From Desulfatirhabdium butyrativorans DSM 18734 (lineage in GTDB: Bacteria; Desulfobacterota; Desulfobacteria; Desulfobacterales; Desulfatirhabdiaceae), in assembly GCF_000429925.1 (NCBI RefSeq), contig NZ_KE386986.1:1-64000 (forward strand): a stretch of 64,000 nucleotides of DNA. Reading direction: 5' to 3'. Positions 1 to 64,000 of this stretch are shown in pieces (position 1 is the stretch's first letter; every line of letters begins with the position of its first letter). Under the pieces are notes generated by a model. The model was not told where the DNA came from. It worked only from the letters and a program-made list of their open reading frames with translations, and did no database searches. Made by a program: the position numbers and the translations under genes.

Positions 1-1
1 A

Positions 2-64
2 CGTCCAAGGACTCGCTATCCGGTGGCTGGCTATGCCTTCCGGGATGGGCTTCTCACCCACTAA
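2..64 (+). other. possible 3' end of an upstream gene
   Basis: Frame 2 is open from the window edge to a TAA at 62-64 and could be the tail of a gene whose body lies outside the window. Frame 1 is also open, ending in a TGA that overlaps the cheD ATG. Neither tail is recognisable, and the choice between them cannot be made from about 20 to 34 codons. Confidence 0.2.
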
Positions 65-101
65 AACACGCGACCTTGCCCGGCCGCACTAGGAAAACAT
101 T

Positions 102-575
102 ATGAATCATATCGTGGCGGTTGGAGATATGAAAATCGGCATGAATTCGGATGTCCTGGTGACGCATGCGCTCGGCAGTTGCCTGGGACTGATGGTTTAT
201 GACCCGGTAGCGAGAGTCGGCGGGCTGCTGCATGCCATGTTGCCCTTATCCAAGATCAATCCCCAGAAGGCTTCCGAAAACCCCTACATGTTTGTCGATA
301 CAGGCGTGCCGGAGCTGTTTCGCCAGTTATATGAAATCGGCGGCCAGAAGAGCCGGATGGTCGTGAAAGCGGCCGGATGCGGTCAACCGCTGGGAAACAG
401 CGAAATCTTCAAGATCGGCGAGCGCAACTACACCGTGTTGAAGAAACTGCTGTGGAAGAACAACCTGTTGCTCGAAGCCGAAGATGTCGGCGGTGTGGTC
501 AGCCGCACCGTCTATTTCGATTTGTCAAATGGTCAGGTGCTCGTTTCCAGCAAGGGAGTGAAAACGGAACTGTGA
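102..575 (+). CDS. cheD: CheD chemoreceptor glutamine deamidase
   Basis: CheD deamidates glutamines in methyl-accepting chemotaxis proteins and binds CheC-type phosphatases in the cytoplasm. The 157-residue protein is of normal family length. The catalytic triad known from Thermotoga CheD is at the same positions: Thr21, Cys27 (in the LGSC motif) and His44 (in GGLLHAMLP). The ATG is preceded by AGGAAA. The last codons lie in a 14-bp tandem duplication, and the stop overlaps the GTG of the next gene. It heads a run of chemotaxis genes (HDOD, CheY, CheX, CheB), so it probably tunes receptors together with them. A second cheD lies at 9161. Confidence 0.95.
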   Translation: MNHIVAVGDMKIGMNSDVLVTHALGSCLGLMVYDPVARVGGLLHAMLPLSKINPQKASENPYMFVDTGVPELFRQLYEIGGQKSRMVVKAAGCGQPLGNSEIFKIGERNYTVLKKLLWKNNLLLEAEDVGGVVSRTVYFDLSNGQVLVSSKGVKTEL

Positions 576-585
576 AAACGGAACT
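558..585 (+). repeat. 14-bp perfect tandem duplication at a gene junction
   Basis: The 14-mer GTGAAAACGGAACT occurs twice in a row (558-571 and 572-585). The first copy encodes the last residues of CheD (VKTEL), and the second supplies the GTG start and first codons of the HDOD gene, also read as VKTEL. Since 14 is not a multiple of 3, the duplication moves the ribosome into the downstream frame and creates the GTGA stop/start overlap. Confidence 0.95.
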
Positions 586-1423
586 CTTGGAAACCATTCG
601 AAAGGATGTCGGCAATTTTCCCGGAATGCCGGGTGCTGCATCCAAGCTGCTTGCCCTGCTGAACAATACCGAAACGCCGATGGCCGAAATCGAGGCGATC
701 CTGCGTTATGAACCCGGACTTACGGCCAATGTGCTGCGCCTGGTCAACTCGGCCTATTTCGGGATACCGAGAAAAGTCGGTTCCGTCAGACAGGCCATCC
801 TGTTTATGGGATGGAAACGGCTGACGCAGATGGTCATTGCCTCCTGCGTCAGCGCGGTGATGGACAAGCCGGTATCGGGTTACGATCTGGCACCTGGGGA
901 ATTGTGGCGGCATGCCATTGCCGTGGCCGTTGCTTCGGAAGGACTCGCCAAAATCCTGGAACTCAAGGATGTTGAAGAGATCTTTACGGCCGGCCTGCTG
1001 CACGATGTGGGGAAAATGGTACTGGGCAGGTTTGTGGAAGAGCATCGCATCGATATGGAAGTGGAGCGCTATCGGGACCAGTCCTTCGAAAAAATCGAAA
1101 AGGAAATCTTCGGCATGGACCATGCCGAGGTCGGCGCCCAGATATTGGCCAACTGGGGTCTTCCGGAAGGGCTCGTGCTCGCGGTCCGCTACCATCATGA
1201 ACCGGAAAACAGCCCGAAACCGCTCCCGATGATCGATGTGGTGCATATAGCCGATCTGATCAGCCTGATGATCGGCATTGGGGTTGGAAGGGAAGGGCTT
1301 CAATACGAAGTCAGCCGGGATGTGACCGATCGGTTGCATCTCGAAGCCCATCACCTGGAGCGGGTGGCCAGCCAAACGCTGGAATGGGTACAGTCGTTTA
1401 CGGTTTCTCTCCAGCCCGAGTGA
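572..1423 (+). CDS. HDOD-domain signalling protein
   Basis: A 283-residue HDOD protein (HD-related output domain), a family tied to chemotaxis, c-di-GMP and stress signalling. The typical LVNSAYFG segment lies near residue 65. HD-type residues are kept: a His in WRHA, His-Asp in LLHDVGK, a later His in HAEVG, His-His in YHHEPE and Asp in HIAD. Phosphohydrolase activity is therefore possible, though many HDOD proteins are only scaffolds. GTG at 572 is chosen because it overlaps the cheD stop (GTGA) and keeps the domain intact; longer in-frame extensions would run through cheD. AAGGGAG at 552-558 is a rather distant ribosome site. It is translationally coupled to cheD and followed by cheY-like, cheX-like and cheB genes. 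Confidence 0.85.
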   Translation: MKTELLETIRKDVGNFPGMPGAASKLLALLNNTETPMAEIEAILRYEPGLTANVLRLVNSAYFGIPRKVGSVRQAILFMGWKRLTQMVIASCVSAVMDKPVSGYDLAPGELWRHAIAVAVASEGLAKILELKDVEEIFTAGLLHDVGKMVLGRFVEEHRIDMEVERYRDQSFEKIEKEIFGMDHAEVGAQILANWGLPEGLVLAVRYHHEPENSPKPLPMIDVVHIADLISLMIGIGVGREGLQYEVSRDVTDRLHLEAHHLERVASQTLEWVQSFTVSLQPE

Positions 1424-1470
1424 ATGGGAGAGGGATCGGATATCAAACCTGTTTGCGATGAGGACAACCC

Positions 1471-1857
1471 ATGGGTATGCATATTCTGGTTGTGGATGAC
1501 AGCAGCGTAATGCGGCAGATGATCATCAAGGCGCTGAACATGAGCGGGTTGCCGCTCGGGGAAATCCATCAGGCGGGAAACGGACGGGAAGGACTGGATG
1601 CGCTCGATCAGCACTGGATCGATCTGGTCATCCTCGATATCAATATGCCGGTGATGAACGGCGAGGAAATGATGAACGAAATGAAGAAAACGCCTGCGCA
1701 CCGGGATATTCCGGTTGTCGTGGTGTCCACAGAGGGAAGCGCCACCCGGATTCAGCGGATGCAGGCCCTGGGCGCCCGTTTCGTTCATAAACCGTTTACT
1801 CCGGAATTGATCCGGGACACCATTCAATCCCTTTTGGTTACGGGAGATCAGCCATGA
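1471..1857 (+). CDS. cheY: CheY-like single-domain response regulator
   Basis: A 128-residue stand-alone receiver domain. Visible key residues are the acidic pair Asp9-Asp10, phospho-acceptor Asp56 (in VILDINMP), Ser86/Thr87 at the switch position and Lys107 (in VHKPF). No output domain follows, so it should act by binding the flagellar motor or a partner protein. A second in-frame ATG lies two codons downstream. The stop overlaps the ATG of the cheX-like gene (ATGA), which suggests coupled synthesis of regulator and phosphatase. It could be a CheY that controls motor switching or one of several paralogues; cheA is not in the window. Confidence 0.88.
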   Translation: MGMHILVVDDSSVMRQMIIKALNMSGLPLGEIHQAGNGREGLDALDQHWIDLVILDINMPVMNGEEMMNEMKKTPAHRDIPVVVVSTEGSATRIQRMQALGARFVHKPFTPELIRDTIQSLLVTGDQP

Positions 1858-2324
1858 CGGGCAAGGCACTCAATGCGATTCTGATGGATGTCGCCTCCAA
1901 TACCCTCGAGTCGATGGCCTTCATGTTCTCGACACCGGAAAGCACCGATTTCGATGTGCCCGAAACGGAAGACAACCTCATCGTTTCCGTGGAATTCGAC
2001 GGTCCATTTTCTGGAAGACTTGTCGTACTGGCAGCCGTCGAAACGCTATCCGAGCTGGCCACCAGCATGCTCGGCATCGAAGACGGGGATGTTTCGGCGC
2101 ACCAGAAGGAGGATGCGCTCAAGGAAACACTCAACGTGATTTGCGGCAATTTGCTGCCGCTTGTTGCCGGGAAAGAGGCGGTTTTCAATATCGCTCCGCC
2201 TGTTGCCGTCGGTCGCGTCGAGCTGGAAGCCATGATCCAGATACGGGAGCCGATCGCGAAGGCCATGCTCGGCCTGGATGCCGGTAACTGGATGTTCTGG
2301 TTTTTTCAGACCAATGCCGGGTAA
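1854..2324 (+). CDS. cheX: CheX/CheC-family CheY-P phosphatase-like protein
   Basis: A 156-residue protein of the CheC/CheX/FliY phosphatase superfamily, which removes phosphate from CheY-P. The active-site pattern E-x-x-N is visible in KETLNVICGNLLP near residues 90-102, where Glu and Asn position the attacking water in CheX. A single such motif fits CheX better than the two-site CheC. The start ATG overlaps the stop of the cheY-like gene, so the two are probably made as a regulator-phosphatase pair. CheC-type proteins bind CheD, and cheD sits at the head of this operon. The exact subfamily is inferred. Confidence 0.75.
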   Translation: MTGKALNAILMDVASNTLESMAFMFSTPESTDFDVPETEDNLIVSVEFDGPFSGRLVVLAAVETLSELATSMLGIEDGDVSAHQKEDALKETLNVICGNLLPLVAGKEAVFNIAPPVAVGRVELEAMIQIREPIAKAMLGLDAGNWMFWFFQTNAG

Positions 2325-2366
2325 CTCGTTCTGTCGGCTGCAACATGCATTTGGGGGAATATACCC

Positions 2367-3413
2367 ATGATCAAAGTGCTTATCGTTGATGATTCGGCCA
2401 TTGTTCGAAAGATTCTGACGGAAGAACTCTCCAAATGTCCGGATATTGAAATCGTGGCCACTGCGGTTGATCCGTATGTGGCCAGGGAAAAAATCGCCAA
2501 GCTCCGGCCGGATGTGCTGACACTCGATCTGGAAATGCCGCGAATGGACGGTCTGTCTTTTCTCGCGAAACTCATGCAGCATTACCCGATGCCGGTCGTG
2601 GTTCTGAGCTCGCTGACTCCCAGGAACAGCGAGCTGGCCATTAAGGCGTTGGAGCTGGGTGCCGTCGACGTGCTGGCCAAACCGGGAACGGCCTACTCTA
2701 CCCAGAATGTTGCGCAGCAACTGATCCGAGCTATCCGTGCTGCCGCAACGGCCGTCATCAATCGTCATGACCGTGGTGCGGCAGTTTCGGCGGAAACGCG
2801 CCAGCCATTGGCGAAACTGCTCTCCCAGACTACGCATAAAATCGTCGCCATCGGCGCATCCACCGGGGGTACCAAGGCCATCGAGGAAGTGCTCATCCGG
2901 ATGCCGGCGACCACCCCCGGAACGTTGATCGTTCAGCACATGCCCGAGCATTTCACGACTTCTTTCGCCAAACGGCTCAACGACATCTGCCAGATGGAAG
3001 TGCGGGAGGCCAGAGACAACGAGTTCGTGGCGCCTGGGGTGGCACTGATCGCTCCGGGCAATATGCACATGGTGCTGCAGCGAAGCGGCGGCAATTATCT
3101 CGTCCGGATCAAGAACGGACCGATGGTGCATTACCAGAGACCGAGCGTGGATGTGCTGTTCCAGTCGGTTGCAACCGGGGCAGGCAAAAATGCCGTCGGC
3201 GTGATTTTAACGGGGATGGGTGCGGATGGCGCCAAAGGGCTTTTGCAGATGAAGCAGGCCGGTGCATTCACCATTGCCCAGAGTGAGGCGAGCTGCGTCG
3301 TTTTCGGGATGCCCAAGGAAGCCATCCGGATGGGTGCTGCCGATCGTGTCGTCGATCTGGAAAACATTCCTGCGGCCATCATCGATGCATTGCAGGCGGA
3401 AAGAACATCATGA
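2367..3413 (+). CDS. cheB: CheB receptor methylesterase/deamidase
   Basis: A 348-residue two-domain enzyme that removes methyl groups from receptor glutamates during adaptation. The N-terminal receiver domain has Asp8-Asp9, phospho-acceptor Asp54 and Lys105. A linker of about 30 residues leads to the esterase domain, whose catalytic triad matches the Escherichia coli enzyme: Ser165 (GASTGG), His191 (VQHMPEH) and Asp287 (GMGADGAKG). It closes the chemotaxis block; the methyltransferase CheR is not seen and may lie upstream of the window. The start ATG lies about 40 bp after the cheX stop. Confidence 0.96.
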   Translation: MIKVLIVDDSAIVRKILTEELSKCPDIEIVATAVDPYVAREKIAKLRPDVLTLDLEMPRMDGLSFLAKLMQHYPMPVVVLSSLTPRNSELAIKALELGAVDVLAKPGTAYSTQNVAQQLIRAIRAAATAVINRHDRGAAVSAETRQPLAKLLSQTTHKIVAIGASTGGTKAIEEVLIRMPATTPGTLIVQHMPEHFTTSFAKRLNDICQMEVREARDNEFVAPGVALIAPGNMHMVLQRSGGNYLVRIKNGPMVHYQRPSVDVLFQSVATGAGKNAVGVILTGMGADGAKGLLQMKQAGAFTIAQSEASCVVFGMPKEAIRMGAADRVVDLENIPAAIIDALQAERTS

Positions 3414-3454
3414 GCAAAAGCCACACGACTCCTTTCAGCGCGACGCAGCATCCG

Positions 3455-3479
3455 GCCTTTTTGCGAAGCCGTCAACTTT
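3455..3479 (+). repeat. short dispersed repeat, CTTTTTGCGA family, copy 1
   Basis: The core CTTTTTGCGAAGCCGTCAA recurs in related form at 22408-22432 and 30537-30562. Copy 1 fills most of the short cheB-flgK gap. A 26-codon frame starting in the cheB stop runs through it but looks meaningless. Confidence 0.6.
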
Positions 3480-3503
3480 GCCCATTATAAATCAGGGGGG
3501 CGT

Positions 3504-4901
3504 ATGATCAGCATCAACAACTCGCTCTGGATTGCCAGGGATTCTCTGGTGGCGCATCAGAGCGCCATCGCCGTGACGGGGCAGAATATTTCGAACGTCA
3601 ACACCCCCAATTATTCCAGACAGCGCGTCGTCCTCGAAACCAACCCGCCGATGCCGCTTCCGATGGGGGGGATGATCGGTTCCGGGGTACACGTTCAGGC
3701 GGTTCAGCGCATCTACGACCGGTTCCTGAACGGCAGGCTCAATACCGTTGCCCAGGATCAGGGCCGCTGGGAGGCGCAGCAGCAGACGCTGAATCAGATC
3801 GAAGGCGTTTTTCAGGAAACCGGAGAAACCGGGATTTCCAGCAGGCTCAACGCGTTCTTCAATGCCTGGCAGGATGTGGCGTCAAACCCGTCGGGCTATG
3901 CCGAGCGGCTCTCGCTCGTATCGAAGGCACAGGATCTGGCGCAGGGGCTGAAGCAGTATCGCGATGCCCTCTCCGCCATTCAGCAGACGACGGATCAGCA
4001 GATCCGTGGCGGGGTCGATCGGATCAATTCCCTGGCACAGAACCTGAATGCGCTGAACGATCAGATCGTTCGGATGAAGCAGGTCGGCCAGAACCCGAAC
4101 GACCTGGAAGACAGGCGGGATGCCCTGCTGGGCGAGCTCTCCGGTTATGTGGATTTTACGACAAGCGAATCCGCCGACGGGTTGACGACCGTAACGCTCG
4201 GAGATGGAAAGGTTCTGGTGGGAAAGCCGCCGGAAGGCAAGCTGGTTGCAACGGACAATGCCCAGGGGTTTGCGGATGTGGCATGGGACAGCGATCCGGC
4301 GACACCGATCAGCGATCAGATCGGTTCCGGAAAAATGAAGGGATGGATCGAAAGCCGGGATGTCTTTGCCCAGAACAGCATCGATCGGCTGGACACGCTG
4401 GCAAAGAGTATCATCGATGCCGTCAATGGACTTCACCAGGCGGGCAAGGGGCTGGATGGCGGCATTGGACGGGATTTTTTCACGGGAACCGGCGCCGCCG
4501 ACATGGCGGTGGATCCGGAAATCGAGAAAAACCCGGACCTGGTTGCGGCCGCATCCTCGGATGCCGGCTATGATACCCTTTCTGCAGACAATCAGAATGC
4601 GCTCGCAATATCCGCTCTTCAGGATCAGGCCATGAGCGATCTGGGTTCAGCCGGTACCTTCAGCAATTATATGGCGCAAACCACCGCTCAGGTCGGCCAG
4701 GATGTGCAGTCCGCGACGCAGAACCTGTCTTATCAGCAGTCCATCGTCACGCAATTGAACAACTATCGGGATTCGATTTCCGGGGTTTCGCTCGATGAGG
4801 AAATGGTCAATCTGATCCAGTTTCAGCACGGATATGCCGCTGCAGCCCGGCTGGTGTCCACCGTGAACGAAATGATGCGGGATCTGGTCAACATGGTGTA
4901 G
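3504..4901 (+). CDS. flgK: flagellar hook-filament junction protein FlgK (HAP1)
   Basis: FlgK is exported by the flagellar type III apparatus and forms the first junction layer between hook and filament. The N-terminus has the rod/hook signature (INNSLWIARDSL, then NISNVNTPNYSRQR near residues 28-40). The C-terminus has the matching coiled-coil end (EEMVNLIQFQHGYAAAARL, with a terminal Met-Val). At 465 residues it is shorter than the 547-residue E. coli protein, so the surface-exposed middle domain is reduced. The ATG follows a GGGGGG-type ribosome site. Its usual partner FlgL lies 2.7 kb downstream, separated from it by pilZ and motAB. Confidence 0.95.
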   Translation: MISINNSLWIARDSLVAHQSAIAVTGQNISNVNTPNYSRQRVVLETNPPMPLPMGGMIGSGVHVQAVQRIYDRFLNGRLNTVAQDQGRWEAQQQTLNQIEGVFQETGETGISSRLNAFFNAWQDVASNPSGYAERLSLVSKAQDLAQGLKQYRDALSAIQQTTDQQIRGGVDRINSLAQNLNALNDQIVRMKQVGQNPNDLEDRRDALLGELSGYVDFTTSESADGLTTVTLGDGKVLVGKPPEGKLVATDNAQGFADVAWDSDPATPISDQIGSGKMKGWIESRDVFAQNSIDRLDTLAKSIIDAVNGLHQAGKGLDGGIGRDFFTGTGAADMAVDPEIEKNPDLVAAASSDAGYDTLSADNQNALAISALQDQAMSDLGSAGTFSNYMAQTTAQVGQDVQSATQNLSYQQSIVTQLNNYRDSISGVSLDEEMVNLIQFQHGYAAAARLVSTVNEMMRDLVNMV

Positions 4902-4910
4902 ATTTTTGAT

Positions 4911-5028
4911 TTTCCTGCGAAAGTCGAATATCAGAAGTCAGAAGTCAGAAGTCAGAAGAAAGCGGATGGTTCCCATTTTTTGTAGCTTGCTCTTGCGACT
5001 TTCATTCATCGGGGTGAAATCCCGGTTG
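4911..5028 (+). repeat. dispersed element with heptamer core, copy 1 (inverted copy at 18703-18830)
   Basis: It begins with TTTCCTGCGAAAG, contains four units of TCAGAAG (4931-4958), then AAGAAAGCGGATGG, a T-run, GCGACTTTCAT and GGGGTGAAATCCCGG. The reverse complement of 18703-18830 has the same parts in the same order. That makes it a mobile or duplicated unit of about 120 bp and not chance similarity. Confidence 0.85.
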
Positions 5029-5053
5029 CATGGGGGATTATCGTGATCATACA

Positions 5054-5149
5054 GTAGCCCGGGATTCCATTCCCGGGTTCGACCAGATTCCCCTTCTAAA
5101 ATAGAAAACACGGATTGAATCTCGACCCGGATTTGGAAACCCGGGCTAC
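5054..5149. repeat. imperfect inverted repeat with GTAGCCCGGG arms
   Basis: The arms at 5054-5068 and 5135-5149 match at 14 of 15 bases. An inner CCCGGG pair sits at 5058-5077. The same left-arm sequence reappears at 43694, joined directly to the element listed next, so the two behave as one composite repeat. Confidence 0.7.
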
Positions 5150-5187
5150 ATGTTCATTGCCGGAGGCGGCGACACCGCCATGAGCAT
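5150..5187 (+). repeat. stem-loop repeat ATGTTCAT...ATGAGCAT, copy 1
   Basis: Terminal arms ATGTTCATTG and CATGAGCAT enclose a GGCGGCGAC core. A close copy lies at 43709-43747 with arms ATGTTCAT/ATGAACAT, and a decayed one ends at 59277. Confidence 0.65.
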
Positions 5188-5260
5188 TTGGTCCGTCGAA
5201 TCGCAGCGCAGAGAAGCCGACAAAGGTATCCGTTTGAATGCTTGCTGGATGAGATGCGCG

Positions 5261-5830
5261 ATGAGCGAACTAACGATAGCAACTTCGGATCAACTGGAGC
5301 AGTCCTTTCCGCTGATGTATCAGGATGTGCTGCCTGTGGCGCTGGAGCGCCTTCCGCAAGGCGAGCCCCTGCCCCGGGCGGAGATCGAATCGACACCTGC
5401 AACCGAGCCCGATGCCTTCCGACCCGATGAGCTGGCCGAGGACGGCGTGAGTGAGCTTGTGTGGCGAAAACTCGTTTCGATCGAGAGAAAACTCGATTTT
5501 CTGATGGAAATGATCACCATGGAGCAGCGAACCACAACGGGCTTTTCCTATCTGCCTGTCGTTCTCAATGAATATGGGCTCCGGGTCAAAACGGGGATGG
5601 CGGTATCCGAAAAGGATCGGATGCGTATCCGCGTTCGGATTCCGGTGATACCACCGACATACCTGATGGCTGCGGGGATTGTGACCCGGATACGGGAAGA
5701 GCGGGATGGGCAGAGGGATGTGGTCATCGGGTGGGTCGATTTGGATGATGCAGCCTTGCGCTTGATTCGATTTTATGCGATGAATCGTCAGCGGGAAGTC
5801 ATCCGGAAACAGCGGCAGGAGCGGGTGTGA
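5261..5830 (+). CDS. PilZ-like domain protein
   Basis: A 189-residue cytoplasmic protein. Its C-terminal half resembles a PilZ c-di-GMP-binding domain: a beta-rich segment (LPVVLNEYGLRVKTG, then MRIRVRIP) ends in the helix typical of the family (ALRLIRFYAMNRQREVIRKQ). The canonical RxxxR and D/NxSxxG binding motifs are not clear, so ligand binding is uncertain. ATG 5261 is chosen because the frame upstream of it runs through repeat DNA at 5150-5187; the ribosome site is weak. It lies just upstream of motAB, where PilZ proteins often modulate the motor. Confidence 0.6.
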   Translation: MSELTIATSDQLEQSFPLMYQDVLPVALERLPQGEPLPRAEIESTPATEPDAFRPDELAEDGVSELVWRKLVSIERKLDFLMEMITMEQRTTTGFSYLPVVLNEYGLRVKTGMAVSEKDRMRIRVRIPVIPPTYLMAAGIVTRIREERDGQRDVVIGWVDLDDAALRLIRFYAMNRQREVIRKQRQERV

Positions 5831-5911
5831 TTGATTGCATCCGGGAGGGATGATGGAGAAAAGTGCTCTCGCATGGTACGCAAACTTTGATCAAGGATAG
5901 GATGTCCTGAC

Positions 5912-6775
5912 ATGTTCGTCATCATCGGGATCGTGGTCGTTCTTGGCATGATTGTTGCTGGCTACCTCATGGAGCACGGCAATCTCAGCGTTCTTTTTCA
6001 GCCTGCGGAATTCGTCATCATTTTCGGGGCAGCCATCGGATCGTTCGTCATTTCCAACCCCAAGAAGATCATTTCGGGAACGATCCGGGATGCATTGAAG
6101 GTATTTACGGCGCCGGATATCGGGAAGGCCCAGTACATCGAATTGCTGCTGTGCCTGAACGAGATATTTTTCAAGGTGAAACGGGAAGGGTTTCTTGCAA
6201 TCGAAGCGGACGTGGACAATCCCCACGAGAGCGCTACCTTCACCAAATACAAGAGCGTCATCTCGGATCACCACGTCATGGATTTCATCTGTGATAATTT
6301 TCGAACCATCATCTCGACCAACATGACACCGAGCGAGCTGGAAGACTTGATGGATGTCGATATCGAAGCGCAGCATCATGATCACATGGCTTCATCCGAA
6401 GCCATTACGCGGGTGGCCGATGCCTTGCCCGGACTCGGGATTGTCGCTGCGGTGCTGGGGGTCGTTCTGACCATGGGCAAGATCAGCGAGCCACCGGAAG
6501 TGCTGGGGCACAGCATCGGCTCGGCGCTTGTCGGCACCTTCATCGGTATTCTCTCCTGTTACGGTATCCTGGGGCCCATCGGTACCAATGTGGAACACAA
6601 GGCGAAAGCAAAGGGGAATGTGTTGAATGTCATCAAAATCGCCATTGTATCGACGGCTCAGGGGGCTGCGCCTCAGGCGGCCATTGAATCGGCCCGAAGG
6701 GCCGTTCCGGTGGACAGCCGCCCGGAGTTCAATGAATTTGCCGAGGAATTGAAGAAATGGAAGGACAGCCAGTAA
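5912..6775 (+). CDS. motA: flagellar motor stator protein MotA
   Basis: A 287-residue inner-membrane stator subunit. With MotB it forms the ion channel that powers flagellar rotation. Two N-terminal membrane segments (about residues 2-18 and 30-47) are followed by a cytoplasmic loop of about 120 residues and two more membrane segments, including the conserved DALPGLGIVAAVLGVV stretch near residues 168-183. Length and layout match the family. The 3' end overlaps motB by 19 bp, so the two subunits are translationally coupled. The ion used (proton or sodium) cannot be settled from these residues. Confidence 0.95.
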   Translation: MFVIIGIVVVLGMIVAGYLMEHGNLSVLFQPAEFVIIFGAAIGSFVISNPKKIISGTIRDALKVFTAPDIGKAQYIELLLCLNEIFFKVKREGFLAIEADVDNPHESATFTKYKSVISDHHVMDFICDNFRTIISTNMTPSELEDLMDVDIEAQHHDHMASSEAITRVADALPGLGIVAAVLGVVLTMGKISEPPEVLGHSIGSALVGTFIGILSCYGILGPIGTNVEHKAKAKGNVLNVIKIAIVSTAQGAAPQAAIESARRAVPVDSRPEFNEFAEELKKWKDSQ

Positions 6776-7596
6776 TTGTCAAAAAAGTGAAGAAGGTCGT
6801 TCACGGCGGGCATCATGGCGGCAGTTGGAAGGTGGCCTATGCCGATTTCGTGACCGCCATGATGGCCTTTTTCCTGCTGATGTGGCTCGTCACGATGGTA
6901 TCACCGGAAAAGCGGGCCGGTGTCTCCTATTACTTCAAGCATTTCAACTTGTTTGACAAGGCTGGAATTTCTTTTGTCGATACCAAGATTCCCGTAAAAA
7001 TGAGTCTGGTGGACGATCAGAGGTTCGGCAAGCCGGAAATCGATGAAGAAGGGACGGAGCTTGAAGAACAGCGACGAAAAGCCTTCGAGGATACATTGAA
7101 ACAGGAAATCGAGACACGCCTGGCGGATGTCAAGGACCAGATTCTGGTGGATACCTTCGAAAACGGTGTCCGGGTCGAGATTGTGGAAAAATCCTCGAGC
7201 GCCATGTTTCCGCTGGGAAGCGCCGTGATGACGGACAATGGCAAACGGATTCTGAAAGTCATTGCGGGTGTGCTCAACGGAACCGACAAGAAAATTGCCA
7301 TCGAGGGGCATACCGATGCGCTGGCTTTTTCTTCTTCCACTTACAGCAACTGGGAACTGTCCACGGAGCGGGCATCTGCGGCCCGAAGGGAGCTGGAGCG
7401 GGATGGATTTCCGCCGAGCCGGCTCATGCGGGTGACCGGATTTGCCGATACACAGCCCCTGATCCAGGAAAATGCCAGCGACCCGAGAAACCGTCGCATC
7501 AGTATCCTGATTTTCGATGAACCCAGACCGGTGCGGGTGATTTCCCCCCAGGAAATCAATATCCGGCAAACGATCCAGAACCAGCCAGCACGCTGA
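6757..7596 (+). CDS. motB: flagellar motor stator protein MotB
   Basis: A 279-residue stator subunit. One transmembrane helix near residues 27-47 carries the ion-binding Asp30 (in AYADFVTAMMAFF). A linker follows, then a C-terminal OmpA-like peptidoglycan-binding domain (IEGHTDA, NWELSTERA, RVTGFADTQP) that anchors the stator to the wall. The ATG lies inside the end of motA and is preceded by GAGGAA. The N-terminus is rich in Lys and His (VKKVVHGGHHGG), common in this family. Confidence 0.95.
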   Translation: MEGQPVIVKKVKKVVHGGHHGGSWKVAYADFVTAMMAFFLLMWLVTMVSPEKRAGVSYYFKHFNLFDKAGISFVDTKIPVKMSLVDDQRFGKPEIDEEGTELEEQRRKAFEDTLKQEIETRLADVKDQILVDTFENGVRVEIVEKSSSAMFPLGSAVMTDNGKRILKVIAGVLNGTDKKIAIEGHTDALAFSSSTYSNWELSTERASAARRELERDGFPPSRLMRVTGFADTQPLIQENASDPRNRRISILIFDEPRPVRVISPQEINIRQTIQNQPAR

Positions 7597-7609
7597 AAGG
7601 AGGTCCGGG

Positions 7610-8497
7610 ATGCGCATCACGGAAAGTATCATCAGCCGGGGGACTCAACAGTATATTTCCAGCAATGCCGAAAAGGTCTATCGGAATCAGGAGACCATTT
7701 CAACCGGAAAGCGGGTCAACCGGCCATCCGATGATCCGGCAGCCATGGCCCAGATTCTGGAGTTCCGTAAAACCATCGCGTCGATCGATCAATACAGTCG
7801 CAATATCGGCAATGCGCAATCGGAGCTGAATCTTGCCGAATCGAATCTGGCTCACGTGGGTGATCTGATGACGAGGGCCAAGGAGCTGCTGCTTGCCCAG
7901 GTGGGCGATACGGCCAGTGCGGATACCCGAAAGATCGCTGCTGAGGAAATGAAGCAGATCCGGGATGAGGTGATGCAGGTTGCCAACACCAAAGTCGGCA
8001 ATCGCTATCTGTTCGGTGGGACACAGACATCGCTGCCACCTTATGATGCCGCAAGCGACTCGCCTGAATACCAGGGAAACGACGGGAGTATCCAGACGAT
8101 GATCGCTCCGGGAGTGGCCATGGCGACGAGCCCGAACGGAAAATCGGCTTTCACCAAAGACGATCTCGATACGGTGAAGCTGTTGACCGACATGATGAAT
8201 GCCCTGAATGCCAACGATACCCAGACCATCAACGACAATCTTGGGAAAGTCGATCAGGCGATGAATTTGGCGATCGATGCGAGGGCCGATGTCGGCACGA
8301 AGCTCAACCGGCTGGATACGACGGCAAGTCACTGGGATACGGTCAAGCTGAATCTCACCCAGGGACTTTCGAATATCGAAGATGCCGACATGACAGAAGC
8401 CATCTCGCAGCTCAACAACTGGCAGACGGCCTATCAGGCTTCCCTCTCGGTTTCTTCCAAAGTATTTCAGCAGAGCCTTGTGGATTTTTTGCGATGA
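7610..8497 (+). CDS. flgL: flagellar hook-associated protein FlgL (HAP3)
   Basis: FlgL is the second junction protein between FlgK and the flagellin filament. The 295-residue protein has the flagellin-like N-terminal helix (RITESIISRGTQQYISSN, then TGKRVNRPSDDPAA near residues 32-45), the GNRYLFGGTQT segment near 128-138 and a C-terminal helix ending in VSSKVFQQSLVDFL. The ATG is preceded by a strong AAAGGAGG. Its stop overlaps the start of the next gene (ATGA). Confidence 0.95.
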   Translation: MRITESIISRGTQQYISSNAEKVYRNQETISTGKRVNRPSDDPAAMAQILEFRKTIASIDQYSRNIGNAQSELNLAESNLAHVGDLMTRAKELLLAQVGDTASADTRKIAAEEMKQIRDEVMQVANTKVGNRYLFGGTQTSLPPYDAASDSPEYQGNDGSIQTMIAPGVAMATSPNGKSAFTKDDLDTVKLLTDMMNALNANDTQTINDNLGKVDQAMNLAIDARADVGTKLNRLDTTASHWDTVKLNLTQGLSNIEDADMTEAISQLNNWQTAYQASLSVSSKVFQQSLVDFLR

Positions 8498-8985
8498 GAC
8501 GCCGTGCGGGTAGCATCATCTTGACGATTGTGGCAATGGTGCTGATCCTGGCCTTCAACAGCTTTGCCATCAGCGAAGGCGATTTGAAACGGCTGATGGC
8601 TGCCGGGATCGATGGCAATGCGCTGGCCGCCATCCTTGAAGAAAAGACTGTCGAGACGGTGGCCTTTACGGTCGATGAGCTGATCGCCCTGAAACAGAAG
8701 GGGCATCTTTCCAACGAAACGATCCGGATGATCGTCAAGAATCGATCCTTTCTGAAAAATCGGGAACCGGTCGTTTACGGAAAGGAGGTGCAACCGATCC
8801 GGCTCTCATCGGTGGAAGACATCATCGCGTTGAAAAAAGCAGGTCTCAGTGACGAGGTTATTCAGACCGTGATTCGCGCCACATCCGAGTCGACCGAGAC
8901 AAGCGATCGGGAAAAAGCCTGGAAGATGCTCAATGAAATGGGGATCGTGATTGACGGGCGACAGCGACCATCATCGGGACAATGA
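8494..8985 (+). CDS. secreted protein with two short helical repeats, function unknown
   Basis: A 163-residue protein with an N-terminal signal sequence: basic start MRRR, a hydrophobic stretch at about 8-22, and likely cleavage after NSFA. Two related segments follow, VDELIALKQKGHLSNETIRM (about residues 60-79) and VEDIIALKKAGLSDEVIQTV (about 107-126). Such leucine-rich helical pairs occur in uncharacterised periplasmic proteins. The ATG overlaps the flgL stop, so it is co-translated with a flagellar gene. I do not recognise a named family and assign no function. Confidence 0.7.
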   Translation: MRRRAGSIILTIVAMVLILAFNSFAISEGDLKRLMAAGIDGNALAAILEEKTVETVAFTVDELIALKQKGHLSNETIRMIVKNRSFLKNREPVVYGKEVQPIRLSSVEDIIALKKAGLSDEVIQTVIRATSESTETSDREKAWKMLNEMGIVIDGRQRPSSGQ

Positions 8986-9053
8986 AAGATGCCGGATCCC
9001 GGCTTTCGCCGGAGCGGCGGCATCAGCCGGATTTGCAATTGACACGTCAATTA

Positions 9054-9154
9054 ACCCATAACCCATAGCCCATAGCCTATAGCCTATTGCCTATTGCCCA
9101 TAACCCATAACCCATAGCCCATAACCCATAGCCTATTATTGCCTATTGCCCATC
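9054..9154 (+). repeat. heptanucleotide tandem array, 14 units
   Basis: Twelve units run in perfect 7-bp phase from 9054 to 9137 (mostly ACCCATA, GCCCATA and GCCTATT). A 3-bp insertion follows, then two more units. The array ends 6 bp before the ATG of the second cheD, so no normal ribosome-binding site is left there. Confidence 0.95.
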
Positions 9155-9160
9155 ACCGTC

Positions 9161-9676
9161 ATGACCGAAGAAACCAAAGAAATCACCACTACGAACTATT
9201 TTCTGGAACCCGGATATGTGGTCCTGCCTGCAACGCCGACCATGATTTCCGTGGTGCTTGGCTCCTGCGTCAGTGTCTGCATTTTTGATAAAAAGCGGAA
9301 TGTCGGCGGTGTCAGCCATTTCCAGTTTCCCGGCACGACCAATCCCGCCGAGGCGACCACCCGATATGGCAATGTTGCCCTCATGACGCTGATCAAGATG
9401 ATGCTGGAGTCCGGAAGCAAGGCGAAACATCTGGAAGCCCAGATTTTTGGCGGGGCGCACCGGAAAGATTTGTCGCCGCGGAACATCGGGGAAGAGAACG
9501 TGCGGATGGCCAGACGCGTGCTTGCCAGAAACCGGATTTCCGTCACGAGCGAAGATGTCGGCGGGGAAAAAGGGCGCAAAATCGTCTTCGCTTCCCATAC
9601 CAACGAAATTGCCGTTTACCGTGCCGAGCGGCTGCGCCGATCTGATTGGTATCCCTATACGGAGGGGCGGAGATGA
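9161..9676 (+). CDS. cheD: second CheD-type deamidase
   Basis: A 171-residue CheD paralogue. The catalytic Cys36 (in VVLGSCVSVCIFD) and His53 (in GGVSHFQFP) have the same 17-residue spacing as in the first CheD; Ser30 stands where that one has Thr. ATG 9161 is preferred over a TTG at 9146, which lies inside the heptamer array. Neither has a Shine-Dalgarno sequence, because the array fills the upstream region. The stop overlaps the ATG of the next small gene. Two different CheD proteins may serve different receptor sets. Confidence 0.88.
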   Translation: MTEETKEITTTNYFLEPGYVVLPATPTMISVVLGSCVSVCIFDKKRNVGGVSHFQFPGTTNPAEATTRYGNVALMTLIKMMLESGSKAKHLEAQIFGGAHRKDLSPRNIGEENVRMARRVLARNRISVTSEDVGGEKGRKIVFASHTNEIAVYRAERLRRSDWYPYTEGRR

Positions 9677-9867
9677 GCGGCGAAATCGTTTGCGGCCGCT
9701 GCGTTCATTACGAAGTGACCTGGGATACCCGTTTGCCGCATGGATGCCGCCTGTTCGGCATCAAATCGGCCGAACCCCCCAGCCGTATCGTTCAGAGAAA
9801 CAGCGGGGGGAAACCCTGCCAGGGGTTTTCCGAGAAGCGCGGAAAACCGGACAAACCGGCCGGTTGA
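9673..9867 (+). CDS. small cysteine-rich protein (zinc-ribbon-like)
   Basis: A 64-residue protein with four or more well-placed cysteines: CGRC near residues 7-10, HGCRLFGIKS near 23-32 and KPCQGF near 47-52. The Trp-Asp in VTWDTR is also typical of a widespread small family with the layout CxxC, TWD, GCxxFGxKS, SGxxC, often misannotated as a DNA glycosylase. The cysteines suggest metal binding. Its ATG overlaps the cheD stop, which implies co-translation; its role is not known. Confidence 0.65.
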   Translation: MSGEIVCGRCVHYEVTWDTRLPHGCRLFGIKSAEPPSRIVQRNSGGKPCQGFSEKRGKPDKPAG

Positions 9868-9882
9868 TCGGCATCCGGCCGG
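9856..9882. terminator. possible bidirectional hairpin between convergent operons
   Basis: Two CCGGCCGG arms (9856-9863 and 9875-9882) with an 11-nt loop lie in the 44-bp gap between the plus-strand operon and cheW, partly overlapping the stop of the small gene. No T-run follows on either strand, so it is a weak terminator candidate. Confidence 0.35.
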
Positions 9883-9911
9883 AGGATGATGTCACAATCG
9901 CCTTCCCTCTG

Positions 9912-10424
9912 CTATCCTTCTTTTTCGAGACTCACGATTTCCTGGCTGCTCAGCACCTTGTCGATGTCGAGCAAAATCTTGACGCCCCCGCTGATTTTGG
10001 CCATTCCCATGATGTAGTCGGTGTTGACCCGGACCCCGAATGTCGGCGTGTTTTCGATGTCTTCCTCCTTGATGTTGAGGACCTCCGATACGGAATCCAC
10101 GACGATGCCGATGGTCAGCGCCCCGCTTTGCCCGGCAATCTCCACCACGATGATACAGGTGCGGTCCGTGTAATCCATCGGCGGCATACCGAATTTCAGA
10201 CGCAGATCAACGACGGGGATCACCTTTCCGCGCAGGTTGATGACACCTTTCACGAACGAAGGGGTTCTGGGAACGGAGGTGATCGGCATCATGCCGATGA
10301 TTTCCTTGATTTTCAGAATACCGATCCCGTATTCCTCGTTGGCCAGGGTGAACGTCAGATATTTGCCTTCCTTGCTGGTCATTGCACTGACTGCTTGACT
10401 GAGTGTTTGGGCTGCCGATGCCAT
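9912..10424 (-). CDS. cheW: CheW chemotaxis coupling protein
   Basis: CheW links chemoreceptors to the kinase CheA at the membrane. The 170-residue protein has the CheW SH3-like fold signatures: YLTFTLANEEYGIGILKIKEI, PSFVKGVINLRGKVIPVVDLR (about residues 70-90) and the C-terminal KILLDIDKVL. The ATG at 10424 has AAAGGAGA upstream with good spacing; a longer frame to 10505 lacks this. It lies 80 bp downstream of the receptor gene in the same direction, so the two are probably one transcript. Confidence 0.93.
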   Translation of the reverse strand: MASAAQTLSQAVSAMTSKEGKYLTFTLANEEYGIGILKIKEIIGMMPITSVPRTPSFVKGVINLRGKVIPVVDLRLKFGMPPMDYTDRTCIIVVEIAGQSGALTIGIVVDSVSEVLNIKEEDIENTPTFGVRVNTDYIMGMAKISGGVKILLDIDKVLSSQEIVSLEKEG

Positions 10425-10504
10425 GCTGTTTTCTCCTTTCATGCTGGATATTGGATTTCCAATGCGGTCGCAATCGCCCATGACGCGCTTTTGCCGTTCC
10501 GCCA

Positions 10505-12430
10505 TCAGAACGATTTGAGCTCGTCTTCATCAAAAGGAATCAGGTTTTCCGGAGAAACCTCCTGTGCTTTGGGTCTTCGGGACAGTGCCTTGGTGGTTTT
10601 CCGGATGCCCGGTTTGGGCGCCATCAGCTTCGAGCCGCCTTTCGGCGGTGCCGCGACCTGGATCGCACCCGATTTTCGAGCCGATCCAGCCACGATCACC
10701 AACAGCTCCTCCACCATGCTTTTCATTTCTGCCGCCTGCGCATTGAGCTCTTCGGCCGCAGATGCGGATTCTTCGGCATTGGCCGCATTCTGCTGGGTTA
10801 CCTGGTCCATCTGGGCAACGGCGGAGGTAAGCTGCTGAATGCCTTCGGCCTGTTCGGTGGATGCCGAGGAAATTTCGGCGAGCAATTCCCCGACTTTCTG
10901 GGTGCTGAGCGACACCTCGCCAAATTCCTTGCCGGTTTTGTTGACCAGTGTGGAGCCCTCGTTCACTTTCTTGATGGTGTCCTCGATGAGATCCGATGTC
11001 TGGCGCGCGGCATCTGCAGCCCGCTTGGCCAGATTGCGGACCTCATCGGCCACGACGGCGAATCCGGCCCCGGCCTCACCTGCCCTTGCTGCCTCCACCG
11101 CGGCATTGAGAGCCAACAGGTTCGTCTGGAACGCGATCTCATCGATTGTCTTGATGATCTTGGAAGTCTCTTCACTGGCTGCCGTCATGTCCTTCATTGC
11201 CGTGGTGAGGCGTTTCATGCTTTCGCTCGCGCTCGTGATGATCTTGGAGGCTTCGATCATCATGGAATTGGCCTGGCCGGAATTGCTGGCGTTTTGTTTG
11301 GTCATGGCGGCCATTTCTTCGAGCGACGAGGAAGTTTCCTCGATGGCGGCAGCCTGCTCGGATGAGCCTTCGGCCAGGGTCTGGCTGGCTTCGGAAACCT
11401 GGGAGGCTGCAGAGCTGACCTGATCGGAGCCTTCGTCGAGAGAGGAAATGATCCGGTAGATGGGTTTGGTGAGAGACCTGGAGAAGAAAAATACGGCGAT
11501 GGCGGCAACAACGATGCAGATCAGGGAAATCGTGAGAATAGCATTGCGCAGGGAATGGATGCCTTCCATGAATTCATCGACGGATTCGCTGACGCCGATT
11601 GACCAGCCATTGATGGGAACAGGGGCAAATCCGGCCAACTTGGTCACACCCTTATAGGTATACTGCTCCACGCCTTTTTGACCGCCAATCATTTTTTCGA
11701 CGAAAGACTTCATTTCCGGGATGGTTTTCGGGTTGAATTCCAGGACCAGCTTGGTGTCCGGATGAACGACGGTAAGACCCGTATTGTCGAGCAGGAAGGC
11801 ATATCCGTTCTTGCCGATTTTGACGGAGAGAATCTGTTGGGCAAGGTAGTCGGTTTTGAGAACCGCCCCAAGGCCACCGACAATTTTACCGGATTTCGAA
11901 AATACAGGCGCCATGATGGGGGCTACGGGTATCCCGGATTTTTTGGATTTGACGGGAGAGGCTATAGCCACTTTCCCGGAAGCCATGGCTTTCTTGAAAT
12001 AATCCCTATCCCCAATGTTGAGCCCCTTATAGCCACCGCCGATGCCATCTGAATAAACGGTTCCGGTCGTATCACAGACGAAAAGCCCCTCATAACCGCT
12101 ACCGACTTGTTTCATGGCCATTGACAGTTTCCTGTCGAGCCGATCGATGTCTGATTTTGCCGACTCGAGGCCATTTTCAGCAACCAGGGTTGCGACATCG
12201 ATGGTCGTGTTTCCGACACTGAGTTCATCAGCCAGCTTCATTTCTTCCATGAAGAGGAGGTTTACAGTCCCGGCAAGGCTTGTTGCGATGTTGGCTACGC
12301 TATCGGTGCCTTTGGACATAAGCGATTGGCTCGACTTGGTGATGGACCAGATGCCGACTGCGATCAGGGGAATGGCCATGATGAGAATCCCCCCTGCAAT
12401 GAGTTTGAATGTTATGGATTTGCGGTTCAT
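10505..12430 (-). CDS. methyl-accepting chemotaxis protein with Cache sensor
   Basis: A 641-residue transmembrane receptor. A membrane helix at about 8-30 precedes a periplasmic dCache-type sensor at about 31-290 (with [14 protein letters not shown] and GWSIGVSES), a second helix at about 295-318 and a HAMP-like linker. The signalling domain has the invariant hairpin tip [20 protein letters not shown] and [15 protein letters not shown]. Many Glu/Gln pairs in the flanking helices are possible methylation or deamidation sites for CheR, CheB and CheD. It ends in [11 protein letters not shown], not the NWETF pentapeptide. The ligand cannot be told from sequence. Confidence 0.93.
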
Positions 12431-12789
12431 GGTGTTTCCCTTTCCTGGTCGGGCTGTTTGAGTTGATGGGTTTTCATTCCGTTTGAAATTCGAAGAAGTC
12501 CGATATTCACAGGGCGATCAGTCAATCGACTTCATCATAGATCCTCCGGGTTGGCTGAAACGTCGGTAAAGAATTCGTATGGCATTTTGGAACAAGACCG
12601 GATGAATCGCAGTTGAACAAGAGCGATTCCGGAAAAAGATTACCCTTTTATTATTGGCAAATATCCTATCAAACTTGAGGATAAATTTCAGTTCTTTTTT
12701 CGGTAGGTAGCTATTGGTCGGCAATCGATCCCGGCCGGGTTTGTTGGCGATGATTATCGCTTCGGCCACTTGCAGTGAAAACCCGCCTC

Positions 12790-12804
12790 GCGGCTGGAAG
12801 CCGC
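12790..12804. repeat. REP-like palindrome
   Basis: GCGGCT and AGCCGC arms with a GGA loop lie inside a phrase common in bacterial intergenic REP elements (CGGCTGGAAGCCGCTCCTGC). There is one copy in the window. Confidence 0.5.
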
Positions 12805-12958
12805 TCCTGCAAAACAGGATGGCTAAAACGATGATCAAGGCCGGTTTGTTTCTGGCAGGCGCCCTTCCTTCATCCGGAATCGATATTCCGGTAAGGGTAC
12901 GGCTGGAGAAATCCGGCTCTACGATGGGTTGCGCTCGATCCGATCAATGGGATATATA

Positions 12959-12977
12959 GTGCCTGAACGGAAACCCC
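12959..12977 (+). mobile_element. solo terminal inverted repeat of the MITE seen at 26016 and 27292
   Basis: GTGCCTGAACGGAAACCCC matches the left end of the two full elements with one A missing, and like them is preceded by TA. No partner end lies nearby, so it is a remnant or a partial copy just upstream of the kinase gene. Confidence 0.65.
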
Positions 12978-13003
12978 GTCAGGTCAACATTGTCGAGGCA
13001 AGC

Positions 13004-14608
13004 ATGGAAAATTCCGCTATGGAACAAGAAACCTATCCGGGTTCAGCAACATCCCTGTTCCTTCAATGGGCCATCGAAGCGATCCCTGTTCCCACGCTGA
13101 TGATTGATAGGGCTATGGTTATTCGCTGCTGGAATCCGGCAATCGAACATTCGACAGGCGTCGAGCGATTGGATGCTTTGGGCCGTTGCATCGATTCGGA
13201 GCTCTTTCTCCCCTGGCTGGAGATGGTTCGATTTGTCGAATGGGTGATGCAGGGCTACGCCGAAAACATTCGGGAACGATTTTCGCGAAGAAATCTGGTT
13301 CAGGGGAGGATTCACCCCGAAGGATGGGAGTGTGAGCTTCCATTGCGGCTCATGGGTGAAGATCGTGATGTGGAACTATATGCCGCACCCATCCGCGATG
13401 GAGGCGGCAGCGTACTGGGCGCCATTCTGACGATGCGGGATGTCGGTGAACGAAAACACCTGATCGATCAGCTTCTCCATGCCCAGAAAATGGAAACCCT
13501 CGGAACCCTCATTGCAGGGGTCGCACACGAAATCAACAACCCTGTCAATCTCCTGCTTTATAATCTGCCCCTGTTCGAAAAGCTCTGGAAGGATATCCTT
13601 CCGGAACTGTCCAACTGTGCCGCCTCGGATCCGGATCGCCGTTTTGGCGGATTACCCGTGCACTTTCTGGTGAACAACGTTCCCACCCTGATTTCCGATA
13701 TGAATCTTGCTGCGACCCGCATTGCGAAAATCGTATCCGGATTGAAAAGCTATTCCCGGTTTTCGGATGCCGGTGAACGGGTGCCCTTCGATCTCAACCA
13801 GGCGGTCGAGAATGCGCTGCGGCTGGCTCAATCTACCCTTCGTGGCCGAAAAATCACCCTGAAGGCAGAACTGAATCCCGAGCTTCCTTCCCTCGTCGGG
13901 AATCTTCACAGCATCGAGCAGGTGATCCTGAACCTGGTGATCAATGCCGCACAGGCCATCGATCATGCCGAAGGAAGAATTCACCTCCAGACGGATGTTC
14001 GATCCGATGGATACATGGTGCTTACGGTGAGCGATAACGGCAAGGGTATCGATCCGGCCATTGCCGGAAGGATTTTCGATCCATTCGTGACGAACAAACA
14101 GAACAGCGGCGGCACAGGGCTCGGCCTTTCGGTTTCTTTCAATATTGTCCAAAGCCACGGGGGCATCATCCGGTTCAAAACCCAGCAGGAGGTGGGAACG
14201 ACGTTTCAGGTCCTGTTTCCGGTTGGGGAAAAGCGGCCCATTCATCGCATTCTCGTTGTCGATGATGATCCGCTGATTCGGGACTTGCTTGCCGATATTC
14301 TGCTTTCCCAGCGTTCCTGCAAGATCGAGGAGGCATCCAACGGCATCGAGGCCTGTATCCGTATCGGCACCTTTCGACCCGATCTTCTGGTATTGGATTT
14401 ATTCATGCCGGAAATGAACGGCCTGGAAGTCTGCCGGGTGATTCGGAACGACCCCGAACTGGCGAACCTGAAAATCCTTGTCGTCACCGGGCACAGTGCC
14501 CATGGGAGCCTGGATGAAATCCGCAGAATGGGCAAAACCGATGTGCTTTTCAAGCCTTTCGACATTCAGGAATTTCTGAAAAAGGTTGACAACATTCTTG
14601 CGGAATAG
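13004..14608 (+). CDS. hybrid sensor histidine kinase with C-terminal receiver
   Basis: A 534-residue soluble kinase with no membrane segment. A PAS-like sensor (about residues 20-150) is followed by the H-box GVAHEINNPVN near residue 175, where His is autophosphorylated. The ATP-binding domain shows the N-box (VINAAQA), G1 (DNGKGID) and G2 (GGTGLGLS). A receiver fills the last 120 residues, with Asp in LVLDLFMPEMNG. ATG 13004 is chosen (GAGG upstream); the longer frame enters the MITE end. The NtrC-type regulator 186 bp downstream is a plausible partner through the receiver or directly. Confidence 0.88.
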   Translation: MENSAMEQETYPGSATSLFLQWAIEAIPVPTLMIDRAMVIRCWNPAIEHSTGVERLDALGRCIDSELFLPWLEMVRFVEWVMQGYAENIRERFSRRNLVQGRIHPEGWECELPLRLMGEDRDVELYAAPIRDGGGSVLGAILTMRDVGERKHLIDQLLHAQKMETLGTLIAGVAHEINNPVNLLLYNLPLFEKLWKDILPELSNCAASDPDRRFGGLPVHFLVNNVPTLISDMNLAATRIAKIVSGLKSYSRFSDAGERVPFDLNQAVENALRLAQSTLRGRKITLKAELNPELPSLVGNLHSIEQVILNLVINAAQAIDHAEGRIHLQTDVRSDGYMVLTVSDNGKGIDPAIAGRIFDPFVTNKQNSGGTGLGLSVSFNIVQSHGGIIRFKTQQEVGTTFQVLFPVGEKRPIHRILVVDDDPLIRDLLADILLSQRSCKIEEASNGIEACIRIGTFRPDLLVLDLFMPEMNGLEVCRVIRNDPELANLKILVVTGHSAHGSLDEIRRMGKTDVLFKPFDIQEFLKKVDNILAE

Positions 14609-14794
14609 GTATCTTCACACGATTATTCGACTGGATAAGCAAATCAGGGAGGTGTGGCAACCAACGAAATCGATGGGCCATGAAAACCGATCGGTGAAAT
14701 GCATTCATCCTTTTTTCCGTTTCAGAGACGGAGAGAAACATTCTGGTCTGCGGGTAAGGTGAACCCTTCTCCAGGATCATTTAAGATAGCCTCC

Positions 14795-16183
14795 ATGATA
14801 TCCATCCCTGAAGATGCTTCGATTCTGGTTGTGGATGACGATACGGGGTTGTTGCTCAGCGTATGTGCGACGCTGTTGAGTGCGGGACTCCCGGAGCCTG
14901 CCGTGTTGTCCGACAGCAGCCGGGTGATGTCGCTGCTTCGAAAACATCGCATCCAGGTAGTCATGCTCGATCTGGTCATGCCCAAATTATCGGGCATGGC
15001 GGTTCTTGAAGCCATCAAGAAGGAATATCCGGACATCGTATGCATCATCGTGACGGCAACCGATGAGGTTGCCACCGCCATTCAGGCGATCAAGTTGGGT
15101 GCCTACGATTATCTGGTCAAACCGGTCAGCGCTGAAGACCTGATTATTGTTGTTCGAAGAGCGCTCGAGCGCTACGAACTTCGGAAAACCGTCACCCATT
15201 TCGAAACCAGGCAGTCTTTTTCTGCCATCGAACATCCGGAAGCCTTCCGGGAAATGGTGGCCGAGGATGAGTCGATGGCCCTGGTTTTCCGGCAGGTCGA
15301 GGCCGTTGCCCCTACGGATTACAGTGTCATTATTTCCGGTGAATCCGGAACGGGCAAGGAAATGCTCGCCCGAATTTTGCATCGGTTGAGCAAGCGCAAG
15401 GACAAGCCTTTTGTTGCCGTCAACATGGCGGCATTCAACAAGTCCCTGTTTGAAGATGCTTTCTTTGGACATGCCAAGGGGGCTTATACCCACGCGCTTG
15501 ACGAACGCAAAGGTTTTTTCGAAACAGCGGACGGCGGCACCCTCTTTCTGGATGAGATCACGGAATTGGATGCCGGGTTGCAGGCCAAGCTGCTTCGCGT
15601 CCTACAGGAAAAGGAGTTCTACCGGGTCGGCAGCGCAACCAGCCGAAAGATCGACGTGCGGATCATCGCAGCGACCAATCGCGACATTCTCAATGAAGTC
15701 AAGGAGGAAAGGTTCCGTGCCGATCTCTTTTACCGATTGAGCATGTACACCATCAAGGTTCCGCCATTGCGGGAAAGGCGGAAGGACATCGTTCCGCTGG
15801 CCAGGTATTTCGTCAAATTGTACGGCGCCCAGCAATCATCGGTTGTGACGGATATTTCGGAGGAATTGATCCGCAACTTGCTCAATTATTCGTTCCCTGG
15901 CAATATCCGGGAACTCGAAAACATGATTGCGGGGGCCGTCTTGCTCGAAACGACGGGGACATTGCAGCTTTCTTCCGTCAGGCACCTGCCGCAAAGATTG
16001 CCGGGGCCGCTGCCATCGGTGGAAGCGGACTGGCCTACCCTTGGTGAGCTGGAAAAACGGTATTTGGCCCGGGTGTTGGAGAAAACGGGGGGCAATCGCA
16101 AGAAGGCGGCCGAGATTCTCGGTGTGAACCAGGCCACCATTTACCGGAAGATCGAAAAACTGGGGCTTGGGCAAAGCGGATGA
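14795..16183 (+). CDS. NtrC-family sigma-54-dependent response regulator with GAYTHA loop
   Basis: A 462-residue activator. It has a receiver domain (DDD near 12-14, phospho-acceptor in VMLDLVMPK), an AAA+ domain (Walker A GESGTGKE, Walker B GGTLFLDEI, R-fingers in DLFYRLS) and a Fis-type helix-turn-helix at the C-terminus (NRKKAAEILGVNQATIYRKI). The sigma-54 contact loop reads GAYTHA instead of GAFTGA, so its ability to remodel sigma-54 polymerase may be altered. The start is uncertain: ATG 14795 fits the receiver fold, but its ribosome site is weak. It probably receives phosphate from the kinase gene just upstream. Confidence 0.88.
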   Translation: MISIPEDASILVVDDDTGLLLSVCATLLSAGLPEPAVLSDSSRVMSLLRKHRIQVVMLDLVMPKLSGMAVLEAIKKEYPDIVCIIVTATDEVATAIQAIKLGAYDYLVKPVSAEDLIIVVRRALERYELRKTVTHFETRQSFSAIEHPEAFREMVAEDESMALVFRQVEAVAPTDYSVIISGESGTGKEMLARILHRLSKRKDKPFVAVNMAAFNKSLFEDAFFGHAKGAYTHALDERKGFFETADGGTLFLDEITELDAGLQAKLLRVLQEKEFYRVGSATSRKIDVRIIAATNRDILNEVKEERFRADLFYRLSMYTIKVPPLRERRKDIVPLARYFVKLYGAQQSSVVTDISEELIRNLLNYSFPGNIRELENMIAGAVLLETTGTLQLSSVRHLPQRLPGPLPSVEADWPTLGELEKRYLARVLEKTGGNRKKAAEILGVNQATIYRKIEKLGLGQSG

Positions 16184-16258
16184 GGGGATGCCCGCGTGTA
16201 TGCGCAAGCTGAACGGCATGAAACGTCAGAACCCTTTTGCGTGTGTTGAGGATGACCG

Positions 16259-16981
16259 ATGATCAACGCCGAAACGATCCAAGGGGAAGCGATTACATCT
16301 GTTCTGAACGAGCTGATTCAGACACGCACGCTGGTTCGAATGAAAATCACCGGTAAGGATTACGAGCAGCTTACCTTGATTCATGCGCTGCGTTCAAGAA
16401 AAGGGATTCGATATTTTTTAATCGAACATCCGGTGGAGCTTCAGGATGTCCTGATTGATTATTCCGGGCTTCCGTTTCAGTTCGAGTTTACCAGTCCAGA
16501 GGGAATTCCGTACAGTTTCAATACGCTTGGCGATTGGATGGAAGACGAGGAAATCTGGCTTCGTTTTCCGGAAACGATCGAAAGAAGGCAGCAGCGAAAA
16601 AACTTTCGCATCGAGGTGCCCGAGAATACCTTTCTGTATTTCACGCATCGGGGGGAAAAACAGACGCTCGCCGTAATGAACGTGAGCCTTGGCGGGTCCC
16701 TTGGACTCATGCTGTGCAAAGGCGTTTCCCCCGAACGTCTTCAGTTCGAGGTCGGCGACACCATCGAGAATTTGAAGCTGGTTTTTCGAAATGGTCCTCT
16801 GACCCGTCAACTCAATATTCAGCGTGCGAAGGTGGTCCGAACGGAAATCAACCAGAACAATCCGAAAATATGCCTTGCATGCGAATTTGTAACGATCGAT
16901 AAAGACAATGAACGTAAATTGACTGAAATCATTTTTGAACTTCAACGGCAGCTTTTGCGACAGCGGTTGCGGGATCTTTGA
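16259..16981 (+). CDS. YcgR-like PilZ flagellar brake protein
   Basis: A 240-residue two-domain protein. An N-terminal YcgR-type beta domain (about 1-115) is followed by a PilZ domain with the c-di-GMP motifs ERRQQRKNFRIEVP (arginine motif, about 108-122) and NVSLGGSLG (about 141-149). In the family, c-di-GMP binding lets YcgR-type proteins slow the flagellar motor or alter surface behaviour. It stands alone between the NtrC-type regulator and rng, with a 75-bp upstream gap. The assignment to c-di-GMP is from motifs; the target is inferred from the flagellar genes nearby. Confidence 0.85.
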   Translation: MINAETIQGEAITSVLNELIQTRTLVRMKITGKDYEQLTLIHALRSRKGIRYFLIEHPVELQDVLIDYSGLPFQFEFTSPEGIPYSFNTLGDWMEDEEIWLRFPETIERRQQRKNFRIEVPENTFLYFTHRGEKQTLAVMNVSLGGSLGLMLCKGVSPERLQFEVGDTIENLKLVFRNGPLTRQLNIQRAKVVRTEINQNNPKICLACEFVTIDKDNERKLTEIIFELQRQLLRQRLRDL

Positions 16982-17035
16982 TGTTCTTCGGATGCTTTCG
17001 GGATGCTTTCTCCGAGAAAGCAGATACAGGTGAAC

Positions 17036-18565
17036 ATGAGCTGTAAAATTCTGATCAATGCAGTGGATCCGGCCGAATGCCGGATCGCAAAAGTCAAGGA
17101 CAACAAACTCGATGAATTCCATATCGAAGGCGCTTCGAGACAAATCACCCAGGGCAACATCTACAAGGGGGTGATTACCCGGATCGAACCCAGCCTTCAG
17201 GCGGTGTTTGTGGAATATGGTGCCCAGCGCCACGGGTTTCTGCAAAAAAACGAAATTCACAACGACTATTATCAGGACAACCCCAATGGGGACTTTTCCA
17301 TACAAAAGCTGGTGAAAAAGGGCCAGGAATTGCTGGTTCAGGTGATCAAGGACCCGTACATGAGCAAGGGGGCGATGCTGACCACCTTTGTCTCCCTTCC
17401 GGGGCGGTATGTCGTTCTGATGCCCGGAAGCGAAAGCAAGGGCGTTTCGAGAAAGATCGAAGACGAGGAAGAACGGAAACGTCTCAAGGAGATCATGAAT
17501 GGCATCGCTCTGCCGGAAGGCTATGGGATGATTGTTCGTACGGCAGGAGAAGGGGCCTCCAAGACCGAGATCATCAAGGACATCAATCTTCTGATGAAAC
17601 TCTGGAAGACGATCAAGGAAAATGTGATGCGGGTGAATACGCCCGCCCTGTTATACAAGGATCAGAATATCGCTGTTCGCTCCATCCGGGACTATTTTAC
17701 TCCCGAAGTTACCGAAATATTGATTGATGATCCTTCTATCTATAAGGAAGTACAGGACTTCATCGATATCGTATCACCCAAGAGCTCCAAACTCATCAAG
17801 CTGTACAAGGGCTCGAAACCCATTTTCACCAAATTCGATCTCGAATCCCAGATCGCTTCGATCTATGAACCCAAAGTTCTGTTGAAATCCGGCGGAAGCA
17901 TCGTGATCGATCAGACAGAGGCCCTGGTCGCCATCGATGTCAACTCGGGCAAGTCCACCCAGAATCGCTCCATAGAGCAGACGGCGCTGACGACGAACAT
18001 CGAGGCGGCGGAAGAAATCGCGAGACAACTGCGGCTGAGAGACCTTGGCGGGTTGATCGTTCTCGATTTCATCGATATGCGGGAGCAAAAGCATAAACTC
18101 GAAGTGGAAAAAGCCCTCAAGGGCTATCTCAAGGAGGATAAGGCCAAGACAAAAATCGGCAAAATTTCCAAGTTCGGCCTTCTCGAAATGTCGAGGCAGC
18201 GAATACGCCCATCCATCGAATTCAGCAGTTTCATCCCGTGCCGCTGCTGCAAGGGAAAAGGGCGCATTCCCTCTCCGGAGACACTCAGTATCGCCTTTCT
18301 GCGATCCTTGAGTCTCGAAACGCTGAAAGAAGATATTGCCGGGGTGAAAGCCTATGTCCCACCGGAAGTCGCATCATCCCTGCTGAACAAAAAAAGGCGG
18401 AACCTGGTGGCGCTCGAAAGCGAAAGGGGATTCATGATCCATATTGAACCCGATCCCGAGCTGGTCCCCGGAGAAAGCCGCATCGTATGCGAAAAGCGTG
18501 TGACCGAGGAACCTGCGGAAGCGAACAGCCGCGGGGCTTCGGCGCCAGGGCAACGGACGGTTTAG
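17036..18565 (+). CDS. rng: ribonuclease G/E family endoribonuclease
   Basis: A 509-residue RNase G-type enzyme that cuts single-stranded AU-rich RNA, with roles in 16S rRNA 5' maturation and mRNA decay. It has an S1-like domain (about 35-125), the DNase-I-like catalytic core with metal-binding Asp in VAIDVNSGK and IVLDFIDM, and a zinc-link-type cysteine motif (CRCCKGKG near 402). The C-terminus lacks the long scaffold tail of RNase E, so RNase G fits better. ATG 17036 has AGGTGA upstream. No partner operon is evident; repeat DNA follows. Confidence 0.93.
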   Translation: MSCKILINAVDPAECRIAKVKDNKLDEFHIEGASRQITQGNIYKGVITRIEPSLQAVFVEYGAQRHGFLQKNEIHNDYYQDNPNGDFSIQKLVKKGQELLVQVIKDPYMSKGAMLTTFVSLPGRYVVLMPGSESKGVSRKIEDEEERKRLKEIMNGIALPEGYGMIVRTAGEGASKTEIIKDINLLMKLWKTIKENVMRVNTPALLYKDQNIAVRSIRDYFTPEVTEILIDDPSIYKEVQDFIDIVSPKSSKLIKLYKGSKPIFTKFDLESQIASIYEPKVLLKSGGSIVIDQTEALVAIDVNSGKSTQNRSIEQTALTTNIEAAEEIARQLRLRDLGGLIVLDFIDMREQKHKLEVEKALKGYLKEDKAKTKIGKISKFGLLEMSRQRIRPSIEFSSFIPCRCCKGKGRIPSPETLSIAFLRSLSLETLKEDIAGVKAYVPPEVASSLLNKKRRNLVALESERGFMIHIEPDPELVPGESRIVCEKRVTEEPAEANSRGASAPGQRTV

Positions 18566-18573
18566 CGGCGCCC

Positions 18574-18647
18574 CATGAGCATTGATCGTGAAAATACATC
18601 AGTGGTCAGCGGGTAGCCTGTAGGGGCGACCGGCCGGTCGCCCCTAC
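18574..18647 (+). repeat. composite repeat: CATGAGCATT tail plus GTAGGGGCGACC palindrome
   Basis: The 27-bp tail 18574-18600 matches 59270-59296 except at two positions. A perfect 28-bp palindrome follows at 18620-18647 (arms GTAGGGGCGACCGG and its complement). At 59303-59324 a related palindrome follows the same tail, so tail and palindrome travel together. Confidence 0.75.
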
Positions 18648-18702
18648 GATGTCCAGCGTAGGCCAACGTTCCGGAGTCCATCTTTCGTAGGAATCGCCCA
18701 TA

Positions 18703-18830
18703 CAACCCGGGTTTCACCCCGGTTCATGAAAGTCGCAGGGACAAGCTATAAAAAAAAAGGGGAGCCATCCGCTTTCTTCTGACTCCTGACTTCTGACTCC
18801 TGACTCCTGATATTCGACTTTCGCAGGAAT
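18703..18830 (-). repeat. dispersed element with heptamer core, inverted copy 2
   Basis: Reverse-complement counterpart of 4911-5028. It contains five units of CTTCTGA/CTCCTGA (18776-18810) and ends in CTTTCGCAGGAAT (18818-18830). The unit count (five here, four there) and unit variants differ between the copies, which shows the core has changed length. Confidence 0.85.
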
Positions 18831-18872
18831 CGCTCATTAAGAGTGTGGCAACATGACAGTCGCCCTACGGTA

Positions 18873-18949
18873 CTGCCGACTGCCCACTGCCGACTGCCAC
18901 TGGTCACTGGCCACTGGTCACTGGCCACTGGTCACTGGCCGCTGGTCAC
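18873..18949 (+). repeat. heptanucleotide tandem array, 11 units
   Basis: Eleven 7-bp units in phase: four CTGCCxx units followed by alternating TGGTCAC and TGGCCAC. It is flanked on the right by CTTTCGTAGGAAT (18949-18961), the same motif that flanks the arrays at 4931 and 18776. Confidence 0.93.
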
Positions 18950-19119
18950 TTTCGTAGGAATTTCAGCCCCGGTGGCGGTTCGGTGCTCCGAATGGGGGAT
19001 TTCCGTTCAGGGTCGAGAGAAGCCCTATGGGAATTTTTCAGTTTTCATTTTGGGTTGTACCCTGCAGGATCGATTGGGGAAGAAATTGATATATCAACAT
19101 TGATGAAGGAGGAAACAAC

Positions 19120-19506
19120 GTGTTTTCAGTAGCGTATGCAATGGGACAGGGTGGGGCGCCGGGTCAGGGTGCCGCAGGAGGCTTGGCGTCTTTCATTCCG
19201 TTGATCCTGATGTTCGTCATTTTCTATTTTCTGCTGATCCGGCCGCAGCAGAAGAAAGCCAAGGAAATGCGGGAGATGATCGCCAACCTGAAGCGGGGTG
19301 ACCGGGTCATTACCAGCGGCGGGATCCATGGACAGATTACCGGGATGGATGAGTCCGTCATTACGCTGGAAATTGCCGACAAGGTGCGAATCAAGGTCAA
19401 CCGGGGAAATGTGATCGCACTGGCAGGCTCTTCCAGCGGCGCGCAGCAACCCAAGAAAGCGGTGGAAAGCGACAAGCCCAAGGAAACGGAAGAGAAAAAA
19501 GACTAA
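19120..19506 (+). CDS. yajC: preprotein translocase accessory subunit YajC
   Basis: A 128-residue single-span membrane protein that joins SecDF in the Sec translocon. The hydrophobic helix lies at about 24-41 (SFIPLILMFVIFYFLLIRP) and is followed by the diagnostic RPQQKKAKEMREM and the cytoplasmic segment LKRGDRVITSGGIHG. The C-terminal tail is charged and Lys/Glu-rich. GTG is the start, preceded by AAGGAGG at good spacing. It is the first gene of yajC-secD-secF. Confidence 0.95.
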   Translation: MFSVAYAMGQGGAPGQGAAGGLASFIPLILMFVIFYFLLIRPQQKKAKEMREMIANLKRGDRVITSGGIHGQITGMDESVITLEIADKVRIKVNRGNVIALAGSSSGAQQPKKAVESDKPKETEEKKD

Positions 19507-19559
19507 CCCGCAATTGAGTCCGATCGAATTCGGATCGATCATCCGGAAAGGGAACGTTT

Positions 19560-21140
19560 GTGAAACAGCATATGGGAAAACTTGCGGCTGTCCTGATTGT
19601 GCTCGTGGCGGCCGTCATCTATGCGCTTCCCACGTGGAAGCCGAATCTCTGGCCTTACAAGAAAATCAATCTCGGCCTCGATCTTCAGGGCGGCATCCAT
19701 CTGATTCTCGAAGTCCAGACCCAAAAAGCCGTAGAAGGGGTCATTGAGCGGCAGACCTTCGAGCTGCGGGAGCGGGCCAGAAAAGCCCAGATCCATTATG
19801 ACAAAATCGATCAGGTGGACGGCAAAAAAATCGTTGTCACAGTGACTGGCAAGGATGCCATCTCCCAATTCGAGAAAGTCCTGTCGGATTCCTTCAAGGA
19901 CCTGCGAATCGCCTCCCGGAGTGTGGACAACGATGTCTTGTCCATGGTGCTGGATTTGCCTGAAAAGGAAGCCGATCATATCCGGAAGATGGCCGTACAG
20001 CAGGCGCTCGAAACCATCCGGAACCGTATCGACCAGTTCGGTGTTTCCGAACCCGACATCCGCATCCAGGGAGACGACCGGATACTGGTCCAATTGCCCG
20101 GGATCAAGGAAACGCAGAGAGCAAAGGATTTGATCGGGAAGACAGCGCTTCTGGAGTTCAAACTGGTTGACGATTCCCACGACGTGGATGCAGCGGTCAA
20201 AGGAAATGTTCCCGCAGGTCTTGAACTGCTCTATGAAAACCGGGAGGACAAGGAAACCCACCGGGTGAGCAAGACCCCTTTTCTGGTGCAGAAGCGGGCG
20301 TTGCTGACGGGCAATTATCTGACGGACGCCCGGGTCCAGATCGATTCCCAGTACAATGAACCCTATGTGGCCATCAAATTCGACAAGAAGGGCGCGCAGC
20401 TCTTCGAGAAGATCACCGAGGATAATGTCAAGCGAAGGCTGGCCATCGTTCTTGACAACAAGGTCTATTCAGCGCCCGTCATCCAGGAGCGGATCGCTGG
20501 AGGCGAAGCACGCATCACCGGACGGTTTACGACCGAAGAAGCGCGGGACCTGGCCATCGTGCTGCGGGCAGGCGCATTGCCTGCGCCGGTAACCATTCTC
20601 GAGGAGCGGACCGTCGGCCCGTCACTGGGGAGCGATTCCATCCGGCAGGGCATCATGGCGGGTATTGTCGGCAGCATTCTGGTGGTCATTTTCATGGCGG
20701 TTTATTACAGTACCGCCGGTTTGATCGCGGATCTTGCGCTTGTCTTCAATATCCTGCTGATCATGGCAGGACTTGCCGGCTTCGGCGCCACCCTGACCCT
20801 GCCGGGTATTGCCGGTATCGTATTGACCATCGGCATGGCCGTCGATGCCAACGTGCTCATCTTCGAGCGCATCCGGGAAGAGCTGCGTACAGGCAAATCG
20901 CCGAGGGCGGCGATCGATGCCGGTTTTCGCATGTCGACCTGGACCATTCTCGATTCCAACATCACGACCCTGATTGCGGCAGTGGTGTTGTTCCAGTTCG
21001 GTACGGGACCTGTAAAAGGATTTGCCGTCACTTTGAGCCTGGGGATCATATCGAGCGTATTTTCGGCCCTCGTGATGACCCGGCTCATCTTCGATTATTT
21101 AACGTCTTCTTCAAAGGTGAAAATCCTGCATATCGGATGA
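19560..21140 (+). CDS. secD: protein translocase subunit SecD
   Basis: A 526-residue inner-membrane protein that uses the proton gradient to pull exported proteins through SecYEG. The N-terminal helix is at about 8-25; LGLDLQGGIHLILEV near residues 39-53 is the SecD signature. The large periplasmic domain extends to about residue 350, and six helices (about 360-515) follow, with GIVLTIGMAVDANVLIFERI in the conserved proton-path region. GTG 19560 is the start with AAAGGG upstream. It forms an operon with yajC and secF. Confidence 0.96.
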   Translation: MKQHMGKLAAVLIVLVAAVIYALPTWKPNLWPYKKINLGLDLQGGIHLILEVQTQKAVEGVIERQTFELRERARKAQIHYDKIDQVDGKKIVVTVTGKDAISQFEKVLSDSFKDLRIASRSVDNDVLSMVLDLPEKEADHIRKMAVQQALETIRNRIDQFGVSEPDIRIQGDDRILVQLPGIKETQRAKDLIGKTALLEFKLVDDSHDVDAAVKGNVPAGLELLYENREDKETHRVSKTPFLVQKRALLTGNYLTDARVQIDSQYNEPYVAIKFDKKGAQLFEKITEDNVKRRLAIVLDNKVYSAPVIQERIAGGEARITGRFTTEEARDLAIVLRAGALPAPVTILEERTVGPSLGSDSIRQGIMAGIVGSILVVIFMAVYYSTAGLIADLALVFNILLIMAGLAGFGATLTLPGIAGIVLTIGMAVDANVLIFERIREELRTGKSPRAAIDAGFRMSTWTILDSNITTLIAAVVLFQFGTGPVKGFAVTLSLGIISSVFSALVMTRLIFDYLTSSSKVKILHIG

Positions 21141-21167
21141 TCCGCCCGGGATTTTCGGGCTCAAAAC

Positions 21168-21187
21168 GGGCGACCAGCGGGTCGCCC
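21168..21187. repeat. GGGCGACC hairpin between secD and secF
   Basis: GGGCGACC and GGTCGCCC arms with a 4-nt loop in the 153-bp secD-secF gap. The arm is the same as the core of the palindrome at 18620-18647. With no T-run it is more likely a repeat than a terminator. Confidence 0.5.
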
Positions 21188-21293
21188 ATAACCTGTAACG
21201 TGCAACCCGTATTTTCTGTTTGCCAAGTCATCCAGTTTGCCCCATGCGGCCGTTTTCCATCAACTTCATGGGGCTACAACAAGGAACGCATTC

Positions 21294-22334
21294 ATGCAAT
21301 TCATCAAACCCGATACACATATCGATTTCGTAGGAAAACGGCATATTGCCTATACCATCACCGGCATCATGATTGCGATCAGCATCCTGAGCCTGCTCTT
21401 TCATGGCGGTGTCGAGTATGGAATTGATTTCGCCGGTGGCACCATGGTCCAGGTCCGTTTTGCAGGCACCGTGAGTGCCGATGCCGTCAAATCCGGTTTT
21501 ACAGCTGCAGGACTGACGAATCCGATGGTGCAGACCATCGGAGATTCGGCGCACCGGGAATTTCTGGTACGAACGGACCGACCCCTGAAAACGGATGAGC
21601 AGTTCAGCAGTGAGTTGGAAAAAACCCTGAAAGCGGCTACGGGCCAGGATGCCGAAATCCGGCGGATCGAAATGGTCGGGCCACAGGTCGGCAAGGATTT
21701 ACGGGAAAAAGCCCTGTTCGCCATTTACTATTCGCTGCTCTTCATTGCGGTCTATGTTTCGGGGCGATTCGAATTCAAATGGTTTCAATCGGCCATCATC
21801 GCTGCAGTCCTGATGGGTGCCGTGTATGGGCTCGAGGTGCTGGGCATCGGGATGGCTTATGTCGTTCCCGTTGCACTCGTGGTGACCCTTGTGCTCTTCT
21901 GGTATTTCGATCTGCGCTATGCCATGGGTGCCCTGATTTCCCTGATTCACGATGTCATCGTCGTCATCGGATGCTTTTCCCTGGCCGGCAGGGAATGGAG
22001 CGTGACGACGATTGCCGCCATCCTCACGATCATCGGCTATTCGCTGAACGATACGATCATCGTCTATGACCGGATCCGGGAAAACCTGAAAAAATACCGA
22101 AAACTCCCGTTCGATGCCATCATCAACCAGAGTGTCAACAATACCTTGAGCCGGACCATTCTGACATCCGGAACAACCCTGGTTGCCGTGCTCGCCCTGT
22201 ACTTTCTCGGCGGCAGCATCATCAATGACTTCGCTTTTGCCATGCTGGTCGGCATCGTTACCGGAACGTATTCTTCGATTTATGTCGCCAGCCCCGTGTT
22301 GATGGCCTTTCAGCGGATCGGCAAGAAACGCTGA
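21294..22334 (+). CDS. secF: protein translocase subunit SecF
   Basis: A 346-residue partner of SecD. It has the SecF signature near residues 4-50 (IDFVGKRHIAYTITG, then GVEYGIDFAGGTMVQV), a short periplasmic domain, and five further membrane helices (about 140-335), including IIGYSLNDTIIVYDRIRENL. ATG 21294 has AAGGAA eight bases upstream; the longer frame from 21237 has no support. The spacer from secD is unusually long for this pair and carries a repeat hairpin. Confidence 0.95.
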   Translation: MQFIKPDTHIDFVGKRHIAYTITGIMIAISILSLLFHGGVEYGIDFAGGTMVQVRFAGTVSADAVKSGFTAAGLTNPMVQTIGDSAHREFLVRTDRPLKTDEQFSSELEKTLKAATGQDAEIRRIEMVGPQVGKDLREKALFAIYYSLLFIAVYVSGRFEFKWFQSAIIAAVLMGAVYGLEVLGIGMAYVVPVALVVTLVLFWYFDLRYAMGALISLIHDVIVVIGCFSLAGREWSVTTIAAILTIIGYSLNDTIIVYDRIRENLKKYRKLPFDAIINQSVNNTLSRTILTSGTTLVAVLALYFLGGSIINDFAFAMLVGIVTGTYSSIYVASPVLMAFQRIGKKR

Positions 22335-22407
22335 CATCAATCCGAAACGGCAGCGTTTTTGTGCTGCGGAACAAATCCCGCACCCATGCGGGGTTTGGAT
22401 AACCATC

Positions 22408-22432
22408 GACTTTTTGCGAGACCATCCAGCTT
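22408..22432 (+). repeat. short dispersed repeat, CTTTTTGCGA family, copy 2
   Basis: GACTTTTTGCGAGACCATCC lies directly upstream of the dprA start and takes the place of an obvious ribosome-binding site. Related copies are at 3455 and 30537. Confidence 0.6.
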
Positions 22433-22436
22433 GGGA

Positions 22437-23555
22437 ATGCAGCGATTCCTTCCGTGGCTACTGCTGAAAAGTGTACCCGGCATCGGATGCCTTCTGGCCA
22501 AACGGCTCATCGATCGGTTCGGATCGCCGGAAGGCATTTTTTCCGCCGATGACCGGTCGCTGCAGATGATCGATGGCATCACGCTCCGGGTGATTGAAGG
22601 GATCCGCAATGCGCGGGTGTGCCCGGATATGCATCGGGAACTGGAGCGGGCATCCGGAAAGGGTGTCCGCATCCTGGTCCTGACAGACCCCGAATACCCG
22701 CCCTTGCTCAGGGAAATCGCCGATCCGCCGATCTACCTTTACTGCCTGGGAAATCCCCGCGCCATCTCTCCTGCCGTTGCCGTCGTCGGCTCCCGTCATG
22801 CCACAACCTACGGTGTCACCATCACCCATCGGATGGCTTCCGATCTGGCAAGGCACGGTATCACCATCGTGAGCGGCCTGGCCCGGGGCATCGACACGGC
22901 CGCACATGAGGGGGCGCTGATGGGACAGGGACGAACGGTGGCTGTCCTCGGGAGTGGATTGAATCGGGTGTATCCGGCAGAAAATCAGCGGCTTTTCGAT
23001 CGGATCATCGAGCAGGGATGCGTGTTTTCGGAATTCCCTCTCGATGCCGGGCCTGACGCGTTTCACTTTCCGATGCGCAACCGGATTATCAGCGGTCTCT
23101 GTCTGGGGACCCTCGTGGTCGAGGCATCGAAGAACAGCGGTTCGCTTATTACGGCGCGGCTTGCACTCGAGCAGAACCGGGACGTTTTTGCGGTCCCCGG
23201 CAACATCCAATCCTTCAAGAGCACCGGGACCCACACCCTCATCAAATCCGGTGCCAAACTGGTCGAGCATGTCGGGGATATTCTGGAGGAGCTTCAGCTC
23301 GAAGCATTGGGATTCGGCCCGACTCCACCGATGACGAGTTTCGAGCCGCCCGTCGAATTGAGTGCGGATGAGCGGCTCGTGGTGGATCATCTGTCGGTTT
23401 ATCCGATGCAGATGGACGAGATCGTGCGCAAGACACGACTGCCATCGGGCAAGCTTGCTGCAGTCCTGCTCCGGCTCGAATTGAAAGGCCTTTGTCAGAA
23501 AAATCCTGGAAATCAATATGCGCTTTGCCGCGCAGAACAAGGAAATCCTTCGTGA
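22437..23555 (+). CDS. dprA: DNA-processing protein DprA
   Basis: A 372-residue DprA/Smf protein, which loads RecA on incoming single-stranded DNA during transformation. An N-terminal helix-hairpin-helix region (LLKSVPGIGCLLAKRLIDRF) precedes the Rossmann-like core with VAVVGSRHATTYG (about 114-126) and SGLARGIDTAAHEGAL (about 148-163). A C-terminal winged-helix-like domain (about 310-370) is present. ATG 22437 is used because the upstream part of the frame is a dispersed repeat. The stop overlaps the topA GTG, a pairing common in bacteria. Confidence 0.94.
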   Translation: MQRFLPWLLLKSVPGIGCLLAKRLIDRFGSPEGIFSADDRSLQMIDGITLRVIEGIRNARVCPDMHRELERASGKGVRILVLTDPEYPPLLREIADPPIYLYCLGNPRAISPAVAVVGSRHATTYGVTITHRMASDLARHGITIVSGLARGIDTAAHEGALMGQGRTVAVLGSGLNRVYPAENQRLFDRIIEQGCVFSEFPLDAGPDAFHFPMRNRIISGLCLGTLVVEASKNSGSLITARLALEQNRDVFAVPGNIQSFKSTGTHTLIKSGAKLVEHVGDILEELQLEALGFGPTPPMTSFEPPVELSADERLVVDHLSVYPMQMDEIVRKTRLPSGKLAAVLLRLELKGLCQKNPGNQYALCRAEQGNPS

Positions 23556-25822
23556 AACGCCCGCTTCTCATTGTCGAATCGCCCACAAAAGTCAAAACCA
23601 TTCAAAATTATCTCGGGAAAGACTATCAGGTCATGGCCACGGTCGGTCACATCCGGGACCTGCCCGAAAAGGAAATCGGGGTGGATGTCGAAAACGGATT
23701 CAAGCCGACCTACATCATGATCCCCGGAAAGAAGAACGTCATTGCTTCCCTGAAAAAAGCCGCCGAGGATACCACGGAAATCTACCTGGCCCCCGACCCG
23801 GACCGGGAAGGGGAAGCCATTGCCTGGCATACGGCCCAGATCCTGAAAAAATCGGGCCGGGTCTTTCACCGTGTTCTCTTTCACGAGTTGACGAAAAAGG
23901 CCATCCTCGAAGCGATTCAAAAACCCCTCGAACTCGATCAGAACAAATTCGAGGCCCAGCAGGCCAGGCGTATTCTGGATCGGCTTGTCGGGTATCAGAT
24001 ATCCCCGCTGTTGTGGAAAAAAGTCCGGGGCGGGTTGAGTGCCGGCCGGGTGCAGTCGGTGGCCGTCCGCATGATCTGTGAACGGGAACGGGAAATTCAG
24101 GCCTTCGTTCCTAAGGAATACTGGACGATCACGGCGCTGCTCCATGGCTCGCTTCCCCCGTCGTTTCAGGCGAAGCTGCTGAAGAGGAACGGGAAGAAAC
24201 TGACCATCCCCGACGGGCAATCGGCGCTTGCCATCGTCGATGAACTGAAGCGCTCCTCCTTCCTGCTGGAAGACATTGCCCGAAAAACGACCAAAAGGAG
24301 GCCCCAGCCGCCTTATATCACCAGCAAACTCCAGCAGGAGGCCATCCGGAAACTGCATTTCTCGGCGAAGAAAACCATGCAGGTCGCCCAGCAGCTCTAT
24401 GAAGGGGTGGAATTGGCCGGTGGGCAGCCGGTGGGCTTGATCACCTACATGCGAACGGATTCGACCCGGATTGCCGCGGAAGCCGCAGAAGAGGCCATCG
24501 GCTTTGTGCAGGAGACTTACGGGAAAGCATTTACGACCGGCAAACCGCGATACTACGCCAACAAGAACAAGGTGCAGGACGCCCATGAGGCCATTCGGCC
24601 GACATCCGTGCTGAACACGCCGGACATGGTCAAACCGTATCTCGGCTCCGATCAGTTCGCCTTGTATTCGCTGATCTGGAAACGATTTGTGGCATCCCAG
24701 ATGGCCGATGCCCTGATCGATACCCTGACCTTGAGCATTGCGGCCGGTGGATACGGGCTGAGCGCGAGCGGATCGAGCGTGAAATTCGCCGGATTCATGG
24801 CGCTCTACCAGTCCGTGGAAGACGAAAAGGAAGATGCCGAGGCTTCCGGGCTGGAAAAGCTCCCCGATCTCAAAAAAGGGGAAACGCTTGTCCTGGAAAA
24901 ACTCGACCCTGCCCAGCATTTCACGCAGCCGCCGCCCCGGTTTTCGGAGGCATCCCTGGTGAAGGCGCTCGAAGAAAACGGGATCGGCAGGCCAAGCACC
25001 TATGCCGCCATTTTGTCCACCATCCGCGACAAAGGGTATGTGGAGCTCATCAAGGGCTATTTCGTTCCCAGCGAGCTGGGCTTTCTCGTCAACGATCTGG
25101 TGGTCGTCAGTTTTCCGGAAGTCTTCGATGTGGAGTTTACGGCCAGAATGGAATCCGACCTGGATCGAATCGAGGCCGCAGAACTCGATGCCCAAACGAT
25201 TCTGGAGCGCTTCTACGATCGGCTCAGCCAGAGCTTGGAGCAGGCTGAAACGAAGATGATCAGCGTCAAAGGCCAGGGCGTGCCGACGGAGCTGGATTGC
25301 CCAGCCTGCGGAACGCGAAAGCTCCACATCAAGATGGGAAAAAACGGCCATTTTCTGGCCTGCAGCGGCTACCCGGAATGTCGCTTCACGAGTGACTATC
25401 TTCGAGATGAAAAGGGGCACATCCGCATAGTCGAACGGCCGGCAGTGGAGCAGACCGATCGCATCTGCGATCGGTGCGGGGCGCCCATGGTCATGCGAAG
25501 CGGGAAGTTTGGGCCTTTTCTGGCATGCAGCGCCTATCCGCAATGCAAACACACCGTATCCCTGCAGAACGAAACCAATGGCAGGGATACGGGGGTACCC
25601 TGCCCGCAGGCCGGTTGCGACGGCCATCTGGTGCAGCGCACGTCCAAGCGGGGGAAAACCTTTTATGGGTGCAGCCGCTATCCCGATTGCACCTATGCCA
25701 CATGGGACAAGCCGGTAGCCAAACCCTGCCCGGCATGCGGAGCGCCCTTCCTGGTTGAAAAGACAAGCAAGGCCAAAGGAACCCGGATCGTGTGCCTGAG
25801 TTGTGGATACGAGGAAGGGTGA
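23552..25822 (+). CDS. topA: DNA topoisomerase I
   Basis: A 756-residue type IA topoisomerase that relaxes negative supercoils. The TOPRIM domain has LLIVESPTK at the N-terminus and DPDREGEAIAWH near 90. The active-site Tyr is in LITYMRTDSTRIAAEA near residue 300. The C-terminus holds four zinc-ribbon-like modules (CPACG, CDRCG, CPQAGC and CPACG, about 600-756). GTG 23552 overlaps the dprA stop, and AAGGAAA precedes it. Length and domain order are normal for the family. Confidence 0.96.
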   Translation: MKRPLLIVESPTKVKTIQNYLGKDYQVMATVGHIRDLPEKEIGVDVENGFKPTYIMIPGKKNVIASLKKAAEDTTEIYLAPDPDREGEAIAWHTAQILKKSGRVFHRVLFHELTKKAILEAIQKPLELDQNKFEAQQARRILDRLVGYQISPLLWKKVRGGLSAGRVQSVAVRMICEREREIQAFVPKEYWTITALLHGSLPPSFQAKLLKRNGKKLTIPDGQSALAIVDELKRSSFLLEDIARKTTKRRPQPPYITSKLQQEAIRKLHFSAKKTMQVAQQLYEGVELAGGQPVGLITYMRTDSTRIAAEAAEEAIGFVQETYGKAFTTGKPRYYANKNKVQDAHEAIRPTSVLNTPDMVKPYLGSDQFALYSLIWKRFVASQMADALIDTLTLSIAAGGYGLSASGSSVKFAGFMALYQSVEDEKEDAEASGLEKLPDLKKGETLVLEKLDPAQHFTQPPPRFSEASLVKALEENGIGRPSTYAAILSTIRDKGYVELIKGYFVPSELGFLVNDLVVVSFPEVFDVEFTARMESDLDRIEAAELDAQTILERFYDRLSQSLEQAETKMISVKGQGVPTELDCPACGTRKLHIKMGKNGHFLACSGYPECRFTSDYLRDEKGHIRIVERPAVEQTDRICDRCGAPMVMRSGKFGPFLACSAYPQCKHTVSLQNETNGRDTGVPCPQAGCDGHLVQRTSKRGKTFYGCSRYPDCTYATWDKPVAKPCPACGAPFLVEKTSKAKGTRIVCLSCGYEEG

Positions 25823-26385
25823 GCTGACAGGTGATAGGAAGGTGATCGGTCAAGGGCCATTGAATTCAGGGAAATACTGTCTTTGCCCTGTCACACCGGC
25901 GAAAGTCGGTGGGCATAACCTGTTCGAATCCTGCTTTGGCGGGACTGGATTCCTCCCGCCAAAGGCGGAATTCCGGCGGAAACACAGTTCAAATCCAAAA
26001 CAATCGGATGAATTAGTGCCTGAACGGAAAACCCCTATTCGGAGCAGCGCGCCGCCTGCGGGCGGGCAATTTTGCGATACAGCGTGAAATCCTGCGGAAC
26101 ACAGGACAGCCGCCCGATATCGTAAGGGCCGGGCGGGTCCGGATCCGTCCAGAAAAGCCGAATCCAATGAATGAGGGGTTTATATCGTGCTTTCTCCTGA
26201 AGAACGCCCGGCCCTATCACGCCTTTGGCGTGATCTCCGGCGGCTTCAGACAAGTTCCCACTGCATCGCAAAACAGCCCGCCCTCCGGCTCAGGTTGTAC
26301 CCAAAACGGGTTTTCCGTTCAGGCACGAATTATTTTATGAGCAGATCCCTGACCTTTGAAGGTGGATGAAAGGCTGTGATTTTCC
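25823..26385. other. spacer at left edge of accessory island
   Basis: After topA comes repeat-like DNA, including an 11-bp perfect stem at 25934-25964 (CTTTGGCGGGA, 9-nt loop). The first MITE copy (26016-26326) and about 60 bp of leader for the antitoxin gene follow. Frames at 25803-26369 read through palindromic repeats and are not genes. Confidence 0.7.
26016..26326 (+). mobile_element. hairpin MITE, copy 1 (311 bp)
   Basis: It is bounded by a 19-bp perfect inverted repeat, GTGCCTGAACGGAAAACCC at left and its complement at right. The arms stay loosely complementary for about 90 bp inward. The centre has an extra palindromic insert of about 100 bp (AGGGCCGGGCG ... CGCCCGGCCCT) absent from copy 2. 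The six bases GAATTA sit on both sides (26010-26015 and 26327-26332), a possible target duplication. There is no transposase gene, so it is non-autonomous. Confidence 0.85.
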
Positions 26386-26841
26386 ATGATACGAGAAGGA
26401 TTAAAACAATCTGTAAATCCAATGGATTTGGTGTCTGATTTTATCAACCGAATTCGTATGGATGATGATGTTGCTGCTGTCCTCGTATTTGGCAGTGCTT
26501 AACGGGGTAATTTACAGCCGCTAAGCGATCTTGATCTGGCCGTGTTGTTGTCAGACGGGTTGTCCAAAGACCAGCGGATGGAAAAACAATTGAGTTTGCT
26601 GGGGTTAGCCAACTTCATATTTAAAACGGATGAAATCGATCTAATCATCCTCAATGAGGCAGCGCCTCGAATGGCATACAACATTCTGAAAACGGGGATG
26701 GTATTATTCATCAGGGATAAGAATTCATACACGGATTTCCAGGAACGGATTACACGTCATTATCTGGATTTCAAATATTTCCGGGACAGCTTCGATAGCG
26801 AATTTCTTAAAGGCATCGGATACAATGGACGAACGAATTAA
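26386..26841 (+). pseudogene. mntA: MntA-type nucleotidyltransferase antitoxin with internal stop
   Basis: Reading from ATG 26386 gives 38 residues ending VLVFGSA, then TAA at 26500-26502. The same frame continues with RGNLQPLSDLDLAV and runs to 26841 (151 codons in all). The break falls inside the catalytic GSx(~10)DxD motif of minimal nucleotidyltransferases. In the MntA-HepT system this enzyme AMPylates and neutralises HepT. A restart at GTG 26542 would lack the active site. The end overlaps hepT by 17 bp. Either the gene is inactivated or the base is a sequence error. Confidence 0.8.
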
Positions 26842-27265
26842 AGAACATCTCATGCTTTTAAACCGTTACCATCTGCTGCTTTGCGATGCCCAGAAGATTC
26901 CGTATGAAACCTTTATGGAGTCTCCGATTTATCAGGCCAGTTCGGAGCGCTTTCTTCAACTAGCCATTGAAAGCTGCCTGAATATCGGAAATCGTTTGTT
27001 ATCCATAGTTCAATTTCAACAGCCGATCAATGCTCCGGAAACCTATGCCGATATTTTCAAAGCGATGCAGGAAATTGGTGTTGTGGATGCGATATTTGAA
27101 GCTCGATTGATTCGAATGGCTGAATTTCGAAATCGCCTGGTTCACATGTACTGGGAAATAGACCGAGAACAACTTTATCAATTTTTGCAGGAGAATCTGG
27201 AAGATTTCGTGTTGTTCCGCAAAAAAGTCGTGGCATTCATCAACGACAATCTGAATTTGACATGA
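26825..27265 (+). CDS. hepT: HEPN-domain toxin, HepT type
   Basis: A 146-residue all-helical HEPN protein. The RNase motif Rx4-6H is seen as RNRLVHMYW near residues 101-109, and the Tyr two places after His matches the tyrosine that MntA AMPylates in HepT (pattern Rx4HxY). The frame is intact although its antitoxin partner has a nonsense codon. The gene overlaps mntA by 17 bp in the usual antitoxin-first order. The AT-rich sequence compared with flanking genes suggests horizontal gain. Confidence 0.85.
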   Translation: MDERIKEHLMLLNRYHLLLCDAQKIPYETFMESPIYQASSERFLQLAIESCLNIGNRLLSIVQFQQPINAPETYADIFKAMQEIGVVDAIFEARLIRMAEFRNRLVHMYWEIDREQLYQFLQENLEDFVLFRKKVVAFINDNLNLT

Positions 27266-27747
27266 TAAGCAGATATTACGTTTTTTAGGTAGTGCCTGAA
27301 CGAAAAACCCCTATTTGGAGCAGTGCGCCGCCTGCGCGCAGGCAATTTTACGATGCAGCGTGAAATCCTGCGGAACACAGGACAGCCGCCGGAGTCACGC
27401 CAACGGCGTGACTCCGGCGCCTTCAGACAAGTTCCCGCTGCATCGTAAAACAGCCCGCCCTCCGGCTCAGGTTGTACCCAAAACGGGTTTTCCGTTCAGG
27501 CACTATTTAATAGCCGTCAATGAAGGGTGGCAGGAAAACGCTTTGCCAAGACTTCCGGATGTCAGGTAGCCCGTTCCGTGCACCGGAACCAGCGCGGGCG
27601 CAAGATCAAGAACTGCGAGTCGCTGAGAGGAACGCATTAAACGGGTATTCATTTGCTGCCGATACGCCGGGACGATACTGCACATCCCGTCCGTCGAACA
27701 TGCCGTGATGGGGCTGCTCGACTGAACGTCTGAGATTGGAAACCTCT
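27266..27747. other. spacer after hepT
   Basis: It holds MITE copy 2 (27292-27503) and then 244 bp in which I see no gene, terminator or recognisable repeat. Frames at 27315 and 27520 read partly through the MITE and show no family resemblance. Confidence 0.6.
27292..27503 (+). mobile_element. hairpin MITE, copy 2 (212 bp)
   Basis: Same orientation and same ends as copy 1 (one mismatch in the left end). The centre is a perfect 14-bp hairpin with a 3-nt loop (27388-27418). TA lies on both sides. With copy 1 it brackets the mntA-hepT locus as direct repeats 1.3 kb apart. Confidence 0.85.
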
Positions 27748-28929
27748 TCACTCCGCAGGACGGGTCAGCGTCAGCCAGATGTCTTCCACGTCGAGCGGAT
27801 TGAGAATCCGGACTCCCCGGATGCCGAACGTCTGCTCGCCGTTGTAAAGAACTGTTCCGGGCAGGACGCGCTTGAGGCCCAGCGAATGGAACCATTCGAT
27901 TCGTTTGACGAAATCCGTGGAGAATGTCGCTGCGGACTTGATCTCGACCGGCATGAGGATTCCGCTTTCCCGAATGAGTAGATCGATCTCGTTGCCTCGG
28001 GAATCCCGGAAGAAATAGATGTCCGGTCTGATCCCGCGGTTCAGAGCGCATTTGACGATGTCGGCAATGACGAGGTTCTCGTAGAGATTGCCCCGCAGAG
28101 GGTCGCGGGAAGCCTGCTCGGCCGTGTGAATGCCGAGCAGAAAGGCGGCCAAACCGACATCGGTGAAATAGATTTTAGGCGACTTGATGACCCGCTTCTG
28201 AACGTTTTCGAAGTATGGGGGCAACTCGAACACGACATACGACGCCTTTAAAACAGAAAGCCAGTTTCGGATCGTCGTGGCGGAAGCACCCACGTCGTTT
28301 CCCAACGAAGCAAGATTGACGATTTGTCCCACCCGGCCGGCCAGCAGGGTCAGGAATTTTTGAAACAGCGACAGGTCGCGCAATTGGATCAAGGCGCGGA
28401 CATCCCTTTCGACATAGGTCTGCAGGTAGCCGTTGAAAAACCGACGTGGCTCCAATCCCTCTTCATGAAGCCTCGGGAAAAACCCGCGGCAGATCAAATC
28501 GAAGGGGTCGCGGGGCGTATCGTAACGGCGGATTTCGCGAAGGGAAAACGGCCACAAAGCCAGCATGGCCGTCCGGCCAGCAAGCGACTGGCTGATCGCC
28601 TCATGGAGTTGCGGCTGATGGCTGCCGGTTAGGATGAACCCCCCACGTTTCTTGGCCTTGTCCACCATGCCTTGGATATAGGAGAGCAGAACGGGAAGCC
28701 GTTGGACCTCGTCCAGGATGCCGCCCTTTTCCATTGCTGCGAGGAAACCCCGCGGATCGGCCTCGGCCGCCATCCGAATGTCCGGATCTTCCAGGGAAAA
28801 ATACGGCATTTCCGGAAATGTCATCCGGGTCAGGGTGGTTTTGCCGGACTGCCGTGGACCAAGGATGGTCACCACGGGATACTCGGCGGCGGATCGTAAC
28901 AGCTCTTGGGTGATGTCTCGCCTGATCAT
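27748..28929 (-). CDS. AAA ATPase with DUF4143 C-terminal domain
   Basis: A 393-residue protein of the widespread AAA_14/DUF4143 family. Walker A (GPRQSGKTTL) is near residue 24, a Walker B-like GGILDEVQ near 70 and sensor SFILTGS-like GGFILTGSHQ near 96. The C-terminal part (about 185-330) is the DUF4143 region, which has a nuclease-like look (YFFRDSRGNEIDLLIRE, then PVEIKSA). The function is not established; such genes are common in accessory islands. The start at 28929 (MIRRDITQ) fits the family; a start 12 codons upstream is also open. Confidence 0.85.
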   Translation of the reverse strand: MIRRDITQELLRSAAEYPVVTILGPRQSGKTTLTRMTFPEMPYFSLEDPDIRMAAEADPRGFLAAMEKGGILDEVQRLPVLLSYIQGMVDKAKKRGGFILTGSHQPQLHEAISQSLAGRTAMLALWPFSLREIRRYDTPRDPFDLICRGFFPRLHEEGLEPRRFFNGYLQTYVERDVRALIQLRDLSLFQKFLTLLAGRVGQIVNLASLGNDVGASATTIRNWLSVLKASYVVFELPPYFENVQKRVIKSPKIYFTDVGLAAFLLGIHTAEQASRDPLRGNLYENLVIADIVKCALNRGIRPDIYFFRDSRGNEIDLLIRESGILMPVEIKSAATFSTDFVKRIEWFHSLGLKRVLPGTVLYNGEQTFGIRGVRILNPLDVEDIWLTLTRPAE

Positions 28930-29102
28930 GTCCGAATGGATAGGATATGTTGGTGCAAAACGCAAGTATTACTTTTGATTTGCACAGATCCCCTTTCTTC
29001 GGATAGACACCAGCTGATTCTTGATGAAATCGCAGTGTGACCGGGATGTTGTATCGTGCTGCATCCCTAAACCGAATTGTGGCTTACGGGTGAGCTCGGG
29101 TC

Positions 29103-29234
29103 AGGCGGAAAACAAACGATATTTTTTCTTCGCTTCTTCACCGCGCATTTACCGGTGGCCTCACCGCCCAATGGCGCAAGGCGCATATGAAGGAACTCCT
29201 GCATGAGATGGGGCAGCAGGCGAAGGCATTGATG
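29103..29234 (+). pseudogene. hsdS: C-terminal remnant of a type I restriction specificity subunit
   Basis: The frame after a TGA at 29091 reads a tail typical of HsdS proteins: SLLHRAFTGGLTAQWRKAH followed by MKELLHEMGQQAK. Only about 40 residues remain. rhuM genes often sit within type I restriction loci, so this is probably what is left of such an operon. The remnant runs in frame through the heptamer tract into rhuM. Confidence 0.7.
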
Positions 29235-29291
29235 ATTGATGATTTTCGATTTAAGATTGAAGAAAATTCCAAATCATCGATCATCGATCGG
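29231..29291. repeat. heptamer tract with palindromic arms
   Basis: Units GATGATT, GATGATT, TTCGATT and TAAGATT are followed, after 12 bp, by AAATCAT, CGATCAT and CGATCGG in the opposite sense. The tract links the hsdS remnant to rhuM without breaking the frame. Confidence 0.75.
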
Positions 29292-29300
29292 AGATTCCCC

Positions 29301-30362
29301 ATGACTGACCTTCCCGCCGCCACCCCCCGCTCCGAACTCCTGATCTACCAGACCGAAGACGGCCGCACCCGTATTCAGGTCCGACTGGAGGACGAAACGG
29401 TCTGGCTGACGCAGGCTGATATGGCTTGGCTTTTTCAGACCACGCCTCAAAACATCACTCTCCATCTCAAAAATATCTTTCAGGAAGGGGAGTTGGACGA
29501 GAGGGGAACCTGTAAGGATTTCTTACAAGTTCAAGCAGAGGGGGGAAGGCAGGTTCACCGAAGCCGCAAATTCTACAATCTGGATGCCATTATTTCCGTG
29601 GGCTACCGCATCAAGAGCCATGTGGCCACCCGCTTCCGGCAGTGGGCCACCCAGCGCCTTCGGGAATACATCGTCAAGGGGTTCACTCTCGATGACGAGC
29701 GGCTCAAGCAGGCCGGCGGCGGAAACTATTTCGATGAACTGCTCGCCCGCATCCGGGATATCCGTTCCTCGGAAAAGGTCTTCTGGCGCAAGGTGCTCGA
29801 TATTTACGCCACCAGCATCGACTATGATCCCGACACCGACATCAGCCGGGATTTTTTCGCCGTGGTGCAAAACAAGATGCACTGGGCAGCCCACGGGCAT
29901 ACCGCTGCCGAGATCATCGCCGCCCGCGCCGATGCCGACAAACCCAACATGGGTTTGACCTCATGGACAGTTGCAAGACCCAGGCAGGCCGACAGCGAGA
30001 TCGCTAAGAATTATCTGACCATGGAAGAGTTGGACACCCTCAATCGGCTGGTCACCATTTACCTCGATTTTGCCGAGCTTCAGGCTTTGAGCCGAAGGCC
30101 CATGTACATGAAGGACTGGGTCGCCAAGCTGGACGAGTTCCTCAAAGTCAGCGAAAGGGATATCCTCACCCATTCGGGTAAGGTCAGCTACGAGGCGGCC
30201 CTTGAGAAAGCAAGGATTGAATATGAGAAATTCCGCAAGCGTGCACTGGAAGAGCCTTCACCCGTGGAGCGGCACTTTGTCGAGGCGGTCAACGAATTGA
30301 AGAAATTGGAAAATCATAAACCACGAACCACACGAAAAACGCGAAAGGATCTCACAAAATGA
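29301..30362 (+). CDS. rhuM: RhuM family protein
   Basis: A 353-residue member of the RhuM family, named after a Salmonella pathogenicity-island gene and often found in type I restriction loci. It has the family's N-terminal region (ELLIYQTEDGRTRIQVRLED, VWLTQADMAWLFQTT, HRSRKFYNLDAIISVGYRI, FRQWATQRLREYI, about residues 11-130). The molecular role is unknown. ATG 29301 fits the family start; an in-frame extension runs upstream through repeat and hsdS DNA. The last 15 residues (PRTTRKTRKDLTK) come from a palindromic repeat, so the native C-terminus may have been replaced. Confidence 0.85.
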   Translation: MTDLPAATPRSELLIYQTEDGRTRIQVRLEDETVWLTQADMAWLFQTTPQNITLHLKNIFQEGELDERGTCKDFLQVQAEGGRQVHRSRKFYNLDAIISVGYRIKSHVATRFRQWATQRLREYIVKGFTLDDERLKQAGGGNYFDELLARIRDIRSSEKVFWRKVLDIYATSIDYDPDTDISRDFFAVVQNKMHWAAHGHTAAEIIAARADADKPNMGLTSWTVARPRQADSEIAKNYLTMEELDTLNRLVTIYLDFAELQALSRRPMYMKDWVAKLDEFLKVSERDILTHSGKVSYEAALEKARIEYEKFRKRALEEPSPVERHFVEAVNELKKLENHKPRTTRKTRKDLTK

Positions 30363-30396
30363 TCGTCTTTTTCGAGTGTTTCGTGTCTTTCGTGGT
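30321..30396. repeat. long imperfect hairpin repeat at rhuM 3' end
   Basis: CCACGAACCACACGAAAAAC at left and the complementary TTTCGTGTCTTTCGTGG at right form a stem spanning the rhuM stop. Such CCACGAA/TTCGTGG elements are widespread intergenic repeats. It may also act as an mRNA 3' hairpin. Confidence 0.6.
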
Positions 30397-30411
30397 CAAA
30401 AAGAGGTTTTC

Positions 30412-30537
30412 ACGCTGACAGCCCTTAGAATCGGAAATTTAAAAGCCTTTGCAGGAACACAGCGGGTTCCTGTCCATCCCTTGACCTTGATCGATGGTGC
30501 GAACACTTCCGGAAAATCGAGTGTGCTGCACAGCTGG
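30412..30537 (+). pseudogene. 5' fragment of an AAA_15/OLD-like ATPase gene
   Basis: About 42 codons resemble the start of an OLD/AAA_15-type ATPase: TALRIGNLKAFAGTQRVPV, then the Walker A GANTSGKSSVLHS. The expected start codon reads ACG (30412) with AAAAAGAGG upstream. The gene stops abruptly where the dispersed repeat at 30537 begins. The rest is lost. Confidence 0.6.
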
Positions 30538-30562
30538 ACTTTTTGCGAGCCCCTCAAATCTT
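30537..30562 (+). repeat. short dispersed repeat, CTTTTTGCGA family, copy 3
   Basis: GACTTTTTGCGAGCCCCTCA sits exactly at the breakpoint of the truncated ATPase and 12 bp from the stop of the converging acyl-CoA dehydrogenase gene. See copies at 3455 and 22408. Confidence 0.6.
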
Positions 30563-30573
30563 CCCCGACCCCT

Positions 30574-32424
30574 TCAGATAAACGCCGCCTCCGGAATCTC
30601 CACTGCCGCCGGGCAGCCGTCGTTGATGGCTTCCATGCGGCCCAGGGTGATGGGGATCTCGGTTCGGATGAAATAATGGGCCGTTTGGATGATGCCGTAG
30701 GCTTGAGCCGCCGGTTTGGAGGTTTCTGCGGCACTTTTCCAAGCCTGCTCATCCGGTTTTCCGGTGATCTGCTCCAGTTTGGCGGCAGCGGTTTTGGCGC
30801 GCCACAGATGGAACCAGGCCAGCAGGATATCGCCGGTCACCATCAGAAAGGGGTGGGCGAAGGCGAATGCCGTCTGCACCTTTTCGCTCATGGCCGAAAG
30901 GCCCAGGTTCATGGCGGTTTCGGCAAAGCGGTTGACGGCCTTATCGACCCGCTCGCACAGGTCTGAAAGCCCGGCGTAGGCTTTGGCTTCCTGGGCGGTT
31001 TTCTGCATTTCGGAAATGAAGCGCATGAAGTAGGCGCCTTTTTTCATTCCGAGTTTTCGTCCCAAAAGGTCCATGGCCTGAATGCCGTTGGTTCCCTCGT
31101 AGATGCTCGTGATCTTGCAGTCCCGCAGCAATTGCTCTACCGGATACTCCCGGGTGTAGCCGTACCCGCCGTGCACCTGGACGGCCTGGGTGCAGACATC
31201 GAAGGCCCGCTCCGAGCAATAGGCCTTGACGACCGGGGTGAGCACCTCGATCATGCCGTTGTACAGATCGGCCAGTTGCGGATCGGTTTCGGACGCCTTG
31301 CGGTCGAAGCAGTACCCCACATAATAGATGAGGGTGCGCATGCCTTCGACGAAGGCCTTCATCGACAGGAGCATCCGCCGCACATCCGGATGGTGGACGA
31401 TGGTGACGGCAGGTGCCGCCGGATCCATCATGGACAGCAGGCTTCTTCCCTGAACCCGTTCCCGGGCGTATTGGGCCGCATGCCGGTAGGCGGCCGAGGC
31501 CATGGCGAAGGCTTGAAGCCCGACGCCGAGCCTTGCCTCGTTCATCAGATGAAACATCACCCGCATGCCCTTGTTCTTCTCGCCCAGCAGCACCCCACGG
31601 CACTTCCCCTTGGCGCCCAGACTCATGCTGCAGGTAGCGCTGCCGTGAATGCCCATTTTCTCTTCGATGCCGGTGCAGACGATGTCGTTTGGCTCACCGA
31701 GGCTGCCGTCCGGATTCACCCAGATCTTGGGGACGATGAAGAGGGATATGCCGGCCGTTCCGGCAGGTGCGCCTTCGATCCGGGCGAGAACCGGGTGGAT
31801 GATGTTTTCGGTGAGGTCCTGGTCGCCTGCGGTGATGAAGATCTTGTTACCGCTGATCGAATAGGTGCCGTCCGGATTGGGAACGGCTGTTGTGGTGAGC
31901 GCACCCACGTCGCTTCCGGCGTTGGGTTCGGTAAGGAGCATGGAACCGCCCCATTTTCCGGAATACATGTTCGGCAGGTAGAGCTTCTTTTGCTCTTCGG
32001 TGCCGAAGATTTCGATGAGCTTGCCTGCGCCGTGACACAGCCCCGGATACATGCAGAAGGAGCAGTTGGCTGCATTGAAGTATTCCGCAACTGCAAGACT
32101 CACGGATACTGGCATGCCCTGTCCGCCCACTTCCGGATCGTCTGCGAGCGTGATCCAGTCGCCTTCCCGGTATTTTTGAAACGCCCGGTGAAAGGCTTCG
32201 GGCACACGAACCGAACCATTTTCATATCGGCACCCCTGTTGGTCTCCGATGGCGTTGATCGGCAAAAGCTCCTTCAGGGCGAGGTTTCTGGCCTCGGTGA
32301 TCAGCATGTCGAGGGTTTTTCGGGTGATCCCATCGAATTTGAGGGTTTTCAGCAGGGTCTCGATGTCGAGGACATCGTAAAGAACGAATTCCATGTCTTT
32401 TCGGTCGGAAACATCTTGGGCCAT
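30574..32424 (-). CDS. long-type acyl-CoA dehydrogenase (about 600-residue family)
   Basis: A 616-residue flavoenzyme of the large acyl-CoA dehydrogenase subfamily (DmdC-like, with a C-terminal extension). It contains MLLTEPNAGSDVGALTT near 165-181 (FAD/substrate loop), QVHGGYGYTREYPVEQLLRD near 430 and the catalytic base in IYEGTNGIQAMDLLGR near 456. A helical extension of about 140 residues follows. The start at 32424 has AGGAGAAGG upstream; a 20-unit heptamer array begins 22 bp from the start codon. It is the last gene of the minus-strand catabolic cluster, separated from the others by 502 bp of repeats, so it may have its own promoter. Confidence 0.92.
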   Translation of the reverse strand: MAQDVSDRKDMEFVLYDVLDIETLLKTLKFDGITRKTLDMLITEARNLALKELLPINAIGDQQGCRYENGSVRVPEAFHRAFQKYREGDWITLADDPEVGGQGMPVSVSLAVAEYFNAANCSFCMYPGLCHGAGKLIEIFGTEEQKKLYLPNMYSGKWGGSMLLTEPNAGSDVGALTTTAVPNPDGTYSISGNKIFITAGDQDLTENIIHPVLARIEGAPAGTAGISLFIVPKIWVNPDGSLGEPNDIVCTGIEEKMGIHGSATCSMSLGAKGKCRGVLLGEKNKGMRVMFHLMNEARLGVGLQAFAMASAAYRHAAQYARERVQGRSLLSMMDPAAPAVTIVHHPDVRRMLLSMKAFVEGMRTLIYYVGYCFDRKASETDPQLADLYNGMIEVLTPVVKAYCSERAFDVCTQAVQVHGGYGYTREYPVEQLLRDCKITSIYEGTNGIQAMDLLGRKLGMKKGAYFMRFISEMQKTAQEAKAYAGLSDLCERVDKAVNRFAETAMNLGLSAMSEKVQTAFAFAHPFLMVTGDILLAWFHLWRAKTAAAKLEQITGKPDEQAWKSAAETSKPAAQAYGIIQTAHYFIRTEIPITLGRMEAINDGCPAAVEIPEAAFI

Positions 32425-32446
32425 TGGGTCCTTCTCCTGAATGTAT

Positions 32447-32586
32447 AATAGGTTATAGGCGATAGGCGATAGGCGATGGGCGATAGGCTATAGGCTATAG
32501 GTGATGGGTGATAGGTGATAGGTTATAGGCGATAGGCTATGGGCCATGGGCTATAGGTAATGGGTCGGTGGGCGGTGGCTGTAGGT
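32447..32586 (-). repeat. heptanucleotide tandem array, 20 units
   Basis: Twenty 7-bp units without any phase break (plus-strand variants GATAGGC, TATAGGC, GATAGGT, GATGGGT, CGGTGGG). Read on the minus strand the units are GCCTATC/ACCTATC, the same family as the opposite array at 32701. Confidence 0.95.
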
Positions 32587-32700
32587 CTTCGTGGCCAACT
32601 CGGGCGGTTCTGTCCATGGTGTTTTCGTCCAAATGAAGGATCGGGGTATGGAAGGTGACATCGTCAGCTTGTGCAGCCATCCTGTCCGCATTTCTCAATT

Positions 32701-32917
32701 CACCCATCACCCATCACCCATCACCCATCACCCATCACCCATCACCCATCACCCATCACCCATCACCCATCACCCATCACCCATCACCCATCACCCATCA
32801 CCCATTACCTATAGCCTATAGCCCATAGCCCATAGCCCATAGCCCATAGCCCATCGCCCATAGCCCATCGCCCATAGCCTATCGCCTATAGCCTATCACC
32901 TATTGCCTATCGCCTAT
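32701..32917 (+). repeat. heptanucleotide tandem array, 31 units
   Basis: Fifteen identical CACCCAT units (32701-32805) are followed by sixteen variants (TACCTAT, AGCCTAT, AGCCCAT, CGCCCAT, CGCCTAT, CACCTAT, TGCCTAT), all in 7-bp phase. It ends 9 bp from the stop codon of the next minus-strand gene. It is the longest array in the window; the homogeneous block suggests recent expansion. Confidence 0.97.
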
Positions 32918-32926
32918 CGCCCGTTT

Positions 32927-34084
32927 TCAAACGATAAATCGCGAAATAATCTCCTTCATGATTTCGGTCGTACCGCCGCCGATGGACAGGATGCGGTTGT
33001 CCCGATAGAGGCGCTCGACGAGGTAGCCGCGCATGTAGCCGTAGCCGCCGAAGATCTGGACGGCATCGTAGGTGACCTTGTCGCTGACCGAGCAGGCGAA
33101 GTTCTTGGCCATCGAGATTTCCTTGATCTGATCGATGCCTGCATCGATTTTGGCGGCTACGCGATAGGTGAATTCGCGGCTCACTTCGACGAGTGTGGCC
33201 ATATCTACGAGCTTGTGCCGGGTCACCTGGAAGGATTTCAGCGTCTTTCCGAAGGCTTTCCGTTCCTTCGTGTATTGGAGTGCCGCTTCATAGGCGAGCT
33301 GGGCTGTCATGTTGGCGATGACGGCGATCATCAGCCGCTCGGCCTGGAAATTCGACATGATGATGTAAAAGCCTTCATTTTCCTTTCCGATCAAATTTTC
33401 GACCGGTACCCGGCAGTCGTCGAAATACAGTTGGGCCGTGTCGCTCGCCCACCAGCCCATCTTCTTGAATTTTTCCGAAACGCTGAAGCCCGGACTGTCC
33501 GTGGGGATGACGAGCAGGCTGATGCCGCCATGTCCGGCATCTCCGGTTCGGACGGCACAGGTGATCTGATCGGCCCGACGGCCGCTCGTGATGAAGGTCT
33601 TGCTGCCGTTGACGATGTACTGATCGCCTTTTCGAACGGCTGTCGTCTCAAGATTGGCCACGTCGGACCCGCCACCCGGTTCGGTGATGGCAAGAGCCGC
33701 AATCTTTTCACCGGCCAATACCGGGGGAATGAAGCGCTGCTTCTGCTCTTCCGTGCCGTAGTTGACGATGGGCGGCAGGGCGATGTTGAGCGAGCCAAGC
33801 CCGGCAACAAACCCGCCGGAGCCTGCCCGCATCAACTCCTCCCAGACGGCGATTTGGAAGAAGATGTCCCCTGGGGTTCCGCCGTATTCTTCCGGAAAGC
33901 CCGTGCCGAGAATGCCGACATCCGCAGCCTTCCGATAGATTTCCCGCGGGATTTCCCCTGCCTCTTCCCACTCTTCGATAAAGGGGGTCACTTCCTTGCT
34001 GACGAATTCCCGAACCGATTTCCGGACAAGATCGTGGGTCTTTCCAAAATAGACCTGAAGCGGATTGCCGCCGGTCATGACCAT
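32927..34084 (-). CDS. acyl-CoA dehydrogenase (LCAD/IVD-like active site)
   Basis: A 385-residue FAD enzyme that oxidises an acyl-CoA to the 2-enoyl-CoA. It has LAITEPGGGSDVANLETTA near 123-141, TFITSGRRAD and the C-terminal QIFGGYGYMRGYLVERLYRD. The usual C-terminal catalytic Glu position reads IGGGTTEIM, with Gly instead of Glu. A Glu-Arg in NFQAERLMIA near residue 240 fits the alternative base of long-chain and isovaleryl-CoA dehydrogenases. It follows the DUF35-MaoC gene by 12 bp, so they are co-transcribed. Confidence 0.92.
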   Translation of the reverse strand: MVMTGGNPLQVYFGKTHDLVRKSVREFVSKEVTPFIEEWEEAGEIPREIYRKAADVGILGTGFPEEYGGTPGDIFFQIAVWEELMRAGSGGFVAGLGSLNIALPPIVNYGTEEQKQRFIPPVLAGEKIAALAITEPGGGSDVANLETTAVRKGDQYIVNGSKTFITSGRRADQITCAVRTGDAGHGGISLLVIPTDSPGFSVSEKFKKMGWWASDTAQLYFDDCRVPVENLIGKENEGFYIIMSNFQAERLMIAVIANMTAQLAYEAALQYTKERKAFGKTLKSFQVTRHKLVDMATLVEVSREFTYRVAAKIDAGIDQIKEISMAKNFACSVSDKVTYDAVQIFGGYGYMRGYLVERLYRDNRILSIGGGTTEIMKEIISRFIV

Positions 34085-34096
34085 GGCGTATCCTCC

Positions 34097-34990
34097 TTAT
34101 GAGAGCGGTGTGGGCGGAATCACCAGGGCCGCACCTTCCGCCACGAGTTTTCCGTGCTGGTTCGTCCAGGTGAGGGCCATTCGGACCCAGCGCTTGGCCT
34201 CGATCTTTTCGACGACTTCCGCCCTGGCGGTGATCGTGTCTCCGAAATAGGTAGGCGCCCGGAAACGGGTGGTGATCTCGAGGGCCACGGTGCCCAGCCC
34301 CGGCATTTTCATGCCGAGAACCGGTGCGATCAGGCACTGCGGCAGCGCACCGTGGGCGATCCGGGTGCCGAAGGGCGTCTTCTTGGCAAATTCCTCATTC
34401 AGGTGCATCGGGTTGAAATCCCCCGAAATCCCGGCGAACAGATACACGTCGGTTTCGGTGATGGTCTTGGTGAAGGTGGCCGCCATGCCGATTTCAAGCT
34501 CGTCGTAGGTGTAGCCGATTTCGATCTTTTGACTTTCGTCCACCAGAAAATGGTCGATGTCCCGGATGGTGGATGTGGTCTTTTTGGCGAAAACGGCCTT
34601 CACCCGGAGCCCGGTTTTCATCTGGCTGATGGGAACGCCCTTGACGATATGGGGAAAGGGCGTATCGGCTCCGTCGAGCAGGATCATGCCGAGGATATAC
34701 GGCGGTTTCACCGGCTGATGGGGCTCTTCGTAGCGGATGACCGTGAATCCGGTGACCACTCCGGTGTCCTTGAGCTCGACCCAGCTTTGGGTGAGATCGG
34801 CAAAGCAACGCTCACAGGTCGATCGGGGCGGCACGAAGACCTTGTTGCAGGTGTTGCAGCGCACCCCGAGGATTTTCTTCGAATCCCGGAGCGAGATGAT
34901 GAACTTGCTGCCGGTTCTTCCGGCGAAATATTGGTAGGGAAGGGAGAGTTTTCCTTCCACGATGAAGCTGTCGGCGTATGTGGTGTCCAT
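34097..34990 (-). CDS. DUF35-MaoC fusion protein (enoyl-CoA hydratase-like)
   Basis: A 297-residue fusion. The N-terminal half is a DUF35 module: a rubredoxin-like zinc ribbon (CNTC near 45-48 and CERC near 59-62) plus an OB-fold that binds acyl-CoA partners. The C-terminal half (about 160-290) is a MaoC hot-dog domain with the hydratase motif AGISGDFNPMHLNEEFAKKT, whose Asp and His are catalytic in R-specific hydratases, and GTRIAHGAL. In actinobacterial ChsH2 the same two domains occur in the opposite order. It sits between the ligase fusion and an acyl-CoA dehydrogenase, consistent with hydration of their product. Confidence 0.88.
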   Translation of the reverse strand: MDTTYADSFIVEGKLSLPYQYFAGRTGSKFIISLRDSKKILGVRCNTCNKVFVPPRSTCERCFADLTQSWVELKDTGVVTGFTVIRYEEPHQPVKPPYILGMILLDGADTPFPHIVKGVPISQMKTGLRVKAVFAKKTTSTIRDIDHFLVDESQKIEIGYTYDELEIGMAATFTKTITETDVYLFAGISGDFNPMHLNEEFAKKTPFGTRIAHGALPQCLIAPVLGMKMPGLGTVALEITTRFRAPTYFGDTITARAEVVEKIEAKRWVRMALTWTNQHGKLVAEGAALVIPPTPLS

Positions 34991-35010
34991 GGTTTCTCCT
35001 TATCGCCCGT

Positions 35011-37359
35011 CTATTCAATCACCTCGAAATACCGAATGTCGTTGATCGTCCCTGTCCGCTTTTCGTTCCACACCGGCCGCACCCGCACACCTGCCTTGGC
35101 CTTGTCGATGTCCGAGGGCTTGAGCTCGTGCCACAGGGTTTCGTGGCCTTTGCAGCCGTCAAGCAGAAAGTGGGCGGCGATATACGGTGTTTCCCGGATT
35201 TCGCCGGTCAGGGGATCGGGGCTGGCGTAATAGGTGATATCCGGGATGGTGATGATTCCTTCGGGGCCGACCTCCACCCATTCGGTGGCGCGCACCTTGC
35301 ACTCGGCGCAGACCTCCCGGGGCGGCAACTGCAGCCTGCCGCACTGCGGGCATTTGTTGGCGAGGATTTTCTTGTCGATCAGGGCCTTCAGGAATTTTCC
35401 CATCACCGGCCCTGTGGCGAACCGCTGGGCGATGCTGGGGACCTGTTTGAGAACGATGAGCTCCTCCCGCACTTCTTCGGCTTCCCCCGCTGCGCTGGGC
35501 GGAGTGTATTTCTTGAAGAATTTGGTGGCCTTGGTCAGCAGACCCAGATCTCCTTCGACCTTGAGCCTACCGGAGGTGAAGGCGGTCATGCCGTCGAGCT
35601 TTCCGAGGGTGAGATCGATCCAGTCCTTTGCCGAAACGGTGGTCGTGACGTTGGGGGTATGGAGCCCTTCGAGGACCTTGACCTTGCCGTCTGCCACACA
35701 CACGGTCCACTCGCCGCCGCCGCTTCCGGTGATGATGTAGCCATAATTGGCCGTGATGCCCTGAACCCCTTCGGGATTGACCCGGGCTTCCATCGTTCCG
35801 AAAATGTCCGCTACCGTCACTTCGGGCCCCTTGGCCTTTTTGGGCCTTGGGGTCAGGCCCCATTTGCGCAGCTCCTTCTTCAAGACCTTTCCGATCGGGG
35901 ACCTGGGGAAGTCATCTTCCAGAATTTCGACGTACTTGGGAACCTTGAATTTGGCAAGATGCTGCTTGCAGTATTCGATGACTTCTTCTTCCGTGAGGCT
36001 GTCATCGAGGGCCTTCACGAACACCTTGACTTCCTCGCCCATGGTCGGGTCGGGCACGCCAACGGTTGCGGCCTCCTGGATCTTGGGGTGGGTGGCGAGC
36101 AGGTTGTCGATTTCCTTGGGGTAGATGTTTTCTCCACCCCGGATGATCATGTCCTTGATCCGATCGACGATAAAAATGTATCCGTCCTCGTCCTTGTAGC
36201 CGACATCTCCGGTGTGCAGAAAACCGTTTACGATGGTGGCAGCCGTCTCCTCGGGCCGGTTGAAATATCCCTTCATGACGACATCGCCCGAAATGACGAT
36301 TTCACCGGCCTGCCCAGGCGGCAGCTCCCGGCCTTCCTCATCCACGATCAGCACTTGCTGGCCGGGAAGGGCAAGCCCGATGGATCCGACCTTGCGAACT
36401 CCGTCCCGCGGGTTGAGGGTGCTGACACAGGTGGCTTCCGTCAGGCCGTAGCCTTCGACAATGGGGATGTTGAAGGTTTCCTGAAATTTGGTGAAGGTCT
36501 CCTGGGTGAGCGGAGCTGCGCCGCAGATCCCGAATTTGAGCGAGCTCAAATCGTATTTCTGACGGCTCGGATCACTCAGCAGAATCTGATAGACGGCCGG
36601 AACGGCGGACCAGAAATTGACCTTGTACCGGTCGACCACTTCCCAGAATTCCGATGCGCTGAAGGCCCGGCGCAGCACCACCGTGATGCCCGCCCCCAGA
36701 CTGAAGGTGCAGGTGAGCATGGCGTTTACGTGAAAGAGCGGCAGAAAGCAGAGCACGGTCTGACCGGCTTCGAGGTGCAGCGCCTCCGTCACCCCTTCGA
36801 CGTCTGCGATGACGTTTCGGTGAGACAGGAGAACGCCTTTGGGATTTCCCGTCGTCCCGGATGTATAGAAAATGTAGGCGGTGTCGTTTGCTTCGCAGGG
36901 GCAGGTGACCGGAGTGTCATCCGGGTCTTCGAGAAGCGATGCAAAGGGGATGTGGCCGGGCTGCGGATCCTTTCCGACCTCGATCACGGTCTTCAGATGC
37001 GGACAGCGATCCCGGATCTCCTTCAGGATCGGCACATACTGGTCTTCGATGATGAGCCCAACCCCCTGAGAGTCGTTCAAGAGGTATTCGATTTCCGGGC
37101 CTTTCCACCAGCCGTTGATGGGGCCCGCCACGGCGCCGATCTTCTGGATGGCGAAATAGCTGATCAGGGTTTCGGGGCTGTTCTGAACCAGCACATGGAT
37201 GAAATCCCCGCGCTGGAAGCCGAGTGTGGCCAGTTTGTTGGCCAGGATGTCGACCCGCCTGCCGAAATCCGCAAAGGTGAGCGTTTCCTCGTAAAACCGC
37301 AGATAGGGCGCAGACCCATACCGTTGTACGGCCTGGTCCAGATACTGTCCAAGGTTCAT
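35011..37359 (-). CDS. acyl-CoA ligase-SCP2-DUF35 triple fusion
   Basis: A 782-residue protein in three parts. Residues about 1-510 form an AMP-dependent acyl-CoA ligase (FYTSGTTGNPKGVLLSH, GYGLTEAT, GGENIYPKEID, IGKVLKKELRKWG). Residues about 520-640 resemble a sterol-carrier SCP2 domain (GSGGGEWTVCVADGKVKV, TLGKLDGMTAFTSGRLKVEG). Residues about 650-782 are DUF35 with a zinc ribbon (CPQCGRLQLPPREVCAEC) and an OB-fold. The ATG at 37359 has GGAGG upstream with good spacing; the longer frame from 37437 does not. The fusion would activate a hydrophobic acid and pass the CoA ester on to the DUF35-linked thiolase-fold proteins encoded next to it. Confidence 0.88.
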   Translation of the reverse strand: MNLGQYLDQAVQRYGSAPYLRFYEETLTFADFGRRVDILANKLATLGFQRGDFIHVLVQNSPETLISYFAIQKIGAVAGPINGWWKGPEIEYLLNDSQGVGLIIEDQYVPILKEIRDRCPHLKTVIEVGKDPQPGHIPFASLLEDPDDTPVTCPCEANDTAYIFYTSGTTGNPKGVLLSHRNVIADVEGVTEALHLEAGQTVLCFLPLFHVNAMLTCTFSLGAGITVVLRRAFSASEFWEVVDRYKVNFWSAVPAVYQILLSDPSRQKYDLSSLKFGICGAAPLTQETFTKFQETFNIPIVEGYGLTEATCVSTLNPRDGVRKVGSIGLALPGQQVLIVDEEGRELPPGQAGEIVISGDVVMKGYFNRPEETAATIVNGFLHTGDVGYKDEDGYIFIVDRIKDMIIRGGENIYPKEIDNLLATHPKIQEAATVGVPDPTMGEEVKVFVKALDDSLTEEEVIEYCKQHLAKFKVPKYVEILEDDFPRSPIGKVLKKELRKWGLTPRPKKAKGPEVTVADIFGTMEARVNPEGVQGITANYGYIITGSGGGEWTVCVADGKVKVLEGLHTPNVTTTVSAKDWIDLTLGKLDGMTAFTSGRLKVEGDLGLLTKATKFFKKYTPPSAAGEAEEVREELIVLKQVPSIAQRFATGPVMGKFLKALIDKKILANKCPQCGRLQLPPREVCAECKVRATEWVEVGPEGIITIPDITYYASPDPLTGEIRETPYIAAHFLLDGCKGHETLWHELKPSDIDKAKAGVRVRPVWNEKRTGTINDIRYFEVIE

Positions 37360-37412
37360 ATGTCCTCCGTTCATGAATCGATTCCTGCAATCTGAGCGGG
37401 TCGTAGCGATTT

Positions 37413-37430
37413 CCGGGATTGGAGTCCCGG
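37413..37430. repeat. CCGGGA hairpin, relative of the GTAGCCCGGG repeat
   Basis: CCGGGA and TCCCGG arms with a 6-nt loop, followed by GCTGCAATC. It resembles the inner part of the element at 5054-5149. It lies in the 113-bp gap before the ligase fusion gene. Confidence 0.4.
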
Positions 37431-37442
37431 GCTGCAATCAGT

Positions 37443-37484
37443 CCATCGCCCATCGCCCATCACCAGTAGCCTTCAGCCCATCGC
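37443..37484 (+). repeat. heptamer array, 6 units, overlapping a stop codon
   Basis: Units CCATCGC, CCATCGC, CCATCAC, CAGTAGC, CTTCAGC and CCATCGC are in phase. The stop codon of the minus-strand thiolase-fold gene (37473-37475) lies inside the fifth unit, and the last residues Ala-Met-Gly are encoded by the sixth. Confidence 0.8.
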
Positions 37485-38660
37485 AGGTATGTCTCTGGTC
37501 AACAAGAACAGCACCGTCCACATCGTACCGCCGAATCCCGAAGCCATGGCTTGATTGACCGGCTTGGGCACTTGATGCTGACCGGCTTTTCCCATGATCT
37601 GCAGGGCTGCTTCCGCTACCCGGACCATGGCCGTTGCGCCGATCGGGTTGGAAGCGATGACCCCGCCCGATGGATTGACCGGGAATTTTCCTTCGATGGC
37701 GATGTCGTGGTTTTCCACCATTCGGATGTGAGCGTCTCCTTCGAGCATCAGAAATTCGCGGAGCCAGTCGATGCCCCACCAGCTCGAGGGATCGTACATT
37801 TCGAAGACATCGATCTGGGAAAGGGGATCGGTGATGCCGTTTCGGGCAAAGAGCTTCTGGGCCGCATAGCGGTGGGTGGAGAGGACCGGGGCATTGCCGA
37901 AAATGCAGAACATCTCTTCCCGGTGAACGGTGATGTGGTCTCGGATCCAGGCCGGTTGGGGACAGAGCTGTTTGGCTGTTTCTTCGGAGGCGAAGATCAT
38001 GGCGCAGGCCCCGTCGCTCTGGCTGCACATGTGGATCATCCGAAGCTCGCCGACCAGTGCCGGGGAATTGACCGCCAGCTCATCGGCCTGGTCGAATTCG
38101 AGCCCGAGCCTGCGATGGGCCTTTTCGTTTTTCATGGCATGCTTGTCCATCAGGATGCGGTAGGTCATCGCTGCTTTCCGGGCACGCTCGGCGCCGAATT
38201 CGTCGATGATGGCCGCTGCCGTCATGCCGGTGAGGGCTCCTGTCTGAAGCTGTCTTCCCCAGAGCGGATCGGCCATGTTCGTGATTCCGCCCGTGGTGTG
38301 GCCTTCCTGGAGTTTCTCGAAACCGATGGCCAGAACGATGTCGTGAAGCCCGGAGGCGACAAGGTGATCGGCTGCAGCCACGAGGGTTGCCCCAGTCGTG
38401 CCGCCGGTGGTGATCCGCAGGGTTTCCTTGCCCCATGCTCCCGTGCCGATCGTGTGCCACAGATCGGGCTGATGCACCATTTCGAAGAGCTCCATGTTTC
38501 CGTGAACCACGCAATCCACATCCGCCATGGTGATACCGGCCATCTGAAGGGCTTCGACGACGGCCTCGTGGATCATCTCCGGCTGGTTCACTTCCTCTCT
38601 GTGGCTGGAAAATACCGACTGACCGACGCCGACGATACCGACGTTGCGATTCTTTCTCAT
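37473..38660 (-). CDS. thiolase-fold protein lacking the catalytic cysteine (1)
   Basis: A 395-residue thiolase-superfamily protein of the SCP-x/Ltp2 type, the group that works with DUF35 proteins. Where thiolases have the nucleophilic Cys, it has ITTGGTTGATLVAAAD (about 84-99). The C-terminal GHP histidine motif reads ASNPIGATA, and no second Cys is present near the end. A Tyr in FEMYDPSSWW near 290 could correspond to an active-site Tyr of Ltp2 aldolase. A Claisen thiolase reaction is therefore unlikely; retro-aldol cleavage or a structural role fits better. Its stop lies in a heptamer array. GGAGGT precedes the start. Confidence 0.82.
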   Translation of the reverse strand: MRKNRNVGIVGVGQSVFSSHREEVNQPEMIHEAVVEALQMAGITMADVDCVVHGNMELFEMVHQPDLWHTIGTGAWGKETLRITTGGTTGATLVAAADHLVASGLHDIVLAIGFEKLQEGHTTGGITNMADPLWGRQLQTGALTGMTAAAIIDEFGAERARKAAMTYRILMDKHAMKNEKAHRRLGLEFDQADELAVNSPALVGELRMIHMCSQSDGACAMIFASEETAKQLCPQPAWIRDHITVHREEMFCIFGNAPVLSTHRYAAQKLFARNGITDPLSQIDVFEMYDPSSWWGIDWLREFLMLEGDAHIRMVENHDIAIEGKFPVNPSGGVIASNPIGATAMVRVAEAALQIMGKAGQHQVPKPVNQAMASGFGGTMWTVLFLLTRDIPAMG

Positions 38661-38669
38661 GGTTTGTCT

Positions 38670-39830
38670 TTACCTCCCTGATCCGTCTCGTTCGAGAACG
38701 AGTGTGGTATGAAACTGTCCGGCAGGTCCCATGACCCCGTGGGCAAGGCCTCGTCTGGCGCCGTCGACCTGGGCATCGCCCGCTTTTCCCATCAATTGGA
38801 GGACAACGGATGCTGCACGGGAAAGTCCCCCGAGAATGAGCGGGGAGCCGGCCAGCGTTCCTCCGGAAAGGTTGACATGGTGTTTGTCGAGGCCGTCGGC
38901 ATCGAGCCAATCCCGCATCCGGTTTTCGGGGCACAGGCCGATGCCTTCACACCAGAGGGGAAGCTGGTAGGCGTACTGGTCGGAGAGCTCGATCACATCG
39001 AAGGCGTCCTGAGGCCGATCGATGCCAGCCCTGCGGCAGGCTCTTTCCAGTGCCTTCTCGAGGGCGAAATTGGAAGTGATGTCCCGGTCTCCCAGGAAAA
39101 AGCTGTCCATGCAGTTGCCGACACCCGTGATCCAGACCGGGTTGGGGCAGATGGCACGGGCCCGCTCTTCCGCAGCGACGATCATGCCGATCGCACCGTC
39201 TGTGACGGGATAGGCGTGGAGGCTGCGGATGGGGTCGGCCAGCATCGGGGAGTTCTGGACATCGGATGGATCCACAGGCTCGATTTCGAGCGGAAGCGGA
39301 AAACGTTTGGCATTGTTTCTGGCCCGAACGACGATGCGGGCGAGTTGATCTTCCCGAATACCGGATTTCTGCAGGTAAGCCTGGGCCTGAAGGCCTGCAG
39401 CTGCCTGAAAATCCAGCCCTACCGGCCGGGTGTAGAACGGATCGAAGGCCGTGTGGGTGACCATGTTGCGGCTCTGGCCCTGACTTTCCTTGCAGTGCCC
39501 CAGCACCAGAACCGTATCGACATGCCCCGACTGGATCATCGCCAGGGCGTAGTAGAGCGCCTGGGCGCCTTCTTGGGCCACCTTTTCTTCGCATCCGAAA
39601 TGCGCGCCCAGCACATCGGTCATGGCGTTGTCCGAAATGGTCCGGGCATCGAAAATGTCATCGGAAACGCTGATGGAGGCCTGAATGCCGTTGGCTTCAT
39701 CGAATTTCAGACCGGTCTGTTCGAGAAGCGATTCGAGCACGATCAGAGCCATCCCCTGAAAGCGCTCTTCCCAAAAATCCCGTTTGAACGGGGTTTGTGC
39801 GACTGCACAGATACCGACTCGTCTGCTCAT
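38670..39830 (-). CDS. thiolase-fold protein lacking the catalytic cysteine (2)
   Basis: A 386-residue paralogue encoded 9 bp upstream of the first. The Cys position reads KVAQEGAQALYYALAM (about 83-98), the GHP position reads GGTLAGSPLILGGL, and the final Cys is replaced (GVMGPAGQFHTTLVL). The two proteins are only distantly alike and may form a mixed complex with a DUF35 partner, as in acyl-CoA-linked thiolase/DUF35 or Ltp2/DUF35 assemblies. The substrate is not known. Confidence 0.8.
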   Translation of the reverse strand: MSRRVGICAVAQTPFKRDFWEERFQGMALIVLESLLEQTGLKFDEANGIQASISVSDDIFDARTISDNAMTDVLGAHFGCEEKVAQEGAQALYYALAMIQSGHVDTVLVLGHCKESQGQSRNMVTHTAFDPFYTRPVGLDFQAAAGLQAQAYLQKSGIREDQLARIVVRARNNAKRFPLPLEIEPVDPSDVQNSPMLADPIRSLHAYPVTDGAIGMIVAAEERARAICPNPVWITGVGNCMDSFFLGDRDITSNFALEKALERACRRAGIDRPQDAFDVIELSDQYAYQLPLWCEGIGLCPENRMRDWLDADGLDKHHVNLSGGTLAGSPLILGGLSRAASVVLQLMGKAGDAQVDGARRGLAHGVMGPAGQFHTTLVLERDGSGR

Positions 39831-39867
39831 GGGTATTCAGCTCCTTTTGTGTAAGTCACGGAAAACG

Positions 39868-40416
39868 TCAGGCATAGCAATTCCAGAAATCCCCTTTCCG
39901 GATCGCCCGCAAAATAGCATCCCTGTCTTTCCGGCACTCCATTTCGATCCAGGCTCTGCCGCATCCCAGACGGGTATGGGCGTCGTCTGTAGCGACCTTC
40001 ACCAGATCGATGTCTTCCGTGTCGTATTCCGGGGTCTTGAATCCCCGGGAGGTGATTTCGATGGCATCCAGGGGCATTCGGGAACGCAGGGTTTCGATGC
40101 GTTCGATGACTTTTTCGATCGAAAGCCCAAGTTCCGATGGATGGTTAAAGACGAACAACCGCTCTTCTTCCCCCTCGATCCGGTTCACGTGGACATAGCC
40201 TTTTTCAAACACCGTCAATTCGATTCCCCGGAACACCAGAAGATTCGTCTGAATGTCATCGATCCGGTCATAAGCCCCGGATCGCAGCAGGTAGTCGTGA
40301 TCCGTCAAGGCGATGAAATCGAAATGCAGGCTTTCGTAAACTTGGATGACTTGCTCGATGGTAAGCTCGCCGTCCGAGCAGGTCGTGTGGACGTGCAGGG
40401 CGCCCCGAAGCAGCAT
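39868..40416 (-). CDS. PHP-domain metal-dependent phosphoesterase
   Basis: A 182-residue PHP protein with the four family motifs: HVHTTCSDG at the N-terminus, ALTDHDYLL near 36-44, FRGIEL near 62-67 and FNHPSELG near 89-96; TDDAHT near 142 completes the metal site. Such proteins hydrolyse phosphate esters with two or three metal ions. It is a compact single-domain form. It lies between tetR and the thiolase-fold genes with 9-bp and 37-bp gaps, so it is in the operon, although no role in acyl-CoA metabolism is obvious. Confidence 0.85.
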   Translation of the reverse strand: MLLRGALHVHTTCSDGELTIEQVIQVYESLHFDFIALTDHDYLLRSGAYDRIDDIQTNLLVFRGIELTVFEKGYVHVNRIEGEEERLFVFNHPSELGLSIEKVIERIETLRSRMPLDAIEITSRGFKTPEYDTEDIDLVKVATDDAHTRLGCGRAWIEMECRKDRDAILRAIRKGDFWNCYA

Positions 40417-40425
40417 AGCGCATGC

Positions 40426-41151
40426 CTACGGCTGAATCAGGCGGGTGATGCCGCCGATGATGAAATCCACCGCATCCTTGCCGATGGCGCTCATCTCGTC
40501 TCCCCGGTCCTGCCAGATCATATAATGGTAAGCGAGGCGCTCGAACATACCCATGATGCTGACGGCAATGACTTCGGCCGAAACGGCGCTCGAAAAGCGG
40601 GCACCGCTGTTTTCGTTCATGCGGATCAGGGCGTTTCGAACGTCGCCGATCAGTTTTTCGAAGATCTGTTTGCGGTGAATCTCGACTTGGTTGCTCTGAC
40701 CTACCGATTCTCGGTAAATGATCACGATCCGCTCGGGGTACTGCTGGCAGAACTCGTCGAAGAAGATTTCGCCCGCCCGGCGAAACCCGTCCAGCTTGAC
40801 ATCGGCCTTCCGGAATTCGTTCCCTAGCATGTTCCGCAGCTCGAAACCGATTTCATCGAGCAACTGGATCAGCAAATCTTCCTTGTTCTTGAAATAGAAA
40901 TAGACCGTGCCGACGGACACTTCTGCCAGATCGGCGATCTGTTCCATGCTGGTCTGATGGTAGCCATTTTTGGCAAACAGGTTTTCTGCTGATCTCAAAA
41001 TGGTCTGGTACCGGGCCTCCCGCTCGCGCTGACGTCTCATTGCGCTTCGGGTGAGCGGTTTGGAAGCCCCTTTGGCGATTTTGACTTCAGGTGCTGCGCT
41101 GTTCTCCATCTCGATTGCCTTTGTTCCTGTATCGCCGTTCTGTCGTTTCAT
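40426..41151 (-). CDS. TetR family transcriptional regulator
   Basis: A 241-residue regulator. The DNA-binding domain lies after a 45-residue basic N-terminal extension (ILRSAENLFAKNGYHQTSME, then VSVGTVYFYFKNKEDLL, about 50-97), followed by a ligand-binding helical domain. The start codon overlaps the stop of the upstream acyl-CoA dehydrogenase gene (ATGA), so it is co-translated with the cluster. It may regulate this cluster and the divergent transporter operon through palindromes at 43818-43847; the ligand is probably an acyl-CoA by analogy with FadR/PsrA-like members. Confidence 0.9.
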   Translation of the reverse strand: MKRQNGDTGTKAIEMENSAAPEVKIAKGASKPLTRSAMRRQREREARYQTILRSAENLFAKNGYHQTSMEQIADLAEVSVGTVYFYFKNKEDLLIQLLDEIGFELRNMLGNEFRKADVKLDGFRRAGEIFFDEFCQQYPERIVIIYRESVGQSNQVEIHRKQIFEKLIGDVRNALIRMNENSGARFSSAVSAEVIAVSIMGMFERLAYHYMIWQDRGDEMSAIGKDAVDFIIGGITRLIQP

Positions 41152-42275
41152 CGGTAGCCGAGGGCCTCATCACCGATGCGGACCCGGGCGATTTCGGTGG
41201 ATGTGCCGGCGATCTGGGTGAATTTGGCACATCGGTAGGCCCGCTCCGAGACCGATTGTCCGAAATAGCCTCTTCCGGAAAGAATCTGGAGGGCTGCGCC
41301 CGTGACGATTTCGGCCGCTTCGGCACAAAACACCTTGGCGCACAGCAGGAGAGACTCGACGTCTTCGGCCCCTTTTTCGATGCTCCATGCCGTGCGATAG
41401 GCCAGAAGTTCGGCTGTCTGGAGTTGGGTGAGCATTTCGGAGAGTTTGAAGCCGACTTCCTGGTAGGCGATGATGGGTTTTCCGCCGCTTCGATGGGTCT
41501 TGGCATGATTTTTGGCTTCTTCGAAGGCGGCCTTCATGAGCCCGATGGCGGATGCGATGAGGATTTCATTTTCGATGTCCTGCAGGCGACCCATCAAAAC
41601 GCGTCTATCGAAGCGCCCCATCTGATGGGATGGAGGAATGCGGCAACCATCGAAGGTTACGTGGGCGATGGCCGCACCCTCGAAGCCGAGTGCTTGAAGC
41701 GGCTCTCCAATCGAGACCCCTGGGGCATCGGCGGCTACCCAAAAAAGCCCGTATCCGTCATCGACGGCTGCAGCCACCAGCAGATCATCCGCGATGGGTG
41801 CGTTGACGACCCAGGACTTGGTGCCGTGGATCACCCAGTCGGTTCCATCGGCTTGGGCCCGGGTGGTGAGCGCGTCGTTCACGACGTTCATCGTGGATTC
41901 GCGGAAGGCGACGGCTGCAAGCCGTTTCCCTTCGAGAAGCTCCGCACATTTGTCGGATACCGCATCGGCCCCAACGGCCTGAATCAGACCAACCGGAAGC
42001 CGGATCCCCATATCGATTGTCAGGTGAAGCGACGGGGAGTAGGCAGCCAGTTTCTGAGAGCAGGTCATGAGGCAGGCTCTGGATAGGGGCGTGTCCTGCC
42101 TGCCGGCGTCCACATAGGGAAGGGATTGCAGGGAACGGACCGCCGACAATGCGCGGTCACGGACGGCAGGAATAGGTGAGCGTGTCTCGAATTCCATCGA
42201 GGATGCCCATCCGGCCAGGATCTCGTCGAGGGCTTCCAATCGCGATCGTTCTTCGGCTGTAAAATCGAAATTCAT
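41148..42275 (-). CDS. divergent acyl-CoA dehydrogenase-like protein
   Basis: A 375-residue member of the acyl-CoA dehydrogenase fold. It keeps the general layout (VAFRESTMNVVNDALTTRA near 118-136, LSGRGYFGQSVSERAYR near the end), but the C-terminal catalytic position reads QIAGTSTEIAR with no Glu, and the helix-G region (LQDIENEILIAS) lacks the usual Glu-Arg pair. FAD-loop motifs are also weak. It may be a non-catalytic partner, as in the two-subunit ChsE1-ChsE2 enzymes, paired with the neighbour at 42478. Confidence 0.82.
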   Translation of the reverse strand: MNFDFTAEERSRLEALDEILAGWASSMEFETRSPIPAVRDRALSAVRSLQSLPYVDAGRQDTPLSRACLMTCSQKLAAYSPSLHLTIDMGIRLPVGLIQAVGADAVSDKCAELLEGKRLAAVAFRESTMNVVNDALTTRAQADGTDWVIHGTKSWVVNAPIADDLLVAAAVDDGYGLFWVAADAPGVSIGEPLQALGFEGAAIAHVTFDGCRIPPSHQMGRFDRRVLMGRLQDIENEILIASAIGLMKAAFEEAKNHAKTHRSGGKPIIAYQEVGFKLSEMLTQLQTAELLAYRTAWSIEKGAEDVESLLLCAKVFCAEAAEIVTGAALQILSGRGYFGQSVSERAYRCAKFTQIAGTSTEIARVRIGDEALGYR

Positions 42276-42477
42276 GACGTCTCCTTATCGATCGGATGCA
42301 CGGTGCGTCGGTCCGGGTGCCGGCATCCAGGGCGGACACCTCTCGAAGATGGTGCCAGAGAGGGCTGTCCGCCGGAAGTTTCTTTCGAGACCCATGGAAG
42401 GGAAACGCCTTATTCTGAAAAAATGGCGCATCGTACTTCCGCACTTTCGCATCACGCACTTGTGATGTCGCTTCTGA

Positions 42478-43620
42478 CTACATGAGCTTGGAAATGATCA
42501 TCTTCTGAACCTCACTCGTTCCGCCGCCGATGGGGGCCAGACGGCTGTCGCGGAAGATGCGCTCTACATCGAATTCGTGGGTGTAGCCGTAGCCGCCGTG
42601 AAGAACGACTGCGTCGTTGGTGGGCTTGAGGCTCCAGTCGCCCACAAAGAGCTTGGCTACAGCCGCCTCCAGATGGTTGAGGGGCCTGCCCTGATCCTTG
42701 CACCAGGCGATGCGGTAGACGAGGGCACGGGCCGCCTCACCGAAGATCCGGATGTCGGCCAGTTTGTGCTTGATGGCCTGAAACTGTCCGATGGGCCGAC
42801 CGAACTGGACCCTTCCTTTGGCATACTGGGCGCATTTCTTCAGCAGATAGGTGGCCGATCCGACGAATGGAGCCAGCAGGGCCGAGCGATCCCACTCCAC
42901 GGTCTGCATGGCCATGAGAAACCCTTCGCCTTCCTTTCCCAGGAGGTTTTCCGCCGGCAGGACACAATCCTGAAAAATGAGCTCCGATGTGTGAGAAGTC
43001 CGCACGCCCATCTTGATGAGCGGGGGGCCTGCGCTGAAGCCGGGGGTTCCTTTTTCGACGATGAAAGCGGAAATGCCGGCATGCTGTGCCTCCGGGTTGG
43101 TCTTGGCATAGACGACGGCCACATCGGCGATGGGACCGTTGGTGATCCACATCTTGGTGCCGTTCAGTACATAGGTGTCCCCTCGCTTCTCGGCAACGGT
43201 GCGCATGGAGGCGACATCCGATCCGGCATCCGGCTCGGAGAGTCCCATGCAGCCGATCCATTCTCCGGAGGCCAGTTTCGGGATGTACTTCCTGCGTTGG
43301 GCATCGGTTGCATGACGGAAAATGGTGTCGGCACACAAGAACGTGTGAGCGCCGTAGGCCAGGGTAAGCCCTCCATCGACCCCAGCCTCGCCCAAGGCCT
43401 CACCGGCCAGCACGGTCGTGATGACGTCCGCGCCTTGACCACCCAATTCTTCGGGGAAATGCAGTCCCAAAATTCCGAAATCTCCCATTTTGCGAAACGA
43501 TTCGAAGTCGAACTCGCCCTTCAAGTCATGTTCCCGAACCCGGGGGACGATTTCCTTTTTTGCGAACTGAATGACTTCTTTCTTGAACAGAAGCTGTTCT
43601 TTGGTGAAAGCGAAATCCAT
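42478..43620 (-). CDS. acyl-CoA dehydrogenase
   Basis: A 380-residue acyl-CoA dehydrogenase with well-kept motifs: MGLSEPDAGSDVASMRTVA near 123-141, KMWITNGPIAD near 155-165, VLHGGYGYTHEFDVERIFRD near 340-359. The C-terminal base position is IGGGTSEVQ (no Glu). The helix-G site reads TVEWDRSALLA, with Asp where long-chain enzymes have Glu. ATG 43620 has AAGGAG upstream; an open extension to 43674 is unlikely. It is the first gene of the long minus-strand cluster and so lies nearest the divergent promoter region. A 202-bp gap without recognisable features separates it from the next gene. Confidence 0.92.
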   Translation of the reverse strand: MDFAFTKEQLLFKKEVIQFAKKEIVPRVREHDLKGEFDFESFRKMGDFGILGLHFPEELGGQGADVITTVLAGEALGEAGVDGGLTLAYGAHTFLCADTIFRHATDAQRRKYIPKLASGEWIGCMGLSEPDAGSDVASMRTVAEKRGDTYVLNGTKMWITNGPIADVAVVYAKTNPEAQHAGISAFIVEKGTPGFSAGPPLIKMGVRTSHTSELIFQDCVLPAENLLGKEGEGFLMAMQTVEWDRSALLAPFVGSATYLLKKCAQYAKGRVQFGRPIGQFQAIKHKLADIRIFGEAARALVYRIAWCKDQGRPLNHLEAAVAKLFVGDWSLKPTNDAVVLHGGYGYTHEFDVERIFRDSRLAPIGGGTSEVQKMIISKLM

Positions 43621-43693
43621 GAAGGCGCTCCTTATGTTGCGGTGGTGCAATCGAGCATCGGCACACATGTCCATGATTTACCGTGAAAATCCT

Positions 43694-43747
43694 GTAGCCC
43701 GGGATTACATGTTCATTGCCGGGGGCGGCGACCCTCGCCATGAACAT
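43694..43747 (+). repeat. composite repeat GTAGCCCGGG plus ATGTTCAT stem-loop, copy 2
   Basis: GTAGCCCGGGATTAC is joined to a stem-loop with arms ATGTTCAT (43709-43716) and ATGAACAT (43740-43747). At 5054-5187 the same two parts are present with about 80 bp between the GTAGCCCGGG arms. Confidence 0.7.
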
Positions 43748-43817
43748 TCAGTTCTGATGTGCCGATACACCTACCTTGTTTTCATTGTATCGTCAAGAGA
43801 AATCTGAACAGATTTAT

Positions 43818-43847
43818 AAATTCGAATATCGTTCAATATTCGAATAT
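43818..43847. promoter_or_regulatory. candidate operator: two TTCGAA palindromes
   Basis: AAATTCGAATAT (43818-43829) and ATATTCGAATAT (43836-43847, a perfect palindrome) are spaced 18 bp centre to centre. They lie between the divergent operons and upstream of the promoter at 43890. A TetR dimer site is a reasonable guess since tetR is in the cluster. Confidence 0.4.
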
Positions 43848-43889
43848 CATCGTTCATCGTTTTTTTTCGGCAAAGGTGCGCTTTTCTGC

Positions 43890-43918
43890 TTGACTAAACA
43901 AATTCCATCCAATATTAA
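43890..43918 (+). promoter_or_regulatory. candidate sigma-70 promoter for livG operon
   Basis: TTGACT (43890-43895), a 17-bp spacer and TATTAA (43913-43918). This would give a leader of about 100 nt before the GTG at 44025, which has AGGAGGAGG upstream. Confidence 0.45.
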
Positions 43919-44024
43919 GTTTCCCATAAACTAAATAGTCTTCATATTGTGATTTCATATCAACAGCAGGGGTTATGAAACCCTGAAAATTCCCTGATCA
44001 ACCATCAGGAGGAGGATGTAACGG

Positions 44025-44843
44025 GTGCAAGCCAATCAAAATCCTGCCGACGATGTACTCCTGGAACTGAAGAACGTTTCCATGTTTTTCGGGAAGGTGA
44101 CAGCCCTTTCCGATGTGAGTCTCCAGATTCGAAAAGGCGAGATCCATTCGGTCATTGGACCGAACGGTGCCGGCAAAACCGTCATGATGAACTGCATCAA
44201 CGGGGTTTATCGGCCGCAGAAAGGGCAAGTCTGCTTTCAGGGGCAAATCATCAACCACGCCCGTCCTCATGAGCGGGCAAGACTCGGCATTGCGCGAACA
44301 TTTCAAAAAGTCGAGGTCTTCGGTGGAATGACGGTTCTCGACAATATTCGGCTTGGCAGACACATCCACATGAAGTCCGGAATTTTAAGTGGCGCCGTTT
44401 ATAAAGGAAAAACGGCCCGTGAAGAAATCGAGCACCGGAAATTTATCGAAGAGCAAATTATCGATTTGCTGGAAATTGAACACATCCGCAACAAACCTGT
44501 CGGCATGCTGCCCTATGGTCTTCAAAAACGGGTAGAGCTCGGACGCGCTCTGGCTCTGGAGCCGAAACTGCTGATTCTCGATGAACCTCTGGCTGGTCTC
44601 AATCTGGAAGAGGTGGAAGACATGGCCCGTTTTATCCTCGACATCAACGAGGAAAAACACTGGCAGGTGACCTGTCTTCTGGTGGAACACGACATGGGCG
44701 TGGTCATGGATTTGTCGGACCGGGTGTTCGTGCTGAATTTCGGCAATATGATCATGGATGGGACGCCTGCCGAGGTACAGAGCAATCCCGACGTCATCAA
44801 GGCCTATCTTGGGGAAGAGGACCTGTATGCAACCAGAGCATGA
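44025..44843 (+). CDS. livG: branched-chain-type ABC transporter ATPase LivG
   Basis: A 272-residue ATP-binding subunit of a HAAT-family importer. Walker A GPNGAGKTVMMN is near residue 46, the LivG-type long insert follows (LGIARTFQKVEVFGGMTVLD), the signature-like LPYGLQKRVELGRALALEP is near 165 and Walker B LLILDEPLAGLN near 184. GTG 44025 has a strong AGGAGGAGG upstream. It heads the operon livG-ligase-livH-livM-livK-livF; the gene order with an acyl-CoA ligase in second place hints at an organic-acid substrate and not an amino acid. Confidence 0.93.
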   Translation: MQANQNPADDVLLELKNVSMFFGKVTALSDVSLQIRKGEIHSVIGPNGAGKTVMMNCINGVYRPQKGQVCFQGQIINHARPHERARLGIARTFQKVEVFGGMTVLDNIRLGRHIHMKSGILSGAVYKGKTAREEIEHRKFIEEQIIDLLEIEHIRNKPVGMLPYGLQKRVELGRALALEPKLLILDEPLAGLNLEEVEDMARFILDINEEKHWQVTCLLVEHDMGVVMDLSDRVFVLNFGNMIMDGTPAEVQSNPDVIKAYLGEEDLYATRA

Positions 44844-46773
44844 TCTCAGCAAACCATTCGATTCATCGGCCGGTATCACCACCGATTTGACGATTCCCAG
44901 GTTGTTCTACCGGCAGGCAAAGCGTTTCGGGGCCAGCCGGGTCGCCATGCGGGAGAAGGAATATGGTATCTGGAGACCGATCACCTGGCAGGATTACCTG
45001 GAAAATGTGAAAGCCATCGCATTGGGTCTGATCCATCTTGGGCTGAAACCGGAGGACAAGGTTTCCATGATGGGTACGAACCGGCCTGAAGGCCTTTGGG
45101 CCGAAATGGCAGCCCTGTGCGCCGGAGGGGTTGGGGTGTGGCTGTTTCAGGACTGCCTGATGGAGGAAGTGCGCTACATCATCGACCACTCGGATACCAA
45201 ATTTTTGTTTGGCGAGGGGCAGGAGGAAGTGGATAAGGCCCTGTCCATCTGCAACGAATGCCCGAAACTGAAGAAAATCATCTGGGATGATCCAAAAGGC
45301 ATGCGCCATTACCATCAGGACATTCTCATCAGTCTCGAGGAAGTCAAGGAGCTCGGACGTCAACTGGACCAGGAAAAGCCCGATCTTTTCGAAAAGCTGA
45401 TTCAAACAGGGCACGGAGACGATACGGCCCTGCTGTTCTATACTTCGGGTACGACCTCGCTCCCCAAAGGGGTGCTGCTGAGCCATCACAACATGCTCTC
45501 GATGGGGCAGAGTCTCATGTCCGTCGATCCCTGCGAGCCGACCGACGATTACGTTTCCTACCTTCCCTTTGCATGGATCGGTGAGCAGATGATGTCCATT
45601 TCATGCGGGCTCCAGATCGGCTACACCATCAATTTCCCGGAATCCATCGAAACTGCCCAGGAGAACATTCGCGATATCGGCCCGCATGTCATGTTCGCCC
45701 CGCCCCGGATGTATGAGCAGATGACCCGGACGGTTCAGGTCAAGTATCTGGATGCAACCTGGTTGAAGCGAACGATGTACAATCTTTCCAATCAGATCGG
45801 GCATCATGTGGCAGACCTGAAATTCGAAAAGAAACCGATCCCCTGGATGTGGCGGTTGCTCGAATGGTTTGCCTACATTACGGTGCAGAAGAAACTCAAG
45901 GATCATCTGGGGCTGTCCCGTGTGCGGAACGCATACACGGGCGGGGCCGCAATGGGGCCGGATCATTTCCGGTTTTTTCATGCCATGGGGGTCAATCTCA
46001 AGCAGATATACGGGCAGACGGAAGTGGCGGGTATTTCGGTGGTTCATCGCAGCGGCGACATCAAATTTGATACCGTTGGCCTGCCCATCCCTGGCACCGA
46101 AATCCGGATCACGGAAGAAGGCGAAATCATCACCAAGAGCGCTTCCGTATTCAAGGGGTATTACAAGAACCCGGAAGCGACGGCAAAGGCCATTCGGGAT
46201 GGATGGCTCCACTCCGATGACAAGGGATTTATCGATGACGATGGCCATCTGGTCGTTTTCGATCGGACCAAGGACGTCTTTACCCTCCGGGATGGAAAAC
46301 TCTTTTCACCCCAATATCTCGAAACCCGTCTCAAATTCAGCCCCTACATCAAAGATTCCTGGGTTATTGGCCATCAGAGGCCCTATGTTACCGCAGTGCT
46401 TTGTATCGATTACTCCGTTGTCGGGAAATGGGCAGACGAACGCAAGATGAATTATACGAATTATCAGGAGCTTTCCCAGAAACCGGAAGTCTACGATCTG
46501 ATCGAAAAGCAGATCCGCCAGGCCAACAAGGATCTGCCCGAGGTGGCCCGGGTGTATCGCTTTACCAATCTCTACAAGGAATTCGATGCGGATGACGACG
46601 AGTTGACCCGTACGAGAAAACTCCGGAGGGCATTCGTGGAAAAACGGTATCAGGAAATCCTGGATGCCCTGTATTCCGATCGGGATTCTGTCCATATCGA
46701 TACAACGATCAAGTATGAAGACGGCAGACAATCTCACATTATAACGGATATGGCGATACGGACAATTCAGTGA
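44827..46773 (+). CDS. long-chain acyl-CoA synthetase (FadD15-like) within a transporter operon
   Basis: A 648-residue AMP-forming ligase of the long-chain type. The AMP motif is LLFYTSGTTSLPKGVLLSHH (about 203-222), IYGQTEVAGISVVH lies near 400 and the hinge HSDDKGFIDDDGHLVVFDRTKD near 465. It keeps the extended C-terminal domain typical of FadD15 enzymes. ATG 44827 lies 17 bp inside livG with GGAAGAGG upstream, so it is coupled to it. Its place in the operon suggests the imported compound is activated at once to its CoA ester. Confidence 0.92.
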   Translation: MQPEHDLSKPFDSSAGITTDLTIPRLFYRQAKRFGASRVAMREKEYGIWRPITWQDYLENVKAIALGLIHLGLKPEDKVSMMGTNRPEGLWAEMAALCAGGVGVWLFQDCLMEEVRYIIDHSDTKFLFGEGQEEVDKALSICNECPKLKKIIWDDPKGMRHYHQDILISLEEVKELGRQLDQEKPDLFEKLIQTGHGDDTALLFYTSGTTSLPKGVLLSHHNMLSMGQSLMSVDPCEPTDDYVSYLPFAWIGEQMMSISCGLQIGYTINFPESIETAQENIRDIGPHVMFAPPRMYEQMTRTVQVKYLDATWLKRTMYNLSNQIGHHVADLKFEKKPIPWMWRLLEWFAYITVQKKLKDHLGLSRVRNAYTGGAAMGPDHFRFFHAMGVNLKQIYGQTEVAGISVVHRSGDIKFDTVGLPIPGTEIRITEEGEIITKSASVFKGYYKNPEATAKAIRDGWLHSDDKGFIDDDGHLVVFDRTKDVFTLRDGKLFSPQYLETRLKFSPYIKDSWVIGHQRPYVTAVLCIDYSVVGKWADERKMNYTNYQELSQKPEVYDLIEKQIRQANKDLPEVARVYRFTNLYKEFDADDDELTRTRKLRRAFVEKRYQEILDALYSDRDSVHIDTTIKYEDGRQSHIITDMAIRTIQ

Positions 46774-46801
46774 GGAGAGAAAAGGAACGGGAGATAGCAT
46801 A

Positions 46802-47686
46802 ATGGACCTATTCTTGATGACCATTACAACGGGGCTCATGGTCGGCGGCATTTATGCGCTGGTTGCACTCGGGTGGGTGCTGATCTACAAATGTTCCGGG
46901 GTACTCAACCTGGCGATGGGGGAAATGACTCTGATCGGCGCCTATACTTCGCTGAGCTTCTATACCATGGGCGTGCCATTCCTGGCCTCTCTCGCCATTT
47001 CCCTGATCATCGGTTTCATTCTGGGGATTCTCACAGAGCGGATTTTTCTGGATCGGCTGATCGGTGAACCGGTTCTATCCGTCATCATGGTCACCGTGGG
47101 GCTGAGTTTCTTTTTCAAAGGAATTGTTGAGTTGTTATGGGGGACCGACACCCGGGTATTCAATCCGCCGGTGTTTTCCATGGAGCCGATCAAGTTCGGT
47201 CCCATCGTCGTTGGGCAGGTCTATGTGTGGAGCTTTGTTGCCGCCATGATTCTGCTGGTGGTTTTCGTTTCATTTTTCAAATACACGCAATGGGGGTTGT
47301 CGATGCAGGCGACTGCAGACGACGAGATGGCAGCGCTCTCCGTCGGGGTGAGCGCACGTTTCGTGTATGCAGCGGCCTGGGCCATTGCCTTCATGGCTGC
47401 CGGGGTCGGCGGAACCTTGCTTGGAAACATCAATGGGTTGAATATCTCGGTCGGCTATCTGGGGCTACTGGTGCTGCCTGCCGTCGTGCTGGGCGGATTG
47501 AATTCCATACCGGGCGCCATTGTCGGCGGGCTCATCATCGGGGTGCTTCAGAATCTTGCAGGCGCCTATCTCGACAGATATTTCCCCGGGGGTGTCAAGG
47601 AAATCGCACCGTTTGTTTTCATGGCCATTTTCCTGCTGTTCAAACCCCATGGACTCTGGGGCTGGGAGCGAATTGAACGGGTATAA
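46802..47686 (+). CDS. livH: ABC transporter permease LivH
   Basis: A 294-residue membrane permease with about eight hydrophobic segments. Typical LivH features are TGLMVGGIYALVALGWVLIY at the N-terminus, LNLAMGEMTLIGAY near 37-50 and VGYLGLLVLPAVVLGGLNSIPGA near 217-239. It forms the transmembrane channel with LivM. AGGAGAG lies about 20 bp upstream, a little far for a ribosome site. Confidence 0.93.
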   Translation: MDLFLMTITTGLMVGGIYALVALGWVLIYKCSGVLNLAMGEMTLIGAYTSLSFYTMGVPFLASLAISLIIGFILGILTERIFLDRLIGEPVLSVIMVTVGLSFFFKGIVELLWGTDTRVFNPPVFSMEPIKFGPIVVGQVYVWSFVAAMILLVVFVSFFKYTQWGLSMQATADDEMAALSVGVSARFVYAAAWAIAFMAAGVGGTLLGNINGLNISVGYLGLLVLPAVVLGGLNSIPGAIVGGLIIGVLQNLAGAYLDRYFPGGVKEIAPFVFMAIFLLFKPHGLWGWERIERV

Positions 47687-47708
47687 CGAACGATAACGGA
47701 GTGATGCA

Positions 47709-48809
47709 ATGTCCACAACCTTTCTGCCGTGCGGTGTGTATCATGAAAATTACGCGCAGGATCATGCGTGGTTTCAAACAAACCTGATCAAGGGCAAGAT
47801 GATCCTGCTCTTTGTGCTGCTGTACCTGGTCGTCCCCTGGGTGGCGGACGTCTACTGGATCAGTGTCATGAATCAGGTAGGCTACACGATCATGGGCGCG
47901 CTGGGGGTGCAACTGCTCATTGGCTATTGCGGGCAGCTTACCCTGGGACATGCGGCATTCATCGCCGTTGGCGCCTATACGAGTACGCTGCTGATTCTGG
48001 AATTTCCCTGGCCGCAATTCCTTCTCGATGTGGGGTTGGCCTATCCGATCAGTATTTTTGTGGCAGCCATCGTGGCCGGTATCTGGAGCGTTTTGTTCGG
48101 CCTTCCTTCGGCACGGGTCAAGGGGTTTTACCTGATCCTGACAACGATGGCCGCACAATTTATTACCGTCGATTTTCTGATTACCCAGTACATTAGCCAG
48201 ATCGGCGGAAGAGGGCAGGCGTTTTCCCTTCCTGCCGGAACGATCAAGATCGGTCCCTGGACAATTGACAGCGACGTCAAGGTTTATTACATGATTTTGA
48301 CCTTTGTGGTGATCTGTATCGCAGGCGTGGCCAATCTCGTACGCTCTCGTGTGGGCAGAGCCTGGATCGCCATCCGAGACAACGATATTTCCGCCGAGGT
48401 GATGGGTATCAATATCGTTCAGTACAAACTGATGGCGTTTTTTGTGGCGGGCTTCATTGGTGGTATCGCAGGCGCCTGCTGGATCAGCAACCTTGCCGCC
48501 ATCAGCCCGGAGCACTTTCCCTGGTTCTGGTCCTTGTGGCTGGTCGGGGTCATCCTGATCGGCGGTGTAGGCTCGATTCACGGAACGGTTTTTGGAGCGC
48601 TGTTCATGGTTGTCGTCATGGAACTGCTGCAGATGGCTGTGATGCCGCTATCCGATGCCTACCCGAAATTGCTGATGGATTTTCTCTTTATCAAGGAAGC
48701 CGCATTTGGTCTTTCGATCTGCCTGTTTCTGCTGTTCGAGCCCAATGGACTGGCCTATCGCTGGTGGCAGATCAAGAATTATTTCAACCTGTGGCCGTTT
48801 TCGTATTAG
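47709..48809 (+). CDS. livM: ABC transporter permease LivM
   Basis: A 366-residue permease, the partner of LivH. Conserved segments include GALGVQLLIGYCGQLTLGHA near 64-83, SARVKGFYLILTTMAAQFI near 136-154, GRAWIAIRDNDISAEVMGI near 216-234 and a C-terminal LLFEPNGLAYRW. A 40-residue N-terminal stretch precedes the first helix. ATG 47709 follows CGGAGTG. About 155 bp separate it from livK. Confidence 0.93.
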   Translation: MSTTFLPCGVYHENYAQDHAWFQTNLIKGKMILLFVLLYLVVPWVADVYWISVMNQVGYTIMGALGVQLLIGYCGQLTLGHAAFIAVGAYTSTLLILEFPWPQFLLDVGLAYPISIFVAAIVAGIWSVLFGLPSARVKGFYLILTTMAAQFITVDFLITQYISQIGGRGQAFSLPAGTIKIGPWTIDSDVKVYYMILTFVVICIAGVANLVRSRVGRAWIAIRDNDISAEVMGINIVQYKLMAFFVAGFIGGIAGACWISNLAAISPEHFPWFWSLWLVGVILIGGVGSIHGTVFGALFMVVVMELLQMAVMPLSDAYPKLLMDFLFIKEAAFGLSICLFLLFEPNGLAYRWWQIKNYFNLWPFSY

Positions 48810-48964
48810 ATAAACGGCATTTCATGATGGTGATCCGGAGATTCATTCCCGGGTTCGAAAAGGAGGTGAGGCGTACGACAGGCCGATGCGATATGGATCG
48901 GAAATGGGTTGATGGATCGGGGGACGTAGAACGGGATGACAGAAACAACAAAGGAGGAAAGGGC

Positions 48965-50203
48965 ATGAAACCGAAACGTTCGTGGTGGGTTTGGTTGTCG
49001 ATTGTGATGATTTTGGGATGGGCCGCAGGCGCCGGAGCTGCCGATGAAATCAATATCGGTGCCTTGAACGACATGACGGGAGCTACATCCGATGTCGGCA
49101 AGGACTATGCCTTGGGTATTGCCGAGGCCATCAACTACATCAACGACACCGGGGGTATCAACGGCAAGAAAATCAAGTTGTTTCAGTTTGACTATGGATA
49201 TCGCATTCCCGAGGCATTGACGAAGTACAGCCTGTTCAAGCAAAAAAAATGCGTGGCGGTTCTTGGCTGGGGAACCGGGGATACGGAAGCGCTTGCGCCC
49301 ACCGTTGGCAAAGATAAAATGCCCTATATTTCGGCATCCTATTCGGGTCATCTGTGCGACCCCAAAAAGGCCCCTTACAACCTGTTCTTTTCAACGGACT
49401 ACTCCACGCAGGCGCGGGGTTTGATCACGGCCTGGTTTGACAAGAAATGGCCGAAAAAACCTGACTTTGGAAAGCGAAAACCGCGAATCGTCTTCGCTTA
49501 CATGTTTGCATCCCCTTTCAGCAGCGCTTCCATCAAGGCAGCCGAGGACCAGGCAACCATGCTTGGGTTCGAAGTCGGCCCGAAACAGGACGTATCCTTG
49601 TTCGCCATCGATACCAAGAGCCAGATCCTCGCCATGAAAGATTTCAAACCGGATGTCGTTCTGCATACAAACACCGTGATGTCGGTTGCGGCCACCATTC
49701 GTGATGCCTATGCGCTCGAGTTGGGAGCTGACAACATCATCGTGAATTGGGGATTTGACGAGGCGCTGCCGGTTCTTGCCGGTAAAGCCGCCGAAGGGGC
49801 CATGGGATGTGCGCCCTGGGCGTTCTTCGGGCAGGATGTGAAGCTGATGGACAAGGTCAAGGAATATGCCCAGAAATTCAATCCGGGTATTCCGCTGGAA
49901 AAGCGAACGATTCACACCATACAGGCATGGGCGAATGCCATGGGGCTTGCCGAAGCACTGAAGCGGGCTGACAAGGCCGGGGATCTCACGGGTGAAGGCA
50001 TTCTGAAAAAAGGCTTTGAGACCATGAGAAACTATGAAATCGGTCTGGGTCTGGCCCCGGTGTCGTTTACGCCGACGGACCACCGGCCGCAGAGCAAGGC
50101 CCGGATTTATGAATACAAGGATGGCAAGTTCGTCATGATGGACGAAGTCGATCTGAAAGCCAGATGGCCGGAAAAATGGGAAAAAGAGTGGCTGGGATGG
50201 TAA
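48965..50203 (+). CDS. livK: periplasmic substrate-binding protein LivK-type
   Basis: A 412-residue binding protein. It has a signal peptide (basic start, hydrophobic run about 8-22, cleavage after GAGA), then a type I periplasmic fold with INIGALNDMTGATSDVGKDY near 30-49 and LKRADKAGDLTGEGILKKGF near 330-349. ATG 48965 has AAAGGAGG upstream; a much longer frame from 48536 runs through livM. The bound ligand cannot be read from sequence, but the embedded acyl-CoA ligase points to a carboxylic acid. Confidence 0.92.
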   Translation: MKPKRSWWVWLSIVMILGWAAGAGAADEINIGALNDMTGATSDVGKDYALGIAEAINYINDTGGINGKKIKLFQFDYGYRIPEALTKYSLFKQKKCVAVLGWGTGDTEALAPTVGKDKMPYISASYSGHLCDPKKAPYNLFFSTDYSTQARGLITAWFDKKWPKKPDFGKRKPRIVFAYMFASPFSSASIKAAEDQATMLGFEVGPKQDVSLFAIDTKSQILAMKDFKPDVVLHTNTVMSVAATIRDAYALELGADNIIVNWGFDEALPVLAGKAAEGAMGCAPWAFFGQDVKLMDKVKEYAQKFNPGIPLEKRTIHTIQAWANAMGLAEALKRADKAGDLTGEGILKKGFETMRNYEIGLGLAPVSFTPTDHRPQSKARIYEYKDGKFVMMDEVDLKARWPEKWEKEWLGW

Positions 50204-50222
50204 ATCAAAGGAGGGCCCGAGC

Positions 50223-51035
50223 TTGTCAGCCGAGACGATTCTGAAAATCAACAATATCGAAGTCAAGTACCACGAAGTCATCCTGGTGATCAAAGGGGTT
50301 TCCATCGAAATTCCCAAGGGGGGTATCGTTGCGCTTCTGGGGGCCAACGGTGCTGGAAAGAGCACCACGCTGAAAGCCGTCTCGGGTCTTCTGAACCACG
50401 AAGACGGCGAGGTCACAGACGGCTCCATCGAATTCATGGGTGAGCGGATCGATAAGATGCGGGCCGAAAAAATCGCGAAGCTCGGTATCGTCCAGGTGAT
50501 CGAAGGGAGACGGGTCTTCGAGCATCTGACCGTCGAAGAAAACCTCAAGGTCGGCGCCCACCTGCGGAAAAAGGAAGGCCGCTCCGTCAAAGACGGGCTG
50601 GATATGGTCTATCATTATTTCCCGAGGCTCAAGGAAAAGCGCAACGAAACCGCCGGATTCATCAGTGGCGGCGAGCAGCAGATGACGGTCGTGGGCAGGG
50701 CCCTGATGACGAGCCCAAAGCTCATTTTGCTGGACGAGCCCTCCATGGGTCTTGCACCGATGCTGATCCACGAGATATTCAACATCATCACGCGGCTCAA
50801 CCGGGAAGAGGGGATATCGATCCTTCTGGTGGAACAGAACGCCAAGCTGGCCCTGAACGTGGCGCCCCATGCATACGTGATGGAAAACGGCAGGATCGTC
50901 ATGGACGATACGGCGGAAAAACTCAAGCAAAACCCGGATATCAAGGATTTCTATCTCGGTTTGAAGGATGTCGGCACCCGGAAGAGCTTCCGGGATGTCA
51001 AACACTACAAGCGGCGAAAACGCTGGCTTGCCTGA
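50223..51035 (+). CDS. livF: branched-chain-type ABC transporter ATPase LivF
   Basis: A 270-residue second ATPase subunit. It shows Walker A GANGAGKSTTLKA near 40, the LivF-type GIVQVIEGRRVFEHLTVEEN, SGGEQQMTVVGRALM near 150 and Walker B ILLDEPSMGLAP near 169. The start is TTG 50223, preceded by AAAGGAGG. The tail beyond residue 245 (RKSFRDVKHYKRRKRW) is longer and more basic than usual. Confidence 0.93.
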   Translation: MSAETILKINNIEVKYHEVILVIKGVSIEIPKGGIVALLGANGAGKSTTLKAVSGLLNHEDGEVTDGSIEFMGERIDKMRAEKIAKLGIVQVIEGRRVFEHLTVEENLKVGAHLRKKEGRSVKDGLDMVYHYFPRLKEKRNETAGFISGGEQQMTVVGRALMTSPKLILLDEPSMGLAPMLIHEIFNIITRLNREEGISILLVEQNAKLALNVAPHAYVMENGRIVMDDTAEKLKQNPDIKDFYLGLKDVGTRKSFRDVKHYKRRKRWLA

Positions 51036-51057
51036 AAAGGAGAAGGGGGAGAGGACC

Positions 51058-51660
51058 ATGCGCATGCAATCATGGTTTGGAAAATGGACGATCGTTCTGG
51101 CTGTCGCTTTGCTGGTCGGCGGATGTGCGGCGATGACGCCACAGCCGACTGCGGATACGTTCAAGGCCCCGGAGGTGACACTCGATTCGATGGAGGTAGC
51201 CCATTACTGGGGCTGGTGGTTCTTTGCCAAGACGGTACAACCTACAAAGGGTACGGCCGGGGACTATGGGGCACCGCTCGATCTGGCATTTGTCTTCAAT
51301 GTACACAATCCAAACACCTTTCCGGTGATGCTCGAAAGCCTGAAATTCACGGTGGCATTCGAGGATTTCGATCTGAACTCCTTGAATTCGGCCGAAACCC
51401 AATGGATACCGCCGGGAAAGACGAATCAGGTGCGGGTTCATGGCATGTTCGACGGGCAGCAGTCCCGCCTGAACCTGATGCTGGTCGGGGGGCAGAAACT
51501 GAAGGAAAAGGGGGTGGATGCGTTTACCCAGCTCGAGAAGTGGTGGACGACGATTGGCGAAGGTAAATTTCCGGTCAATGTGAAGGAAGGTGCGGCCGTC
51601 TTCAAGGCCGATGGCCTGGTTCGTGTTTCGACATTCAAGGGGGCCTATCCGGCACCCTGA
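51058..51660 (+). CDS. LEA14-like lipoprotein (water-stress/hypersensitive-response fold)
   Basis: A 200-residue predicted lipoprotein. The N-terminal helix ends in the lipobox LLVGGC (Cys near residue 22). The body resembles the LEA type 2/WHy fold: DLAFVFNVHNPNTFPVMLES near 81-100, followed by a second beta stretch and NQVRVHGMF near 122-130. Such periplasmic proteins are linked to stress or lipid trafficking, but none is proven here. AAGGAG precedes the ATG, and the gene follows livF by 22 bp, so it is probably in the transporter transcript. Confidence 0.75.
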   Translation: MRMQSWFGKWTIVLAVALLVGGCAAMTPQPTADTFKAPEVTLDSMEVAHYWGWWFFAKTVQPTKGTAGDYGAPLDLAFVFNVHNPNTFPVMLESLKFTVAFEDFDLNSLNSAETQWIPPGKTNQVRVHGMFDGQQSRLNLMLVGGQKLKEKGVDAFTQLEKWWTTIGEGKFPVNVKEGAAVFKADGLVRVSTFKGAYPAP

Positions 51661-51747
51661 TAATCTGAAGAGATGTGAGCAGAAGTCTCGAAACACGTGG
51701 AAAAACCGGATACTGGCAAGGAGGAAAGAAAGGCATATAGGAAAACG

Positions 51748-51783
51748 GGTTTCATCCCGGATAGGCAATTCCGGGATGAAACC
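51748..51783. terminator. perfect 13-bp hairpin after the transporter operon
   Basis: GGTTTCATCCCGG and its complement enclose a 10-nt loop. It lies about 90 bp after the lipoprotein stop. The T-run of an intrinsic terminator is missing, so it may instead be a 3' RNA-stabilising structure or a repeat (compare GGGGTGAAATCCCGG at 5011-5025). Confidence 0.4.
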
Positions 51784-51855
51784 GACCTTTGGAAAATATG
51801 CGGCCTGTTCGAGGGAGTTGCGGTCCGAATAGCCGAGGTCGATCACAGGAATGCC

Positions 51856-52629
51856 ATGAAAATCGGCATGATGAACAATCCATCGGAATCGATTTGCGAT
51901 GAAGCGGAATTCTGTGGCCAATCGGGGTTCGACTTTCTGGATCTGACCATCGAAGGTCCGAAAGCCGCTGAAGTAGATATTCCCCGGCTGCGCTCAATTC
52001 TCGATGCATACGGCATGTTCGTTGTCGGGCATACCGATCCCTGTCTGCCGCATGCCTATCCGAATCCGGAAATCCGGAAGGCCTGTCTTCTGGAATTGAA
52101 GCGATGCGCCGCCATTTTTTCCGCACTGGGCGCATCGGTCATGAATATCCATCCCTGTTATTTCTGCCCGCCCGCCATGAGAGCCGATCTGGTCGCCTTC
52201 AATATCGAGTCCTTGAGATCGATCGTTGAAATGGCCAGTCCCTATGGTCTTGCCGTGGCCGTCGAAAACTACCAGGCCCCTTTTGACCGCGTGTCCACAT
52301 TTTCGGAAATCCTCGAAGCCGTGCCGGGTTTGCACTTGCATCTCGATTTCGGGCATGCCAATTTCGGTATGGATAACCATCGGGTTTTCTGCAGGGAACT
52401 GGGAGGGACCATCCGGCATGTTCATTTTTCAGACAATCGATCCCGGGCAGACGATCATATGCCTCTCGGGGTTGGAACCGTTGACTGGGAAGATGCGGTA
52501 GATTCACTGAAGGCGATCGGCTACGATGGCACCATCACCCTGGAAGTTTTCTGCAACAAGACCATGCGGTGCGCCTATCTGGATCTGAGCAGACGACTGA
52601 TCCAGGATCTTTGGCGGGCCGGGTCATGA
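51856..52629 (+). CDS. sugar phosphate isomerase/epimerase-like TIM-barrel protein
   Basis: A 257-residue xylose-isomerase-like TIM barrel (AP endonuclease 2 superfamily). Metal-site motifs of the fold are seen: MNIHPCYF near 97, VAVENYQAPFD near 136, LHLDFGHANFG near 166, HVHFSDNRS near 191 and TITLEVF near 231. The exact reaction is not known. ATG 51856 has AGGA upstream; an open extension to 51697 crosses the hairpin. The stop abuts that of the converging thiamine pyrophosphokinase gene. Confidence 0.82.
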   Translation: MKIGMMNNPSESICDEAEFCGQSGFDFLDLTIEGPKAAEVDIPRLRSILDAYGMFVVGHTDPCLPHAYPNPEIRKACLLELKRCAAIFSALGASVMNIHPCYFCPPAMRADLVAFNIESLRSIVEMASPYGLAVAVENYQAPFDRVSTFSEILEAVPGLHLHLDFGHANFGMDNHRVFCRELGGTIRHVHFSDNRSRADDHMPLGVGTVDWEDAVDSLKAIGYDGTITLEVFCNKTMRCAYLDLSRRLIQDLWRAGS

Positions 52630-53310
52630 TTGACTGTTTTCCTCGATACGGGTGTGAATAACCAGCAGATTGCCCCGTTTCAATTCGATTGCAACACTGT
52701 CCTGCAGAAAAACATTGCTGATGCCCCGGCTCGAGCCGAGGGCGAGGTCTTCGTGGTCAAGATCGTACAACAGGCCTTTGAGGCAGACATCCCTTGCGCT
52801 TTCGGCAAGTGCGATCAGGGATAGTCCATCCCCTGTCTTTCCGCGAATCGTCATGGCGGCAGGCCCGCGCAGCAGGCGGATCTTGGCGCCGTCTGCGACA
52901 AGGCATACATCGATTCCTGCCAGCACGGGATGCAGCAGCAGGCACACATTGCCGATGCTCATGTCCCAGCGCCCCCCGAGAGCCCCGAACACAAGAATCT
53001 CTGTTGACCCCTGCTTCACCACCGCATGTTCCAGCGCCAGCTCCAGATCCGTCTGATCCTTTTGAGAAGGAAACTGCAGAATTTCCGGCACCGCCCCCCG
53101 GGCTTCATTGAGAAGCGCCGGATCGAGGGAATCCATATCACCGATCAGGGTATCGGTTCGAATGTTCATGGCCGCGCAATAGCGGTACCCGCCGTCGACG
53201 GCAATGACCCGGTCTACGGGTTGAATGCATTCGAGGCATTCCAGCCGGAAAGCGGGGGTTCCATTGGCGACGATAACGGTTCGGCGGCGGGTTGGATGGG
53301 GCATGGTCAT
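52624..53310 (-). CDS. thiN: thiamine pyrophosphokinase
   Basis: A 228-residue enzyme that converts thiamine to thiamine pyrophosphate using ATP. Conserved motifs are AVDGGYRYCAA near 37-47, LIGDMDSLDP near 55-64, FPSQKDQTDLELALEHA near 79-95 and FGALGGRWDM near 106-115. The C-terminal beta domain is present. The start is uncertain between two Met (53310 and 53304); neither has a strong ribosome site. It converges with the isomerase gene, with the two stop codons directly side by side. Confidence 0.9.
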   Translation of the reverse strand: MTMPHPTRRRTVIVANGTPAFRLECLECIQPVDRVIAVDGGYRYCAAMNIRTDTLIGDMDSLDPALLNEARGAVPEILQFPSQKDQTDLELALEHAVVKQGSTEILVFGALGGRWDMSIGNVCLLLHPVLAGIDVCLVADGAKIRLLRGPAAMTIRGKTGDGLSLIALAESARDVCLKGLLYDLDHEDLALGSSRGISNVFLQDSVAIELKRGNLLVIHTRIEENSQS

Positions 53311-53328
53311 CTTGATGGCAACTTGGAA

Positions 53329-53652
53329 TTACAGAAAGTGCAGATACCGCACGCCGACATCGTATCGATCTGCGTCAACCTCGGCCTGTCTGCACCAGCG
53401 GACCTCCGCCACCGTCATGTAGGGCAGCTTGATATCTTCTTCAGTCCCGGTTTCTTTCAAGATCATCCCCGGTGTCTGAATGCGAAGAATGCCGCCAGGG
53501 GTGAACGGGCGCCTGGATTGAAAATACAGGCCATCCCTGCTGCAATTGGCGGTCATGCCGTTTGTTGCTGCCGTCTGGTTCACATATCCGCAACTGATGG
53601 GCACCTGTTTTGGGTACCTGCTGCTGGTTCTTTTTTCGGCTCGGGGTGACAT
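53329..53652 (-). CDS. PilZ domain protein, small
   Basis: A 107-residue single-domain PilZ-type protein. The basic start KRTSSRYPKQVPISCGYV is in the place of the RxxxR motif, and NCSRDGLYFQS near 36-46 fits D/NxSxxG. The C-terminal strand has AEVRWCRQ and YDVGVRYL. AAAGGAG lies 6 bp upstream of ATG 53652. It lies 18 bp upstream of thiN, so it may share its transcript. This is the third PilZ-like gene in the window, with those at 5261 and 16259. Confidence 0.75.
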   Translation of the reverse strand: MSPRAEKRTSSRYPKQVPISCGYVNQTAATNGMTANCSRDGLYFQSRRPFTPGGILRIQTPGMILKETGTEEDIKLPYMTVAEVRWCRQAEVDADRYDVGVRYLHFL

Positions 53653-53850
53653 GGCGGGCTCCTTTCTGTCCGTCTTTTCGCAAAACGACACAACAGATCG
53701 AAAAAGCCAAATTTGAAAAGCGGGCTGATGGGCTGCGCTGGTAATTGCGGTGTCCAACAGGAAGATGGAACAGGCGCTACTTTGAAAAATAGGAGAAGAT
53801 ATACCCGAAAACGTACTTTTCTAAAGTAATACATCACGGCCGAATGTCAA

Positions 53851-53880
53851 CCGGTGATCAGAGACTGGTGACAAGAGACA
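53851..53880. repeat. possible decayed heptamer tract
   Basis: Two 14-bp blocks (GTGATCAGAGACTG and GTGACAAGAGACAT) suggest an eroded 7-bp periodic tract in the 249-bp gap between two minus-strand genes. No other feature is seen in the gap. Confidence 0.35.
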
Positions 53881-53901
53881 TTTTGGTAGGTTTCCAATAC
53901 G

Positions 53902-54597
53902 TCAAATCTGATCGGCGGCCCATTGGATTGCGGCTTTCAGCAGGACTTCTTCGGAAACGGATTCTTCGGGAAGCGCGAGTTCCTCGATGAGCGCCTGCCT
54001 GCTTCGAAATGTATCGAGATCATAGATGGCCGTAAAGATCAGATCCCGCATCGCGGGTGTCAGTGATTTGGGTTTGAGGCGGTTGACCGCTTCGATCAAG
54101 CTCAATACCCGGTCATTCATTTCTTCGTATGTGTTCAACCCCTGCTGTTCGATCCATTCCGCAAGAGGCATTCCTTTTCCACCATCCATCCATCCCTTGC
54201 AATGCGGCTCCCGGATGAGGGCGTATTGAACTGTAATGCGGCCTGTCTGCCGCGATTTGGCGGCCATGCGGATCAGGGGATATGTCCGGCATGAGGCTGG
54301 TCTGTCCTCATAAACGGTGCAGCCGTTTTCTGAAAGAAAGGGGCATGCGAATTGCTTTTCCGCTACCGGTTTCAAACTGACCATGGGCAGGCCCGTTTCG
54401 GGGCCTGTGAACCGGATGGTGTACCGGGCCAGAAATTCGCCTGACGGCAGGTTCAGGGCGTTTTTCAGCCGCAACACGTCGTAGGGGGTGAGCACCTGGT
54501 CGAGGTCGTGGCAGCATTCGGTAAAGCAACTGACCGAAGGTTCGCAGGAAAAAGGCATGATATCGGTTTTCCGGATAAAAATCATTTCGGTTTCCAT
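53902..54597 (-). CDS. YkgJ-family cysteine cluster protein
   Basis: A 231-residue protein of the zinc/iron-chelating YkgJ family (CxxxCxxxCC type). Cysteines lie in SCEPSVSCFTECCHD near 17-31 and FACPFLSENGCTVYEDRP near 83-100, followed by ASCRTYPL near 101-108. They probably bind a metal or an Fe-S cluster; the substrate is unknown. AAGGA lies about 10 bp upstream of the ATG. The divergent gene at 54844 encodes an acyl-CoA ligase, with 246 bp of unremarkable sequence in between. Confidence 0.85.
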   Translation of the reverse strand: METEMIFIRKTDIMPFSCEPSVSCFTECCHDLDQVLTPYDVLRLKNALNLPSGEFLARYTIRFTGPETGLPMVSLKPVAEKQFACPFLSENGCTVYEDRPASCRTYPLIRMAAKSRQTGRITVQYALIREPHCKGWMDGGKGMPLAEWIEQQGLNTYEEMNDRVLSLIEAVNRLKPKSLTPAMRDLIFTAIYDLDTFRSRQALIEELALPEESVSEEVLLKAAIQWAADQI

Positions 54598-54843
54598 TTG
54601 GATCGATCCTTTTTTGATGCGTCATTCAGGGTGGTGAGCGCCGTATGATGATCGAATATCTTTTGCGGAAATCCATATCAAAAATGGCTCCGATATGGCA
54701 AGGCTCTTTCTGGCCATCATGGATGGGGAAAATCATGGCTTGACATTCAAAATATTGAAGTCTATTCATTGCGGCCGTAGAAATGCGTCTTGGGGACGGT
54801 TTGATCAACTACAATTCAATCTTGGAAAAGGAGAAGATGGTTC

Positions 54844-56523
54844 ATGGACTTGCCGAAGTATGAAGTTGGAAAAACCACGATCGGAGAATTGGTAGACAAC
54901 GTGGCGGATCAGTTTGGCCAGAAGCGGGCGCTCATATATCCAAAACTCGGCATCGACTACACCTATAGCCAGTTTCGGGATGCTTGCAACGAAATCGCCC
55001 GGGCATTCATGGCGCTCGGCATTCAGAAAGGGGAGCATATCGCCATCTGGGCGAACAATGTCCCGGAATGGGTGCTGACCCAATTTGCCACCGGCAAGAT
55101 GGGAGCGGTTCTCGTTACCGTCAATACCAATTACCGGAGCTTCGAGCTCGAATACCTGTTGAAACAGTCCGATTCAACCACACTGCTGATGATCGGCGGC
55201 GTTCGGGAACCGGATGAATACCTGAAGGTCATCAACGAGATTTGTCCGGAGCTGAAAGAATGCAAACCAGGGCAGCTCAAAAGCGCGCGGGTTCCTTTAT
55301 TGAAAAATGTCATCTTTCTCGGAAAGGGACATCATCCAGGGATGTTCACCTGGAACGATATCATGGCCATGGCCCGGCAGGTCAGCGAGGCGGAGCTCGC
55401 CAAACGTCAGTCATCTCTCAATGCCGATGATGTCATCAACATGCAATACACATCCGGCACGACGGGTTTTCCAAAAGGGGTCCAGCTTACCCATACCAAT
55501 CTGATCGGCAACGCGAAAAGCATTGCGGAATGCCAGAAGCTCTCCGCCAGGGACTGCATGTGCATCCCGGTGCCGTTTTTTCATTGCTTCGGCTGCGTGC
55601 TGGGAACCCTCACCTGTGTGGTTTCGGCAACAACGATGGCGCCGGTTGTGGCGTTCAATCCCGTCGATGTTCTCGAAACCGTCGAGGCATGCAAATGCAC
55701 GGCTCTGCATGGCGTGCCTACCATGTTCATTGCCGAACTCGAGGAAATGAAGAATCGAAAATACGACACCTCACACCTGCGGACCGGAATCATGGCCGGC
55801 TCCCCTTGTCCGATCGAAGTGATGAAGCAGGTGATCGATGTGATGGGCGCAACGGAAATGTGCATCACCTACGGCCAGACGGAGGCATCTCCCGGTATTA
55901 CCATGACGCGAACCACCGACCCGCTGGAACGGAAGGTGGCCACCGTCGGCAAGGCCCTTCCCGATGTCGAGGTCAAGATCGTCGATACGGGCACGGGGGA
56001 AACGGTTCCGCCCGGGGTTCAGGGGGAACTCTGTACCCGGGGGTACCACGTCATGAAAGGGTATTACAAGAATCCGGAAGGCACGGCCAGGGCCATCGAC
56101 AAGGATGGCTGGCTGCATACCGGGGATTTGGCCATCATGGATGAAGAGGGCTATTGCAAGATTACCGGGAGGATCAAGGATATGATCATCCGGGGCGGAG
56201 AGAACATCTATCCCCGTGAAATCGAGGAATTTCTCTATACCCACCCGTTCATCAAGGATGTCCAGGTGGTCGGCGTGCCCAGCAGGAAATACGGGGAGGA
56301 AGTCGCGGCCTATATTCAAGTGAAAAACGGCAATTCCCTGAGCGCCGAAGAGCTCAAGGCATTCTGCAAGGACAAGATTTCCTTTCACAAAATCCCGGCC
56401 TTCTTTTTCTTTGTGAACGAATATCCGACAACGGCCAGCGGAAAGATTCAGAAATACAAACTCCGGGAAAAGGCCATTCAGGAACTGCACCGGGAAGAAG
56501 ACGCCAAAACCGCCACGGCATGA
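54844..56523 (+). CDS. medium-chain type acyl-CoA synthetase
   Basis: A 559-residue AMP-forming acyl-CoA ligase. It has the P-loop-like MQYTSGTTGFPKGVQLTHTN near 199-218, TYGQTEASPG near 340, HTGDLAIMDEEGYCKITGRI near 422-441, the GGENIYPREIEEF hinge near 448 and the catalytic Lys in TTASGKIQKYKLRE near 533. Length and motifs fit FadK-like or related short/medium-chain ligases. GGAGAAG precedes the ATG. A strong terminator follows, so it is monocistronic. Confidence 0.92.
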   Translation: MDLPKYEVGKTTIGELVDNVADQFGQKRALIYPKLGIDYTYSQFRDACNEIARAFMALGIQKGEHIAIWANNVPEWVLTQFATGKMGAVLVTVNTNYRSFELEYLLKQSDSTTLLMIGGVREPDEYLKVINEICPELKECKPGQLKSARVPLLKNVIFLGKGHHPGMFTWNDIMAMARQVSEAELAKRQSSLNADDVINMQYTSGTTGFPKGVQLTHTNLIGNAKSIAECQKLSARDCMCIPVPFFHCFGCVLGTLTCVVSATTMAPVVAFNPVDVLETVEACKCTALHGVPTMFIAELEEMKNRKYDTSHLRTGIMAGSPCPIEVMKQVIDVMGATEMCITYGQTEASPGITMTRTTDPLERKVATVGKALPDVEVKIVDTGTGETVPPGVQGELCTRGYHVMKGYYKNPEGTARAIDKDGWLHTGDLAIMDEEGYCKITGRIKDMIIRGGENIYPREIEEFLYTHPFIKDVQVVGVPSRKYGEEVAAYIQVKNGNSLSAEELKAFCKDKISFHKIPAFFFFVNEYPTTASGKIQKYKLREKAIQELHREEDAKTATA

Positions 56524-56542
56524 GCGGGTTGCCCCATGTGTG

Positions 56543-56579
56543 AACGGGCCTGAAGGCGTTCAGGCCCGTTGCTTTTTTT
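56543..56579 (+). terminator. intrinsic terminator after acyl-CoA synthetase
   Basis: AACGGGCCTGAA and TTCAGGCCCGTT form a perfect 12-bp stem with a GGCG loop, followed by GC and seven T. It lies 19 bp after the stop codon. Confidence 0.92.
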
Positions 56580-56840
56580 GAAGTCAGAAGAACTGAGTTA
56601 TTAACCCATTGAATTGCCATCCCTTACGAATCATTTTTTCAGCCCCTTCCTATCGCCGTGCACCTTTCCCCATCGATTCTCCGCATAGAATTCTATTGAT
56701 TTGTTGGTCAATCTGTGATGAAGAATACCTCTTCGAAGAATGCTGCGCTTGAAGAGCGGCGCTATGCATGGTGTTTTCCAGACCAGCCGGCCGCCTGTTG
56801 GATGGCGGCTTTTTTATCTATCATAGCGAAGGAGGACGGA
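56580..56840. promoter_or_regulatory. leader region of nfnAB with attenuator-like hairpin
   Basis: The nfnA promoter must lie here, as the preceding gene has a terminator. CTCTTC/GAAGAG can pair at about 56729-56756. A terminator-like hairpin at 56790-56815 ends 13 bp before the ribosome site. The frame of nfnA is open through the region from 56715, so an N-terminal extension is formally possible. Confidence 0.5.
56790..56815 (+). terminator. terminator-like hairpin upstream of nfnA
   Basis: GCCGCC and GGCGGC arms with an 8-nt loop are followed directly by six T. It lies only 25 bp upstream of the nfnA ATG and has no gene of its own upstream, which suggests attenuation or a small leader RNA. 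Confidence 0.55.
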
Positions 56841-57677
56841 ATGTTTCGGATTGTCAATCGAGAAGAAATGGCAGGGGGAACGATCATATTGAATGAGATC
56901 GAGGCTCCCCTCATCGCAAAAAAAGCCAAACCCGGGCAATTTGTCATTTTGAAAGCGACGGAAACCGGGGAGCGGATCCCGCTGACCATGGCGGATACCG
57001 ATCGGCAGAAAGGCACGATTACCATCATTTACATGGTGGTTGGTAAAAGTACGGCCCTCTTCAAAACTCTGAAAGTGGGCGATGGGTATCAGGATGTCAT
57101 CGGCCCGCTCGGTAAACCCACCCATATCGAAAAAGTGGGCAAGGTGGTATGTGTCGGCGGCGGAACCGGTATCGCCGTGCTGCATCCCATCACCCGTGCC
57201 TTGAAGGAAATCGGGAATCATGTCATCAGCATTATCGGCGCCAGGACAAAGGATCTGTTGATCCTCGAAGACCGCATGAAAGCTGTTTCCACGGAGCTGC
57301 ATGTGTGTACGGACGATGGTTCCTACGGCCACCATGGTTTTGTCACCGAAGTGCTCAAGGATGTGCTGGCGAAGGGTGATGTCCGGCTGGCTGTCGCCAT
57401 CGGACCGGTGCCCATGATGAAATTCGTATCGAAGATCACCAAGGAATTCAATGTGCCGACCATGGTCAGCCTCAATCCCATCATGGTGGACGGGACCGGA
57501 ATGTGCGGTGGATGCCGGGTCAGTGTGGGTGGAGAAACCAAATTCGCCTGTGTCGACGGCCCCGAATTCGACGGACACCAGGTCGATTACGACGAATTGA
57601 TGCGAAGGCTGCAAGCCTATTGCGAAGACGAAAAGAAATGCTACAACGATTTCTGTACGATGCAGCAGGCTTCCTGA
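56841..57677 (+). CDS. nfnA: NfnA: ferredoxin-NADP reductase-type FAD/[2Fe-2S] subunit
   Basis: The 278-residue small subunit of NADH-dependent ferredoxin:NADP oxidoreductase, a flavin-based electron-bifurcating complex. The FAD domain is seen in the N-terminal half (KPGQFVILKATETGERIPLT near 30-49), the nucleotide-binding VVCVGGGTGIAVLHP near 102-116, and the [2Fe-2S] site in GMCGGCRVSVGGETKFACVD near 222-241. GGAGG precedes ATG 56841. The alternative is the homologous sulfide dehydrogenase subunit (SudB). nfnB follows after 74 bp. Confidence 0.9.
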   Translation: MFRIVNREEMAGGTIILNEIEAPLIAKKAKPGQFVILKATETGERIPLTMADTDRQKGTITIIYMVVGKSTALFKTLKVGDGYQDVIGPLGKPTHIEKVGKVVCVGGGTGIAVLHPITRALKEIGNHVISIIGARTKDLLILEDRMKAVSTELHVCTDDGSYGHHGFVTEVLKDVLAKGDVRLAVAIGPVPMMKFVSKITKEFNVPTMVSLNPIMVDGTGMCGGCRVSVGGETKFACVDGPEFDGHQVDYDELMRRLQAYCEDEKKCYNDFCTMQQAS

Positions 57678-57751
57678 TCTGAATCGACAACCGCCAACCG
57701 GCATTGTCATCGATATGATATCCAACCATCCTGATTGTGGAGGAAAACGAT

Positions 57752-59164
57752 ATGGCTGAAAAACCCGAAACCAAAAAAGCGACGCCCCGACAGAAAATGC
57801 CGGAGCAAAAACCCGAGATCCGAAGAAGAAATTTCGAAGAAGTGCCGATCGGCTATTCCGTGGAAAACGCCATGGCGGAGGCGAGCCGCTGCCTGCAGTG
57901 CAAGAAGCCGGGCTGTGTGGAAGGATGCCCGGTCAATGTGGATATTCCCGGCTTCATTCATTTGATAACCCAGGGCGATTTGACCGGGGCCATTCGGCAC
58001 ATCTGGGAACAGAACGCCCTTCCGGCCGTATGCGGCCGGGTTTGCCCGCAGGAGATCCAGTGCGAAGGCAACTGTATTGTGGGCAAAAAAGGAGAGCCAG
58101 TCGCCATCGGCAATCTGGAGCGTTTTGTGGCGGATTACGAACGGATGCACGGTACGGGTGCGCTGCCGCCGAAGCAGGCGCCAACAGGAAAGAAAGTGGC
58201 CGTTGTCGGCTCTGGTCCTGCCGGTCTGACGGTGGCAGGCGACCTGCTGCGAAAAGGTCATGAGGTCACCATTCTCGAGGCGTTTCACAAACCCGGCGGC
58301 GTTCTGGTTTATGGAATTCCGGAATTCAGACTGCCCAAGGACATCGTTTTTTCCGAAGTGGCGTTTTTGGAGCGGATGGGAGCCAGGCTCGAATGCAATG
58401 CCGTGGTGGGCAGAACCGTTTCGCTCGATGAGCTCTTCGAAGAAGGCTATGAGGCCATATTCCTGGGCGTGGGCGCGGGTTTGCCGAAATTCTTGAATGT
58501 CCCGGGAGAAAACCTGATCGGCATCCTTTCCGCCAATGAATACCTGACCCGGACCAACCTCATGAAGGCGTATCGTTTCCCCGAATATGACACCCCGATT
58601 CCGAGGGCCAAAGATGTGGTGGTGTTTGGCGCGGGCAATGTGGCCATGGACTCGGCCAGAACCGCCATGCGGCTTGGGGCGGATCGCGTGCGCATCGTGT
58701 ACCGCAGGTCCAGGGAGGAGATGCCCGCACGGAAAGCCGAGATACATCATGCGGAAGAAGAGGGAATCGAGTTCCATCTGCTGACCAACCCCCTCGAATT
58801 CATCGGAAACGACAAGGGCAGGCTGGTTGCGGTGAAATGTCAGAAGATGGAGCTCGGTGAGCCGGATGCCTCCGGAAGACGGCGTCCTGTCCCCATTCCG
58901 GGCAGCGAATTCACTACGGAATGTGATTTGGGAATTGTCGCGGTTGGAACGGGCGCCAATCCCCTGCTCACCCAGACGACAGCCGATCTGAAATTGAACA
59001 AATGGGGATATATCGTCACGGATCCGGCCACCGGGAAAACCAGCAAGAAAGGCGTGTGGGCGGGCGGCGACATCGTGACAGGTTCCGCCACCGTCATTCT
59101 GGCGATGGGGGCTGGCCGAAAAGCCGCCGATTCCATTCACAATTATCTCACATGGGGATGGTAA
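57752..59164 (+). CDS. nfnB: NfnB: GltD-like FAD/[4Fe-4S] subunit
   Basis: The 470-residue large subunit of the Nfn complex, similar to the small subunit of glutamate synthase. The N-terminal domain binds two [4Fe-4S] clusters (CLQCKKPGCVEGCPVNVD near 48-65 and CGRVCPQEIQCEGNC near 94-108). Two dinucleotide folds follow (VAVVGSGPAGLTVAG near 149-163 and VVVFGAGNVAMDSART near 290-305), with the end motif GVWAGGDIVTGSATVILAMG. ATG 57752 has GGAGG upstream. Without a GltB partner here, NfnB (or SudA) is the better call than glutamate synthase. Confidence 0.9.
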   Translation: MAEKPETKKATPRQKMPEQKPEIRRRNFEEVPIGYSVENAMAEASRCLQCKKPGCVEGCPVNVDIPGFIHLITQGDLTGAIRHIWEQNALPAVCGRVCPQEIQCEGNCIVGKKGEPVAIGNLERFVADYERMHGTGALPPKQAPTGKKVAVVGSGPAGLTVAGDLLRKGHEVTILEAFHKPGGVLVYGIPEFRLPKDIVFSEVAFLERMGARLECNAVVGRTVSLDELFEEGYEAIFLGVGAGLPKFLNVPGENLIGILSANEYLTRTNLMKAYRFPEYDTPIPRAKDVVVFGAGNVAMDSARTAMRLGADRVRIVYRRSREEMPARKAEIHHAEEEGIEFHLLTNPLEFIGNDKGRLVAVKCQKMELGEPDASGRRRPVPIPGSEFTTECDLGIVAVGTGANPLLTQTTADLKLNKWGYIVTDPATGKTSKKGVWAGGDIVTGSATVILAMGAGRKAADSIHNYLTWGW

Positions 59165-59190
59165 TGCCATTTCATCAGTGACAGGTTGTT

Positions 59191-59225
59191 GGGCAGTGGG
59201 CAGTCGGCAGTCGGCTGTGGGCAGT
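59191..59225 (+). repeat. heptanucleotide tandem array, 5 units
   Basis: Units GGGCAGT, GGGCAGT, CGGCAGT, CGGCTGT and GGGCAGT in phase. The reverse complement (ACTGCCC/ACTGCCG) matches the first four units of the array at 18873. Confidence 0.9.
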
Positions 59226-59269
59226 GGATTTTTGGCCTATTTTCATCTCCGGGTGTGGTGACCCCTGCC

Positions 59270-59324
59270 CATGAGCATTCATCGTGAAAATGCATCTGGT
59301 AGGGGCGGCCCCCTGTGGCCGCCC
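59270..59324 (+). repeat. composite repeat: CATGAGCATT tail plus GGGCGGCC palindrome, copy 2
   Basis: The 27-bp tail at 59270-59296 matches 18574-18600 with two differences. The palindrome 59303-59324 (GGGCGGCC arms, 6-nt loop) stands where 18620-18647 lies in the other copy. Confidence 0.75.
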
Positions 59325-59359
59325 TCCCGGAAAGATCATAAAATGAAAGGATGTCCGCC

Positions 59360-59875
59360 ATGACAGCATCCGCTCCAACCATCACCCTCAAGGGCAATCC
59401 GCTTCCCCTTGCCGGAGCATTGCCGCAGGTCGGCCAGAACGCGCCGAACGCCGAGCTGGTCAACAACGATCTGGCCCCGGTTCAGCTCGAGAGCTTTCGC
59501 GGAAAAGTGCTTGTCTTGTCTTCGGTGCCTTCCCTCGATACGCCGATATGCGACATGGAAACCAGGCGGTTCAATCAGGAGGCGGAAAAACTGGGAGAGC
59601 GCGTCCAGATCATCACCATCAGCATGGATCTGCCTTTTGCGCAAAAACGATGGTGCGGCGCCGCAGGCATCGAACGGGTGCTCACCCTTTCCGATTACCG
59701 GGCAGCCGATTTCGGTACGAAGTACGGCGTGCTCATTCCGGCGATCCGGCTCCTTGCCCGTGCGGTTTTCGTGGTCGATGCCGCAGGGGTGATCCGGTAT
59801 GTGCAACTGGTTCCGGAGGTGGGGCAGGAACCCGAATACGGGCCGATTCTGCAGGCCGTGAAAGCGCTGCTCTGA
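59360..59875 (+). CDS. tpx: thiol peroxidase
   Basis: A 171-residue atypical 2-Cys peroxiredoxin that reduces hydrogen and lipid peroxides with thioredoxin. The peroxidatic Cys is in SSVPSLDTPICDMETRRFNQ near 54-73. The resolving Cys is in MDLPFAQKRWCGAAGIERVL near 91-110. The C-terminal QLVPEVGQEPEYG is characteristic. ATG 59360 has GAAAGG nine bases upstream, better than ATG 59351. The next gene starts directly after the stop codon. Useful for an anaerobe meeting oxygen; regulation is not visible. Confidence 0.94.
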   Translation: MTASAPTITLKGNPLPLAGALPQVGQNAPNAELVNNDLAPVQLESFRGKVLVLSSVPSLDTPICDMETRRFNQEAEKLGERVQIITISMDLPFAQKRWCGAAGIERVLTLSDYRAADFGTKYGVLIPAIRLLARAVFVVDAAGVIRYVQLVPEVGQEPEYGPILQAVKALL

Positions 59876-60565
59876 ATGATCCTTCTGGGTACTGTCGTCA
59901 ATGCGCTTTCCATCGCTTTCGGCGGCCTCATCGGGCTGGTCTTTCGCGGCAGAATTTCCTCGGCGTACCATCGCAGCGTCATGCAGGCCATCGGGCTGGC
60001 AGTCGCCATCATCGGAATCAGCGGTGCGCTGAAATTCGTGCAGATTCTGCTCATCATCTTCAGCCTGGCCATCGGCAGCCTTGCCGGCGAGGCCATCGGC
60101 ATCGAACGCAGGCTCGTTCAGCTTGGCGAATGGATACAGGGCCGGTTTTCGAGCAGCGATAGCGACCTGACGAAGGGTTTTGTGACGGCAAGCCTGCTTT
60201 ACTGTGTGGGCTCCATGGCCATTGTCGGATCGCTCGAAAGCGGCATTTCCAGCAACCATCAGACCCTGTTCGCCAAATCCATTCTGGATGGCGTCACGGC
60301 GATTCTCTTTGCTTCTTCGCTGGGATGGGGGGTGCTGCTTTCCGCCGTATCGGTGTTCGTCTATCAGGGCCTGATCGTGGTTTCGGCATCTGTCATTGCC
60401 CCGTATCTGACCCAGCCGGTGGTGGCCGACATGTCATCGGTCGGCGGCATCCTGATTCTGGCGATCGGCATCGAGTTGCTCGATATCCAAAAACTGCACG
60501 TCGGCAACATGTTGCCAGCCGTTTTCATTCCCCTGATTTACGGTGTCCTGCGGTCCTGGTTTTAG
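59876..60565 (+). CDS. DUF554 family membrane protein
   Basis: A 229-residue integral membrane protein of the DUF554 (YqgA-like) family. About six to seven hydrophobic segments are visible. The N-terminal ILLGTVVNALSIAFGGLIGL and the mid-region CVGSMAIVGSLESGISSNH with LFAKSILDGVTAILFASSLG are typical. The function is unknown. Its ATG begins with no gap after the tpx stop, so the two are co-translated. Confidence 0.88.
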   Translation: MILLGTVVNALSIAFGGLIGLVFRGRISSAYHRSVMQAIGLAVAIIGISGALKFVQILLIIFSLAIGSLAGEAIGIERRLVQLGEWIQGRFSSSDSDLTKGFVTASLLYCVGSMAIVGSLESGISSNHQTLFAKSILDGVTAILFASSLGWGVLLSAVSVFVYQGLIVVSASVIAPYLTQPVVADMSSVGGILILAIGIELLDIQKLHVGNMLPAVFIPLIYGVLRSWF

Positions 60566-60571
60566 AGATGG

Positions 60572-60599
60572 TTACTGATTACTGATTACTGATTACTGA
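60572..60599 (+). repeat. heptanucleotide tandem array, 4 units
   Basis: Four perfect TTACTGA units lie 6 bp after the DUF554 stop and 38 bp before hemL. Confidence 0.93.
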
Positions 60600-60637
60600 C
60601 TGCTCGTTTCAGATTTCCCTTTCCCGAGGCAGACAAT

Positions 60638-61930
60638 ATGATTCGCAAAAATTCCAAAATCCTGTTCGATCAAGCCACACCCATCATTCCCGGAGGCGTC
60701 AACAGCCCCGTACGGGCCTGCAAATCCGTAGGGACCGAGCCCGTTTTCATCCGGAAGGGCGAAGGGTGCCTGCTGACCGATGAAGACGGCAACACCTATA
60801 TCGATTATGTGGGCTCCTGGGGGCCGCTCATTCTGGGGCACCGGCATCCGGCGGTGGTGGAGGCGATCCGCGAAGTGCTGGAGCGGGGAACCAGTTTCGG
60901 GGCGCCGGTCGATCTCGAAATCCGGCTTGCGGAACTGGTCATCGAGGCATTTCCGGCCATCGAAATGGTCCGGATGGTCAATTCCGGAACGGAGGCCACG
61001 ATGAGCGCGATCCGCCTCGCCCGCGGATTCACCGGCAGAAATCTCGTCATCAAATTCGACGGGTGCTATCACGGTCACGCCGATTCCCTGCTCGTTGCCG
61101 CTGGCTCCGGTGTGGCTACCCTCGGGATTCCCGGAAGCCCGGGCGTTCCCGCAGAGACCGCGGCTCAGACGCTTTCTCTCGCCTACAACGACATCGAGGG
61201 GTTCCGGCAGACCATGCGACGCATGGGAGAGCGCATTGCAGCCGTCATCGTCGAGCCTGTCGCAGGCAACATGGGCTTCGTTGCGCCGGTGCCCGGATTT
61301 CTGGAGACGCTTCGGGAGGAAACCGAGCGTTACGGCGCGCTGTTCATCGTCGATGAGGTCATGACGGGTTTTCGTGTGGCGCACGGCGGCGCGCAGGCCA
61401 TTTTCGGCATCCGGCCGGATTTGACGACGCTTGGCAAAATCATCGGCGGCGGGCTTCCGGTTGGCGCCTATGGCGGCAGAAAAGACATCATGATGCACAT
61501 CGCGCCCAACGGCCCGGTGTATCAGGCAGGCACCCTGTCCGGCAATCCCCTGGCCATGGCGGCAGGCATCGCAACACTGAGCCTCCTGCGATCCGGAGAA
61601 ATTTACCGCAAGCTGGATGAGCGAACCGAGGCGCTCTGCAATGGCCTTCGCGATGCCGCCGGCAGAGCCGGGATTGCGCTCCAAACCGGGCATATCGGAT
61701 CGATGGGCGGCTTTTTCTTTACGGATCGGCAGGTGATCGATTTCAAGTCGGCCAAGACCAGCGATCTGGATCGCTATGCCCGGTTCTATCGGGGCATGCT
61801 CGATGCCGGGGTGTACCTGGCACCGTCACAGTTCGAGGTGTTTTTCGTTTCCACGGCGCACGAGCCGGGCCACATCGAGGCGACGATCCGTGCGGCGCAA
61901 GCCTGCATGCAGGAGCTTGCCCGTGGCTGA
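60638..61930 (+). CDS. hemL: glutamate-1-semialdehyde 2,1-aminomutase
   Basis: A 430-residue PLP enzyme that makes 5-aminolevulinate from glutamate-1-semialdehyde, the C5 route to haem, sirohaem and corrinoids. Family motifs are [11 protein letters not shown] near 17-27, [17 protein letters not shown] near 54-70, [15 protein letters not shown] near 118-132, [10 protein letters not shown] near 239-248 and the PLP-binding Lys267 in TLGKIIGGG. Its last codons overlap the GTG of mpl by 8 bp. Confidence 0.96.
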
Positions 61931-63359
61931 AGCCGACATCTTGAACTTCATCCCGGATCGGATCGGGCATGTGCATTTCATTGCCGTATGCGGCACGGCC
62001 ATGGCTGCCGTGGCATGCCTGATGAAGGAAATGGGGTATCGGGTCAGCGGGTCGGACACCGGTGTCTATCCCCCGATCAGCACGTTTCTGGCGGATCGGG
62101 GCATCGAAATCCTTCCGGGATACGAACCTTCCCACCTCGATGACCGGCCGGATCTGGTCGTTGTCGGAAACGCCGTTTCCCGAACCAATGTGGAAGTACT
62201 CTGCGCAAGGGCGCTCGGCATTCCCTATTGCTCCATGCCCCAGGCCATCCGGCATTTTGCCATCGGAGACAAACAGGCCCTTGTCGTATGCGGTACCCAC
62301 GGCAAGACGACGACATCTTCCCTCATCGCCTGGATCCTCCAGGATGCCGGGCTGGATCCCTCATTCATCGTCGGTGGCATCGTGCGGGGTTTCGACAGCA
62401 ACTACCGCCTCGGGAAAGGCTCCTGCATCGTTCTGGAAGGGGATGAATACGATACGGCCTATTTCGACAAGCATGCCAAATTCCTGCATTATCCGGCATA
62501 CCGGGCTGTCATCACCAGCATCGAATACGACCATGCCGACATTTTTCCGGACATCGGCAGCATCCGCAGCGCCTTTAGCCATTTTCTGGATCGTGTCCCC
62601 CCTGAGGGGCGGGTTTTCGCCTTCGATACCGGCGAGCATCTCGATGCGGTGCTGGCCAAGTTTCCGGGGGATGTCGAGCGTTACGGAACGAAGGCATCTT
62701 CGGCCTGGCGGCTGGAAAACCTCCGCAGCGGGACGGAAGGAACGACATTTGATGCCGTGTATCGGGGATCGGTCCTCGGAACATTCGGGTCTCCGCTGAT
62801 GGGGCGGCACAATGCCTGGAATGCGCTTTCGGCCATTGCGCTCACCTGGAGCCTGGGGCTGCCTGTCCCCGCCATCCAATCCGCCTTGCGTACGTTTCCG
62901 GGGGTCAGGCGCAGGCAGGAAGTGCGGGGCGTTGTGAAAGGCATTACCGTGATGGACGATTTCGCCCATCATCCCACCGCCATTCGGGAAACCTTGCAGG
63001 CCGTTCGAAGCCGCTATCCGGCGGGCAGATTGATCGCCATTTTCGAGCCGGGCACCCATACAAGCATGCGCGCCGTTTTTCAGGACGTATTCCCGGCGGC
63101 CTTCGCCGATGCCGATCTCATCCTGCTGCGCGCGCCGTCCCGGATCGCAAAAGTGCCGGAGGCGGAGCGGATTTCCGTGGAAAAGCTGGTCGCCGATTTG
63201 GCATCGATGGGCAAGCCGGTCCGTCTCTTTGCCGATACGCAGGCGGTTGTGGATGAAGCCGTGCGGGTGGCAAAACCCTCCGATGTGCTGCTGGTGATGT
63301 CCAACGGCGGATTTGAAAACATCCATGAAAGACTCATGGATGCATTGCGGGGCGCGTAA
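61923..63359 (+). CDS. mpl: UDP-N-acetylmuramate:murein tripeptide ligase Mpl
   Basis: A 478-residue Mur ligase that joins recycled L-Ala-gamma-D-Glu-meso-DAP to UDP-MurNAc. Features are the N-terminal [20 protein letters not shown] near 16-35, the ATP loop [19 protein letters not shown] near 122-140, [19 protein letters not shown] near 171-189 (typical of Mpl rather than MurC) and [15 protein letters not shown] near 343. GTG 61923 lies inside the end of hemL with CAGGAG upstream. It could be confused with MurC, but the length and the EYDTAYFDK motif favour Mpl. Confidence 0.92.
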
Positions 63360-63457
63360 AGGGGTGTCAACATTTCGTCAGGAGCGTCAAACCGGATGGA
63401 TGCGCAGAAAGTCGAAGGGTCCCAACCCGGCCGCACGGCGTGTGGCGGCTTTCCCTA

Positions 63458-64000
63458 TCAGGAGATGTCGTTGCCAGCCAATGTCATTACCCGCTTGACA
63501 TAAGCCCTGGTTTCGGGGTAGGGCACTTCGCCATTATACCGCATGACGGTCCCTGGGCCTGCATTGTAGGCTTGAAGGGCTTTTTTCAGATCCCCATCGA
63601 AGGTGTCGAGCATTTTTTTCAGGTATTTGGTCCCGCCTTCGATGTTCTGTTTGACGTCGTAAGGATTGGTCACCCCCATTTCCTTGGCCGTATCGGGCAT
63701 GAGCTGCATCAGGCCGATGGCTCCCGCCGAAGAGACCGCATTGGCCTGATAATTCGATTCGGCTTTGACGATGCCGTGAACGATTTCGGGCGCTACGCCG
63801 TATTTCTGGGCGGCCTGCTCGATGGTCTGGTGGATATTTTTGGTGCGGTAATTGGCAAGCGATTTGGGTGAGGACTTGTAGCCAGCATTCTGACGGATGC
63901 TGCTTGTGGTAGAGGACTTCTGCCTGAGCGTCCTGGTGGATGACGGGTTTGCGTGCGATATTGCGGAAGTGCCGCCATCATTGACCTTGGATGCGCCATC
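63458..64000 (-). CDS. lytic transglycosylase, 5' end outside the window
   Basis: The C-terminal 180 residues of an SLT-family transglycosylase that cuts the glycan strands of peptidoglycan. The catalytic Glu is in GIVKAESNYQANAVSSAGAI, followed by GLMQLMPDTAKEMG and the later ALQAYNAGPGTV motif. A Ser/Thr-rich linker precedes the domain, so the missing part probably holds an export signal and perhaps a flagellar or wall-binding region. The reading frame is open to the window edge. Its stop lies 98 bp from the mpl stop; the genes converge. Confidence 0.9.
   Translation of the reverse strand, partial: DGASKVNDGGTSAISHANPSSTRTLRQKSSTTSSIRQNAGYKSSPKSLANYRTKNIHQTIEQAAQKYGVAPEIVHGIVKAESNYQANAVSSAGAIGLMQLMPDTAKEMGVTNPYDVKQNIEGGTKYLKKMLDTFDGDLKKALQAYNAGPGTVMRYNGEVPYPETRAYVKRVMTLAGNDIS

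Follow-up and report, generated by a model that had tools for sequence, protein, structure and literature searches.

Orientation of seven-base tandem arrays relative to gene edges, seen from an inverted array pair in Desulfatirhabdium butyrativorans

RESULTS

Two arrays of one heptamer family lie in opposite orientation between two acyl-CoA dehydrogenase genes

The window analyzed here—a stretch of 64,000 bp from the start of contig NZ_KE386986.1 of Desulfatirhabdium butyrativorans DSM 18734—holds an operon-like gene cluster on the minus strand that is catabolic in character, with acyl-CoA dehydrogenases, a CoA ligase, and thiolases among the neighbors (Table 1). Two of the acyl-CoA dehydrogenase genes are separated by a gap of 502 bp, and this gap is the site of two arrays of a degenerate heptamer. 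The preliminary description had already recognized a pair of arrays from one unit family in opposite orientation, placed in a catabolic cluster upstream of a 616-residue acyl-CoA dehydrogenase, and our unit calls bear this out, as they do the 31 units of array 2 (next to which we add one degenerate unit), the run of 15 identical CACCCAT units, and the 9 bp (32918–32926) between the 5′ end of the G-rich strand of array 2 and the stop codon of the 385-aa gene. Other measurements needed correction: (i) array 1 has 17 units and not 20, the unit being no longer kept past position 32566; (ii) the island between the arrays measures 134 bp instead of 114 bp; and (iii) array 1 stands 23 bp, not 22 bp, from the start codon of the 616-aa gene. 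This start codon and the AGGAG of the leader, which we take to be the ribosome-binding site of the gene, are both outside array 1. GGG tracts number 23 in array 2 (minus strand) and 5 in array 1, and a G-quadruplex is here a potential structure only. Four-unit matches to the ATRGGYN pattern occur 51 times in the window, compared to none in each of 100 dinucleotide shuffles.

Table 1. Genes and repeat features of the array locus (window coordinates; for the arrays, the strand is that of the G-rich sequence)
Feature	Coordinates	Strand	Remarks
616-aa acyl-CoA dehydrogenase	30574–32424	−	extra C-terminal domain (PF12806)
Leader, array 1 to start codon of the 616-aa gene, 23 bp	32425–32447	−	carries AGGAG at 32434–32438 (− strand)
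Array 1, 17 units of ATRGGYN	32448–32566	+	5′ end of G-rich strand 23 bp from start codon of the 616-aa gene
Island between the arrays, 134 bp	32567–32700		no Rfam match at E ≤ 1
Array 2, 31 perfect units (NRCCYAT on + strand)	32701–32917	−	G-rich strand is the operon sense strand
Run of 15 identical CACCCAT units	32701–32805	+	gene-distal end of array 2
One further degenerate unit, CGCCCGT	32918–32924	+	adjoins array 2
385-aa acyl-CoA dehydrogenase	32927–34084	−	upstream in operon direction
Protein with MaoC and OB/zinc-ribbon domains	34097–34990	−	
CoA ligase fused to SCP2 and zinc-ribbon parts	35011–37359	−	

The ATRGGYN family is spread over the genome and recurs in the phylum

The pair belongs to a family that is found throughout the draft genome (4.48 Mb in 73 contigs), with 489 four-unit matches that divide evenly between the strands (245 to 244); the reversed pattern has no match in this genome. 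In a set of relatives, 3 of the 38 genomes (source included) have matches, namely, the source, G034 with 45, and G005 with 1. An even draw of the phylum gave matches in 38 of 395 genomes, again counting the source, and in 28 of 245 genera, with the highest count in the source. The reversed pattern was present in nine genomes of this draw (for example, 68 times in G213), which indicates that other heptamer families exist in the phylum. That the arrays could be an artifact of assembly is hardly credible: a 73-contig draft and long identical runs, which are hard for short reads, would invite such an error, but the arrays mix variant units and have unique flanks, array edges fall on gene edges, and many independent genomes of the phylum sample carry such arrays.

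None of the 30 ATRGGYN arrays analyzed in the source genome lies inside an ORF. Their sizes range from 3 to 31 units, with exactly 4 units in 3 arrays, and most of them stand singly. By hand count, seven gaps hold an ATRGGYN array together with a second heptamer array, which is of the same family in three gaps and of a different family in four. The three same-family inverted pairs have 134, 144, and 197 bp between their arrays and arms of 17/31, 13/6, and 30/15 units. We rejected a mobile or REP/MITE-type inverted repeat as the identity of the pair because there is no defined length and most arrays are single.

Nothing ties the array pair to the 616-aa gene, since 36 loci with a relative of this gene (390 kb) hold no ATRGGYN array. 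At 3 of these 36 loci (L054, L055, and L058), the gene immediately upstream of the 616-aa relative encodes a product with 36 to 37% identity to the 385-aa enzyme; several loci could not contribute to this count because their upstream sequence is too short to tell.

The G-rich strand of heptamer arrays points away from the nearest gene edge

We studied array orientation in a sample of 1.59 Mb that includes the window and covers 35% of the genome, with 225 of the 489 matches; contigs 1 to 6 were taken in order, and contigs 8, 23, and 67 were chosen as known array carriers. Gene edges came from a purpose-written, small codon-based gene finder and not from curated annotation. In 28 of the 30 ATRGGYN arrays, the G-rich strand has its 5′ end closer than its 3′ end to an ORF edge (medians of 19.5 and 268.5 bp, respectively); the 2 exceptions span a very short gap completely, with both ends in contact with an ORF. 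The arrays are also anchored close to genes, with 21 of the 30 within 30 bp of an ORF edge, compared to 5.6 expected by random placement in their own gaps (5,000 draws, maximum of 13 arrays).

This orientation rule extends to heptamers of every family. Tandem Repeats Finder, after removal of overlaps, yielded 133 period-7 arrays, from which we dropped 3 inside an ORF and 2 without a neighbor (leaving 128) and then 3 with equal G and C (leaving 125). The rule is obeyed by 108 of these 125 arrays, with 17 exceptions, and it holds in gaps of all types, that is, start-start (16/20), start-stop (81/92), and stop-stop (11/13). Of the arrays that lie no more than 40 bp from an ORF edge, 65 follow the rule and 3 break it, with 43 to 2 at stops and 22 to 1 at starts. 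It persists when the ATRGGY families are left out (86/102) and among families lacking GG (22/26), and it is seen in individual families such as GGGCAGT (25/28), CAGGAGT (18/23), AAGTCAG (15/18), and AAGTTTT (6/7). As a control, non-heptamer tandem repeats do not follow the rule (39/71, from 73 repeats outside ORFs of which 2 without a neighbor were dropped).

Several general causes of this polarity could be set aside. A comparable base skew beside genes is not seen in 475 gaps without heptamer arrays, in which the outward G skew is at most 0.07 and is −0.16 in the first 20 bp before starts. Replication strand was rejected given the balance of array strands (245 to 244), and the G-quadruplex was rejected as a general cause since the families without GG obey the rule.

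Selection at the RNA level alone is an explanation that we regard as possible but doubtful. It would set the polarity through two effects, in that G-strand units, rich in AGG/GGG, ATG, or AGGAG-like words, would give false translation starts in a 5′ leader, where the C-rich orientation alone would be tolerated, and G-rich RNA after a stop would be a possible 3′-end barrier. The orientation at starts fits, with units such as ATGGGCT and CAGGAGT carrying ATG- or AGGAG-like words, and G-rich repeats of Xanthomonas and Nostoc are described as lying downstream of stops and antisense upstream of starts (PMC4692102). However, two separate pressures are needed to account for a rule that is equally strong within 40 bp of stops and of starts, and the GG-less families, which cannot form G-quadruplexes and contain few such words, obey it as well.

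Given the rule, an inverted pair is what results when an array sits at each edge of a gap. The plain reading of the locus is that the two arrays are independent of each other and that their inversion follows from the orientation rule.

The rule holds less strictly in other genomes of the phylum

Stretches from other genomes were chosen around known matches. In G034, 16 of 22 arrays obey the rule and 6 do not (23 arrays, 1 without a neighbor dropped); it is weaker there because gaps are short and many are filled by arrays. In seven further genomes of the phylum taken together, 30 of 40 arrays obey it and 10 do not (43 arrays, with 1 inside an ORF and 2 without a neighbor dropped; sign test, 0.001), sign-test values being optimistic in this work since arrays in one gap are not independent. 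The single array of G005 opposes the rule (402 bp against 40 bp).

Arrays of the source genome reach stop codons and stay clear of starts

At stops, arrays reach or enter the ORF. Twelve ATRGGYN arrays lie within 10 bp of a stop codon, and 8 of them adjoin a TAG in unit phase, compared to a background TAG share of 203 in 1,308 stops (binomial p of about 9e−5), which indicates that the array supplies the stop codon. In 4 ORFs of these 8, the last codons too are array sequence. At starts, the arrays of the source genome end at least 12 bp away.

As an individual case in the source genome, the ORF at C5:92781-94148, which we read as HslU, ends in LSRFIL, and the TAG that immediately follows is part of the neighboring array. 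In G121, an array (L176, 7428-7476) runs into the start codon and leaves no room for a ribosome-binding site, and the leaders of its congeners are unrelated. Among three congeners of the G121 lineage, coding blocks are 84 to 92% identical, whereas the gaps show no relatedness until the start or stop codon is reached.

Composition and unit number along the arrays

The identical run at the gene-distal end of array 2 had suggested that arrays grow at this end as a general rule. We rejected this generalization, as the identity between neighboring units is flat along arrays (0.29, 0.29, and 0.30 by thirds) and the identical run is a single case. For this run itself, the recent expansion put forward in the preliminary description is plausible from the sameness of the units, whose number may be an assembly estimate given the draft state of the genome; the comparison set of 37 relatives includes no congeneric species.

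A gradient appears at the Y position, where the share of T increases by thirds away from the gene (0.17, 0.29, and 0.56) and the trend is positive in 15 of 17 usable arrays (sign test p of 0.001 before allowing for this being one of five positions or letters tried). The corresponding values in G034 are 0.20, 0.18, and 0.55.

Unit number differs between related genomes at one locus. G256 and G056 share a homologous locus (92% identical) with an inverted pair that is separated by 9 bp each from a start and a stop; one array consists of 8 units in one of the two species and of 9 in the other, with the extra unit in the gene-distal part. In a third species, G158, the gap homologous to this locus has no such array.

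The predicted hairpin is stable; a special device is not supported

The transcript of the pair had been proposed to form a very long stem. The predicted fold of the operon-strand RNA of the gap (−279.3 kcal/mol) is far more stable than that of 100 dinucleotide shuffles (mean of −177.6, z of −15.4), and the best ungapped arms extend over 118 nt at 81% complementarity. Since shuffling destroys the repeats, this z-score shows only that opposite arrays of the same family can pair. A better control is the comparison of pairing within one gap to pairing with arrays from different gaps. The pair at 32448–32917 scores 0.924, slightly above the 0.81 to 0.90 of 4 comparable arrays; the pair on C5 scores 0.952, inside the range of 21 others (0.81 to 1.00); and the pair on C6 scores 0.914 and is exceeded by 4 of 6 others. 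An extra match within the gap is absent in two of the three same-family pairs. A stem kept by coevolution, or otherwise purpose-built, is not supported, with a small probability left for the pair at 32448–32917. Of the earlier proposal, the predicted folding into a stem thus stands, whereas the pair as a special device is not supported, because the family is genome-wide and the orientation rule alone yields inverted pairs.

We consider it improbable that a functional RNA hairpin, cut by RNase III or looping out the 502-bp gap, sets the ratio of the two dehydrogenases with array length as the tuning element. The stability of the predicted fold and the length of its arms are what such a device would need, the stem has its base beside the stop codon of the upstream gene and the leader of the downstream gene, and the pair is the most complementary of the five comparisons for array 1. 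On the other hand, the remaining two inverted pairs are matched or bettered by arrays from elsewhere, the inverted geometry is already given by the general rule, and relatives of the 616-aa gene are found without ATRGGYN arrays (0/36 loci, 390 kb).

Other candidate functions were rejected as well. An intrinsic terminator was rejected because a stem followed by a T run is absent from the transcribed minus strand: a simple pattern scan found no terminator-like site on the operon strand and a single match on the plus strand only (32602–32615), where shuffles average 0.4. A known structured RNA was rejected because no Rfam family matched at E ≤ 1. The locus does not resemble a phase-variable contingency locus in its genes, as its neighbors are catabolic and not surface-structure or adaptation genes.

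DISCUSSION

Likeness to known heptamer repeats

The polar G-rich heptamers of Xanthomonas (GGGNATC) and Nostoc [GGGGA(C/T)T] are the closest known kind, being seven-base, intergenic, and genome-wide, with variable unit number and occasional inverted pairs (PMC4692102). They share with our arrays a placement near starts on the noncoding strand and near stops on the coding strand (PMC4692102), and the pair described here is likewise antisense within 50 bp before a start (23 bp) and sense within 50 bp after a stop (9 bp). Those repeats show a preference for four units, and 90% of them are found between the same ORFs when two species are compared (PMC4692102). Differences are that (i) the unit here, ATRGGYN, is neither GGGNATC nor GGGGAYT and has one free position and two at which transitions occur; (ii) there is no preference for four units here (3/30); and (iii) the rule is found here in GG-less families too.

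The TAACTGA repeats of Beggiatoaceae are likewise intergenic heptamers of fixed orientation, mostly directly upstream of starts (PMC4679880). Unlike ATRGGYN, they have one nearly invariant unit in short sets (2 to 6 in BOGUAY), and no comparable stop-side rule is reported in the available part of that work (PMC4679880). A family of similar appearance, AAGTCAG, is present in the source genome. The heptanucleotide elements of Geobacter metallireducens are also tandem heptamer families, some of them as pairs of sites on opposite strands, but they consist of four or five units of other sequences and are proposed regulator sites (PMC2700814). Chloroflexus aurantiacus offers another single heptamer scattered through a bacterial genome, with a different unit, (GATAGRA)n, whose orientation is not taken up in the available part of that work (PMC6749651), whereas the tandem repeats of Borgs have longer, perfect, A-rich units in archaeal extrachromosomal elements (PMC9879509). 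The literature searched, which was available in part, yielded neither a description of ATRGGYN arrays from these bacteria nor one of a polarity that is independent of the repeat family.

How the polarity may arise

We think it probable that the locus represents one gap with both edges arrayed, each array having been founded separately and having grown by a slippage-type process up to the last dispensable element. The two arrays would thus have independent origins and would have lengthened by gain and loss of units, as slippage has been proposed to do in heptamers (PMC4679880, citing Mrazek 2007). Each would extend to the last element that its gene can spare, that is, the stop codon on one side and the ribosome-binding region on the other. 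The polarity would stem from a directional bias of growth or repair that places new G-rich units toward the 3′ end of the strand leaving the gene, and the folding of the pair into a long imperfect stem in the mRNA would be a by-product that RNase III could cut.

Any cause of the polarity must treat both ends of a gene alike, and for this reason replication strand and transcription direction fail as causes. A directional process at DNA 3′ ends combined with selection at gene edges would account for polarity, anchoring, and inverted pairs together, although the flat identity of neighboring units gives no general sign of growth at one end. As a putative cause, we favor slippage-type growth that is directional and is held in check by selection at gene edges. 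A further-reaching version of this idea, which we consider unlikely, is that a directional, sequence-tolerant process adds G-biased seven-base units to the outward 3′ strand at gene edges and trims the spacer down to the start or stop codon; inverted pairs would then be gaps rebuilt from both sides.

The same geometry recalls telomeres, with a G strand that runs outward 5′ to 3′ and inverted pairs in the position of fused telomeres. It is conceivable, at very low probability, that a telomerase-like reverse transcriptase adds templated G-rich repeats to DNA 3′ ends that are subsequently joined; the R and Y positions of the unit would fit wobble on one RNA template, and the DRT10 system is described as making tandem-repeat cDNA (PMC12632851). 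However, the sole RVT_1 match in the genome, which is 97.3% complete, is a 206-aa N-terminal fragment in a partial ORF, which we read as a remnant of a group II intron, and the several unrelated unit families that obey the rule would need several templates. A DRT10-like system was rejected because a complete dedicated reverse transcriptase is absent from this nearly complete genome.

The array pair itself is ordinary, and the family-independent polarity is the part worth following. Polarity was previously reported for single G-quadruplex-forming units and is now seen in GG-less families as well, which implies that quadruplexes are not its general cause. The rule can be checked in any annotated genome, as the orientation of a heptamer array reveals the nearest gene edge whatever the unit, and it bears on the reasons for the abundance of seven-base repeats among bacteria and on the turnover of intergenic DNA.

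Other repeats noted

The window holds a third ATRGGYN array of 12 units (9053–9136) in the usual orientation, 24 bp from a start codon. Further heptamer arrays are located at 4931–4958, 18776–18950, 59190–59227, and 60572–60599; the units of the other heptamer arrays in the window are TCAGAAG, CTGACTC, CACTGGT, TGGGCAG, and TTACTGA, and they resemble the published TAACTGA and MTYCTGA repeats. Gaps elsewhere in the genome (for example, C67:156092-156524 and C3:9162-9519) are also littered with dispersed palindromic elements such as GTAGGGGCGACCGGCCGGTCGCCCCTAC beside heptamer arrays. In a bacterium associated with an Olavius worm, the closest relative of the 616-aa gene has an eight-base quasi-repeat (GTTTGCCC/GTTCGCCC; L070, 7974-8029) on its downstream side.
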